Below are positions 1-38,133 of a stretch of 38,133 nucleotides of DNA, piece by piece. The position numbers and the translations under genes were made by a program. This stretch comes from a virus. The notes beneath the pieces are model-generated. The model worked only from the letters and a program-made list of their open reading frames with translations, was not told where the DNA came from and searched no databases. The stretch lies in IMG/VR virus record IMGVR_UViG_3300028653_000593, positions 1 through 38,133 of that record. One strand, given 5' to 3'. Within the stretch, counting starts at the first letter, position 1. Every line of letters begins with the position of its first letter.

Positions 1-35
1 GTCATAGTACTCTTACGGATGTTCCATCGGCCCTT
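1..35 (+). repeat. DGR variable repeat VR1 (partial)
   Basis: This matches the template repeat at 744-804 from its middle to its end. Codons CAT AGT ACT CTT ACG GAT stand where the template has AAT AAT ACT AAT ACG AAT, so all changes are at template adenines. The 3' end carries the TCGGCCCTT block shared by all three variable repeats but not by the template. Confidence 0.85.
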
Positions 36-110
36 TATTTAAAATCTGAAAAATTGGCTGTATTCTGTGGCAAAAAATTTATTCATTTATATAAAGATTA
101 TTATCAATAA
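1..110 (+). CDS. DGR target protein, 3' end only (5' cut by window edge)
   Basis: Open frame from the left edge (frame of position 3) to TAA at 108-110. The visible 35 residues begin inside a variable repeat (HSTLTDVPSAL) and continue as a conserved tail ending in LYKDYYQ. The tail is of the same kind as those of the two complete paralogues at 165-719 and 1926-2366: it follows the variable repeat by about 25 residues and ends in an aromatic-rich helix. It is therefore a third target of the retroelement encoded at 904-1872. Its N-terminal part and start lie outside the window. The target function is not known; a role in binding a variable ligand such as a host surface molecule is inference from other DGR systems. 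Confidence 0.8.
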   Translation, partial: HSTLTDVPSALYLKSEKLAVFCGKKFIHLYKDYYQ

Positions 111-112
111 AA

Positions 113-144
113 TTTGGTAGATTGAAATTTTTTATGTACCTTTG
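113..144 (+). promoter_or_regulatory. Bacteroidota-type promoter
   Basis: TTTG at 113-116, a 20-base spacer, and TACCTTTG at 137-144 match the -33/-7 consensus of Bacteroidota primary sigma. The element lies 20 bases before the ATG at 165 and probably drives the target gene and, by read-through, the template RNA and reverse transcriptase. Confidence 0.8.
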
Positions 145-164
145 TAATCATCTAAAAGAAAAAT

Positions 165-719
165 ATGAAAAATCAAACAATTAGTAGAGACAACCTTAAA
201 GAAATTTATAACATTGCTTGTTCTGGTTGGAAAACCAAGATTGAAGATTATGCTAAAAGAAATCCATTTGAAAATGAAATTTCTTTTACACAATCTGAAG
301 TTGATGAGATGTTTAAAGCATCTGATGAGAAGCAAACTAATGTTTTGAAGAAATTTTTCTCAATACCAAAAAATATTAGAGATCGAGTAAAATCGTTTTT
401 GGATGCTTGCAAGGTTCTCGATCTCAACCCAAAAGAAGTTTATCATTCCAATGATACACCTGATGAAGTTGCATTTAAGAAGCTTAAGGTAATTATCAAA
501 GCCCTAAATGAAGGTTGGTATCCAAACTGGAAAGACGAAAATGAAGCGAAATGGTATAATTACTTTAGAATGAAGGGCGGTTTTTCGTTTTATGATGCTT
601 CTTATCATTTTACTAGTACTTATACGGCTGTTCCATCGGCCCTTTGTCTTAGAAGCCAAGAACTTGCAAAATATGTCATTGAAATTGCGTTAGAAGAATA
701 TAAAGAATACTACTCATAA
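165..719 (+). CDS. DGR target protein (184 aa) with internal variable region
   Basis: A soluble 184-residue protein with no signal peptide or membrane segment. The N-terminal half is charged and helical. Residues 105-135 (AFKKLKVIIKALNEGWYPNW, then an aromatic stretch) are shared with the 1926-2366 paralogue. Residues 139-160 are encoded by a variable repeat, and the C-terminal tail (RSQELAKYVIEIALEEYKEYY) is again conserved in pattern. Relative to the template, the variable residues are F142, A145, S146, H148, F149, S151, Y153 and A155. The variable region is not at the very C-terminus, unlike many C-type-lectin DGR targets, so I do not assign that fold. The start at 165 follows a strong promoter by 20 bases. 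The gene lies directly upstream of the template repeat and reverse transcriptase. Confidence 0.85.
   Translation: MKNQTISRDNLKEIYNIACSGWKTKIEDYAKRNPFENEISFTQSEVDEMFKASDEKQTNVLKKFFSIPKNIRDRVKSFLDACKVLDLNPKEVYHSNDTPDEVAFKKLKVIIKALNEGWYPNWKDENEAKWYNYFRMKGGFSFYDASYHFTSTYTAVPSALCLRSQELAKYVIEIALEEYKEYYS
579..645 (+). repeat. DGR variable repeat VR2 (67 bp)
   Basis: Aligned with the template at 744-804, it starts with the shared GGTTTTTCGT and ends in TCGGCCCTT. Eleven or so substitutions fall on template adenines (for example ACT to GCT, AAT to TCT, AAT to TTT, AAT to GCT). Non-adenine positions in the core are unchanged. It is 6 bases longer than the template and the other repeats, with one extra ACT-nnT unit. 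Confidence 0.9.
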
Positions 720-903
720 AAGGGTTGTGTGCCAAACGGATGCGGTTTTTCGTATTATGATACTAATTATAATAATACTAATACGAATGTTCCATCAGCA
801 ACTTGCTTAAACATAACGGCACAGACCTTACCAACATGGTAAAAAATTACATAATTTAGTTAGGTGTTAGTATCTGCGGAAAACGCTCCTATTAAAGCAA
901 AGG
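720..903 (+). ncRNA. Putative DGR template RNA region between target gene and RT
   Basis: This 184-base stretch has no supported CDS and contains the template repeat. Known DGRs transcribe the template with flanking sequence that folds and binds the RT complex. The segment downstream of TR (805-903) includes short complementary runs around GTATCTGCGGAAAACGC, but I cannot fold it here. No TAnnTTTG promoter is visible inside, so it is probably transcribed from 137-144. Confidence 0.5.
744..804 (+). repeat. DGR template repeat (TR)
   Basis: This 61-bp sequence lies about 100 bases upstream of the reverse transcriptase. It is similar to the three variable repeats but has five AAT codons in register where the targets have CAT, TTT, AGT, GAT, TAT, CTT or GCT. 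AAY codons at the diversified positions are a known TR hallmark, because adenine mutagenesis there reaches many amino acids without stops. The 3' end (TCAGCAACTT) differs from TCGGCCCTT in all three variable repeats, as expected for an IMH*/IMH pair. It is not within a credible gene: the frame is open locally but has no start. Confidence 0.9.
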
Positions 904-1872
904 ATGAAGAGAGTAGGAAATCTTTACAATGACATTTGTGATATTGAAAACTTGGAACTGGCTGATTTAAAAGCTAGGAAGAGTAAACGTAATAGATATG
1001 ATGTTGTTTTACATGACAAAGAAAAAGATTTAAATATTTTAAAATTAAATGAAGCACTATTAAATAAAACTTTTAGAACTTCAACATATAAAACGTTTAA
1101 AATCTTCGAAGGTAAGGAACGAATAATTTCCAGCTTACCTTATTATCCAGATAGGATTGTTCATCATGCAATAATGAACAAATTAGAACCTATCTTCACA
1201 TCTTTGTTTACTTCCAATACTTATAGCTGTATTAAAGGAAGAGGCATTCATGGGGCAGCTAATGCCCTTAAAAAAGCACTCAAGGATGTTCCTAATACAA
1301 CTTATTGTCTGAAGATTGATATCAAACAATTCTATCCAAGTATTGATCATGAGATATTAAAACAAATCATTAGACGAAAAATCAAGGATAAAGATTTGTT
1401 ATGGTTGTTAGATGAGATTATTGATAGTGCTGATGGTATTCCAATTGGTAATTATTTAAGTCAATACTTTGCTAATTTATATCTAACTTATTTTGATCAT
1501 TGGTTGAAAGAGGTTAAAGGTGTAAAATATTGTTTTAGATATGCTGATGATATTGTCATATTATCTGGTAGTAAAGCCTATTTGCATGCTTTGTTAGCTG
1601 AAATGAGAGAGTATCTTGGAAGCAAATTAAAATTGACTATAAAAGACAACTATCAAGTCTTTATGGTTGAAATCAGAGGAATAGATTTTGTTGGTTATGT
1701 ATTCTTTCATACTCATGTATTGCTTAGAAAATCAATCAAAAAGAGCTTTGCTAGAATGATGTATAAACGAAGAAAGATAAGATCATTTTCAGCATATAGT
1801 GGTTGGTCAATGCATTGTAATGCAAGACATTTAATGAAGAAACTATTAAGTAATAAAACAATGTTGAATTAA
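904..1872 (+). CDS. DGR reverse transcriptase (322 aa)
   Basis: This RNA-dependent DNA polymerase copies the template RNA with adenine errors so that the cDNA can replace variable repeats in target genes. Visible RT motifs are a fingers segment around residues 75-115 (RIISSLPYYPDRIVHHAI, then the KGRGIHGAANAL region), motif A CLKIDIKQFYPSI near 135-147, the DGR-type motif GIPIGNYLSQ at 178-187 (group II and retron RTs have QGxxxSP there) and the catalytic YADD at 213-216. A basic thumb-like tail follows. The length is in the usual DGR RT range. There is no maturase or endonuclease domain. No Avd-like accessory protein is recognisable in the window; it could lie to the left. The start at 904 (ATG) follows the template RNA directly. 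Confidence 0.95.
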   Translation: MKRVGNLYNDICDIENLELADLKARKSKRNRYDVVLHDKEKDLNILKLNEALLNKTFRTSTYKTFKIFEGKERIISSLPYYPDRIVHHAIMNKLEPIFTSLFTSNTYSCIKGRGIHGAANALKKALKDVPNTTYCLKIDIKQFYPSIDHEILKQIIRRKIKDKDLLWLLDEIIDSADGIPIGNYLSQYFANLYLTYFDHWLKEVKGVKYCFRYADDIVILSGSKAYLHALLAEMREYLGSKLKLTIKDNYQVFMVEIRGIDFVGYVFFHTHVLLRKSIKKSFARMMYKRRKIRSFSAYSGWSMHCNARHLMKKLLSNKTMLN

Positions 1873-1873
1873 A

Positions 1874-1905
1874 TTTGGTTGTTTCAATTTTTTTTCATAC
1901 CTTTG
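1874..1905 (+). promoter_or_regulatory. Bacteroidota-type promoter
   Basis: TTTG 1874-1877, 20-base spacer, TACCTTTG 1898-1905. It sits immediately after the RT stop and 20 bases before the ATG at 1926, so the second complete target gene has its own promoter. Confidence 0.8.
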
Positions 1906-1925
1906 TGTCCTAAACAAAACTCAAC

Positions 1926-2366
1926 ATGAAAATAGATATCAATGGTGTTTCAATCACCTTAACTGATGAACAATTAGCTGAAATAGCTAGACAGACTAGT
2001 AAAATTAAATCTTACAAGGATATTACATCCTTTGATAAGGCTTGCGAACAACAAAACATCAATGTAAGCCAATTCAACTCTAAACTTGATGGTTTAGATA
2101 AGAATGAGATTGCACTTAGAAAACTTAAAATAATTGTTAAGGCAATCCGATCATTTACTAATTGGAAACCAGTTTGGTCTAACACCAATCAACGTAAATA
2201 TAGAGTTTGGTTTGATTTGGAGCAAGGTTTTTCGTCTTATGATACTTATTATAATAATACTGATACGGATGTTCCATCGGCCCTTTATGTAGAAAGTGAA
2301 GATCAAGCTAAGTTTTTAGGAATTACATTTTTGGACTTGTTTAAAGATTATATTCTTGAGGATTAG
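1926..2366 (+). CDS. DGR target protein (146 aa), downstream paralogue
   Basis: A shorter paralogue of the 165-719 product. The N-terminal 65 residues (KIDINGVSITLTDEQLAEIA) differ completely. From about residue 66 the proteins align: EIALRKLKIIVKAI, aromatic KYRVWFDL, the variable stretch at residues 101-120, then a conserved tail (SEDQAKFLGITFLDLFKDYI). Relative to the template, the variable residues are S104, Y108, D113 and D115. The different N-termini joined to one diversified module suggest that the module is reused on different anchors. The gene has its own promoter and is followed by a strong terminator, so it is a single-gene unit. Function is unknown beyond being the diversified product. 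Confidence 0.85.
   Translation: MKIDINGVSITLTDEQLAEIARQTSKIKSYKDITSFDKACEQQNINVSQFNSKLDGLDKNEIALRKLKIIVKAIRSFTNWKPVWSNTNQRKYRVWFDLEQGFSSYDTYYNNTDTDVPSALYVESEDQAKFLGITFLDLFKDYILED
2226..2286 (+). repeat. DGR variable repeat VR3 (61 bp)
   Basis: Same length as the template. Core differences from TR are only A to C, A to T, A to G and A to G, all at template adenines. The 3' block TCGGCCCTT is identical to VR1 and VR2 and different from TR. Confidence 0.9.
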
Positions 2367-2391
2367 TTATTGGTCCTTTTATGATAATGAT

Positions 2392-2422
2392 ATGGGTCTT
2401 TGTAATGAAGACCCATTTTATT
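2392..2422 (+). terminator. Rho-independent terminator
   Basis: Perfect 9-bp stem ATGGGTCTT / AAGACCCAT with a 7-base loop, followed by TTTATTT. It closes the downstream DGR target gene. Confidence 0.85.
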
Positions 2423-2510
2423 TAAAATGGTGTTAATGTAATAAAAATTAACATTACAAAACGTTGCTGATTTATTTGGTGTAAAAAGAAGTACAATAAA
2501 ATATAAAAAC

Positions 2511-3638
2511 ATGGGTGTATATAGTCATTTAAAAGGAAAGAGGGTGTTATGTGCTATGAGTGGAGGTATTGATTCTACTATATCAGCTGTCTTACTCAAA
2601 GAAGATCAAGTTGACGTAATTGGGATCACCATGAAGACATGGGATTATGCTAGTTCTGGTGTTGACATTGCACACAACAAGAGTACAGGATGTTGCTCAT
2701 TGGATGATATTAATGATGCAAGAGAAATTTGTGTTAAGAATGATATCCCACATACAATCTATGATATCCGTAACAGCTTCAATGATTCTGTTATCAACAA
2801 TTTCATTGATGAATATATGGAAGGTAGAACACCTAATCCATGTATCCTATGTAATACTCACATCAAGTGGGGTGCATTATTAAAGATTGCTGATCAATTG
2901 AATTGTGATTATATCGCAACAGGACACTATGCTATTATCAGAAATGAAAATGGTCGTTACATGTTGTCTAGTGGTGTTGATGTAACAAAGGATCAATCTT
3001 ATGTATTGTGGGGACTTACTCAAGAAGTTCTTGCAAGAACCATCTTTCCAGTTGGAGGTTATGAAAAGACTGACATAAGAAAGATGGCTGCTGATAGAGG
3101 TTATGAAGCATTATCCAAGAAGGGAGAAAGCTACGAAATCTGTTTCATCCCAGATAATAACTACCGAGCATTTCTTTCTAGAAAGAGAGAAATCAACAAG
3201 GGTAATTTTATTGATACGGATGGTAAGATAATTGGAACTCATGATGGATTCCCATATTTCACTGTTGGACAAAGACGTGGATTGGGTGTTGGTGATCTTC
3301 CTAGCACTGAACCATTTTATGTAACGGATATCAACCCAAAGACAAATGAAGTGACTCTAGGACTTGAAAAGGACCTTATGAGACAACACATGATTGTCAA
3401 GAAGATAAATACTATCAAGGTTGATTATGATGCATTGGATGGAATGGAAGTCCTTGCTAATGTAAGATATCGTGGTAAGACAACACTAGCTACCTTAACT
3501 TGCTTAGGCAATGATATGGTGCGAGTGGATTTTGCTCACCAAGTTCGAACAATAACAGCTGGCCAATCAACGGTCTTTTACGACCCAAATAACCCATCGG
3601 ATGTAATAGGCGGTGGTCATATCCATGAAGTATTATGA
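2511..3638 (+). CDS. mnmA: tRNA-specific 2-thiouridylase MnmA
   Basis: MnmA makes the 2-thio group on the wobble uridine of Lys, Glu and Gln tRNAs, using ATP and a persulfide. The full length of 375 aa is typical of bacterial MnmA. The PP-loop SGGIDST is at 17-23. The first catalytic cysteine is in TPNPCILCN (C114; C111 is extra), and the second is C211 in GESYEICFI. The 97-residue spacing between C114 and C211 equals that of the E. coli pair. The KTWDYASSG and GCCSLDDINDA segments are of the Bacteroidota subtype, so the gene was probably taken from a host of that phylum. The gene stands alone between two terminators. No good -7 box is seen before it. It may keep wobble thiolation up during infection, or repair tRNAs damaged by host nucleases; both are inference. 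Confidence 0.95.
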   Translation: MGVYSHLKGKRVLCAMSGGIDSTISAVLLKEDQVDVIGITMKTWDYASSGVDIAHNKSTGCCSLDDINDAREICVKNDIPHTIYDIRNSFNDSVINNFIDEYMEGRTPNPCILCNTHIKWGALLKIADQLNCDYIATGHYAIIRNENGRYMLSSGVDVTKDQSYVLWGLTQEVLARTIFPVGGYEKTDIRKMAADRGYEALSKKGESYEICFIPDNNYRAFLSRKREINKGNFIDTDGKIIGTHDGFPYFTVGQRRGLGVGDLPSTEPFYVTDINPKTNEVTLGLEKDLMRQHMIVKKINTIKVDYDALDGMEVLANVRYRGKTTLATLTCLGNDMVRVDFAHQVRTITAGQSTVFYDPNNPSDVIGGGHIHEVL

Positions 3639-3644
3639 TTCAAG

Positions 3645-3680
3645 AAACCCATACAAATTGTATGGGTTTTCTTTATTTTT
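3645..3680 (+). terminator. Rho-independent terminator after mnmA
   Basis: 10-bp stem AAACCCATAC / GTATGGGTTT with a 5-base loop, followed by TCTTTATTTTT. It starts 7 bases after the mnmA stop codon. Confidence 0.85.
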
Positions 3681-3719
3681 GTCGTTTCATAACGATATTT
3701 ATATTAAAATCAGGATAAT

Positions 3720-4277
3720 ATGGATATTAGAAAACGACTTAGAATGGCTTTATTAAATGAAGGTGCTCACAAAAATGAATATGGTTGTGTAATGGTGTTT
3801 TTAGATGCAGATCAAAAACGCTGGAATGAAATGCAAGATATGATCGATGAAGATGATTTATATGATCCCAAGGATGATACTGGATTTGGTAGAGAAACTG
3901 AACCACATGTAACAATCTTATTTGGACTTCACAATAATATTTTAGATAAAGATATTGAAGAAGAAATTGATAGTCTTAAGACACCTAAAATGGCATTTAA
4001 AGGAATTTCTTCTTTTGCAAATCCAAAATTTGATGTATTGAAATTTGATGTTGAAAGTGAAGATTTACATAAAGCAAACAAAAAATTTACAGATAATTTT
4101 CCATATACGAATGATCATCCAAAATATCATCCTCACTGTACAATAGCGTATCTTAAACCTAAGATGGCAGATAAGTACATCAAAAAATTAAAAGAGATGG
4201 TTGACATTGAAATTAAACCAAGTAAATTTGTTTACTCAAAGGCAGATGGAACAAAAAAGAATTACAAATTAAAATAA
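3720..4277 (+). CDS. 2H phosphoesterase (LigT/2'-5' RNA ligase-like)
   Basis: The two signature HxT motifs are present: PHVTILFG (H63, T65) and HCTIAYLK (H139, T141), about 75 residues apart as in the 2H superfamily. Members hydrolyse or transfer 2',3'-cyclic phosphates or 2'-5' linkages. Phage examples include the anti-CBASS enzyme Acb1, which cleaves cyclic nucleotide signals. The protein is 185 aa with no signal peptide. The opening MDIRKRLRMALLNEG resembles short basic leaders seen on various phage proteins. I cannot tell whether the substrate is RNA ends or a cyclic-nucleotide alarm; the location next to mnmA would fit tRNA repair. No clear promoter precedes it. Confidence 0.85.
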   Translation: MDIRKRLRMALLNEGAHKNEYGCVMVFLDADQKRWNEMQDMIDEDDLYDPKDDTGFGRETEPHVTILFGLHNNILDKDIEEEIDSLKTPKMAFKGISSFANPKFDVLKFDVESEDLHKANKKFTDNFPYTNDHPKYHPHCTIAYLKPKMADKYIKKLKEMVDIEIKPSKFVYSKADGTKKNYKLK

Positions 4278-4299
4278 TAAAATTATTTTAAAACCCTTT

Positions 4300-4446
4300 T
4301 TATTTACCTTGACCTACATTTCGTTTAAAGTAATTTTTAGCTTTTTTTGATCTTGATGCTTTGCTTTTAGCATGAATTCCTTTTCTGCTTTTTTTAGCAT
4401 TGGTTATTCTAGTTGAGGTATTACCTGTTTTCAATTGTTTTGCCAT
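4300..4446 (-). CDS. Small basic protein (48 aa)
   Basis: On the minus strand the frame from ATG (4446-4444) to TAA (4302-4300) gives a 48-residue protein very rich in Lys, Arg, Ser and Ala, starting MAKQLKTGNTSTRITNAKKS and ending YFKRNVGQGK. I recognise the pattern (KTGNTS, KKSRKGIHAKSK and the GQG tail) as a small conserved protein of Bacteroidota phages without known function. It could bind nucleic acid. It is one of only two minus-strand genes here and sits in what would otherwise be a 240-base gap. I see no clear promoter for it. Confidence 0.75.
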   Translation of the reverse strand: MAKQLKTGNTSTRITNAKKSRKGIHAKSKASRSKKAKNYFKRNVGQGK

Positions 4447-4472
4447 GATTGGTTTAATTTGCATATAAATAG

Positions 4473-4503
4473 TTGCACTGATACGAAAAAAATAGTATAT
4501 TTG
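4473..4503 (+). promoter_or_regulatory. Bacteroidota-type promoter (weaker -33)
   Basis: TTG 4473-4475, 20-base spacer, TATATTTG 4496-4503 (TAnnTTTG). It lies 17 bases before the ATG at 4521. Confidence 0.6.
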
Positions 4504-4520
4504 CCTAAAAGCTAGATATT

Positions 4521-4808
4521 ATGAAAACTTTATTATTAATAGACATTGATAGTGATCGTCCACAAAAGGTCATTCTTGGGAAACCAAATGAGATTAAACC
4601 ACCAACCAATTTCGAAGAAGCTCAATTATTAGTTAATACAGACGTAGTTTGTGTTTGTGAAGCATTATGTGCTTTAATTGATTTAGCTGATCAAAATGGC
4701 TATTCCAAAAGAGAAGTAATGGTGACAGAAGCCATCAAGAATTTAACTGATTTGTTAAAACCAAAAGATGAGGTTGATAATGAATCTGTTAAGGAGGAAG
4801 AAAAGTAA
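4521..4808 (+). CDS. Hypothetical acidic protein (95 aa)
   Basis: No family recognised. The protein is 95 aa and starts with a hydrophobic beta-like strand (MKTLLLIDIDSD). A central helix with two cysteines (VCVCEALCALIDLADQNG) follows, and the tail is strongly acidic (DEVDNESVKEEEK). It has its own promoter and is followed by another promoter, so it seems to be a single-gene unit. Confidence 0.6.
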   Translation: MKTLLLIDIDSDRPQKVILGKPNEIKPPTNFEEAQLLVNTDVVCVCEALCALIDLADQNGYSKREVMVTEAIKNLTDLLKPKDEVDNESVKEEEK

Positions 4809-4869
4809 TTTTTAATTTATTGTTGCAATAGGGAATATTTATATAAGAGTTGTTTCTACTAAAATAAAA

Positions 4870-4901
4870 TTTGGTTAAATGAATATAAATTTGTACCTTT
4901 G
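4870..4901 (+). promoter_or_regulatory. Bacteroidota-type promoter abutting the start codon
   Basis: TTTG 4870-4873, 20-base spacer, TACCTTTG 4894-4901. Only 2 bases separate it from the ATG at 4904, so the transcript should begin at or just past the start codon (see leaderless finding). Confidence 0.75.
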
Positions 4902-4903
4902 TA

Positions 4904-5137
4904 ATGAAAAAGCTAACTCCAATAATAAAATTTAATGGTGGTAACCCAGTTGCTTTATGTAATCGATGTTACATCATAATGTGTTTTGTATCAAGCAAAG
5001 AAGGTGAAAATTATATTGTTGAAGATATCAATGGCAATAATGAAGGACCGTATATTTCTGAATCAATGTTAGGAAAGGCACCTCCAATATACTGTGACAA
5101 ATGTAAACAACTATTAACCTATTCGGTAAATGAATAA
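4904..5137 (+). CDS. Small zinc-ribbon-like protein (77 aa)
   Basis: Two CxxC pairs, CNRC near residues 19-22 and CDKC near 65-68, flank a short variable middle. This is the layout of a four-cysteine zinc ribbon. The opening IIKFNGGNPVALCNRC resembles small zinc-ribbon proteins common in Bacteroidota phages, whose function is unknown. The ATG at 4904 is only 2 bases past the -7 box. There is no other in-frame ATG before residue 26, so either the mRNA is leaderless or it is translated from longer read-through RNA. It overlaps the next gene by 8 bases. Confidence 0.65.
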   Translation: MKKLTPIIKFNGGNPVALCNRCYIIMCFVSSKEGENYIVEDINGNNEGPYISESMLGKAPPIYCDKCKQLLTYSVNE

Positions 5138-5327
5138 TCAACTAAGTCCAAAAGAAATCGCATTTGAGAAAGCAGAAGCTGTTATTAATTCATGCGTAAA
5201 TCTGGAACACACCAAAGGTGCATCCAGATACATTGATTTATTCATTGATAAGTTCAGTGATTGGATTGCATATACTGATTTGACTTTACTATTGGAACGA
5301 AAAGAGTATTCTATTAAAAATAAATAA
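5130..5327 (+). CDS. Hypothetical helical protein (65 aa)
   Basis: Unknown function. It is a 65-aa helical protein of the pattern EKAEAVINSCVNLEHTKGAS followed by an aromatic IDLFIDKFSDWI. Similar short proteins are common in Bacteroidota phages. The ATG overlaps the end of the zinc-ribbon gene, which suggests translational coupling. Confidence 0.55.
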   Translation: MNNQLSPKEIAFEKAEAVINSCVNLEHTKGASRYIDLFIDKFSDWIAYTDLTLLLERKEYSIKNK

Positions 5328-5333
5328 AGTTTT

Positions 5334-5522
5334 ATGTTACAAGGAACATTTAATAAAGTAATCGTAGGTAAAGAACTCTACCTTTACAATGCTAAAGGCC
5401 AATTAATTTTCAAGCGTTGGATCGATCAAAATCGCTCAGTTGTTTTCAACGGAACTGGAATGCCATATGGCAAAGACACTCTTGTTTCAATAACTGATCA
5501 AGGAACAGTAAAAAAATACTAA
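5334..5522 (+). CDS. Hypothetical protein (62 aa)
   Basis: Unknown. A short beta-rich sequence (FNKVIVGKELYLYNAKGQLI) with no cysteine and no membrane segment. It sits 6 bases after the preceding gene and 1 base before the next in the 4904-5907 unit. It is supported mainly by tight packing. Confidence 0.5.
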   Translation: MLQGTFNKVIVGKELYLYNAKGQLIFKRWIDQNRSVVFNGTGMPYGKDTLVSITDQGTVKKY

Positions 5523-5523
5523 T

Positions 5524-5907
5524 ATGACTTCAGAAACTATTAATATAAGCATACCAGTTGAATTGATTCAAGAGGGTGAAACAGTTTTTATTTCAACAAC
5601 AGAAGAAGCTGAAAAAATTCTAGGTTTTTCAAGTTATGGTGATGGAAAGACAAAAGAAGAAGCTGAGAAGCAATTTTGGAGCATGATCAGATTTATGAAT
5701 GAATACTATAAGGAAAGATCAGATAATCTTGATTGTTGGAAACCCTTTCAAAAAGGTGATTGGAAACACATAGGTGGAACTTGGTTTACTATTTTTGGTA
5801 TTCATGTATATTTTAGAACTGGAAAAGGAATGAAAGGTGGCCGATATATTCCTTTTACAAATCTTAATATTATGATTAATAATCATTGGAGAAAACCTAA
5901 AAAATAA
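5524..5907 (+). CDS. Hypothetical protein (127 aa)
   Basis: Unknown. 127 aa, starting with a beta strand (TINISIPVELIQEGETVFIS). A helix rich in Glu and Lys follows, and the C-terminal half is unusually rich in Trp, Gly and aromatics (GDWKHIGGTWFTIFGIHVYF). It is the last gene of its unit; a new promoter follows within a few bases. Confidence 0.55.
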   Translation: MTSETINISIPVELIQEGETVFISTTEEAEKILGFSSYGDGKTKEEAEKQFWSMIRFMNEYYKERSDNLDCWKPFQKGDWKHIGGTWFTIFGIHVYFRTGKGMKGGRYIPFTNLNIMINNHWRKPKK

Positions 5908-5910
5908 TAC

Positions 5911-5941
5911 TTGTATTTATAAAATAAATATAGTACCTTTG
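5911..5941 (+). promoter_or_regulatory. Bacteroidota-type promoter
   Basis: TTG 5911-5913, 20-base spacer, TACCTTTG 5934-5941. It is 14 bases before the ATG at 5956. A five-codon frame (ATG 5946 to TAA) overlaps the real start and may be translated first. The unit it drives probably runs to the terminator at 10048. Confidence 0.7.
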
Positions 5942-5955
5942 TTATATGAATCACA

Positions 5956-6141
5956 ATGGCTAAAAAGAAAGAAGAAAAAGAAGAAATAAAGCCATCGAAA
6001 TACATACGAATAGCATCTGATGCTCCACAAGATGAATTCAGATTAATAGGTGAACGAGTACAAAGGGGTGAATTGAAATGGGGCTATTTTGCTTCTGATG
6101 GTAATAAAAATTATCACCATTATTTAGTTGTAAAAAAATAA
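5956..6141 (+). CDS. Hypothetical basic protein (61 aa)
   Basis: Unknown. Highly charged N-terminus (MAKKKEEKEEIKPSKYIRIA), then a compact region ending YFASDGNKNYHHYLVVKK. First gene of the 5956-10041 unit; 5 bases separate it from the YqeY-like gene. Confidence 0.5.
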   Translation: MAKKKEEKEEIKPSKYIRIASDAPQDEFRLIGERVQRGELKWGYFASDGNKNYHHYLVVKK

Positions 6142-6146
6142 AACAA

Positions 6147-6587
6147 ATGTCAATAAAAGAACAAATAAACGCTGATTTCATGGAAGCTTACAAAGCTAAA
6201 GACATGTTAAAGAAAAATTTCTTAAGCGTTTTAAAAGGTGCTATACAAACTCAAGAAGGCCAATTGATTCCATCTACCGATGAAAATGTTTTGAAGGTGA
6301 TTAAATCCTTTGAAAAAGGAATTCTAGAAAACATTGAAGGTCGCAAGACAATGAAGTTAGATGTTTCAGAACAAGAATTGGAATTATCTTACATCAAGCC
6401 ATATCAACCAACATTAATGACTGAAGATGAAATTCGTATTTTAGTCAAGAACATGTTAAATACATCTGAAACGATTGCTTTAAATGTTGGCTTCCTTACA
6501 GGAACATTCAATAGACAAAATAAAGGAAAAGCTTTTGACAACAAAGTTGTTACTAAAGTTATTCAAGAAGAAATATTAAACAAATAG
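6147..6587 (+). CDS. YqeY-like protein (GatB/YqeY family)
   Basis: 146 aa, matching the full length of bacterial YqeY. Visible family features are the helical start SIKEQINADFMEAYKAKD followed by LKGAIQTQE, a central ELSYIKPYQPTLMTEDEI (family consensus E...YLPxQLSEEEI) and a C-terminal helix. The family shares the tRNA-binding tail domain of amidotransferase subunit GatB, and its free-standing role is unclear. In this phage it adds to a set of tRNA-related genes. The family's usual conserved Gly/Pro-rich 'MGxVM' segment is degenerate (LNVGFLTG). Confidence 0.75.
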   Translation: MSIKEQINADFMEAYKAKDMLKKNFLSVLKGAIQTQEGQLIPSTDENVLKVIKSFEKGILENIEGRKTMKLDVSEQELELSYIKPYQPTLMTEDEIRILVKNMLNTSETIALNVGFLTGTFNRQNKGKAFDNKVVTKVIQEEILNK

Positions 6588-6588
6588 T

Positions 6589-6975
6589 ATGATAAGTATA
6601 CCTGTAGCCTTATTGATAATAGCGATACATTTTTTCGCTGACTTCATGTGCCAATCAGATGAGATGGCTGTAAATAAAAGTAAGAGCAATTATTGGTTAA
6701 CAATTCATGTTGCTGTTTATTCTACAGTAACGTTCTTAGCTTGGATGTTTTGCTTCTTCCAACCATCATATGAATACATGGCTAGCCAGTATTTAGAGTT
6801 TGCTGCTTTTGTATTTATAACACACTGGATTACTGATTACTGTACTAGCAGATTAAGCAGCAAATACTTTGGTAAGAACGATTATCATTGGGGATTTGTT
6901 GTAGTTGGTTTTGATCAAGTATTACACTACATACAATTACTTTCAGCATATTACATTTTCATTAAACAAAATTAA
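6589..6975 (+). CDS. DUF3307-like integral membrane protein (128 aa)
   Basis: Hydrophobic throughout, with about three or four membrane segments. The starting helix MISIPVALLIIAIHFFADFM has the HxxADFxxQ pattern, followed by HWITDYCTSR and FVVVGFDQVLHY. These His/Asp motifs inside membrane helices match DUF3307 phage membrane proteins of unknown function. The gene follows yqeY by 1 base and precedes an unknown soluble protein by 2 bases. Confidence 0.7.
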   Translation: MISIPVALLIIAIHFFADFMCQSDEMAVNKSKSNYWLTIHVAVYSTVTFLAWMFCFFQPSYEYMASQYLEFAAFVFITHWITDYCTSRLSSKYFGKNDYHWGFVVVGFDQVLHYIQLLSAYYIFIKQN

Positions 6976-6977
6976 GA

Positions 6978-7571
6978 ATGACCCAAGAAGAAATCCATTC
7001 AAGCTTAGATAAGATGCTTGAGAACCCAAAATCTAAAACGTTCATCAACCATCTTGTTAGAGCATATATGCCAATTTCAAAAGTTGAAAAGGTTATGGAT
7101 AAACCAAAGGGTGATTTTAAATGTGTTATTACGAAAGATTCGTTATTTTCAGTACAAGATATCTTTGAAGGAATTCAAACAGAAGAATTCAAGGATAACT
7201 TCATGAAGAGCTTGAAGACCATGTTTGATGAAAATGCTGACAAGACATCACCAGTAACTAAGCTCATTGGTGATAAGAAAATGGGTGTTACTGGAAAAGA
7301 TACCACTACATTTATGTCTTATCCAGCATTTCAGGAGTTTTATAATTGGGTTATCACAAAATCACTTAAGGGTGATAAACATATTAATTGGTTATTAGGT
7401 TCTATTAAACGAACATCATTTATTGAACGAGCTGAAAATATTGAAGACATTGATGTTCAGAACAAGATCGTTAATATGAAAAAAAAGAATCCAGTAACAA
7501 CATTTACACTTGGAGATGCCAGTGATGTATTATCAAAGTTAAAGAAACAAATGGATTCGGATGGAAACTAA
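6978..7571 (+). CDS. Hypothetical protein (197 aa)
   Basis: No family recognised with confidence. A soluble, mostly helical 197-aa protein. The middle (FKCVITKDSLFSVQDIFEGI) and the C-terminal FTLGDASDVLSKLKKQ look like a conserved phage protein. Its last 11 bases overlap the P-loop ATPase gene, which suggests coupled translation. Confidence 0.55.
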   Translation: MTQEEIHSSLDKMLENPKSKTFINHLVRAYMPISKVEKVMDKPKGDFKCVITKDSLFSVQDIFEGIQTEEFKDNFMKSLKTMFDENADKTSPVTKLIGDKKMGVTGKDTTTFMSYPAFQEFYNWVITKSLKGDKHINWLLGSIKRTSFIERAENIEDIDVQNKIVNMKKKNPVTTFTLGDASDVLSKLKKQMDSDGN

Positions 7572-8100
7572 ACAAATAGTCATCAATCTTATTGGAGGAC
7601 CAGGTATCGGTAAGACAATTCTAGCTGCTGATATATTTTCAAAATTGAAAAAAAATGGTGTTACCTGTAGTGTGGCTCCAGAATATATCAAGGAGTTATT
7701 GATGCGAAAAGCAATGAAAGAGATCACTTGTCAAGTTAAGCTTTTTGCAGAACAGCATTTTATCTTATTCAGCTTAACTGGTGAAGTTGATGTAATTGTT
7801 ACTGATGCACCTTTATTGTTATTTCCATCTTATGATAAAACAAAGTGTCCTCATTTAAAAGCTTTGGTTTTAAAGGAATATAATCAATATGATAATCTTC
7901 TATATTTCATAGAACGAGATTTAAATGTTCCATATGAAACAGTAGGCAGATATCAAGACCTAGATGGTGCTAAACAAGTTGATGAAGATTTGAAAGGATT
8001 CTTGTCAGAAAATAATATTTCTTATGAAACCATTACTGGGATTGGCCCAGATTCATTAGAAACTATTTTTAAGGACGTTAAAATAAAATTAAATAAATGA
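7561..8100 (+). CDS. P-loop NTPase, NadR/Ttd14-like (AAA_28) kinase-type
   Basis: Walker A GGPGIGKT is at residues 13-20 right after a beta strand. EYIKELL follows, then a Walker-B-like strand VIVTDAPLLL near residue 80 and a lid-like segment ERDLNVPYETVGRYQ. The arrangement fits the AAA_28 group (the ribosylnicotinamide kinase domain of NadR and related proteins) found in many large phages. If it phosphorylated nicotinamide riboside it would join the NAD block downstream, but the sequence does not prove that. It overlaps its neighbours by 11 and 4 bases. Confidence 0.75.
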   Translation: METKQIVINLIGGPGIGKTILAADIFSKLKKNGVTCSVAPEYIKELLMRKAMKEITCQVKLFAEQHFILFSLTGEVDVIVTDAPLLLFPSYDKTKCPHLKALVLKEYNQYDNLLYFIERDLNVPYETVGRYQDLDGAKQVDEDLKGFLSENNISYETITGIGPDSLETIFKDVKIKLNK

Positions 8101-8729
8101 GATTAAATATTGATTTAACACAAGGAAAGATTCAGAAGAATATATATTTTACTTCTGATTTTCACTTGTTTCACCACAATGTATTGCGCTTTGATAATAG
8201 GCCATTTACTGATGTTAATGAAATGCATTTGGAAATTGAAAAGGCTTGGAATGATGTTGTTAAACCAGAAGATATTGTTATTTATCTAGGTGATCTCAGC
8301 TTTGCTAGACGTGAAGATAAAATTACTGTTGAGAAGCTTGTTAATAATCTAAATGGAACAATTCATTATATCATTGGTAATCATGATAAATATGATGATA
8401 TAAAAAAGTATAAAAAATTCGTCAGTGTTGATGACTATTTGGATTTATTTATAAGATTTAAAAAAGTATTGCCAGATGGTTCTTCTATTGATGAAGAAGT
8501 ATTATTTTGTTGCATGCATTATCCAATATACTCTTGGAATAAGAAACATCATGGTAGTTATCATGTACATGGTCATTGTCATTTAAGTTTAAGTGAAGGT
8601 GAATTTCATAAGCAAAATCGAATAATTGATGTGGGTTGTATGGGATTTAACTATGCGCCAATTTCTTATTTGGACATAATAAAATTAAAAGAAGATATTG
8701 ACTTTAAAGCGTCAAATAATCATCATTAA
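8097..8729 (+). CDS. Calcineurin-like metallophosphoesterase (210 aa)
   Basis: The metal-binding motifs occur in order: SDFHLFH, then YLGDLSFA, GNHDKYD, CMHYPIYSW and HGHCH. The single-domain 210-aa form with SDFHLFHHN and HYPI is widespread in phages as a predicted phosphoesterase. Known relatives act on nucleotides or nucleic acid; the substrate here is unknown. Its ATG overlaps the stop of the ATPase gene by 4 bases. Confidence 0.9.
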   Translation: MRLNIDLTQGKIQKNIYFTSDFHLFHHNVLRFDNRPFTDVNEMHLEIEKAWNDVVKPEDIVIYLGDLSFARREDKITVEKLVNNLNGTIHYIIGNHDKYDDIKKYKKFVSVDDYLDLFIRFKKVLPDGSSIDEEVLFCCMHYPIYSWNKKHHGSYHVHGHCHLSLSEGEFHKQNRIIDVGCMGFNYAPISYLDIIKLKEDIDFKASNNHH

Positions 8730-8754
8730 TTAGAGTTAAAAGAGAAATAGAATT

Positions 8755-10041
8755 ATGGGAAATAAAAAACTTGAAAACAAGAAATCTGAGGAATTTGATT
8801 CACAAGAGGAAGAATTACTTAAAGAGATAACAGAAGACATGGAAGTTCCACCAGATGAACTTGATGATTCAGAGGAATATGATGCCCAATCATTATCCAA
8901 AAATATTAGTTTTATTGAATTTGCTTTTTTAAATGCTTATTTATATAAATCATTTCGTGGAAAGACAAAAGATGTTGTAGTTACTTCTTATGGACAAGTA
9001 GATTCATTGGGACGAGTTAACTATGGTGGTCCTTTTGAAATAACCAGTTCATTTTGGTTTGCTGGTAGAATGGAAGGTGTGGATAATGACTTTATCTTCC
9101 AAACAAAGATGTATGTTGATAGTCGAAATGAGTTAGTCATTCAACTTAATACATCAGTTAAAAAAAGTATTCTAAATACAAAATTCGAAGAGTATTATAA
9201 GAAGCTAATAGGATTTGCCTTTAATAATTCAGAATATAAAGGTAAATGCATTAAGGTAAAATTACATGAGAGTAGCTTCAAGGGTATTGAAATAATTGAT
9301 CTTGGAATTGCAAGCAATGTATTAATTCTTAATGCGATTCAAAAAAGATATATTGAGCATTTTATAAAACGTGTTGGTAGAGGTGGTAATGCTAGATATT
9401 TGTTGAATGGAGAACCAGGAACTGGTAAAACAGAATGCATTCGTGAAATAGCAAGAAGACTTATTCCACATGTCACATTCATTATTCCAGATTTCTCGAC
9501 ATCCGATGATCTAACTTCAATATTAGAAGCATGCGAAATATTTGATCAAGGTGTCATCATTATGGATGATATTGATTTATATCTAGGATCACGTGATAAC
9601 GGAAGTTACACACAATTACTTGGTCAATTCTTATCATTCTTTGATGGTGTTAAGAAACGTAAGATAAGCTTATTGGCTTCTACTAATGATAAAGGTTTGG
9701 TGGATAAAGCTGCCGAAAGACCAGGTAGATTTAATTTCACATTAGATTATAGCTTTTTAGATGAAGATCAAATTGTTCAAGTTTGTAATATTCACTTACC
9801 AGAAAAATGGCAAATTAAAGAAGTTTATGATGCATTAAATGGCAGAATAAATGGAAAGAAAGCAAAGGTTACTGGTTCATTTATTGCTAATTTAGCCGAC
9901 AACATAAAAGAAATGTCAGAAGATGAAGATGATTGGACAGTTAATGACACTGTAAGTCTTATTGAAGAATCGTATAGAGGTTTCTATTCAAGTCAACTAG
10001 AAAAAGAAAATCAATCAATGGGTTTCCAAACCAAACATTAA
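8755..10041 (+). CDS. AAA+ ATPase (428 aa)
   Basis: Acidic N-terminal region (residues 1-45), a beta-rich middle of about 150 residues, then an AAA+ module. Walker A GEPGTGKT is at 219-226, Walker B VIIMDDID at 267-274, sensor-1-like LLASTNDKG, and an arginine-finger-like ERPGRFNFTLDY follows. The ATPase resembles Bcs1/FtsH-type AAA domains that remodel proteins. A phage role in replication, packaging or disassembly cannot be chosen from sequence. It is the last gene before a strong terminator. Confidence 0.85.
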   Translation: MGNKKLENKKSEEFDSQEEELLKEITEDMEVPPDELDDSEEYDAQSLSKNISFIEFAFLNAYLYKSFRGKTKDVVVTSYGQVDSLGRVNYGGPFEITSSFWFAGRMEGVDNDFIFQTKMYVDSRNELVIQLNTSVKKSILNTKFEEYYKKLIGFAFNNSEYKGKCIKVKLHESSFKGIEIIDLGIASNVLILNAIQKRYIEHFIKRVGRGGNARYLLNGEPGTGKTECIREIARRLIPHVTFIIPDFSTSDDLTSILEACEIFDQGVIIMDDIDLYLGSRDNGSYTQLLGQFLSFFDGVKKRKISLLASTNDKGLVDKAAERPGRFNFTLDYSFLDEDQIVQVCNIHLPEKWQIKEVYDALNGRINGKKAKVTGSFIANLADNIKEMSEDEDDWTVNDTVSLIEESYRGFYSSQLEKENQSMGFQTKH

Positions 10042-10047
10042 AAATAT

Positions 10048-10079
10048 CCCCAATAATTTGTTTTATTGGGGAATTTTTT
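10048..10079 (+). terminator. Rho-independent terminator overlapping a promoter
   Basis: 9-bp stem CCCCAATAA / TTATTGGGG with a 6-base loop, then a six-T run at 10074-10079. The loop contains the TTTG (10057-10060) that serves as -33 box of the next promoter. Confidence 0.85.
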
Positions 10080-10088
10080 GTACCTTTG
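10057..10088 (+). promoter_or_regulatory. Bacteroidota-type promoter nested in the terminator
   Basis: TTTG 10057-10060, 20-base spacer made of the hairpin's 3' arm and T-run, TACCTTTG 10081-10088. It is 17 bases before the ATG at 10106. A three-codon frame (ATG 10098) ends in the TGA that overlaps this start. Confidence 0.8.
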
Positions 10089-10105
10089 TTTTAAAATATG
10101 ATCAA

Positions 10106-10423
10106 ATGAAAAAATTCCTATTATTAATCTTTATGTTGTCAACGCTGACATCATTTTCTCAATCATTTAAACGATCACCTCGTTATTATTCCAGTGATGA
10201 TAACACTAGAACTGGTTTAACATTTACAATTGCTGGTATTGCCTTTACAGGTGCTGCTTTGCTTGAACGAAATGTTTATTGGACCTATTCAAGCCCAATG
10301 AATATCTATAATGCTCCAATTGTTAGACCACCATTTTGGAAACAAACACCTAGAAATGCTATGTTTGTTATTGGAATTGGATTTACAATGACTGGATTAT
10401 TTACGATGTTATCAAATCGATAA
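10106..10423 (+). CDS. Small exported or membrane protein (105 aa)
   Basis: I start at ATG 10106 because an upstream in-frame TTG lies before the -7 box. The product begins with a signal peptide or membrane anchor (MKKFLLLIFMLSTLTSFSQS). An Arg/Tyr-rich segment follows, then two glycine-rich hydrophobic stretches (LTFTIAGIAFTGAALLE and the C-terminal AMFVIGIGFTMTGLFTML). It may be an inner-membrane protein with two or three segments. Single-gene unit between two promoters. Function unknown. Confidence 0.65.
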   Translation: MKKFLLLIFMLSTLTSFSQSFKRSPRYYSSDDNTRTGLTFTIAGIAFTGAALLERNVYWTYSSPMNIYNAPIVRPPFWKQTPRNAMFVIGIGFTMTGLFTMLSNR

Positions 10424-10430
10424 GATTAAA

Positions 10431-10462
10431 TTTGGTTCTTCCAAATATTATTCATACCTTTG
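10431..10462 (+). promoter_or_regulatory. Bacteroidota-type promoter for nadM-Nudix
   Basis: TTTG 10431-10434, 20-base spacer, TACCTTTG 10455-10462; 19 bases before the ATG at 10482. Confidence 0.8.
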
Positions 10463-10481
10463 CAATCTAATCTATATTAAA

Positions 10482-11438
10482 ATGATGGAAATCAAATCAA
10501 GCGCACTCAATCCTTCTGATTATGAAATTGGTGTAATCATAGCACGTTTTCAAGTACATAAATTGCATGAAGGTCATATTAAATTTCTTGACCAAGTATG
10601 TGAAAACCACAAAAAAGTTATTGTATTTTTAGGTATACCACAAGTTGGTGGAACTAAAGCAAATCCATTGGATTTTGCCACTCGCAAAGCAATGATCCAA
10701 CAAAGTTACCCAGATGTAATTATCCTTCCTCATAAGGATCAACGATCTGATCAACGATGGTCAGACAATCTTGATTCTGAAATCCGAATTCCATTCGGTT
10801 CAAAAATCACAGCACTATTATATGGTAGTCGTGATTCATTTATCCCACATTACAAAGGAAAATTCCCAGTTGTAGAATTAATCACTGATGTGTATTATTC
10901 TGGAACTGAAGTCCGTAATCAAGTTTCAAAAGAAATTCTAAACTCAAGTGATTTCAGGGCTGGTGTTATTCATGCTACGTTTGCACAATGGGCAGTAACA
11001 TATCCAACTGTTGATGTGGTTGCTTATAATGAAAAAGGTCAAATCCTATTGGGTAAAAAGCCAAATGAAGACCTTTATCGATTCATTGGTGGATTCGTTG
11101 ATCGTAAGGATGGACGTTGGGAAGATGCTGCTAAACGTGAATTTTCTGAAGAAACTGGTGGATGTGAAATTGATGGATTGCGTTATGTTGCCAGTGAACA
11201 AATCAACGACTGGCGTTATGCTGGTACTGAACATGGTATCATGACAACTCTTTTCATTGGTAAATTCATCATGGGTCGCATTCAACCATCTGATGATATT
11301 GCAATGTTAGAATGGAAAGCAATTGAAGATTTTGACACACATCAAAAAATAGAGCAATTAGTTATGGTAGAACATGTTTCATTAATGAAACAATTGATTG
11401 ATAAACTTAAAAATAAAGTTATTGATATTTCCAAATAA
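10482..11438 (+). CDS. nadM: Bifunctional NMN adenylyltransferase / Nudix hydrolase
   Basis: N-terminal NadM-type nucleotidyltransferase (residues 15-180) has the ARFQVHKLHEGHIKFL signature (HxGH-like LHEGH) and YGSRDSFIPHYKG. It makes NAD from NMN and ATP. The C-terminal Nudix domain has its box from residue 203 on (GGFVDRKDGRWEDAAKREFS, then EETGG) with the needed REFSEE glutamates. In known fusions this domain cleaves ADP-ribose or related dinucleotides. The 318 aa fit the family. With the nicotinamide phosphoribosyltransferase at 13960 it completes a two-step NAD salvage route of the kind called NARP2 in phages. A homing endonuclease gene on the other strand overlaps its last 20 bases. 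Start could be ATG 10482 or 10485. Confidence 0.92.
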   Translation: MMEIKSSALNPSDYEIGVIIARFQVHKLHEGHIKFLDQVCENHKKVIVFLGIPQVGGTKANPLDFATRKAMIQQSYPDVIILPHKDQRSDQRWSDNLDSEIRIPFGSKITALLYGSRDSFIPHYKGKFPVVELITDVYYSGTEVRNQVSKEILNSSDFRAGVIHATFAQWAVTYPTVDVVAYNEKGQILLGKKPNEDLYRFIGGFVDRKDGRWEDAAKREFSEETGGCEIDGLRYVASEQINDWRYAGTEHGIMTTLFIGKFIMGRIQPSDDIAMLEWKAIEDFDTHQKIEQLVMVEHVSLMKQLIDKLKNKVIDISK

Positions 11439-12048
11439 AACCATTTAATGGTTTTTGGGATTTAATATAAACTCTTAGTGTTGTGTAATCTATATTAAGA
11501 GTTTTAGCACACTTTCTAACTCCATGCCATTCCTTAATTAAATTATTATTTAAATCATATTGGAATAGAGTTTTTCGTAAGTTTATGCTAGTTTTATCTT
11601 TTCGTTCTTGTGATTGTTTTTTACCTAAATGAGCTATTCTTATATTATTTTTGGTTTCATCAGATAGTTTAAAAGCTAAATTACCATATCTTTCCTTTAT
11701 TGTGTCAATTCTTTTCTGTATTGATTCTTTGCTTTGTTTACTACCTAATGCACCATCACCACCATCAGTTAAGTTAGTCAAGTAAGTACCTTCACTTCGC
11801 AATTTTTTAATATGAAAGATTTCTCTTTCAATCCAATTGTTTTGATCAGTAATTTCAATCAATTCAATTTTAGGTTTAAGTTTTTCGTTTAATAATTGTT
11901 TAATCCAATGATTTTTATGGGTTTTTGGTGTTAAATTACGTTTAGTTAAATGTTCATATAATCTTTTGGTTAAAGATTTTTTAGTTTTTCCAACATATCT
12001 AATTTCATTTGTCCTTGGATCAATTAGCTTGTAGATTAAAATATTCAT
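11419..12048 (-). CDS. GIY-YIG homing endonuclease (209 aa)
   Basis: The N-terminal GIY-YIG nuclease domain has IYKLIDPRTNEIRYVGKT, then catalytic Arg in LTKRLYEHL, and a later Glu in WIEREIFHI. NUMOD3-type repeats follow in the middle (LTDGGDGALGSKQSKESIQK, and LSDETKNNIRIAHLGKKQS). The C-terminal NUMOD1-like helix-turn-helix ends LNGFIWKYQ. This is the build of intron- or intergenic-homing endonucleases of phages. It faces against all neighbours and overlaps the 3' end of nadM by 20 bases, consistent with insertion between genes. Its base composition is visibly more AT-rich than nadM. Related in C-terminal half to the product of 32367-33059. Confidence 0.9.
   Translation of the reverse strand: MNILIYKLIDPRTNEIRYVGKTKKSLTKRLYEHLTKRNLTPKTHKNHWIKQLLNEKLKPKIELIEITDQNNWIEREIFHIKKLRSEGTYLTNLTDGGDGALGSKQSKESIQKRIDTIKERYGNLAFKLSDETKNNIRIAHLGKKQSQERKDKTSINLRKTLFQYDLNNNLIKEWHGVRKCAKTLNIDYTTLRVYIKSQKPLNGFIWKYQ
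11437..11455. terminator. Bidirectional hairpin between convergent genes
   Basis: Perfect AAAACCAT / ATGGTTTT stem with a TTA loop, flanked by A-runs and T-runs, at the junction of nadM and the minus-strand endonuclease. Part of it lies inside the endonuclease coding end. It may terminate the + transcript. Confidence 0.5.
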
Positions 12049-12159
12049 TATTAGTTGTTTTATTCAGATTTATTTAGTTTCTTTGTATATAAATATCTGT
12101 TAGATGTGAAAAAGACTTAGCTTGGGTAAAATAATTTAGATTCTTTGATAATTATAAAA

Positions 12160-12339
12160 ATGAAACGAATAAAAAAGAAAAAACGACCTGAATGGCAACC
12201 ATTTGATGACCCAACAATGCTCAGAATAGAGACACTTGAAGGACGTGAATTTAATTCAATGCTTATTTCTTGTTTTGAATCACTTGGGAACATCAAAAGC
12301 TGTAAATTACATAACCACTTTATTGTTGGACTTAATTAG
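12160..12339 (+). CDS. Hypothetical basic protein (59 aa)
   Basis: Unknown. The start is ATG 12160, giving a strongly basic N-terminus (MKRIKKKKRPEWQPFDDPTM). An upstream in-frame TTG at 12145 is less likely. No good promoter is seen in the 110 bases between it and the endonuclease gene; the endonuclease insertion may have separated it from its original promoter. Confidence 0.5.
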   Translation: MKRIKKKKRPEWQPFDDPTMLRIETLEGREFNSMLISCFESLGNIKSCKLHNHFIVGLN

Positions 12340-12351
12340 AATTGCATAAAT

Positions 12352-12723
12352 ATGGAAAACTCAGTAGGATATATTGTTCATTACTTAAAAAAAGTAGGTG
12401 AGCCAATAATATCAAATTTTAATTCTGATATAACAGAACAAAAATTAAAAATAGAAGAAAAGATAATACCATTAATTTTGAAAGATTCTTTCGAAAAATT
12501 TTTTGAAAACAGTGTCCCTACTGAAGATGATTTTAATCATTGGTATTCAAAACAAAATTTAATTGATCAACTTAAAACAGATATAGAAGGTAATGTTCTT
12601 CATTTAAATAAGAAAATTGAATATATGAAAGAACATACACCAAATCATAGAAATATTAAATGGTTTGAGGGACAATTGTATTCCAATGAAAAATTTTTGA
12701 GTAAAATAGAGAAGTTAAGATGA
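12352..12723 (+). CDS. Hypothetical coiled-coil-like protein (123 aa)
   Basis: No family recognised. 123 aa, Lys/Glu-rich and mostly helical (TEQKLKIEEKIIPLILKDSF, later LHLNKKIEYMKEHTPNHRNI). No membrane segment. It overlaps the next gene by 4 bases. Confidence 0.5.
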   Translation: MENSVGYIVHYLKKVGEPIISNFNSDITEQKLKIEEKIIPLILKDSFEKFFENSVPTEDDFNHWYSKQNLIDQLKTDIEGNVLHLNKKIEYMKEHTPNHRNIKWFEGQLYSNEKFLSKIEKLR

Positions 12724-12926
12724 AACCAAAAACAACAAAATCATTTTTAAAATTATGTCTTGCAATTGCTCATACAAATAGAGATGAATTAAAAGGAATT
12801 GATAAGTTGTCTAAGGATGAATATCTTCAATTAGGAACGATTAGAGCTAGTATTCAAAATGAATTATGTGACATGACTGAGTTGTTAGAAAAGAATTCTC
12901 TCAAATATAATTCAAGTGAGGAATGA
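12720..12926 (+). CDS. Hypothetical protein (68 aa)
   Basis: Unknown helical protein, 68 aa. Both ends overlap neighbouring genes by 4 bases (ATGA type), so it belongs to the 12160-13568 run of coupled genes. Confidence 0.5.
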   Translation: MKPKTTKSFLKLCLAIAHTNRDELKGIDKLSKDEYLQLGTIRASIQNELCDMTELLEKNSLKYNSSEE

Positions 12927-13381
12927 TAATAGCTGGCACTGGACATAGACCTGATAAATTGGGTGGTTATACTGAAGCCAATTTTGATCGCTTAGTCACA
13001 ATAGCCGAGAAATGGTTAAAGGGTCTCAAAGCCAGTAAGGTTATCTCAGGGATGGCTTTAGGTTGGGATCAAGCACTAGCTCAAGCAGCTATCAATTTAG
13101 AAATCCCCCTCATTGCAGCAATTCCATTCACTGATCAAGCTAAGGTTTGGAGCGATAAAAGCAAAGCTTATAATCAATACCTTTTAGATAAGGCACAAGA
13201 GGTTGTTAATGTGTCTGGTATGGATGATTATAGTGTAGAATACATGCAAAAAAGAAATATTTGGATGGTTGATAATTGTGATATTTTACTGGCAATGTTT
13301 GATGGGAGTAGTGGTGGAACCAAGAATTGCATCCAATATGCTGAATCACAGAATAAAAGAATGGTAAACGCATATGAATAA
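12923..13381 (+). CDS. SLOG-family Rossmann protein (DUF1273/YoqJ-like)
   Basis: Starts with the SLOG nucleotide-binding signature AGTGHRPDKLGGY, then VISGMALGWDQALAQAA (a GxxxGxD-type loop), VDNCDILLAMFDGSSGGTKN and a final helix. This matches the YoqJ/DUF1273 branch. SLOG proteins bind or process nucleotide-derived ligands such as NAD or ADP-ribose derivatives. The nearby DUF1937-like gene, NADAR and macro genes make an ADP-ribose-linked job plausible, but the ligand is unknown. Confidence 0.8.
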   Translation: MIIAGTGHRPDKLGGYTEANFDRLVTIAEKWLKGLKASKVISGMALGWDQALAQAAINLEIPLIAAIPFTDQAKVWSDKSKAYNQYLLDKAQEVVNVSGMDDYSVEYMQKRNIWMVDNCDILLAMFDGSSGGTKNCIQYAESQNKRMVNAYE

Positions 13382-13568
13382 AACATATACAGATCATCGA
13401 AAACATATTTATGCTTCCATTAATGGTACAAAAGGCAATCTTATTAAATTAAGTAAATCAAGTCTTTTATCAAAAAATGAAAAGGAAAAGTTAACGGAAG
13501 TTATAGAAAAAATAGAAGAATTAAGGGTGGTATATTATAACAATAGAGGATCAAAACAGAAAAGTTAA
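13374..13568 (+). CDS. Hypothetical basic protein (64 aa)
   Basis: Unknown. 64 aa, basic, with a helix LSKNEKEKLTEVIEKIEELR. Overlaps the SLOG gene by 8 bases; a new promoter follows directly. Confidence 0.5.
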   Translation: MNKTYTDHRKHIYASINGTKGNLIKLSKSSLLSKNEKEKLTEVIEKIEELRVVYYNNRGSKQKS

Positions 13569-13575
13569 ACTAAAC

Positions 13576-13606
13576 TTGTTTAATTAAAATTTATTTAGTA
13601 CCTTTG
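13576..13606 (+). promoter_or_regulatory. Bacteroidota-type promoter for the NAD/ADP-ribose operon
   Basis: TTG 13576-13578, 20-base spacer, TACCTTTG 13599-13606; 18 bases before ATG 13625. The next promoter is at 17283, so genes 13625-17287 probably form one operon. Confidence 0.8.
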
Positions 13607-13624
13607 TGTCGTAATTAAGTATAA

Positions 13625-13957
13625 ATGATATTTCTATCAATACCATATTCTGATAAAAACAAGGCTGTAATTGAATACAGAGTCAAATCTATATCTCAAT
13701 ACTCAGCTAAGCTTTTAAAAGATGGTATCAGTTGTATATCACCAGTAACTAGTGGTGTAACAATCCTTCAACATGCTGAACTTCCAAGTGACTTTAATTT
13801 CTGGTGTAAATTAAGTTTTGACTTACTTATACTATGTAATGAAATGCATGTCTTAATGGTTGATGGTTGGGAAGGATCACTTGGGGTACAAGAAGAAATT
13901 AAATTTGCACAAGAACACAATATCAAAATCACGTATATTAATTTTAAAAATCAATAA
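13625..13957 (+). CDS. DUF1937-like protein (nucleoside deoxyribosyltransferase/SLOG-like fold)
   Basis: 110 aa. Begins IFLSIPYSDKNKAVIEYR (family pattern YLxxPYS...R), then GISCISPVTSG, and near the end LMVDGWEGSLGVQEEIKFAQ (GWxxSxGVxxE). These are the conserved marks of DUF1937, a small Rossmann-like family related to nucleoside deoxyribosyltransferases. Enzyme activity is not shown for the family as far as I know. First gene of the operon that contains nadV, NADAR and macro, so a nucleotide-sugar substrate is likely. Confidence 0.8.
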   Translation: MIFLSIPYSDKNKAVIEYRVKSISQYSAKLLKDGISCISPVTSGVTILQHAELPSDFNFWCKLSFDLLILCNEMHVLMVDGWEGSLGVQEEIKFAQEHNIKITYINFKNQ

Positions 13958-13959
13958 CC

Positions 13960-15621
13960 ATGAACGAAGTCTCAACAACAGAACAAGTTAAAACGGTTGT
14001 ATTGCCAAAACGTAAAGTTTATAAAACACCACGTCTATTGCTTGGTGATGCTTATACCATTGGTTCTAATAAATTCGAAAGCCCAGAGGCTAAAGAAAAA
14101 TCGGTTTATTATGTAACATTCAGAAAAAATCTCAATACGATTAATCCTCATATTTACAGTAAAGCTGACAATCGTATCATCTTTATTGGTCTCCAACGTA
14201 TTCTTGAAAAATTATTCTACGAACCAATCACACACGCTGAGATCGATGAAACAATCCGTTTCCTAGCTCATGCTAAGGTTACAATGGAAGGATTCAAAGA
14301 ATATGAATTCCCAGAAGAAATCTGGCGCAGAGTTGTTGATGAATTCGGTGGCCGTCCCCCAATTAAAATTCGTGCTGTGCGTGAAGGAAGCGTCATTTAT
14401 CCAAATGAACCAGCTATTGAAATCATCTCTGATGTTGATGGACTTGGTGTGTTGGGTGCTTGGTTTGAATCTAAAATTCTCCAAACTTGGAGTACTACTG
14501 AACGTGTTACACAAGATGAACACTTCTTATTGCGTATCAAAGAACGCATTCTTAAAGTTGATCCAGATATGTCAGAAGAAATGCTTAATTTCTGGGCCAG
14601 CATTACGATTACTGACTTTGGTGACAGAGCTGGTATGACACTTGAAGAATCAGAAGAACTTGGAATGGTTCACTTATACACCTTTGGTGGTACAGATACG
14701 TTTTCTGGTGCTTACCAAGCATGGAAAAATTCTGGTGAAGCAATTGGCATCTTCTCAAGTGTAAATGCTCTTGCTCACAGAAACGTACAATCATATACAA
14801 AAGAAAATGATTGTTACGAAGCGATCTATAACTCATGTAAGAACCATGAAATTGTATCAATGGTTGATGATTGTTATGATGCTAAAAACTCCGTAAAAAA
14901 TATGTTATTGCCACTAGCTTTGAGAAGTCTCAAAGAAGGTAATGGTAAAGTAGTTGTTGCTCGTCCTGATTCTTCAAAAGAAGGATATACAACACTTGAT
15001 CAAATCATTGAAATTTGCGATCTTTCAGTTGCAAATGGTCTGTTCACAGAAATGACAACCAAGACTGGTTCTTGGAAATGTGGTACATTATTTCACTTCT
15101 TGGACGGTGATGGAAAATCTTGCGAAGATATTCTTGAAGAAATCGATGCACTCATTGCAAAAGGATATGCATTCTACACTTGGGGATTATTCGGACAAGG
15201 TGGTGGGTTGCGTAATAATTTGAAACGTGATAACTTATCAGCAAAATATGCTTTATCATCTGTTGGTTCTGAAGATCGTCCAGTTGTGAAATTCAGCGAA
15301 ACAATTGGTAAAGGAACATTACCAGGTCCTTTCAAATTGCTCAGAAGTAAAGAAGCATTGGGAGCTAAGAAAACCATTTGTTTTGAACATGAATCAGGTG
15401 AAGATGCAATGGTTACTTATTTCGATGGTACCAACATTTATAAACCATTTGGTGAAGGACAAGATGATGACTTCTTGATTATCAAAGCAAATATTAAATC
15501 TCAAATGGCAAGTATGCCTTTGAGTCTTGGAACAACAGAAAATCACAATTATCCAGCAAGTGCTGAAATCATGTCAACTAAACAAGCATTGTTGATTGAG
15601 TATGCACCAGCAAAACAATAA
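13960..15621 (+). CDS. nadV: Nicotinamide phosphoribosyltransferase (Nampt/NadV)
   Basis: Joins nicotinamide to PRPP to make NMN. At 553 aa it is somewhat longer than human NAMPT (about 490). Conserved landmarks are GGTDTFSG (D246, position of the substrate-selecting Asp219 of human NAMPT), LAHRNV (H273, position of the catalytic His247), VARPDSS (R335 and D337, phosphate and ribose binding) and the glycine loop WGLFGQGGGL from 408. The sequence between landmarks is quite divergent from animal and proteobacterial enzymes. In the NARP1 route of phages a related enzyme (Namat) uses ADPR-pyrophosphate instead of PRPP and is annotated the same way. The presence of a NadM enzyme here favours the NMN route. 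A 5-base gap separates it from the next gene. Confidence 0.9.
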   Translation: MNEVSTTEQVKTVVLPKRKVYKTPRLLLGDAYTIGSNKFESPEAKEKSVYYVTFRKNLNTINPHIYSKADNRIIFIGLQRILEKLFYEPITHAEIDETIRFLAHAKVTMEGFKEYEFPEEIWRRVVDEFGGRPPIKIRAVREGSVIYPNEPAIEIISDVDGLGVLGAWFESKILQTWSTTERVTQDEHFLLRIKERILKVDPDMSEEMLNFWASITITDFGDRAGMTLEESEELGMVHLYTFGGTDTFSGAYQAWKNSGEAIGIFSSVNALAHRNVQSYTKENDCYEAIYNSCKNHEIVSMVDDCYDAKNSVKNMLLPLALRSLKEGNGKVVVARPDSSKEGYTTLDQIIEICDLSVANGLFTEMTTKTGSWKCGTLFHFLDGDGKSCEDILEEIDALIAKGYAFYTWGLFGQGGGLRNNLKRDNLSAKYALSSVGSEDRPVVKFSETIGKGTLPGPFKLLRSKEALGAKKTICFEHESGEDAMVTYFDGTNIYKPFGEGQDDDFLIIKANIKSQMASMPLSLGTTENHNYPASAEIMSTKQALLIEYAPAKQ

Positions 15622-15626
15622 TTTGT

Positions 15627-16142
15627 ATGAAGGTTCATAGATACGAAGAATCAGAAACTGAAATAAATACTATTTCAAAACCATCAATTTTTCTTGCTGG
15701 TCCAACAGTTAGAGGTCATCAACCACATTTAACTTCTTGGAGATTTGCAGCTATTGAAGAATTTGAAAAGCAAGGTTTTACTGGTGACTTGATTGTTCCA
15801 GAATTTACCAGCAAAACAGAATCGGATAAAAATAAGGCATGGATTCCATTATGGGAATTTAATGGCTTGAAAAAAGCTGATTGTATAATGTTCTGGATTC
15901 CACGAACACGAGAGCTTATTGCATTAACAACCAATATGGAATTTGGTTTTTGGCAAGGTAGAGAACCAGAAAAAATGATCTATGGCCGACCAGATGATGC
16001 TTATCGTATTGGTTATTTAGATATCATGTGGAAAGCGGTATCAATAGAAAAAAATGGAAATAATTACATTCCATATATCTTTTCTACAATGGAAGAAACG
16101 ATATCAGCATCAATAAGAAAAGCTAATTTAAGACGTAAATAA
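15627..16142 (+). CDS. Nucleoside 2-deoxyribosyltransferase-like protein
   Basis: 171 aa. Motifs: SIFLAGPTVRGHQPHLTSWR at residues 20-40 (FLAGP loop), IVPEFTSKTES, WEFNGLKKADCIMFWIPR and the catalytic-type TNMEFGFWQGR (NxExG). This is the Nuc_deoxyri_tr2 type. The family cleaves or exchanges N-glycosidic bonds of (deoxy)nucleosides; phage members may act on nucleotides or NAD-like substrates. Being between nadV and NADAR suggests a glycosidic-bond enzyme in the same pathway. A second, different copy is at 30411. Confidence 0.85.
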   Translation: MKVHRYEESETEINTISKPSIFLAGPTVRGHQPHLTSWRFAAIEEFEKQGFTGDLIVPEFTSKTESDKNKAWIPLWEFNGLKKADCIMFWIPRTRELIALTTNMEFGFWQGREPEKMIYGRPDDAYRIGYLDIMWKAVSIEKNGNNYIPYIFSTMEETISASIRKANLRRK

Positions 16143-16143
16143 A

Positions 16144-16641
16144 ATGACAACAGAAAAATTCATATTCTTTTGGGGAGGCACCTTTAGTCAATGGTGCCCT
16201 TCGCCATTTACAATAGATGGTGTGGAATACAATTGTACTGAACAGTACATGATGGCTAAAAAAGCTCTAGTCTTCGGTGATTATGAAGCTTTGAACAACA
16301 TAATGAATACTGATCAGCCAAATGAACAAAAAGCTTATGGTCGTCAAATAAAAGGCTTTAATGCTGATATTTGGAATCGAGTATGTCGTAAGATTGTTTA
16401 TGATGCAAATCTTGCTAAGTTTATTCAAAACCCAAAAATGAAACTTGAATTATTAAAAAGCGATGATAGAGAAATCGTTGAAGCTAGTCCTGAAGATCGT
16501 ATTTGGGGAATTGGTATGGACGAAAATCATCCAGATATTTTAGATAAATCTAAATGGCAAGGAACTAATTGGCTTGGCGAAGCAATCATGCAAGTCAGAG
16601 AGAAAATAAAACAAGAAATTTTAATTAAAAAATTATTATGA
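16144..16641 (+). CDS. NADAR-domain protein (YbiA-like)
   Basis: 165 aa, single domain. Signature segments: FFWGGTFSQWCPSPFTIDG at the N-terminus, NCTEQYMMAKKALVFGD, YGRQIKGF, then IWGIGMDENHPD and WQGTNWLGEAIMQVRE at the end. NADAR proteins act on N-glycosidic bonds of ADP-ribose compounds. Some reverse guanine ADP-ribosylation of DNA made by DarT1 toxins; others (YbiA) hydrolyse riboflavin precursors. Next to a macro domain and nadV, an anti-DarTG or ADP-ribose-clearing role is the better guess. Confidence 0.9.
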   Translation: MTTEKFIFFWGGTFSQWCPSPFTIDGVEYNCTEQYMMAKKALVFGDYEALNNIMNTDQPNEQKAYGRQIKGFNADIWNRVCRKIVYDANLAKFIQNPKMKLELLKSDDREIVEASPEDRIWGIGMDENHPDILDKSKWQGTNWLGEAIMQVREKIKQEILIKKLL

Positions 16642-16826
16642 CAGGATTACAAAAAGACGTATTAGAAATTATCTTGAAGTCTCAATTAAATATTGAAACA
16701 GCAGTATTAAATCGATTAATTGAAGCAAGAGCACAATATGATACAAATAATATTGGTGATTTAATTCTAGTTACGAATGCTAAAATAGATGAAATTAAAC
16801 GACAATTAAAAGCCTTTGATAATTAA
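16638..16826 (+). CDS. Hypothetical helical protein (62 aa)
   Basis: Unknown. 62 aa, helical, no cysteine or membrane segment. Its ATG overlaps the NADAR stop by 4 bases, and it precedes the macro-domain gene by 5 bases, so it could be a partner of either. Confidence 0.5.
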   Translation: MTGLQKDVLEIILKSQLNIETAVLNRLIEARAQYDTNNIGDLILVTNAKIDEIKRQLKAFDN

Positions 16827-16831
16827 GATTT

Positions 16832-17287
16832 ATGATAACATACATAACTGGTGATCTTGTAAGAGATGCCGAACAATTTGACGTAATAGGTCACTGTTGC
16901 AATTGCTTTAATACGATGGGTTCTGGCATTGCCCCACAAATAAAAGCTAAATTTCCAGAAGCTTATGCTGTAGATAATGCTACGGTAAAAGGAGATAAAT
17001 CAAAGCTTGGAACCATTACCTATACTGAAAACACTACTCCAATCATTGTTAATATTTATGGCCAATATGATTATACTGGACGTAGACGTAATGAAATGGA
17101 CCTAGACTATAATGCATTGCGATCTGGACTTCGTTTAATGAAGCAGAAATTCACTGGTAAACGTTTTGCACTACCCAAGCTTGGTGCTGGATTAGCTGGA
17201 GGTGATTGGACTGTTATTGAACGTATCCTTCAAGAAGAATTTGCTGGTGAATATGTTACTATCGTAAATTACGAAAAAAACATTTGA
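16832..17287 (+). CDS. Macro-domain protein (ADP-ribosyl hydrolase-like)
   Basis: 151 aa, one macro domain: ITYITGDLVRDAEQFDVIGH, then CCNCFNTMGSGIAPQIKAKF (ADP-ribose binding loop 1), IIVNIYGQYDY and ALPKLGAGLAGGDW (loop 2, GAGLAGG). This is close to the DarG/Poa1p-like branch, whose members remove ADP-ribose from DNA thymidine or hydrolyse ADP-ribose-1''-phosphate. With NADAR in the same operon it could reverse the two known kinds of DarT DNA damage. ADP-ribose-phosphate from tRNA repair is an alternative substrate. Last gene of the operon. Confidence 0.9.
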   Translation: MITYITGDLVRDAEQFDVIGHCCNCFNTMGSGIAPQIKAKFPEAYAVDNATVKGDKSKLGTITYTENTTPIIVNIYGQYDYTGRRRNEMDLDYNALRSGLRLMKQKFTGKRFALPKLGAGLAGGDWTVIERILQEEFAGEYVTIVNYEKNI

Positions 17288-17313
17288 TTATTCGAAAATT
17301 TTTAGTACCTTTG
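17283..17313 (+). promoter_or_regulatory. Bacteroidota-type promoter close to the start codon
   Basis: TTTG 17283-17286 (overlapping the end of the macro gene), 19-base spacer, TACCTTTG 17306-17313. Only 5 bases before ATG 17319, so the mRNA should be almost leaderless. Confidence 0.75.
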
Positions 17314-17318
17314 TACAG

Positions 17319-17759
17319 ATGACAAACCATTGGGATTTAAAATTTATTGAATTATCTAAACATATTGCTCAATGGAGTAAAGATACCAATCGCAAGAATG
17401 GTGCTGTAATTGTTGATCCAGATCATATAGTAATTTCAGTTGGATATAATGGCTTCCCAAGAGGTTGTGATGATTCAGTTGAATCTCGTTATGTGAAACC
17501 CCATAAATACTTATTTACCGAACATGCAGAACGAAATGCTATATTTCATGCTGCAAGACATGGTGTTACACTAAAAGGTTGTAGCATGTATGTAACAATG
17601 TTCCCTTGTAGCGATTGTGCTAGAGGTATTATTCAATCTGGTATAATTAAACTTTATTCACCAACACCAGATGTTGAACATGAAACATGGGGAGAGCATT
17701 TTCGAGCAGCTCTTCAAATGCTGGAAGAATCTAATGTAGAAGTAATTCTAATTGACTAA
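17319..17759 (+). CDS. dCMP/CMP deaminase family protein
   Basis: 146 aa, zinc-dependent deaminase. Early WSKDTNRKNGAVIVDPD, then YNGFPRGCDD, the HAERNAI motif (zinc His and catalytic Glu) and PCSDCARGI (two zinc cysteines). The NGFPRG segment and length are typical of dCMP deaminases that supply dUMP for thymidylate synthesis in phages. First gene of the unit 17319-21254. Confidence 0.9.
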   Translation: MTNHWDLKFIELSKHIAQWSKDTNRKNGAVIVDPDHIVISVGYNGFPRGCDDSVESRYVKPHKYLFTEHAERNAIFHAARHGVTLKGCSMYVTMFPCSDCARGIIQSGIIKLYSPTPDVEHETWGEHFRAALQMLEESNVEVILID

Positions 17760-17944
17760 TGACAAAAGAAACTGTAAGTGTTGGTATTGCCAACGAAGGA
17801 GAATTAAATTTGGATATTGATGTTGTAAAGGCATGGGTCCCAAAAGAAGTAAATGCATTTGGTGATACTGTCTTTTTCAGAAATGATACGACATTTGTAT
17901 CAATGAAAAGAACTGATTTTGTAAAATTTTTTGAAATAAAATAA
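17759..17944 (+). CDS. Hypothetical protein (61 aa)
   Basis: Unknown. 61 aa, starts on the last base of the deaminase stop (TAATG) and ends 1 base before the HAD gene. Mixed beta strands (SVGIANEGELNLDIDVVKAW). No motif seen. Confidence 0.5.
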   Translation: MTKETVSVGIANEGELNLDIDVVKAWVPKEVNAFGDTVFFRNDTTFVSMKRTDFVKFFEIK

Positions 17945-17945
17945 C

Positions 17946-18386
17946 ATGGGAATCATCAAGGCAATAGAAGTTAATCACTTCGAATATAAAGAAAAACGTA
18001 ATTGGGATAAAACTTATTGGTTCTTTGACATACATGGAACCATACTTAAACCAAATTATGAATATGGTAATACACCAAAGGATTTTTATCCTTATGCTAT
18101 TGAGTGTCTTCAATTTTTGACCAAATTACCTGATGTTGAAATGGTAATTTATACTTGTTCTCATCCACATGAAATTCAACAATATGTTGAATTATTTAAA
18201 CAATTTGATATTAAATTCAAATTCATTAATGAGAATCCAGAAGTTGAAACACAACCCAATGGTTATGGATGCTATGATAAAAAACCTTACATGAATGTCT
18301 TATTTGAAGACAAGGCTGGTTTCGATCCAGAAACTGAATGGCTTGAGGTTTTGGAGTTTATGAAAACTAAATATGGTAATCAATAA
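17946..18386 (+). CDS. HAD-like phosphatase (146 aa)
   Basis: The catalytic strand reads YWFFDIHGTILKPN, giving DxHGT in place of the usual DxDGT/T, so the second acid is replaced by His. Then VIYTCSHPHEI (motif II, T/S) and a motif-IV-like LFEDKAGF. The single-domain HAD fold with a short cap resembles phage phosphatase-like proteins. The Asp to His change in the acid/base position makes me unsure that it is an active phosphatase. Overlapped at its 3' end by a 43-aa gene. Confidence 0.7.
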   Translation: MGIIKAIEVNHFEYKEKRNWDKTYWFFDIHGTILKPNYEYGNTPKDFYPYAIECLQFLTKLPDVEMVIYTCSHPHEIQQYVELFKQFDIKFKFINENPEVETQPNGYGCYDKKPYMNVLFEDKAGFDPETEWLEVLEFMKTKYGNQ

Positions 18387-18504
18387 AATACCATTAGATA
18401 AAGATAACCGAATGCTTCGAATAGGATTTGGTAAACATAATGGCTCATGGTTTTTTAGAATAGACTTATGGATTGCTGGATTTAGAATAACAAATAAAAA
18501 ATAA
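18373..18504 (+). CDS. Small conserved phage protein (43 aa)
   Basis: ATG 18373 overlaps the HAD gene by 14 bases and reads to TAA 18502-18504. The sequence (MVINKIPLDKDNRM, then LRIGFGKHNGSWFFRIDLW) contains the RIGFGKHNGxWFFRIDLW pattern that I know from many small Bacteroidota phage proteins. It fills an apparent 128-base gap. Function unknown; the aromatic C-terminus could touch a membrane. Confidence 0.7.
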   Translation: MVINKIPLDKDNRMLRIGFGKHNGSWFFRIDLWIAGFRITNKK

Positions 18505-18514
18505 ATAAAAAAAC

Positions 18515-18811
18515 ATGAAAAATTTAACACTATTAGGACTAGCATTGCTAGTTATCGCACTTGCAACTGGCTGTGCTGACGTATCACATATTCAACCTTG
18601 CTTATTAGCATCTGAACATACTTATGGATTCTGGGGTGGTGTATGGCATGGAATGATTTGTCAATTCTCATTTATTGGTAGCTTATTCAGTGATGATATT
18701 GCTGTCTATGCTGTGAATAATAATGGAGGTTGGTATAACTTCGGATTCGTTGGTGGTCTTTGGTTCTTATTAAGAATGCTTAATCTTATTATAAAAGGAA
18801 GCAAGAAATAA
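18515..18811 (+). CDS. Small lipoprotein (98 aa)
   Basis: Signal peptide LTLLGLALLVIALATGCAD ends in a lipobox-like ATGC, so the mature protein probably begins at Cys20 with a lipid anchor. After it come HTYGFWGGVWHGMICQFSFI, VYAVNNNGGWYNFGFVGG and one likely membrane helix. The pattern belongs to a small envelope protein family found in bacteria and phages, function unknown. It could change the host envelope during infection. It follows the 43-aa gene by 10 bases and overlaps the next gene by 1 base. Confidence 0.7.
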   Translation: MKNLTLLGLALLVIALATGCADVSHIQPCLLASEHTYGFWGGVWHGMICQFSFIGSLFSDDIAVYAVNNNGGWYNFGFVGGLWFLLRMLNLIIKGSKK

Positions 18812-19239
18812 TGATCTTCTTTAAAAAGAAACGAGTTGAGTTAGGCGATGGTCATATCATTCAATATACAATATTTGAAAGCAAGTATCTAGGTGGTATT
18901 TGGTTGTATAATTGGAAAACCATTAAACAAAACAGATTTCATACACACGCATTTAGTAGTATAGCGTTTCTTTTAAACGGAAAATACACAGAAGAAGTAA
19001 TTGAAGATGGTCAGATAAAATTCAAGGTAGTTCATCAATGGCTTAAGCCTAGATATCTACCAAAGAATTACTGTCATAGAATACTAAAAGCTGATCCTAG
19101 TACTTGGACTATTGTTTTCTTTGGTAAATGGATACCACACTGGTGGGAATATTTTGCAGATACAAAAACTTGGGTAAAGTATGGTTGGGGCCGAAAGGTC
19201 CTTGAAAAGAAAAGTGGAGACGAAACAACGAAATTATGA
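18811..19239 (+). CDS. Cupin-like phage protein (142 aa)
   Basis: Beta-rich protein with RFHTHAFSSIAFLLNGKYTE (HxH), and later LPKNYCHRILKADPSTWT and GKWIPHWWEYF. This suggests a small cupin barrel with possible metal-binding His residues. Similar proteins occur in large phages without known substrate. ATG shares a base with the lipoprotein stop; the 3' end overlaps Sir2 by 4 bases. Confidence 0.6.
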   Translation: MIFFKKKRVELGDGHIIQYTIFESKYLGGIWLYNWKTIKQNRFHTHAFSSIAFLLNGKYTEEVIEDGQIKFKVVHQWLKPRYLPKNYCHRILKADPSTWTIVFFGKWIPHWWEYFADTKTWVKYGWGRKVLEKKSGDETTKL

Positions 19240-19979
19240 AAAAGAAAATAGCAATTTTTACTGGTGCTGGAATTTCAGCAGAAAGCGGTATCCTTACATT
19301 TAGAGATGTTAAGGATGGTCTATGGAATAACTATAGAATTGAAGATGTCGCAACACCAGAAGGTTGGAAGAAGAATCGTGAAATGGTGTTGAATTTCTAC
19401 AATGAACGTAGAAAGCAATTACCAGATGTTGAACCTAACCTAGCACACATATCACTTGTTGAATTGGAAAAGAATTATGATGTAACAATCATAACACAGA
19501 ATGTTGATAACCTTCATGAACGAGCTGGATCAACAAACATAATTCATTTGCATGGTGATCTAACCAAGGCTAGAGGTTGTTTATATGCACATAAATCTAG
19601 CCCAGCTGACACGATCATTGATATTGGTTACAATGATATCAATCTAGGTGATAAGTGTCCTACGACAGGTTCACAATTACGTCCACATATTGTATGGTTT
19701 GGTGAATATCCATTTGGTGTATCTGAAGCAACACGAGCAATACTTGATGCTGATATCTTACTTATTATTGGAACCAGTCTACAAATTGGTTATACACTTC
19801 CAATGCTGAATAACGTAAAACGTGTTCCAGAACAATGTGAGGTTTATTACATTGATCCATCGCCAATGAAATACTTGGATAATTATGGGATCAAAGTACA
19901 ATATGTGAATAAAAAAGCAGTTGAAGGTGTTGCTGAAGTAGTAAAAGAAATAATGAGCAGAGAATCAATCACTAATTAA
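19236..19979 (+). CDS. Sir2-family NAD-dependent deacylase
   Basis: 247 aa, full-length sirtuin core. GAGISAESGILTFRD (NAD-binding), FYNERRKQL (CobB/SIRT5-like), ITQNVDNLHERAG with the catalytic His in HLHGDL (residues about 104-109), then VWFGEYP and IIGTSLQIGY. The usual four zinc cysteines are not all evident; only two are visible between the HG and VWFGE motifs (GCLYAHK and KCPTTGS), which may mean weak or no zinc binding. It would remove acyl groups from lysines using NAD and release nicotinamide, the substrate of the nadV product. Beside a SET-domain gene. Confidence 0.9.
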   Translation: MKKKIAIFTGAGISAESGILTFRDVKDGLWNNYRIEDVATPEGWKKNREMVLNFYNERRKQLPDVEPNLAHISLVELEKNYDVTIITQNVDNLHERAGSTNIIHLHGDLTKARGCLYAHKSSPADTIIDIGYNDINLGDKCPTTGSQLRPHIVWFGEYPFGVSEATRAILDADILLIIGTSLQIGYTLPMLNNVKRVPEQCEVYYIDPSPMKYLDNYGIKVQYVNKKAVEGVAEVVKEIMSRESITN

Positions 19980-19980
19980 A

Positions 19981-20277
19981 ATGTATAAGCCATTACCAAC
20001 ATATCTGACAATTAAACCATCTAAAATTGATGGACTAGGGTTATTCACAAATGATAATATAGATGCACAACATCTATTGGGGATAACACATGTTCGTGAT
20101 GATAGATTTCAAGATGGTTATATCAGAACACCATTAGGTGGCTTCTTCAATCATTCAACTGAACCAAACTGTTATGTTGAAATAGAAGGTGATTTTATTA
20201 GATTGATTTCATTAAGAGAAATAAAAGCTGGTGAAGAAATAACAGCCAGCTACACATTATACGATCCACAAAAATGA
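19981..20277 (+). CDS. SET-domain protein (98 aa)
   Basis: Minimal SET domain: SKIDGLGLFTNDNIDAQHLL (N-terminal GxGLF), GGFFNHSTEPNCYVE (the FFNHS/PNC motif that binds S-adenosylmethionine) and IKAGEEITASYTLYD (catalytic-type Tyr). At 98 residues it lacks the inserted SET-I region and post-SET zinc site. SET enzymes methylate lysines, and small versions occur in bacteria and giant viruses. One base separates it from the Sir2 gene, so two lysine-modifying enzymes may be made together. Confidence 0.85.
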   Translation: MYKPLPTYLTIKPSKIDGLGLFTNDNIDAQHLLGITHVRDDRFQDGYIRTPLGGFFNHSTEPNCYVEIEGDFIRLISLREIKAGEEITASYTLYDPQK

Positions 20278-20639
20278 GTGTAATTATATTTGAACTAACA
20301 GAACAACACGTAAAGCTTTTAAAATACTTACGTTGGAGTATGAATAAGGAAAAGATCATTAGCGGAGTTGCTGATGATGGTGATGATATTGCGCCACCAT
20401 TTGGTGAAAATAATATCTATGATGCTATGGACCTTATTCTTAATGGACAGCCAGCTGATTTTGACCCATTGAATACTAGTGAGATTAAAATTTATTCAGA
20501 TGAACAAAAATCAGAATGGGATAAGCTTTATAACGAATTACCAATAGCTTTGGAAGTAATATTATTTAATGGAAGTTTTGAATTAGGTAAGTTCAAGACA
20601 AAGTATCATGATAGAATTTGGAAAAAACTTAAACAATAA
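20274..20639 (+). CDS. Hypothetical acidic protein (121 aa)
   Basis: Unknown. 121 aa, with a helix TEQHVKLLKYLRWSM and an acidic loop DDGDDIAPPFGENN that looks like a conserved phage motif. Overlaps the SET gene by 4 bases. Confidence 0.55.
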   Translation: MSVIIFELTEQHVKLLKYLRWSMNKEKIISGVADDGDDIAPPFGENNIYDAMDLILNGQPADFDPLNTSEIKIYSDEQKSEWDKLYNELPIALEVILFNGSFELGKFKTKYHDRIWKKLKQ

Positions 20640-20646
20640 ACTAACT

Positions 20647-20817
20647 ATGAAAACAATTAAAATTATTGGAATATTTTTACTAGTATTACTGGTAGTATTC
20701 ATGATCAAAGGAATGATATTAGGATTCATGTTCTTCTTCTTTTGGTTGAAGCTTGCGTTTATCGCTGGACTTATCACTGGACTTATTTATCTCTACTTTA
20801 AATTCATAAGAAAATGA
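20647..20817 (+). CDS. Small membrane protein (56 aa)
   Basis: I choose ATG 20647 (7 bases after the preceding stop), not an upstream in-frame ATG at 20608 inside the previous gene. The product starts MKTIKIIGIFLLVLLVVFM and continues with a second hydrophobic helix and a basic end KFIRK. Two membrane segments are likely. Overlaps the next gene by 4 bases. Function unknown. Confidence 0.6.
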   Translation: MKTIKIIGIFLLVLLVVFMIKGMILGFMFFFFWLKLAFIAGLITGLIYLYFKFIRK

Positions 20818-21254
20818 CAATAGGCATATATGCTGGAAGCTTTAATCCTTTTCATAAAGGACACTACGATATATTATTAAAGGCTGAAAAAATCTTTGAT
20901 AAGGTCATCATAGTACGAGGTGTTAATCCAGATAAAGCTGCTAGTTCTTGGGTCCTACCTAAAACCTTAATGAACAGAGAAGTAATCATTTTAACTGAGT
21001 TAGAATTGATTACAGATGTTGTTAAGAAATTACAAGGTGATGGTGAAAATAAAGTCACATTGATTCGTGGCCTTAGAAATACTCATGATCTTCAAGCAGA
21101 GATCAATTATTATTATATTCTTCAAGACCTCATGCCAGATATTCAAATGGTTAGTATCTTTACTGATAGGCTTTTACCACATATTTCAAGTAGTCTGGTT
21201 AGAAGTTTCGTGAAATATGGTAATGAGACATATAAAGATTATTTGATTGAATAA
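20814..21254 (+). CDS. CoaD-like phosphopantetheine adenylyltransferase homologue
   Basis: 146 aa, slightly shorter than CoaD (about 160). IYAGSFNPFHKGHYDILLKA carries the HxGH nucleotide-binding motif, LIRGLRNTHDLQAEINY the CoaD-type RGLR, and PHISSSLVR the ISSSxVR loop. Bacterial CoaD makes dephospho-CoA. The middle part that binds phosphopantetheine is reshaped, so the substrate may differ; a nicotinate- or nicotinamide-nucleotide substrate is possible given the other NAD genes. Last gene of its unit. Confidence 0.8.
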   Translation: MTIGIYAGSFNPFHKGHYDILLKAEKIFDKVIIVRGVNPDKAASSWVLPKTLMNREVIILTELELITDVVKKLQGDGENKVTLIRGLRNTHDLQAEINYYYILQDLMPDIQMVSIFTDRLLPHISSSLVRSFVKYGNETYKDYLIE

Positions 21255-21286
21255 TTTGTTATTTCGATAAATTATTCATACCTTTG
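21255..21286 (+). promoter_or_regulatory. Bacteroidota-type promoter close to the start codon
   Basis: TTTG 21255-21258, 20-base spacer, TACCTTTG 21279-21286. The ATG at 21292 is 5 bases beyond. Confidence 0.8.
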
Positions 21287-21291
21287 TGTCG

Positions 21292-21711
21292 ATGACTGAA
21301 ATAGAATTGATCTTATATTTATTTCCAAAACTAATAGTAGCCACCTTATGTGGAATTATTATTGGTTGGGAACGAGAAATGAAGAATAAGGTTGCTGGTA
21401 TAAGAACACATGTATTAGTCTGTGTAGGGTCTTGTTTATTTACCACTACAAGTTTTATCTTAGTCAATCACAATGTTGATCCGACACGAGTTATTGGTCA
21501 AATAATTACAGGAATTGGATTTCTTGGTGGTGGAGTTATTTTTAAACATGAAGATAAGGTTGTTGGAGTAACATCAGCAGCTTTTATTTGGTTTATAGCT
21601 AGTGTTGGTGTATTGGTCGGAATTGGTTATTTATTTTCAAGCTTAATCATAACAATTGGATTACTAGGTGTTTCTATTATATTAAAAACACTAGAAAACA
21701 AATTAAAATAG
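21292..21711 (+). CDS. MgtC/SapB-family membrane protein
   Basis: I start at ATG 21292 because the upstream in-frame GTG at 21286 is inside the -7 box. Four or so membrane helices; family marks are GIIIGWEREMKNKVAGIRTH near the N-terminus (conserved GxERE...GLRTH) and IGFLGGGVIF (GxGFLGAG). MgtC proteins inhibit the ATP synthase or act in magnesium and virulence physiology of bacteria. In a phage it might change host energy state or ion balance. First gene of the unit with prs and the Thg1-like gene. The soluble C-terminal domain of MgtC is absent, as in SapB-type short forms. Confidence 0.85.
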   Translation: MTEIELILYLFPKLIVATLCGIIIGWEREMKNKVAGIRTHVLVCVGSCLFTTTSFILVNHNVDPTRVIGQIITGIGFLGGGVIFKHEDKVVGVTSAAFIWFIASVGVLVGIGYLFSSLIITIGLLGVSIILKTLENKLK

Positions 21712-21713
21712 TA

Positions 21714-21935
21714 ATGGAAAATACTACTAAAGGATTTTTAATAGGAAGATCGGATTATACCAGAAAACAAATGGAGTCTGGTGAATCAAATGGTGGGTGG
21801 GGTGCAACTACTGAACTTTTCTTAAATACTATTTCAAATTATGAAAAGAATGGTTTTACAATAAAATTTGAAACATCTCTTTGGAGAAAAATTTTCGGAT
21901 GTGGAATTTACAAAGTAATCGCATATAAAAACTAA
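21714..21935 (+). CDS. Hypothetical protein (73 aa)
   Basis: Unknown. 73 aa, with GESNGGWGATTELFLNTISN, and a C-terminus rich in aromatics. Packed 2 bases after the MgtC-like gene and 3 bases before prs. Confidence 0.5.
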   Translation: MENTTKGFLIGRSDYTRKQMESGESNGGWGATTELFLNTISNYEKNGFTIKFETSLWRKIFGCGIYKVIAYKN

Positions 21936-21938
21936 AAC

Positions 21939-22991
21939 ATGGACTCTTTATTGTTTTCATTAGACGGTAGAATTGATTTGGCAAATGAAATTGTCAATAA
22001 TACTAATCAATTTTGTCAACCAGAATCTCCTACTAAAGAAGGACGAGTAGAACTTGGTATTTTGAATTCACAAAAATTCTCTGATGGAGAGCTTTGTGTT
22101 GATTTCACTGATTCAGTTCGTGGTAAACGTGTTTACATTTTATCAAGTCCTAATACTTCTGATGAAATCATGAAGCTATTATTGGCTATTGATGCTGCTA
22201 AACGTGCAGCTGCAAAAGAAATCATTCCAATCCTTCCTTACTTTCCTTATGCACGTCAAGATAAGAAAGATCAATCACGTGGTCCTATTGGTGCTAAGGT
22301 GATGGCTGAAATGCTTGAACAACGTGGTGCAACTTCTGTGATTACGTATGATTTGCATGCTGATCAAATTCAAGGATTCTTCAATATTCCAGTAACACAT
22401 ATTGAAGGAAAAACTGTTTTTGATGACTATATTGAATCACTAGTTACTGGTGAAACCCATAACTTTGTTTTCTGTGGACCAGATGCTGGTTCTGGAAAAC
22501 GTGTTAAACGTATGAAAGATCAAATGATGAAATATCATAATCTTGCATTCAATTATGTCATGTTGGATAAGACAAGAAAAGCAGCAAATGTAATTGATGA
22601 GATGATCATCATTGGTGATGTAACTGGTAAAGATGTAATCATTCTTGATGATATGGTTGATACTGGAGGAACATTGTGTAAAGCAGCTGAAGTTCTTATG
22701 ACTGCTGGTGCAACAAGTGTAAGAGCAATTATCAGTCATGGTGTGTTATCTGGTCATGCTTTTGAAAATATTGGTGAGTCAGTATTAACTGAATTAATAA
22801 TCAGTGATTCATTGATTAAGCCAAATTATCTTCAATTATGTGGACGTAATTATAATGAATCAGCTTGTATAAGTATTAAAAAAGGCTGTGATAAGATTAG
22901 AGTGATAAGTGTTGCTAAACAAATTGGATTTGCAATGGCAGCATTAAATAACAATTTAAGTTACGAGGCATTAAGGTCTCACAACAAATAA
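21939..22991 (+). CDS. prs: Ribose-phosphate pyrophosphokinase (PRPP synthetase)
   Basis: Makes PRPP from ribose-5-phosphate and ATP. Full-length, 350 aa. FSDGEL near residue 47, ILPYFPYARQDKK, then GPIGAKVMAEMLEQRGATSV, TYDLHADQIQGFF, the FCGPDAGSGKR loop and the PRPP-binding VIILDDMVDTGGT. PRPP is a substrate of the nadV enzyme at 13960, and phages with nadV often carry prs. A relative (Adps) in the NARP1 route acts on ADP-ribose, and active-site comparison would be needed to exclude that; the canonical motifs favour PRPP synthesis. Confidence 0.92.
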   Translation: MDSLLFSLDGRIDLANEIVNNTNQFCQPESPTKEGRVELGILNSQKFSDGELCVDFTDSVRGKRVYILSSPNTSDEIMKLLLAIDAAKRAAAKEIIPILPYFPYARQDKKDQSRGPIGAKVMAEMLEQRGATSVITYDLHADQIQGFFNIPVTHIEGKTVFDDYIESLVTGETHNFVFCGPDAGSGKRVKRMKDQMMKYHNLAFNYVMLDKTRKAANVIDEMIIIGDVTGKDVIILDDMVDTGGTLCKAAEVLMTAGATSVRAIISHGVLSGHAFENIGESVLTELIISDSLIKPNYLQLCGRNYNESACISIKKGCDKIRVISVAKQIGFAMAALNNNLSYEALRSHNK

Positions 22992-22994
22992 ACT

Positions 22995-23129
22995 ATGAAA
23001 GATTTTTTTGATAACACACGAGGATTAAGATTCATTCAATTCTCTTTAATTGTGGGGATAATCATTCTGGCTTCCAATAACATGGATGGTTGGGGTTGGT
23101 TAATGTTTGCTTTAATAATAACACTGTAA
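22995..23129 (+). CDS. Small membrane protein (44 aa)
   Basis: ATG 22995, 3 bases after the prs stop, to TAA 23127-23129. One membrane helix (FIQFSLIVGIIILASNN) plus a Trp/Gly-rich hydrophobic end. Function unknown. Supported by position and a plausible membrane protein sequence. Confidence 0.55.
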   Translation: MKDFFDNTRGLRFIQFSLIVGIIILASNNMDGWGWLMFALIITL

Positions 23130-23161
23130 TTAACCGTCAGCGATGGCATAAATTGATAAAG

Positions 23162-23362
23162 ATGTTGGAAGGAATTAAAAGTGAACAATTAGATATAGCT
23201 TCTCATTTGAGAGAGGAGCGAGATGAACTGAAATACAGATTAGCGAGGTATGATGATTTTTGGGAATGGTTTGAAAATGAATACGGAGAAACAGAAGTTG
23301 AAGTATGGGATAAATTTGAGAAGCATGAAAATGAAAATAAGAGTGTAGAGGCGGTTAAATAA
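23162..23362 (+). CDS. Hypothetical coiled-coil-like protein (66 aa)
   Basis: Start chosen at ATG 23162; the frame is open further upstream only through a TTG (23090) inside the preceding gene. Very charged helix (LDIASHLREERDELKYRLAR) and an acidic Trp-rich end. Function unknown. Confidence 0.5.
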   Translation: MLEGIKSEQLDIASHLREERDELKYRLARYDDFWEWFENEYGETEVEVWDKFEKHENENKSVEAVK

Positions 23363-23381
23363 ACTAAACAAAGGAATAACA

Positions 23382-23792
23382 ATGGAATCTAAAATACCAA
23401 CACTAATTGAATTCATCGGAACAACAAAGTTTGATGAACATGGATCAGGATATATTTGGGGTATTGATAAAAAAGGTGATCACCAAATGTTAGCTGATGT
23501 AAGAGCATGGGGTGCCATTCAAAATCTATTCAAGAATTCAAAAGGAGAAATTGATTTCGAAAAAGCGGAGAAATTTCAAGATGATCTTGGTAAATTCATT
23601 GCTGATGCAATGAATGAAAAGGTAAAAAAGGAATCACATCCAACACTACATATAAAAACTTTGATAGATAAATTCAAATCAGAAGAATTACCTGATGCTG
23701 AAGAACCATTCCATCATGAAGCAGAAATATGGGCAGGGATGCAAAGATTTATAACTTGGTTAAATATTCAAAATGAAAAAGAAAACAAATAA
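23382..23792 (+). CDS. Hypothetical protein (136 aa)
   Basis: No family recognised. Soluble 136 aa, with GSGYIWGIDKKGDHQMLADV near residues 22-41 and a His/Glu-rich C-terminal part (EEPFHHEAEIWAGMQRFITW). Overlaps the Thg1-like gene by 20 bases. Confidence 0.55.
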   Translation: MESKIPTLIEFIGTTKFDEHGSGYIWGIDKKGDHQMLADVRAWGAIQNLFKNSKGEIDFEKAEKFQDDLGKFIADAMNEKVKKESHPTLHIKTLIDKFKSEELPDAEEPFHHEAEIWAGMQRFITWLNIQNEKENK

Positions 23793-24585
23793 AACTGACT
23801 TGTCTTCACGCATGAGAGCGTATGAAGCATGTTATGATATAAAGGTACCAGCTAGAACTTATGTCATAATGAGACTTGATGGTAAAGGATTTAGCAAATA
23901 CACACAGATGTTCAATAAACCATTTGATGATAATTTATCAAATGTAATGGATTTTGCTACAATCGAATTATGTAAATACTTAAATCCTAAGTTTGCTTAT
24001 ACTCAATCTGATGAAATCAGCTTGATGTTTACAGATATTGAAAACATTGAATCAGAGCTTATCTTTGATGGTAAGATTCAAAAGCTATGTAGTATTTCAG
24101 CATCAAAAGTAACAGCTGCTTTCAATAAGAAAATGCTTCAATTAATGGCTATGTTTAAATATAGCAAAGAAGAACTTGCAAGCAAGCTTATTAGTGGTGA
24201 TTTTGCTGAGATTGATGCTGTATTTGATTCACGTGTTTATATCATCCCAGACTTCCGTGAAGTATCCAATTATTTTATCTGGAGACAACAAGACTGTACA
24301 CGTAATAGTGTAAGCATGGCTAGTGATGCATATTTCCCACACAAGCAACTTGAAGGAAAATCAAGTAGTCAAAAGCAAGAGATGTTATTTTCTCAAAAGG
24401 GTATCAATTGGAATGACTATAAGACGAAGTATAAACGTGGAACGATCATCAAACGAAATATTGTAACATTAGATGGTGAAAATGGCATTCCAGTACAACG
24501 AGCCAAATGGTTACCAGATTATAATTCTCCGATATTTACAAAAGAAAAAGAATATCTTTACAATCTAATCCCGACTATCAAATAG
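23773..24585 (+). CDS. tRNA(His) guanylyltransferase-like (Thg1/TLP) 3'-5' polymerase
   Basis: 270 aa. RLDGKGFSKYT at residues 34-44 holds the first metal-binding Asp, and TQSDEISLMF about residue 77 the second acidic pair (SDE). KLCSISASKVTAAFNKKM and DCTRNSVSMAS also match Thg1. These enzymes add nucleotides to 5' ends in the 3'-5' direction. Bacterial and phage members usually repair the 5' ends of truncated tRNAs. This fits other tRNA-related genes here. The terminator hairpin begins inside the last codons. Confidence 0.9.
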   Translation: MKKKTNKTDLSSRMRAYEACYDIKVPARTYVIMRLDGKGFSKYTQMFNKPFDDNLSNVMDFATIELCKYLNPKFAYTQSDEISLMFTDIENIESELIFDGKIQKLCSISASKVTAAFNKKMLQLMAMFKYSKEELASKLISGDFAEIDAVFDSRVYIIPDFREVSNYFIWRQQDCTRNSVSMASDAYFPHKQLEGKSSSQKQEMLFSQKGINWNDYKTKYKRGTIIKRNIVTLDGENGIPVQRAKWLPDYNSPIFTKEKEYLYNLIPTIK

Positions 24586-24597
24586 TTGGGATTTTTA
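24567..24597 (+). terminator. Rho-independent terminator
   Basis: Stem AATCCCGACTA / TAGTTGGGATT (one G-T pair) with a 5-base loop, then TTTTA. It overlaps the stop codon of the Thg1-like gene. Confidence 0.8.
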
Positions 24598-24598
24598 C

Positions 24599-24629
24599 TT
24601 GCATCCTAGAGTATTAATTCGTAAATTTG
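24599..24629 (+). promoter_or_regulatory. Bacteroidota-type promoter
   Basis: TTG 24599-24601, 20-base spacer, TAAATTTG 24622-24629. It is 29 bases before ATG 24659, the longest leader among the promoters in this window. Confidence 0.65.
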
Positions 24630-24658
24630 TAAAAATAACAGGGATTTAAACTTAACAG

Positions 24659-26245
24659 ATGACCTTTAAAAATTTATCAGAAGAGCAAAAAGAGTATATT
24701 AAAAAAGTATACCAAGAAATAACCGATATATCTTGGGAAAAAAAAGCTTTCATGTTGGGAGAAAAATTCGGAGTAAGTGAAAGAACGATTAGAAACTGGT
24801 GTTCTAAAAAACTTGGATTGAAAGAGAAAGTGGATGTTGAACCAGAACAATACGAACAAGCAAAACAACGTAAGTTCGATAAAACAAAAAATAGATTTAT
24901 TATAACTTGGGGACAAAATAAAACAAAGGTTCACAAGAAATTCTATAACAATATGGAAGCCTATGCTAAAAAGATAGATGCTGATATTCATATTGTATTG
25001 GGCCGATATCGAAATCCAACAACAGTAGAAGAAGCTGGTAATGGTGAAGATTATTGGGTTGAAGAAGTACTTAAATATTCTGATGCTAGCAGACACAATA
25101 TTCACAAGTATTGTTCTATCATGTCAGATATCAAGATTCAACCAACTGCAACCAATCCTATGAGTGGTATGCAAGGTATGAGTGGAATTAATTCATGTAT
25201 CTTTGGTAGTCCTAAGGTTCAATTGGAAATGATTCCAGTACTTGATGGTAATAAGCCAAAGATGATGTTATCAACAGGAGCTGTTACCGTTTTAAATTAC
25301 AGTGATTCAAAGTCTGGTAAAAAAGGTGAATTCCACCATACACTTGGTTTTTGTATTATTGAAATTAAAGACAATGAAGTATTCTTTGTTCGTCAAGTAA
25401 CAGCTGATGATAAAACAGGAAATTTCAGTGATCTTTATTATCGTGTAGAAGATGGAAAAGTAAATAAGATTGAAAGTATTGAAGCAGTTATCTTTGGTGA
25501 TATTCACTATGGTCATCATGATGAAAAAGTATTATCTTCTACAATGAAGATGCTTGAAAAGATAAAACCAAATCATGTTGTATTACACGATGTGTTTGAT
25601 GGTAATTCCATTTCACACCATGAAATGAAAAATCCATTCATTCAATATGGTAAAGAGATCGCTGGTACCAATGATTTAGGGAAGGAACTTGATGTGATGA
25701 TGGGTGGATTAAAAGCATTTGAGAAATTCAAAAATGTTGTTATAGTAAGAAGCAATCATGATGATTTCCTAGATAGATGGCTTATCAATGAAGATTGGAA
25801 GAAACAACCAACATACAAGAATTCTAGGCTTTATATGCAGCTCTCTGACACGTTATTGGAACAATATAGTAAAGATACACATAGAGTTGCTGGCGTAATT
25901 CCAGCGTTGATTAAACAACGTTATCCGAAGTTTATTACACTAGATCGAAGTTCATCATATAAAGTTAAAGGTGGATGGGAATTAGGACAGCATGGTGATA
26001 TTGGTTCTAATGGAAGTAGAGGTTCATTGCTTCAATTCAGAAGACTTAATACCAAGATAGTTGTTGGCCATTATCACACACCAGGTCGTAAGGATGGAGC
26101 CTTAGCTGTCGGAACTTCTACAACAATGCGTGTTGGTTACAATCTTGGACCTAGTTCATGGTTACAATCGCACATCATTATCCATGAAGATGGTAGAGCA
26201 CAACACATCAACTTCATAAACGGAGAATTTACTACATTTAAATAA
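24659..26245 (+). CDS. T5 A1-like metallophosphoesterase with N-terminal HTH
   Basis: 528 aa. Residues 1-60 look like a helix-turn-helix (FGVSERTIRNWCSKKLGL). A middle region follows, then a calcineurin-like phosphoesterase domain from about 278: AVIFGDIHYGHH, VVLHDVFDGNSISHHEMKNP, VIVRSNHDDFLDRWL, then ELGQHGDIGSNGSRG and KIVVGHYHTPGRKDG. The SHHEMKNP and SNHDDFLDRWL segments resemble the A1 protein of phage T5, which is needed for early breakdown of host DNA. A role in nucleic-acid degradation during takeover is an inference from that similarity. First gene of its unit. Confidence 0.75.
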   Translation: MTFKNLSEEQKEYIKKVYQEITDISWEKKAFMLGEKFGVSERTIRNWCSKKLGLKEKVDVEPEQYEQAKQRKFDKTKNRFIITWGQNKTKVHKKFYNNMEAYAKKIDADIHIVLGRYRNPTTVEEAGNGEDYWVEEVLKYSDASRHNIHKYCSIMSDIKIQPTATNPMSGMQGMSGINSCIFGSPKVQLEMIPVLDGNKPKMMLSTGAVTVLNYSDSKSGKKGEFHHTLGFCIIEIKDNEVFFVRQVTADDKTGNFSDLYYRVEDGKVNKIESIEAVIFGDIHYGHHDEKVLSSTMKMLEKIKPNHVVLHDVFDGNSISHHEMKNPFIQYGKEIAGTNDLGKELDVMMGGLKAFEKFKNVVIVRSNHDDFLDRWLINEDWKKQPTYKNSRLYMQLSDTLLEQYSKDTHRVAGVIPALIKQRYPKFITLDRSSSYKVKGGWELGQHGDIGSNGSRGSLLQFRRLNTKIVVGHYHTPGRKDGALAVGTSTTMRVGYNLGPSSWLQSHIIIHEDGRAQHINFINGEFTTFK

Positions 26246-26255
26246 TATAAAAGAA

Positions 26256-26750
26256 ATGACAACTAAAATTAATTATGAGAAAATGATAACTGAAGCTATT
26301 TTAGGAAATAGAATAGTATATGTTGAAAAACATAATGATGTTGTTTTCTATGCTAAAACTTTCAAAAATAAAGAAGAATTAATTAAATGGTATAATAATT
26401 CAGCTTCTGATTATACAGAAATGAAATACTTTACAGCAGTTGAGGCATATAAAAGAGCGTGTAATCAACTATTTATAACATACTTAGAAAAATTCGAAGA
26501 ACCGTATGAATATGGAAATAAAATATTTACTGAAGATGAAGTGCAAAACATATTTAGAAATATGTCATCTTATGATGATGTAACAAAAAATATTAAAGTT
26601 GAAAATTTTTTTGATGGAATATATGAAGGTAATAAATTAATGTTACCAATTAATTTACCTTTACCTAGCAAAGTTGAAATACTTGAAATGATAGCATATG
26701 ATGATTTTTCAGACCCATCTCTTGTTAAAGTGACTCGTGAAATTTATTAA
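26256..26750 (+). CDS. Hypothetical protein (164 aa)
   Basis: No family recognised. 164 aa, rich in Tyr, Glu, Asn, mostly helical at first and with LPINLPLPSKVEILEMIAYD near the end. Noticeably AT-rich. It follows the A1-like gene by 10 bases; a promoter comes right after it. Confidence 0.5.
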   Translation: MTTKINYEKMITEAILGNRIVYVEKHNDVVFYAKTFKNKEELIKWYNNSASDYTEMKYFTAVEAYKRACNQLFITYLEKFEEPYEYGNKIFTEDEVQNIFRNMSSYDDVTKNIKVENFFDGIYEGNKLMLPINLPLPSKVEILEMIAYDDFSDPSLVKVTREIY

Positions 26751-26755
26751 ATAAG

Positions 26756-26786
26756 TTGTTAATTTAAGAAAAAAGCTGTACCTTTG
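26756..26786 (+). promoter_or_regulatory. Bacteroidota-type promoter close to the start codon
   Basis: TTG 26756-26758, 20-base spacer, TACCTTTG 26779-26786; 4 bases before ATG 26791. Starts a long unit that may run to infC (31376). Confidence 0.75.
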
Positions 26787-26790
26787 TAAA

Positions 26791-27267
26791 ATGGGAAAAG
26801 AAATAGAACGTAGATTTTTAATGGGGAATTCCCCAATACCAATACCTGATGCACATGAAAAAATGCGTATCAAACAAGGGTATATTCACGTTGAGAAGGG
26901 CAAGCAAGTTCGAATTAGATTAACCAAATGGCATGATAAGGAATTTGCCAATGTATGTATAAAATATACAGCTAAACTGGTTCGTGATGAATTTGAATTC
27001 AGAGTTACTGAGCTTAAAGAGGCTAAGGATTTATACAAAAAATGCAAATGGACTCTAGAAAAGAAACGACTTAGTTTTAGTATTGGAAAAGAACACTACG
27101 ATATTGATACTTATCCAAATGGGATGGTTGTTATCGAAGTGGAATTCAAGTCCATAAAAGATATGAAGAAATGGATCAAACCTAAATGGCTTGGTCAAGA
27201 AATAACAGGAATCAGCAAGTTCTCTAATATTGCACTTGCTAAGAAAAATTTGAAGTTTAAAAAGTAA
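26791..27267 (+). CDS. CYTH-domain triphosphate tunnel metalloenzyme
   Basis: 158 aa. Begins with the family signature EIERRFL. Alternating Lys/Arg/Glu strands follow (MRIKQGYIHVEKGKQVRIRL, VCIKYTA, DEFEFRVT, KKRLSF, DTYPNGMVVIEVEF), the charged tunnel residues that bind a triphosphate and metal. Known single-domain bacterial members hydrolyse inorganic tripolyphosphate. A PPK2-type polyphosphate kinase is encoded at 34644, so both may act in polyphosphate/nucleotide energy metabolism. The ATG is 4 bases after the -7 box. Its stop shares a base with the next ATG. Confidence 0.9.
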   Translation: MGKEIERRFLMGNSPIPIPDAHEKMRIKQGYIHVEKGKQVRIRLTKWHDKEFANVCIKYTAKLVRDEFEFRVTELKEAKDLYKKCKWTLEKKRLSFSIGKEHYDIDTYPNGMVVIEVEFKSIKDMKKWIKPKWLGQEITGISKFSNIALAKKNLKFKK

Positions 27268-27734
27268 TGGATATTGTTATTGATTTTGATGGAACTGTCA
27301 CTACACATGATTTTCCACGTATAGGAAAAGATATTGGTGCTATTCCAGTTTTGAAAAAGCTTGTGGAAAATGGTCATAGGCTTATCTTATTTACTATGAG
27401 AAGTAATTTTAAAGGTAATACTTTAGATGAAGCTGTTAATTGGTTTAAGATAAATGATATAACATTATTTGGTATTCAATCGAATCCAACTCAATCATAT
27501 TGGACTAAAAGTCCTAAAGCTTACGGTCAATTAATCATTGATGATGCAGCATTGGGATGTCCATTAAAAGTAGATTCAACCTTATCTGATCGACCATTTG
27601 TTGATTGGGCTAGAGTTGAGAGTATACTGATGCTGGATTTAGGTTTAATTGCTTGGAAGCCAGAAATAGAAGTAAAAGATATTGATTTTTCAAAAGTAAA
27701 AGGGAAAAAATTTAATCCAGACGAAAATGTATAA
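27267..27734 (+). CDS. HAD-superfamily hydrolase (155 aa)
   Basis: Motif I IDFDGTVTTHDFPRIGKDIG at the N-terminus, motif II ILFTMRSN, a motif-III-like Lys in SPKAYGQ, and motif IV LIIDDAALG. Small HAD without large cap, of a phage type with GAIPVLKKLVENGHRLILFT and NPTQSYWTKSPK; probable nucleotide or sugar-phosphate phosphatase, substrate unknown. The start overlaps the CYTH stop by one base and its end overlaps the next gene by 8 bases. Confidence 0.85.
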   Translation: MDIVIDFDGTVTTHDFPRIGKDIGAIPVLKKLVENGHRLILFTMRSNFKGNTLDEAVNWFKINDITLFGIQSNPTQSYWTKSPKAYGQLIIDDAALGCPLKVDSTLSDRPFVDWARVESILMLDLGLIAWKPEIEVKDIDFSKVKGKKFNPDENV

Positions 27735-27921
27735 AGTAAGAACACAAGACTTAAAGTCTTTAAAATCACAATTAGAAGCTAGTAATAATTTATTGGCAAA
27801 AATACGTGTTTCTAAAATGGGGGGAAAACCTGTAATTGTTACAGATAAAACAATTCAAAATCAAATTGTCAAAAACACAAAACAAATTAATCTTTTGAAG
27901 AATGAATACTACATCGACTAA
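27727..27921 (+). CDS. Hypothetical basic protein (64 aa)
   Basis: Unknown. Basic helical protein (LKSLKSQLEASNNLLAKIRV). It overlaps both the HAD gene and the CsaA-like gene, as expected for a real member of this coupled run. Confidence 0.5.
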   Translation: MYKVRTQDLKSLKSQLEASNNLLAKIRVSKMGGKPVIVTDKTIQNQIVKNTKQINLLKNEYYID

Positions 27922-28255
27922 ACCACAAATATCATTTGATGAGTTCTTGGCTATTGAATCCAAGTTGGAAATTCGTATTGGTCAAATCATAGCAGCTGAA
28001 CGTGTTCCTAAGAGTTATGGAATCAAATTGACTGTTATCTTTGGACCAAACCAAGAAGATGAAAAAACAGCGTTTACCAATCTTGGTAAACAATATGAAC
28101 CAGAGAATTTAATTACACTTAAAGTTCCATTCATTACCAATTTAACACCAACAGAAATCAAAGGTGTTAAAAGTGAAGTTATGATAATGGTTGGTAAATC
28201 ACTTGATGGTAAGGATCAATTCGAAGATTATTCTGTTGGAACACAATTAATCTAA
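27902..28255 (+). CDS. CsaA-like tRNA-binding protein (117 aa)
   Basis: OB-fold tRNA-binding domain as in CsaA and the tail of methionyl-tRNA synthetase: FLAIESKLEIRIGQIIAAER, then YGIKLTVIFG (usually KLxVDFG), AFTNLGKQYEPENLI, VPFITNLTPTEIKGVKSEVM with the family FxPrxixgxxSexM pattern, and a GTQLI end. CsaA has chaperone-like and tRNA-binding reports. In this genome it belongs to the set of tRNA-related genes (MnmA, Thg1-like, YqeY-like). Confidence 0.85.
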   Translation: MNTTSTKPQISFDEFLAIESKLEIRIGQIIAAERVPKSYGIKLTVIFGPNQEDEKTAFTNLGKQYEPENLITLKVPFITNLTPTEIKGVKSEVMIMVGKSLDGKDQFEDYSVGTQLI

Positions 28256-28632
28256 TGGACAAGAAGGTTAAGATAAAATGGTTTGTTAAACCAGAAGAGC
28301 ATGATTACCCAGCTGCTAAATCATATTTAAGGTTGGTTATTCATCCATCTAGAGTTGATGGAATCATAGCTAGACTTAAGAAGGCTCCAATGTCCACATT
28401 TAAGGCTAAAGACGTTTTCAGAGCATCTGGTTTATCTTTATTGGGTGTTAGCAATTCACATGTTAAAAAGAATTGCAAGAAGATTGATAAAGGAGAAAAA
28501 CTTTCACCAATACTATTAGTTGTTGATTCAGTCAATGGTAAAGTAATCATTGCTGATGGTTATCACAGACTATGTGCTGTGTATCGTTATAATGAAGATA
28601 TACTAATCCCTTGTAAAATAGAAGTAATATAA
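28255..28632 (+). CDS. ParB/Srx-fold protein (125 aa)
   Basis: The C-terminal half reads KLSPILLVVDSVNGKVIIAD followed by GYHRLCAVYRYNED and IPCKIE. This is the ParB N-terminal/sulfiredoxin pattern (xPIxV...G.xxIxDGxHRLxA). ParB-type folds bind or hydrolyse nucleotides, and some are nucleases. There is no helix-turn-helix DNA-binding part, so it is not a partition ParB. Begins on the last base of the CsaA-like stop. Confidence 0.7.
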   Translation: MDKKVKIKWFVKPEEHDYPAAKSYLRLVIHPSRVDGIIARLKKAPMSTFKAKDVFRASGLSLLGVSNSHVKKNCKKIDKGEKLSPILLVVDSVNGKVIIADGYHRLCAVYRYNEDILIPCKIEVI

Positions 28633-28633
28633 T

Positions 28634-29137
28634 ATGGCAAAGACAATCGCAGCTGGAATTTTTATTATAAGACGAGATAGGAAACTATTGATTTGTCATC
28701 CAACAAATCATAAGCCAGACTTTTGGTCCATCCCTAAAGGGAAGGTAGAAGAAGGTGAAGGAATAATGGATGCAGCTATTCGTGAAACATTCGAAGAAAG
28801 TAACATTGATTTGAATCATCAAATGGCTGTTGCATCTTTCAATGTTCATTACCTAGAACCAGTTAATTATGGTCATAATAAAAAGATGATTTATCCTTTT
28901 ATTTATATCGAGCATGATTTAACTGAAATGGATTGGGATAATCTTGAGATCAAGTGTAATTCAAATGTTCCAGTTGAACGTGGTGGTTTTCCAGAAATGG
29001 ATGATTATAAATGGGTAAGTCTTGAAGAAGCTAAACCTCTTGTACATGAAACACAAGCAGCTTGTTTACCTTTTATTGAAAAGATAATAGCATCAAAAAT
29101 TGATTATGAAGCTGGACTTACACGGAATCAAGCATGA
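28634..29137 (+). CDS. Nudix hydrolase (167 aa)
   Basis: Nudix box GKVEEGEGIMDAAIRETFEE (residues about 36-55), followed by SNIDL, has all the required Gly and Glu residues. AAGIFIIRR at the start and WSIPKGKVEEGE are typical of diadenosine polyphosphate or nucleoside diphosphate-sugar hydrolases. Substrate unknown; ADP-ribose or dinucleotides would fit the rest of the window. Overlaps the Smr gene by 32 bases. Confidence 0.9.
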   Translation: MAKTIAAGIFIIRRDRKLLICHPTNHKPDFWSIPKGKVEEGEGIMDAAIRETFEESNIDLNHQMAVASFNVHYLEPVNYGHNKKMIYPFIYIEHDLTEMDWDNLEIKCNSNVPVERGGFPEMDDYKWVSLEEAKPLVHETQAACLPFIEKIIASKIDYEAGLTRNQA

Positions 29138-29324
29138 AGATGTTCCTAGATTGATGGATGCATTTATTTGGGAACACATGCAAAAGAAATCAACCTACAT
29201 TCAAGTTGTAACTGGTAATAGTTCAACAATGAAACAAATAGTAAAAAATGTAGTTGCTGAATATGGCTTTGATGTTTCTGATGAGTTTTCACCTAATGGA
29301 CAAGTAATGATTAATCTTGTATAA
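29106..29324 (+). CDS. Small Smr-domain protein (72 aa)
   Basis: Start ATG 29106 gives MKLDLHGIKHEDVPRLMDAF with the LDLHG Smr motif; VVTGNSSTMKQIVKNVVAEY matches the GxGxxx segment as TGNSS. Stand-alone Smr domains are endonucleases or nucleic-acid binders in ribosome rescue or recombination. An in-frame TTG two codons earlier is possible. Overlaps its neighbours on both sides. Confidence 0.8.
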   Translation: MKLDLHGIKHEDVPRLMDAFIWEHMQKKSTYIQVVTGNSSTMKQIVKNVVAEYGFDVSDEFSPNGQVMINLV

Positions 29325-29572
29325 TGTGGTATGTTTATATTGTAAGATGTATTGATGAGACTCTTTACACTGGAATAACAACAGATGTAAATAAAAGAGT
29401 TAAAGCACATAATGATGGTAAAGGTGCCAAATATACTCGTACTAGAAGACCAGTGATTCTAGTAGCAGAATTTGAAGCTGAAAATAGAAGCAAAGCTAGT
29501 AAAGAAGAATATCGAATAAAACAACTAACAAGAGTGCAAAAATTAAAATTGATAAATGAAAACAGGAATTGA
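29324..29572 (+). CDS. GIY-YIG nuclease, UPF0213-like (82 aa)
   Basis: MWYVYIVRCIDETLYTGITT (GIY-YIG as YVYI...YTGIT), DVNKRVKAHNDGKGAKYTRT with the catalytic Arg and the family KGAKYTRxRRP, and KEEYRIKQLTRVQKLKLI at the end. Single-domain UPF0213 nuclease, as in bacterial YhbQ; no DNA-binding module, so unlike the homing endonucleases at 11419 and 32367. Starts on the last base of the Smr stop. Confidence 0.9.
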   Translation: MWYVYIVRCIDETLYTGITTDVNKRVKAHNDGKGAKYTRTRRPVILVAEFEAENRSKASKEEYRIKQLTRVQKLKLINENRN

Positions 29573-30023
29573 TTTAATAGCTGAAGAACGAAATCGTCAA
29601 ATAGAAAAAGAAGGATTTAGTGAAAAACATGATTTAGCTTATAAAAATAATGAATTGGAAGAATATGCCATGTTTTTATTAACTGGTGATGTTCATTATT
29701 TTCCAAATGGTTGGGATATTGAATGGAAGGAAAAACGATTCAAACGTAGTCGAAGAGAAAACATAATCAAAGCAGCTGCTTTACTTGCTGCTCATCTTGA
29801 TGCAACAAAAGTGAAGATGAAAAAATTCCTTTTGAATACAACAAGTGAAAGTGGTGATCATTATACTTATTTTATTAATCACCATAAAGAGCCAACTGAT
29901 GAAGAAATTCATGCTTTCTTAATGGCAAATGCCACTGATAAAGATGGTGATGATCTTTATGAAAATGTAGCATTACTTCAAGAAATAATTGAAACTGACT
30001 TCTTAACAATACCAACCAAATAA
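29556..30023 (+). CDS. Hypothetical protein, apparent two-part fusion (155 aa)
   Basis: Residues 1-90 (LIAEERNRQIEKEGFSEKHD and RRENIIKAAALLAAHLDATK) match a common phage pattern seen in small proteins of unknown function. Residues 91-155 (FLLNTTSESGDHYTYFINHH, acidic C-terminus) look like a separate small module. The two parts may be joined only here. Overlaps the UPF0213-like gene by 17 bases. Confidence 0.6.
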   Translation: MKTGIDLIAEERNRQIEKEGFSEKHDLAYKNNELEEYAMFLLTGDVHYFPNGWDIEWKEKRFKRSRRENIIKAAALLAAHLDATKVKMKKFLLNTTSESGDHYTYFINHHKEPTDEEIHAFLMANATDKDGDDLYENVALLQEIIETDFLTIPTK

Positions 30024-30025
30024 TT

Positions 30026-30235
30026 ATGAAAGAAATGTATTTTGTTTACAATGGAAAGACATATCGTAGAGATGTGGAGATGATGGGTGATGTTCACTTT
30101 ATCAAATGGTTCTATTCCAAAAATGGTTTTGATAAAGAAATTTATGATCAAGATTTTCAAGTTGAATTGGAAGATGCTTATGAAGCAACTATCATGAATG
30201 AAATAATGTTTGCTGCTGCATTACCATTAATTTAA
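30026..30235 (+). CDS. Hypothetical protein (69 aa)
   Basis: Unknown. 69 aa, YFVYNGKTYRRDVEMMGDVH at the start and an acidic helix at the end. Overlaps the following 58-aa gene by one base (TAATG). Confidence 0.5.
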   Translation: MKEMYFVYNGKTYRRDVEMMGDVHFIKWFYSKNGFDKEIYDQDFQVELEDAYEATIMNEIMFAAALPLI

Positions 30236-30411
30236 TGAAGGTAAAAAAAGAAATTGATTTGGGTGAATATATCATTCGTATAACATACAATGATAATGGT
30301 AATGGATATTTAAAAGTATCTGTGTTGGATGAGCTTCACGATGAAGTGGAGCATATTGAAATAATTAATGAAGAAGAAAATAATAACGATATCAATCCAA
30401 ATTTAAATTGA
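30235..30411 (+). CDS. Hypothetical acidic protein (58 aa)
   Basis: ATG 30235 shares a base with the previous stop; TGA 30409-30411 overlaps the next ATG. Strongly acidic and Asn-rich C-terminus (EIINEEENNNDINPNLN). It fills an otherwise empty 175 bases, and overlap at both ends supports it. Function unknown. Confidence 0.6.
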   Translation: MKVKKEIDLGEYIIRITYNDNGNGYLKVSVLDELHDEVEHIEIINEEENNNDINPNLN

Positions 30412-30881
30412 TGAGTAAAGCAATAGAAATACAACCACCTAATGAGGTGAAAGTAGAAAAAGGATTCACATCTGTATTCCTAGCTGGTTCCATTGAAATG
30501 GGCCTAGCTGAAAACTGGCAGAAAAAAATAATAAAAGAATTGCAGAGTAAACCATTTGTTTTCTTAAATCCAAGACGAAAAGATTGGGATTCTAGCTGGA
30601 AACAAAAGATCACAGACAAAAACTTTAATGGACAAGTAACATGGGAATTGGATGGACTTGAAATGTGTGACATTGTTGTTATGTATTTTGATCCAGAAAC
30701 CGAATCACCTATTTCATTATTGGAATTAGGATTATATGCTAGAACTAAAAAGATGGTTGTTCTTTGTCCAGAAGGATTTTGGAGAAAAGGAAACGTTGAT
30801 ATCGTTTGTAAGAAATATGGTGTTGATCAAGTTAAGACTTACGATGAATTAGTTGAATACTTAAAAAACAAAGTGAAATAA
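30411..30881 (+). CDS. Nucleoside 2-deoxyribosyltransferase-like protein (second copy)
   Basis: Start ATG 30411 (an in-frame TTG precedes it). SVFLAGSIEMGLAENWQKKI (FLAGSI loop), FLNPRRKDWDSSW, WELDGLEMCDIVVMYFDPET, SPISLLELGLYARTKKMVVL (ExG catalytic type). Same Nuc_deoxyri_tr2 family as 15627-16142 but clearly distinct in sequence, so not a recent duplicate. Two different glycosidic-bond enzymes in one phage suggest two substrates. Confidence 0.85.
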   Translation: MSKAIEIQPPNEVKVEKGFTSVFLAGSIEMGLAENWQKKIIKELQSKPFVFLNPRRKDWDSSWKQKITDKNFNGQVTWELDGLEMCDIVVMYFDPETESPISLLELGLYARTKKMVVLCPEGFWRKGNVDIVCKKYGVDQVKTYDELVEYLKNKVK

Positions 30882-31376
30882 ATGAACAAAAAGAAAAAAC
30901 AACATTTGCTTAATAGAGAAATCAGAGCAAATGAAGTACGAGTAACAGAAGGTGGAATCATGTCCTTGGATTCTGCAATTGCATTAGCTGAATCAAAAGA
31001 AATGGATTTGGTTTTAATCAATGAACATTCTGTACCACCAGTTTGTAAGATTATGAATTATGAAAAATTCATTTATGAATTGGGTAAAAAGCCAAAGAAT
31101 AAAACTCTTGAAATGAAAGAGATAAAACTTGGTCCAAATACTTCTGAAAATGATTTGAGTTATCGTCTCAAACACATGATAGAATTCCTTCAAAAAGGTC
31201 ATAAGGTAAAGATTAGCATGCAATTCAAAGGACGTGAAATGTCTTATATTGATAATGGTAAAGCTCTTTTATTAAAGGTTATCGTATCAGTAGAAGAGTA
31301 TGGTGTTCCAGAAGCAATGCCTTCAATGGAAGGTAAAAAAATGTTTGTTACTCTTAAGCCTAAAAGTAACAAATAA
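30882..31376 (+). CDS. infC: Translation initiation factor IF-3
   Basis: 164 aa with both IF-3 domains. The N-domain has LLNREIRANEVRVTEGG, SLDSAIALAESKEMDLVLI and VPPVCKIMNYEKFIYE, all classic IF-3 signatures. The C-domain has MKEIKLGPNTSENDLSYRLK, FLQKGHKVKISMQFKGREM and a LKPK tail. Lengths of both domains match bacterial IF-3 (about 170-180), so it is probably functional. IF-3 binds the 30S subunit, checks the start codon and initiator tRNA and disfavours leaderless mRNAs. It stands at the end of the 26791 unit, 1 base from the preceding stop. Phage-borne IF-3 is rare. Confidence 0.93.
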   Translation: MNKKKKQHLLNREIRANEVRVTEGGIMSLDSAIALAESKEMDLVLINEHSVPPVCKIMNYEKFIYELGKKPKNKTLEMKEIKLGPNTSENDLSYRLKHMIEFLQKGHKVKISMQFKGREMSYIDNGKALLLKVIVSVEEYGVPEAMPSMEGKKMFVTLKPKSNK

Positions 31377-31378
31377 AC

Positions 31379-31409
31379 TTTACATATTTATTGAAAATCG
31401 CTATGATTG
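31379..31409 (+). promoter_or_regulatory. Possible degenerate promoter
   Basis: TTTA 31379-31382, 19-base spacer, TATGATTG 31402-31409 (one mismatch to TAnnTTTG); 3 bases before ATG 31413. Weak, given only because it follows the pattern of the other close promoters. Confidence 0.35.
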
Positions 31410-31412
31410 TAC

Positions 31413-31910
31413 ATGGAAAACCTTGTACGATCATACCTCACCAGACACTACTATGTTGGAATTAGTGACATAGGAAATGATGGTATCTATGAATTAAGTG
31501 ATACCAGAAGACATAAAGCACCAATATATGCAGAAAGATTAGTTAATGAACTTTCTATAATATTTTTTCTTGATGCTGAAATCGTCAAGAAAATAATAAA
31601 TGATTGGGCTGTTTGGATAAAAGGAGATATCGATCTTGAATTTTATTGGAAAACCATTGAAGCCTTTTTTCCATTAATTTCAAATTTTGTTCCTAATACA
31701 TTTTCAAATGATTTAATTTCAGTTCAACCAATGGATGGTCCAACAGGTCAACTTGTTTACATGGATTATATATATTCTGGAAATCCTTCACCAAATAGAA
31801 ATGACATGATCAGAAGATTACATGAGGAACAGGAAGACAGAATTCAACGAGAAATACATCAAATAAATGAAGAAAGATCAAGACAATCTTGGTTTAATCG
31901 TTTATATTAA
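31413..31910 (+). CDS. Protein with T4-type major-capsid motif (165 aa)
   Basis: Start ATG 31413 (a TTG two codons upstream would lie in the possible -7 box). A central segment, FFPLISNFVPNTFSNDLISV then QPMDGPTGQLVYMDYIY, resembles the conserved part of T4-like gp23 major capsid proteins (VQPMxGPTGxxF). The rest does not: the protein is only 165 aa, and its C-terminal 40 residues are a charged helix rich in Glu and Arg (EEQEDRIQREIHQINEERSR). It could be a small structural protein or a derived fragment of a capsid gene. No other structural gene is recognisable in the window. Confidence 0.6.
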   Translation: MENLVRSYLTRHYYVGISDIGNDGIYELSDTRRHKAPIYAERLVNELSIIFFLDAEIVKKIINDWAVWIKGDIDLEFYWKTIEAFFPLISNFVPNTFSNDLISVQPMDGPTGQLVYMDYIYSGNPSPNRNDMIRRLHEEQEDRIQREIHQINEERSRQSWFNRLY

Positions 31911-31913
31911 AAA

Positions 31914-31945
31914 TTTGGAAAAATGAAAATAAATCACTACCTTTG
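31914..31945 (+). promoter_or_regulatory. Bacteroidota-type promoter close to the start codon
   Basis: TTTG 31914-31917, 20-base spacer, TACCTTTG 31938-31945; 6 bases before ATG 31952. Confidence 0.8.
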
Positions 31946-31951
31946 TCAAAG

Positions 31952-32278
31952 ATGAAATTTAAAACAAGACGTGGCAAATTACAAAATAAACTGGAACAAG
32001 CTTTAAAAAATAAGGTTAGTTCAACTGATATTGAAGCAATACTGATGTTTGTTGATGAATATGAGAAAGATAATTTAGCTACCATTGAACAGTTAAAAAA
32101 GATAAAAGTAGTAACAACAACAAAGATTAATGGTGCATTAAAGAATGCAATAAATGCTCATGGTCCAATAACTAAAATCCTCATAGGAAGTGCAACAAAG
32201 CGTATATATGGTTCTTTATTGGAACCACCACCATTAACATTAATGCAAAGAATATTAAAAAAATTACATATAAAATGA
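31952..32278 (+). CDS. Hypothetical basic protein (108 aa)
   Basis: Start ATG 31952; the in-frame TTG at 31943 is inside the -7 box. Basic protein (MKFKTRRGKLQNKLEQALKN) with an acidic middle and a Thr/Lys-rich C-terminal half. No family seen. Its TGA overlaps the ATG of the 17-codon HAD remnant, which shows that the HAD gene was originally the next gene of this operon. Confidence 0.55.
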   Translation: MKFKTRRGKLQNKLEQALKNKVSSTDIEAILMFVDEYEKDNLATIEQLKKIKVVTTTKINGALKNAINAHGPITKILIGSATKRIYGSLLEPPPLTLMQRILKKLHIK

Positions 32279-32328
32279 CAACCTTTACAAAACTAGCGAT
32301 ATTTGATTTTGATGGCACATTATTTTGA
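32275..32328 (+). pseudogene. 5' remnant of the HAD-SAK gene cut off by endonuclease insertion
   Basis: ATG 32275 followed by 16 codons, MTTFTKLAIFDFDGTLF, then TGA. This is the start of a HAD gene including the active-site DFDGT. The same peptide TKLAIFDFDGTL is repeated at the start of the gene at 33025-33570, after the homing endonuclease. The two DNA copies differ at almost every third codon position, so the remnant is not a recent duplication of the same DNA. Confidence 0.8.
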
Positions 32329-32338
32329 TTTTGATAAA

Positions 32339-32366
32339 AAACGAGATATTTATAATAAACTCGTTT
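32339..32366 (+). promoter_or_regulatory. Hairpin immediately before the endonuclease start codon
   Basis: Inverted repeat AAACGAG / CTCGTTT with a 14-base loop, ending on the base before ATG 32367. It could lower translation of the endonuclease or end early transcripts; hairpins over start regions are known for phage homing endonuclease genes. Effect not shown. Confidence 0.5.
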
Positions 32367-33059
32367 ATGGAAAAGAAATATGGATACATTTACAAAATAA
32401 CATCACCAACTGGTCGAATTTATATTGGAAAAACAACTAACTTAACTCTTAGGATTGATTATTATAGACGATTAAAATGTAAAAAACAACCACTTTTATT
32501 TAATTCATTATCAAAGCATGGTTTTAGTGGTCATACATTTGAAATAATATATGAAGGCGAAAATACATTAATCGAATTAAATGAGTTAGAAATTTTTTAT
32601 ATTGGATTTTTCAATTCATTTCATGGGAGTAATGAAAATGGTATTAATTTAACTTTAGGTGGTGATGGTGGATTTGGTAGAAAAATAAGTGATGAACATC
32701 GTAAGAAAATAATAGCTTATAATAAAACAAAGGTTTATAAAAAACACACTGAAGAAACAAAAAAATTAATTTCAGAAACTAGAAAAAAAACAGGTAGCAC
32801 ATCAGCACATAAATTAGCTTGTGAAAAATCTAAAGGAAGAAAAATAATAAAAAATGAAATTTGGATTAGTAATAACGCTGAAAGTATTAAAAAACCCATA
32901 ATTCAATATAATTTAGATGGTGAACAAATTAAAGAATGGAAAAGTGCTAAAGATGTGGAGGAAGAATTAGGTTTTTCTAGAAAAAATATTAGTATGAATT
33001 TAACAAAAAAATCAAAAACAGCTTATGGATACCTTTGGAAATACAAGAAAAATAACTAA
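32367..33059 (+). CDS. GIY-YIG homing endonuclease (230 aa), inserted in HAD gene
   Basis: Start ATG 32367 (an upstream in-frame TTG at 32325 lies before the hairpin). GIY-YIG domain: YGYIYKITSPTGRIYIGKTT and TLRIDYYRRLKCK (Arg), then NELEIFYIGFF (Glu). NUMOD3-like LGGDGGFGRKISDEHRKKI and HTEETKKLISETRKKTGS. C-terminal NUMOD1-like part: IIQYNLDGEQIKEWKSAKDV and end GYLWKYKKNN. Extremely AT-rich and Lys/Asn-rich relative to its neighbours. It sits between the 17-codon remnant and the intact-looking HAD gene, and its last 35 bases also encode the new N-terminus of that gene. Related in layout to 11419-12048. Confidence 0.92.
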   Translation: MEKKYGYIYKITSPTGRIYIGKTTNLTLRIDYYRRLKCKKQPLLFNSLSKHGFSGHTFEIIYEGENTLIELNELEIFYIGFFNSFHGSNENGINLTLGGDGGFGRKISDEHRKKIIAYNKTKVYKKHTEETKKLISETRKKTGSTSAHKLACEKSKGRKIIKNEIWISNNAESIKKPIIQYNLDGEQIKEWKSAKDVEEELGFSRKNISMNLTKKSKTAYGYLWKYKKNN

Positions 33060-33570
33060 ATTGGCCATCTTCGACTTTGATGGAACGCTTATTAATACAC
33101 CATTGCCTGAGACGGGAAAGCTGCACTTTCAGAAAAAGACTGGCAAAGAATGGCCACATAAAGGTTGGTGGGGTCGAGAGGAATCACTTGATCATAGAAT
33201 CTTTGATATGCCATCCAATCCACTTGTCATTGCAGATTACGAGAAAGAACGAGCATTACCTGAAACAGGTGTTATTATGTTGACTGGTCGTCTACAACAC
33301 TTGGCTGATCATGTTAGGGATATCCTTGAAATTAAAGGCTTGACCTTTGATGGTCATCATTTTAACAAAGGTGGTGCAACTGAAATAGCTAAGGTTAAAA
33401 CACTTAACAAGCTATTGGACGAACATCAATCAGTTACTAGTGTTGAAATGTGGGATGATCGTTTAGAACATATCCCAGTGTTTGAAGCTTGGGGCAAAGA
33501 GAAATGTCTAAGTGGGAGACTCACTGATTTTAAAATCAATTTTGTACTAAGTGATAACCACGGCAAATAA
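33025..33570 (+). CDS. HAD 'Swiss Army Knife RNA repair'-like phosphatase
   Basis: LAIFDFDGTLINTPLPETGK holds motif I, then WPHKGWWGREESLDHRIFDM, IMLTGRLQHLADHV (motif II) and EMWDDRLEHIPVF (motif IV). The GWWG and DDRxxH features fit the HAD_SAK type, predicted to work on RNA ends. The only in-frame ATG near the 5' end is 33025, inside the endonuclease gene, adding MDTFGNTRKI. An alternative is TTG 33061, 1 base after the endonuclease stop. The gene seems somewhat less AT-rich than its upstream remnant and the endonuclease, so the whole 3' gene may have come in with the endonuclease from a related phage. Confidence 0.85.
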   Translation: MDTFGNTRKITKLAIFDFDGTLINTPLPETGKLHFQKKTGKEWPHKGWWGREESLDHRIFDMPSNPLVIADYEKERALPETGVIMLTGRLQHLADHVRDILEIKGLTFDGHHFNKGGATEIAKVKTLNKLLDEHQSVTSVEMWDDRLEHIPVFEAWGKEKCLSGRLTDFKINFVLSDNHGK

Positions 33571-33586
33571 CCGTGGTTATTCTTTA
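33554..33586 (+). terminator. Rho-independent terminator
   Basis: Perfect 10-bp stem ATAACCACGG / CCGTGGTTAT, 7-base loop containing the HAD stop codon, then TCTTTAA. Confidence 0.8.
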
Positions 33587-33605
33587 ATTTCATCAAAGGA
33601 TTACA

Positions 33606-33637
33606 TTTGGATAATTGCTTTTTTATTTGTACCTTTG
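33606..33637 (+). promoter_or_regulatory. Bacteroidota-type promoter abutting the start codon
   Basis: TTTG 33606-33609, 20-base spacer, TACCTTTG 33630-33637. ATGs at 33639 and 33642 follow by 1 and 4 bases. Confidence 0.8.
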
Positions 33638-33641
33638 TATG

Positions 33642-34157
33642 ATGATTGATAAATCCTTGAAAATAGCATTGACAAAAAAGAATGGAAGGCATAATTTCAA
33701 GAAGTTACTTGAATTTATGGAAGCTTCAGGGATTGATTTTAAAGACAGAAAGATTAAATTCAATACTCTTGGTGTTGCAACAATGTATGGTCTATTCATT
33801 AATTCTGAGGAATTGAATCGCTATAATGATAGTATAATATTCTATGTTATTTTACACGAGATTGCCCATTATAAACGCATACAGAAGATGGGTAAAGAAG
33901 CTTTAATCAAAGCATTATCAGCTGAAAATTTTGAAACCTTTTTTGAGCATGTCGTTGGCGAAGAAATAATAGCTGATAGATATGCGTCATTGCTTTATTT
34001 ATGGTTTAATAAAGAAACATTTCCATCAATATGGACCCAAGAATTATTTAAAGAGGATAAACGAAACAATTATAGACCAATAGCTGCTCGTTTATTTGGT
34101 GTGATAAAAAATGATGAAGAAAATTACAAAAATTTATTGGAGAGTTTTTTAGTATGA
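33642..34157 (+). CDS. HExxH metallopeptidase-like protein (171 aa)
   Basis: Zinc-peptidase motif LHEIAHYKR (HEIAH, residues about 71-75), and GEEIIADRYASLLY downstream with the third ligand-type Glu/Asp as in ImmA/IrrE-like peptidases. The frame is open upstream to 33615, but that part lies before the -7 box, so I start at ATG 33642 (or 33639). Possible job: cleaving a repressor or a host protein; unproven. First gene of the last unit; overlaps the next by 4 bases. Confidence 0.75.
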   Translation: MIDKSLKIALTKKNGRHNFKKLLEFMEASGIDFKDRKIKFNTLGVATMYGLFINSEELNRYNDSIIFYVILHEIAHYKRIQKMGKEALIKALSAENFETFFEHVVGEEIIADRYASLLYLWFNKETFPSIWTQELFKEDKRNNYRPIAARLFGVIKNDEENYKNLLESFLV

Positions 34158-34642
34158 CCAAAAAAGTTAACGAAACGATATTAGCAATTCATGAACGTAG
34201 GAAATTCTCTTGTTTTTGGGAAGCATTTGATTATTTCAAATTAGCAAGCTATACTGAATTAGATGCTATGATGATTGCAATGGAATTGTTTGATGGACAA
34301 GTTTGGGATAAAGTAGTAAATGCATCCAAAGGTGATAGAGATAATAATAAAATGTCATTCATGAGTGGATCAACAAGCATTCACTCTTATAATCAATTAA
34401 ATGGTCTTTTTGGGAATTCACCAAATGAATCTAACCATGTAAAACCAGATAATATTATTGTTCATTTATTTGTAATGACAGATAAGGCTAACCCTAAATT
34501 AAAACTTATATATAAATCATACATTGAAATAAAAGAATATGAACCAGTACCAGAATTTGAATCCCAAATTAAAATGATTACTATTGAATTAACAACTGAA
34601 CTGGCTATCAATTTATTTAATGATGGGTATAAAAAATTATAA
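34154..34642 (+). CDS. Hypothetical protein (162 aa)
   Basis: No family recognised. 162 aa; helical N-terminal half with SCFWEAFDYFKLASYTELDA, a Ser/Asn-rich loop, then a beta-rich part (IIVHLFVMTDK). Coupled by overlap to the metallopeptidase gene. Confidence 0.5.
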   Translation: MTKKVNETILAIHERRKFSCFWEAFDYFKLASYTELDAMMIAMELFDGQVWDKVVNASKGDRDNNKMSFMSGSTSIHSYNQLNGLFGNSPNESNHVKPDNIIVHLFVMTDKANPKLKLIYKSYIEIKEYEPVPEFESQIKMITIELTTELAINLFNDGYKKL

Positions 34643-34643
34643 A

Positions 34644-35372
34644 ATGCTAAATAAGATTTCCACAAAAGCACCAAAAGCACTTGATAAAGAAACTATTAAG
34701 GCTGAGACAGCAAAGCTTTACATCAAGCTGGAACAACTTCATAAAACAATGAGAGCTGAATCTAAACATTCAATTCTAATTGTGTTACAAGGTGTTGATG
34801 CAGCTGGTAAAGATAGTACAGTTGATAAGCTTTATCATGGGTTATATCCAATGGCAGTAAATGTCCATTCATTCAAGGCTCCAAATGATTTTGAAGCATC
34901 AAAAGATTACTTATGGCGTATTCATAATCTCATGCCTTCAAAGGGTAATATTGAAATATTCAATAGATCACATTACGAAGATATTCTTTATCCTAGTGTT
35001 CATAAAACCTTCCCAGAGAAAGTTATTGAAAAACGTTATAAACATATCAATAATTTTGAAGAAATGCTTGAAGATAACAATACACATGTTATCAAATTTT
35101 ATCTCCATATTTCCAAGAAGGAACAAGTAGCTAGATTTAAAGAACGTGCAACATCACTTGAGAAGAAATGGAAGTATAATGCCAATGACTTGATTGAATC
35201 GAAGCTTTGGGATGATTACATGAAAGTCTACGAGAGAATTTTCAATGAATCAAAGATAAAATGGAATGTTGTTCCAGCTGATAATAAATGGTATAGAGAT
35301 TTTTGGATTGCAAAAATTCTAGTTGCAAAATTAGAAGCACTGAAAATGGAATACCCAAATACATTAAAATAA
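34644..35372 (+). CDS. ppk2: Polyphosphate kinase 2 (PPK2) family protein
   Basis: Start ATG 34644 (1 base after the preceding stop; an upstream in-frame ATG at 34620 is inside that gene). Walker A LIVLQGVDAAGKDSTVDK at about residues 44-61, then a Walker-B/lid region EIFNRSHYEDILYPSVHKTF, FYLHISKKEQVARFKERA and KWNVVPADNKWYRDFWIAKI. These are the PPK2 signatures. PPK2 enzymes move phosphate between polyphosphate and nucleotides. The 242-aa single-domain form usually makes nucleoside triphosphates or diphosphates from polyphosphate. It could supply nucleotides for phage DNA synthesis, and with the CYTH protein affects polyphosphate. Confidence 0.92.
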   Translation: MLNKISTKAPKALDKETIKAETAKLYIKLEQLHKTMRAESKHSILIVLQGVDAAGKDSTVDKLYHGLYPMAVNVHSFKAPNDFEASKDYLWRIHNLMPSKGNIEIFNRSHYEDILYPSVHKTFPEKVIEKRYKHINNFEEMLEDNNTHVIKFYLHISKKEQVARFKERATSLEKKWKYNANDLIESKLWDDYMKVYERIFNESKIKWNVVPADNKWYRDFWIAKILVAKLEALKMEYPNTLK

Positions 35373-35756
35373 ATGAGAGAACACACTGAAAGCTTTAGTA
35401 GGGAAAAAGTTGATCTAGATGATCCAGAAATCTATAAGCATTTACCAGATAACGTTGAAGATTTGAATAATCGAATGCTTCGTGAGATTGATTATGCAAC
35501 ATGTTATATGGATTATTGGCATCCAGATATCTTCAATACTAAACAAGAAGAACCTAATATGAGTGAGTCTTGGACAGAAGAAGAGATTGCTTTAGGCTAT
35601 CCAGATGGAGTTGCAAATTCTGGTTTTTATCAAAGACAACGAGTTTATAAATTAATTGAAAATTTTACCACTAATAGAGGTAATAATTGGAAAAATATTA
35701 TGTGGTTCAAAGAACAAGTCTTCTTATTTGAAGATGAAATAGAAAATATGTGTTAA
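35373..35756 (+). CDS. Hypothetical protein (127 aa)
   Basis: No family recognised. 127 aa, acidic and aromatic-rich (REIDYATCYMDYWHPDIFNT). The start is directly after the PPK2 stop with no gap, and it ends 1 base before the GNAT gene. Confidence 0.5.
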   Translation: MREHTESFSREKVDLDDPEIYKHLPDNVEDLNNRMLREIDYATCYMDYWHPDIFNTKQEEPNMSESWTEEEIALGYPDGVANSGFYQRQRVYKLIENFTTNRGNNWKNIMWFKEQVFLFEDEIENMC

Positions 35757-35757
35757 T

Positions 35758-36723
35758 ATGATCAATTCAAATTTCAAAACAATACAAGCAATTGAATTTT
35801 ATCGAGGATATGTTATATCTATCATTTTAAAAAGATGGGGTATATCATTGGAAGAAGCAAATTCAGAATTTGACAGATGGTTGATTCATGATAAAGACTC
35901 TATTTGTTTTATAGCATTAGATGGTGATAAACCAATTGGTACTGGGGTATTTGACACAGTAAGAGATGAAGATGGAATGGATATTTCACCATATAATACA
36001 TTATTATGGATAGAACCAGAATATCGTGGTAATGGATATGGAAGAATAATGTCAAAATTAAGATTTGATTGGGCCTTATCCAAAGGATATCAAATAATTT
36101 ATCTGGATACATTGGATGCTGCAAAATATCATGATAAATATGGTTGGAAGATTGTCAAACATCTAATCTATGAAGATGAAGAATTTACTATCATGCAATT
36201 AATACTTGATGATAAGCTCTCATTCAATCAAACACGAAACATTTATGAGTTTGGTCCCATATTAAAACCTTTAGTTGAAGATTTCGATTTAGTATTTTAT
36301 CAAACATCATTGGTATGGTGTAAAGTAATTCCTTCTACTCATGGCAAAACAGATAGACTATGGGAAGTATGGCTGGTGAAATTAGGTAATAAACCAATTG
36401 GTATTTGTGGATTATATACACTGAATGAAGCTAAAGATACAAATGAACTTTGGCTTGGATGGCTTGGTGTAATACCAGAATTAAGAAATATGGGATTTGG
36501 CAAGCAAATCATGATGCATTTATATGAAAAAGCTAAAGATTTTGGTTGTAGTAAAATATTATCTTATGTTGATAAAGGTGGTGCTCCATTATCTTTTTAC
36601 AAAAGAGAAGGGTTTACAATTATTGGAACAGTATCTGAATACTGTAAATCAAATGGATTGAAAAATATTGATGGAGATGATTTTGAAGATGGAGATGATT
36701 ACGTTATAATGAAAGAAATTTAA
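35758..36723 (+). CDS. Tandem GNAT N-acetyltransferase (321 aa)
   Basis: Two GNAT domains. The first (residues 1-155) has WIEPEYRGNGYGRIMSKLRF (acetyl-CoA-binding RxxGxG) and YHDKYGWKIV. The second (from about 165) has LGVIPELRNMGFGKQIMMHL and SFYKREGFTIIG. Double GNAT proteins occur in antibiotic resistance and in protein or small-molecule acetylation; the substrate is not evident. Both acetyl-CoA sites look intact. In a phage with Sir2 and SET proteins a protein-modifying role is possible. Followed by an 18-base gap before the RNase R gene. Confidence 0.85.
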   Translation: MINSNFKTIQAIEFYRGYVISIILKRWGISLEEANSEFDRWLIHDKDSICFIALDGDKPIGTGVFDTVRDEDGMDISPYNTLLWIEPEYRGNGYGRIMSKLRFDWALSKGYQIIYLDTLDAAKYHDKYGWKIVKHLIYEDEEFTIMQLILDDKLSFNQTRNIYEFGPILKPLVEDFDLVFYQTSLVWCKVIPSTHGKTDRLWEVWLVKLGNKPIGICGLYTLNEAKDTNELWLGWLGVIPELRNMGFGKQIMMHLYEKAKDFGCSKILSYVDKGGAPLSFYKREGFTIIGTVSEYCKSNGLKNIDGDDFEDGDDYVIMKEI

Positions 36724-36741
36724 TAAAATAAAAACAAAAAT

Positions 36742-38133
36742 ATGATTAATATAGGAGACATTTTAGAGGGGAAGATAGCAATGAATGCTAGTGGCTCAGC
36801 ATACTTGGTAAGTAATGATTTACCAAAGGATATTTATATCCACAAAAACAATACGAATAAAGCATTACATTTAGATACAGTTAGGATCAAGGTTATACCA
36901 GGTAATGGACGAGCACTTGAAGGTGAAGTATTAGTAATACTTGAACGATTTAGGACAGAATTTGTTGGTGTGATACAAGTATCACCACGTTATGCTTTCT
37001 TTGTTCCAGATAGCAATAAATTACCAATAGATTTCTTCATTCCAATCACCAAGATACTTGGTGCTAAGGATGGACAAAAGGTTATTGCTCGTTTAACTGA
37101 ATGGAAAGATGATGCTAAAAATCCTAATGGTGAGATCATTCGAGTAATCGGTGATGCTGGTGAACATGAAACAGAAATACATAGCATCCTAGAAGAATAT
37201 GGTCTTCCTTATGATTTTGATGGTGATGTGATTGCAGAAGCAGAAGCTATTTCAGATATCATCCCTCAATCAGAGATTGATAAGCGTAGAGATATGCGTG
37301 ATGTATTAACCTTTACCATTGATCCAGTTGATGCAAAAGACTTTGATGATGCGTTATCGTTTGAAAGCATTATTGATGGTGAGACAATGGAACGAGTTTA
37401 TATTGTTGGTGTTCACATTGCCGATGTAAGCCATTATTTGCGTCCAGATACTGCATTAGATAAAGAAGCATACATGAGAGGAACCAGCGTTTATCTTGTT
37501 GATAGATGTGTTCCTATGCTTCCAGAGCGACTTTCAAATGGATTGTGTAGTCTAAGACCACATGAAGATAAATTATGCTTCTCAGCAATATTTAAGCTTA
37601 ATGAAAATGGTCATGTACTTGAAGAATGGTTTGGAAGAACAGTTATCAATTCAAATCATAGATATTCGTATGAAGAAGCTCAAGAAATAATTGAAGCTGA
37701 ACTTGTGAAAAAATCATTCTTTTCATTGGCAGAAGAAATTGATTTGAAAAATGCAATTATCACCCTAGATCAAATAGCTAAGAGAATGCGTAAAGCTCGA
37801 TTAGCTAAGGGTTCTATTTCTTTTGATAAACAAGAAGTTCGTTTCAAATTGGATGAGAACAATAAACCAACAGGAATTATTTTCAAGGTTGGAAAAGATT
37901 CAAACAAGTTGATTGAAGAATACATGTTGTTGGCAAATAGACGTGTTGCAAAGTTCATCAATGACAAGAAATTGCCAATGGTTAATCGTGCCCATGATAA
38001 ACCTAATGAAGAAAAATTGGAAAACCTTAAAGACTTCATTAAGCAATTTGGTTACGATATCAAAACACAAGACCCAGTTGAAATTACAACTACACTTAAT
38101 AAGCTTCTTACTGATGTTAAAGGAACGTCAGAA
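36742..38133 (+). CDS. rnr: RNase R/RNase II-type 3'-5' exoribonuclease (3' end cut by window edge)
   Basis: The frame stays open from ATG 36742 to the window end (464 codons). An N-terminal OB-fold region (GDILEGKIAMNASGSAYLVS, with IYIHKNN) is followed by a second cold-shock-like part. The RNB catalytic domain begins about residue 188: FTIDPVDAKDFDDALSF at 192-208 carries the metal-binding Asp residues. GVHIADVSHYLRPDTALDKE, VPMLPERLSNGLCSL and EEYMLLANRRVAKF follow. All are standard RNase R motifs. The part with the remaining RNB active-site residues and S1 domain lies beyond the edge. It may degrade structured RNA; with Thg1, MnmA and 2H proteins it gives an RNA-maintenance theme. Confidence 0.92.
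   Translation, partial: MINIGDILEGKIAMNASGSAYLVSNDLPKDIYIHKNNTNKALHLDTVRIKVIPGNGRALEGEVLVILERFRTEFVGVIQVSPRYAFFVPDSNKLPIDFFIPITKILGAKDGQKVIARLTEWKDDAKNPNGEIIRVIGDAGEHETEIHSILEEYGLPYDFDGDVIAEAEAISDIIPQSEIDKRRDMRDVLTFTIDPVDAKDFDDALSFESIIDGETMERVYIVGVHIADVSHYLRPDTALDKEAYMRGTSVYLVDRCVPMLPERLSNGLCSLRPHEDKLCFSAIFKLNENGHVLEEWFGRTVINSNHRYSYEEAQEIIEAELVKKSFFSLAEEIDLKNAIITLDQIAKRMRKARLAKGSISFDKQEVRFKLDENNKPTGIIFKVGKDSNKLIEEYMLLANRRVAKFINDKKLPMVNRAHDKPNEEKLENLKDFIKQFGYDIKTQDPVEITTTLNKLLTDVKGTSE

Follow-up and report, generated by a model that had tools for sequence, protein, structure and literature searches.

According to parts of the survey by Roux 2021 (PMC8144416), diversity-generating retroelements (DGRs) are linked primarily to virus-cell and cell-particle contact, annotated variable repeat (VR) regions are systematically lectin-like, and most viral targets in several DGR clades carry a tail-protein annotation. 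In the Bordetella phage BPP-1 (mtd, avd, TR, brt), a reverse transcriptase (RT) with the IGxxxSQ motif is preceded directly by the template repeat (TR), the VR differs from the template at adenines only, and the target is a tail fibre; a section of PMC12875486 describes the TR-RT spacer as structured. Passages of PMC8008677 state that phage DGR targets known before Quimbyvirus are structural. They also describe a second Quimbyvirus target that is non-structural, remote, on the opposite strand, and near methyltransferases and a tRNA ligase, with a C-type lectin domain reported by Benler 2021. The two-target phage DGRs nd4/nd12 act on tentaclins, C-lectin proteins, according to an excerpt of PMC10743442. 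The nearest named RTs, up to 58% identical to the one studied here, belong to DGRs of crAss-like phages (cr53_1, cr115_1, LMMB).

The window analysed here comprises 38,133 nucleotides, the IMG/VR virus record IMGVR_UViG_3300028653_000593. Its positions 1-2366 contain a DGR consisting of an RT, a template, and three targets with variable repeats (Table 1). The IGxxxSQ-type RT, the template just upstream of it, the adenine-only differences, and the structured spacer are shared with BPP-1. The locus differs in that its targets are several and small, extend beyond the VR, and include a remote one, and an Avd-like protein was not found (PF05635 matched neither of two records, both incomplete). In the passages cited, the second Quimbyvirus target, like its look-alike in LoVEphage, is also small and remote and lies on the opposite strand, with methyltransferases and a tRNA ligase nearby, but the DGR there has a tail protein as its target and the small gene comes second, whereas only small targets were found here. 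One TR for more than one target is common to this DGR and nd4/nd12 as described in the excerpt; there, however, the targets are C-lectin proteins, and the nd12 RT is 33% identical to the window RT. In cr53_1 and LMMB the annotated gene before the RT encodes a tail protein, another difference from this locus.

Table 1 Features of the DGR. Positions are those of the window unless a contig is named; positions of the leader stems were counted by hand off the alignment row.
Feature	Position	Strand	Remark
T0, C-terminal part of target gene 0, truncated by contig start	1..110	+	VR0 core 1-28
Promoter-like site, Bacteroidota-type, TTTG-N20-TACCTTTG, ahead of T1	113..144	+	
T1, target gene 1, 184 aa, phrog_11581	165..719	+	profile match 1.1e-19
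VR1 core, in-frame 6-nt insertion relative to template	579..637	+	
TR core, outside any target gene	744..796	+	53 nt, 18 A
Leader RNA stem-loop 1, TR-RT interval	829..841	+	829-832 pairs with 838-841
Leader RNA stem-loop 2	862..890	+	862-863/889-890, 866-867/885-886, 873-874/879-880
DGR reverse transcriptase, 322 aa, IGNYLSQ and YADD	904..1872	+	
Promoter-like site, Bacteroidota-type, ahead of T2	1874..1905	+	
T2, target gene 2, 146 aa, phrog_11581, 3' of RT	1926..2366	+	profile match 4.6e-12
VR2 core	2226..2278	+	4/4 differences on template adenines
T3, fourth target, about 47 kb off, beyond the window	G002:C1:122390-122827	-	VR 122478-122536

Template, repeats and reverse transcriptase

The RT carries PIGNYLSQ and YADD, in agreement with the motifs IGxxxSQ and YADD named in the first-pass annotation, and matches the reverse transcriptase profile phrog_1423 with an E value of 1e-118. 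Its phylogenetic position had been set beforehand as a test. A branch with 100/100 support parts 20 rows containing the DGR RTs, the window RT among them, from four group II-type or similar RTs, in a tree whose L006 row ends at a stop, with a stop also present in the cr53 row. RT_Cruim01, with PIGNLSSQ, also falls on the DGR side. Together with the adenine-only variation between contigs described below, this placement bears out the original call of a DGR in which one template serves several targets. All three targets named at that time lie in positions 1-2366, but a fourth, T3, is located outside the window and is known from G002, a longer contig from this phage. A TGA seemingly inside T3 was an artefact of reading upstream of the start, and the ORF is intact. 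T0 runs on in contig L005, where its ORF specifies 185 aa, or 171 aa from a later ATG.

Besides the template near the RT, VRs are thus present in four targets, and differences within the TR core are confined to template adenines. In VR0 this applies to eight of eight differences in contig L004, nine of nine in L005, and six of six in the 28 bases retained in the window; VR2 follows the same rule (Table 1), and so do all 9-10 differences of VR1 once its insertion, absent from the first-pass annotation, is allowed for. The five AAT codons noted there were confirmed to be in register. The repeat ends given there were too wide: the core is adenine-only, but the full span of 744-804 includes one non-A difference, C802->T, common to the VRs, and extends into a 3' part in which the VRs agree with each other and differ from the template. 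The repeat placed at 1-35 in T0 does contain the VR core, truncated by the contig start. Up to about position 804 the continuation of the TR has fixed differences from every VR, four of four VRs reading TCGGCCCTT and the TR TCAGCAACTT; judged by sequence, this 3' difference is like the IMH/IMH* pattern.

The TR-RT interval specifies a leader RNA that is conserved and covaries strongly. In the alignment 94.5% of the cells are paired, and the covariation score is 0.640 compared to 0.224 after shuffling, a value reached by none of 500 shuffles. Compensatory changes were detected in the 38-sequence alignment for all four pairs of stem-loop 1, with 98.0% of the cells paired, and for all six pairs of stem-loop 2. 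A scan of the window against Rfam at gathering scores gave no match. Sites fitting what is presumably the Bacteroidota-type promoter consensus occur 13 times in the window, 2.9 being expected, and none of 100 shuffles reached 13. T2 occupies the slot after the RT in which most relatives carry an ORF of about 100 aa, and this ORF was not found in the pieces of G001 and G002 examined.

Variation between contigs and among related loci

Adenine-only variation in related contigs, also set beforehand as a test, was seen in VR0. Over 40,000 collinear bases, contigs G001 and G002 show eight mismatches, all in VR0 and all on template adenines. The same holds for every difference of the window, six in 38,133 bases when compared with G002 and three in 27,338 bases when compared with G001. 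Since the window adds two sites to the eight, ten VR0 sites vary among these three near-identical contigs, each on a template adenine (chance 2.2e-6). A further contig, L158, is 14,445 bases long and shows 11 differences to G002. Nine lie in one 158-base tract elsewhere, are mostly synonymous, and read as ordinary strain variation; the other two are in VR3, both on template adenines, although one of them is the second-last base of L158, a position more prone to assembly errors. Adenine-only variation between near-identical contigs is therefore strong for T0, and T3 seems to vary too, at two sites. The contigs represent a natural case in which one target was caught being rewritten with nothing else altered in 40 kb.

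Comparable data were obtained from a second phage. Its contigs L016 and L017 differ by 13 mismatches over 5,995 positions, all in one VR and on template adenines, and 12 of 13 mismatches between L016 and L020 over 6,861 positions fall in another VR. Comparisons of L015 with L013, L016, L017, and L020 gave 13-14 differences outside VRs and two non-adenine ones inside, and five comparisons with L014, in which the VRs are not covered, 7-19 differences and none in VRs. In a relative, all three targets vary among contigs, one with two non-adenine differences.

The 80 related RT loci yielded 132 A-type repeat pairs whose template is on the strand of the RT and a single pair with the opposite arrangement. 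The non-A count was low, 9 of 4,187, which is partly built in because the finder tolerates no more than one mismatch of this kind in 50 nt. When 40 of the 80 loci were scanned for each base in turn on both strands as a control, A and T each yielded 62 pairs in 35 loci, and C and G each 10 pairs in 8 loci. The result for T repeats that for A, since every A is a T on the complementary strand; therefore, the strand count is the real control. No repeat pair was reported for nine of the 80 loci. As near-copy contigs are included and gapped pairs such as VR1 are missed, counts per locus are neither independent nor complete.

Three targets for one template had been considered unusual, but multiple VRs are the rule in this RT clade: two or more were found in 45 of the 63 loci whose sequence extends 1.5 kb or more upstream of the RT, and L038 and L083 have two repeats inside one gene. 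Less common is a VR on the downstream side of the RT: among the 63 loci only L004 and L005, both from this phage, and L008 have one, and among 17 loci with a short upstream flank L037 does, at +5,977. The distinctive feature of this DGR is the target family and not the multiplicity of repeats.

Two other origins of these patterns were considered. That the repeats reflect ordinary paralogue similarity or gene conversion, with no RT-driven process, is extremely improbable: T1, T2, and T3 are indeed paralogues of T0 (36-48% identity), but the restriction of core differences to template adenines, the bias to one strand across relatives, and VR0 differences arising without other change in 40 kb are against it. 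Hardly more credible is assembly noise at a collapsed repeat, with the assembler swapping the VRs of different targets. Two contigs, the window and L158, do terminate inside a VR, which is hard for assemblers; the VR0 sequences of L004 and L005, however, are not copies of VR1, VR2, VR3, or TR, and VR0 is flanked on both sides by T0 sequence. A real though lesser possibility is that T0, perhaps with T3, is the sole live target and that T1 and T2 are old and no longer mutated, as these two genes with their VRs are identical in all three contigs and VR1 bears the insertion. Against this, the core differences of VR1 and VR2 are still adenine-only, the 3' sequence common to all VRs is kept, all three targets of the relative vary, and three contigs are too few to declare a target dead.

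The target family

T0 matches the phrog_11581 profile with 1.5e-18, and 120 of 124 aligned members of the family match this profile too. The small targets are 119-185 aa long, and no other domain was recognised in them with confidence. By a hydropathy cut-off, three of 124 targets have a membrane-like segment, and one has a hydrophobic N-terminus. In 110 small-type targets the protein continues for another 22-37 residues (median 27) past the matched VR window, so that the VR is not at the extreme C-terminus as in C-type lectin targets. AlphaFold2 models of two targets (pLDDT 85.7 and 87.6, lower in the VR itself) consist of helices plus a VR loop or hairpin. Sequence and fold searches of Pfam and PDB with the targets gave no convincing match: the best Foldseek E values of the two models against PDB were 3.9 and 3.0, the best VIA-align scores were Z 4.9 (rmsd 4.9, 60 residues in the N-terminal part of T0) and Z 2.5 (rmsd 4.0, 69 residues), and C-type lectins were absent from these result lists. 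The VR segment, on the other hand, resembles that of tail-type targets over 27 columns (41% identity, hhalign probability 86.8); the targets may therefore have diverged from a lectin-like origin. The earlier statement that the targets lack a typical lectin-like end holds for the residues after the VR and the predicted helical fold, but less so for the VR segment.

Searches of phage records gave two matches for T1 and, at E 0.01, eight for a longer family member; the 99-aa ORF and the L007 module had none in 50,697 records at E 1e-5. In the Bacteroides phages LoVEphage and Versailles, family members are remote second targets of DGRs serving tail proteins. The small gene of LoVEphage (OY731444) matches the family with 68.3 bits and contains a VR corresponding to the TR that also serves the tail gene, with seven A differences and no others in 45 nt; from its gene content, it is probably the Quimbyvirus ORF. 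The member in Versailles belongs to a recombination module; on the linear record, 43 kb separate it from the RT.

For 20 small-target loci, 150 neighbouring proteins were compared with PHROG families. Among the 25 commonest of 178 families, 17 are named, 15 of them nucleic-acid or nucleotide enzymes, transposition, replication, or ATPase families and two head or neck families, each matching only two or three proteins. At six tail-target loci of sister RTs, tail protein is commonest among 31 neighbours (6/31), followed among named families by endolysin and integrase. Of ten long ORFs scanned in G002, none matched a structural family and four matched nothing.

Possible role of the targets

An alternative assigns the targets to the virion, as minor tail or receptor-binding decorations like those of BPP-1 but encoded off the tail cluster. 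The prevalence of tail-annotated and structural targets in the phages surveyed (parts of PMC8144416 and PMC8008677), the label 'tail protein' given by HHpred to the Versailles member in its record, the likeness of the VR segment to tail-type targets, and the head or neck genes bordering some small-target loci are in its favour. It appears unlikely considering the small size of the targets without a further recognised domain, the DNA-metabolism families prominent among their neighbours, and the coexistence, in LoVEphage and Versailles, of a tail-annotated target and a small target as separate genes with one template.

Taken as a whole, the observations are very probably best explained by a functional phage DGR, which may diversify intracellular phage proteins. 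The RT would reverse-transcribe an RNA comprising the TR and the folded leader, making errors opposite template adenines, and the resulting cDNA would replace the homologous VR of a target, either adjacent as in T0 or about 47 kb away as in T3; priming inside the leader and retrohoming are suggested by analogy with BPP-1. Less surely, judging from sequence and gene context, the targets may be non-virion proteins whose VR loop binds variable molecules of the host or of rival phages, most plausibly in defence and counter-defence. That family relatives are often found amid DNA-handling and not tail genes is a hint that the virus varies proteins inside the infected cell. More tentatively still, and with doubt and support nearly in balance, the locus could represent a widespread class of Bacteroidota-phage DGRs dedicated to two to four small early-type proteins acting there, helical scaffolds with a DGR-written loop, which would form an evolvable repertoire of binders against host defence or rival phages, one being rewritten while others are kept. 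The members in LoVEphage and Versailles could make the intracellular reading testable. If it is true, targeted hypermutation would serve not contact alone but also the fight inside the cell.

Repeats and gene order of the retroelement

All parts of the diversity-generating retroelement (DGR) carried by the window, a complete virus record of 38,133 bases, are located within its first 2.4 kb. The targets T1 and T2 match a protein family of unknown function. Promoter-like sites, predicted with a consensus that we take to be that of Bacteroidota, are present upstream of T1 and T2 and absent before the reverse transcriptase (RT) gene; across the window, 13 such sites were found versus 2.9 expected.

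Components of the DGR (window coordinates, except for T3 on G002, a longer contig of the same phage)
Feature	Position	Strand	Remarks
T0, 3' end of target gene	1-110	+	
T1, target gene	165-719	+	phrog_11581 match
Template repeat (TR) core	744-796	+	53 nt, 18 A
RT	904-1872	+	phrog_1423 (reverse transcriptase), E 1e-118
T2, target gene	1926-2366	+	phrog_11581 match
T3, fourth target	G002:122390-122827	-	~47 kb from RT

Near the DGR, a 2H phosphoesterase (PF13563) is encoded at 3720-4277, whose match to Acb1 (anti-CBASS) scores 25.4 bits, below the 27-bit cut-off. Nicotinamide phosphoribosyltransferase (13960-15621) and ribose-phosphate pyrophosphokinase (21939-22991) may resemble phage NAD+ rebuilding pathways that counter NAD-depleting defence.

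The first-pass annotation stated that variable repeats (VRs) differ from the TR core only at template adenines. This is true for VR2 and VR3 (four differences each) and for VR0, where the window shows six differences over the 28 bases that it contains and L004 and L005, two loci of the same phage, show eight and nine. It also applies to VR1 once an in-frame insertion of 6 nt is allowed. Beyond the core, the VRs have TCGGCCCTT in common and the TR has TCAGCAACTT, with one C-to-T difference among these. By sequence, this arrangement looks like the IMH/IMH* pair noted for the BPP-1 DGR (PMC12875486). Among 12 loci for which the repeat 3' ends are shown, the related locus L008 is as the window, and VRs of the other relatives mostly have a GG-TC-CGCCTTTGC-type end, unlike the TR at fixed positions.

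Related loci, reverse transcriptase and leader RNA

The relatives analysed were the best 80 of 257 RT loci on viral contigs (RT 58-100% identical). Applying a finder that tolerates at most one non-adenine mismatch per 50 nt, repeat pairs were detected in 71 of the 80 loci. The template strand was that of RT in 132 pairs and the opposite one in a single pair; in 112 of the 132, the matched TR window begins 140-180 bases upstream of RT. The usual layout is two or three tandem targets upstream of RT. Three targets for one template on both sides of RT, considered unusual in the first-pass annotation, are indeed present, but several VRs are common: at least two were found in 45 of 63 loci having at least 1.5 kb of upstream sequence, and a VR downstream of RT occurs in three of 63. 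Multiple targets were also known from a survey of 948 DGRs: 271 had several VRs, and in 235 of these more than one gene was targeted (PMC6642488). Target-like ORFs flank RT on both sides at L118:4956-7633 as well, and two target domains with two VRs are fused in single genes at L038:4918-5793 and L083:1573-2310. In bacterial genomes, 19 loci mostly titled as Bacteroidota lineages were found, 11 of them with an RT near targets, for example in Yeosuana marina and Muricauda.

The RT contains the motifs IGNYLSQ and YADD. In the phylogeny it groups with known DGR RTs, separated from four group II-type or similar RTs by a 100/100 branch; finer placement is unsure because of long branches. The closest named RTs are from crAss-like phages (up to 58%). 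For the stretch between TR and RT, an alignment of the window with 37 loci shows two conserved stem-loops, with compensatory changes in 10 of 10 pairs, 94.5% of cells paired, and a covariation of 0.640 versus 0.224 for shuffled and at most 0.103 for slid alignments. In BPP-1, the spacer at this position is a folded RNA to which RT-Avd is recruited and from which cDNA synthesis is primed (PMC12875486); by analogy, the leader RNA may recruit RT and prime cDNA synthesis here. In the closest relative (L006/L096; RT L096:8029-9030, 78%), RT is broken by one in-frame stop, and TR and leader are nevertheless 86% identical to those of the window.

No Avd-like protein was matched with PF05635 (two incomplete records). 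An ORF of about 100 aa, assigned to phrog_19665 of unknown function (two members scanned), lies close to where RT ends in 68 of the 78 loci that have sufficient 3' sequence (e.g. L007:6947-7243 and L137:9846-10139) and is a candidate accessory factor. It was not found there in the other 10, including L004 and L005 (fetched pieces of this phage), L006, L008 and L032; in this phage and L008, RT is followed by a target instead.

Variation among contigs of the same phage

Adenine-biased variation was seen in related genomes too. Over 40,000 collinear bases, two IMG/VR contigs of this phage, G001 (54,995 bases) and G002 (124,454 bases), differ at eight sites, and the window differs from G002 at six and from G001 at three, all being template adenines of VR0. 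Past this region, G001-G002 identity falls to 98% and then to 86-89% (the G001 end, L093), which suggests recombination between strains. Around T3, contig L101 is identical to G002 over 10,047 bases, and L158, which ends inside VR3, shows 11 differences in 14,445 bases. Two are template adenines of VR3, one being the penultimate base of L158; the other nine, mostly synonymous, fall in a single 158-base tract (L158:8266-8423) that looks like ordinary strain variation or a small recombination tract rather than a DGR repeat. By these positions in VR0 and VR3, rewriting is under way in T0 and probable in T3. No variation of T1 or T2 was seen in the small contig set compared. The window and L158 each stop within a VR, which would fit assembly breaks at hypervariable sites.

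In a second set of related contigs (L015, L016, L017, L020), each of three targets varies. All 13 mismatches between L016 and L017 are within one VR, 12 of 13 between L016 and L020 within another, and the third target of L015 shows nine adenine and two other differences to L017, plus 13 outside.

A family of small targets

Of 124 aligned members (119-185 aa), 120 match phrog_11581, and five Pfam families had one weak member match each. A PDB sequence search gave no match below E 0.2. AlphaFold2 models of two targets (pLDDT 85.7 and 87.6, with lower values for the VR) are made up of helices, and the VR forms a loop in T0 and a hairpin in the L007 module; the top BFVD matches are uncharacterised phage proteins. 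When profiles were compared with those of six tail-type targets belonging to the sister RTs, only the VR segment aligned (27 columns, 41% identity, probability 86.8). We read this as a VR hairpin common to two different scaffolds; the small targets could still represent a reduced lectin fold.

Neither DGRs nor multiple targets are new, and there are precedents for remote targets (PMC8144416) and for a phage target that is non-structural (PMC8008677). For the small targets as a class, no description was found in the literature searched, mostly without subscription papers; many viral targets are left as unknown in Roux 2021 (PMC8144416).

Among 150 neighbours of small targets in 20 loci, the 25 commonest of 178 families (two or three proteins each) were considered. 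Fifteen are nucleic-acid or nucleotide enzyme, transposition, replication or ATPase families, two head or neck, and eight unnamed. Near tail-type targets (31 neighbours, six loci), a tail protein is commonest (6/31). Membrane-like targets are few. In the Bacteroides phages LoVEphage and Versailles, the TR matches a tail-annotated gene (nine and eight adenine differences, no others) and also a remote second target, a phrog_11581-family member (seven and nine, no others, 45 nt). In LoVEphage the latter is on the opposite strand among methyltransferases and a tRNA ligase, the setting it shares with the second Quimbyvirus DGR target as described in Benler 2021 (PMC8008677). From the neighbour families, the few membrane-like targets and these second targets, an intracellular, conflict-related role of the small targets is therefore favoured.
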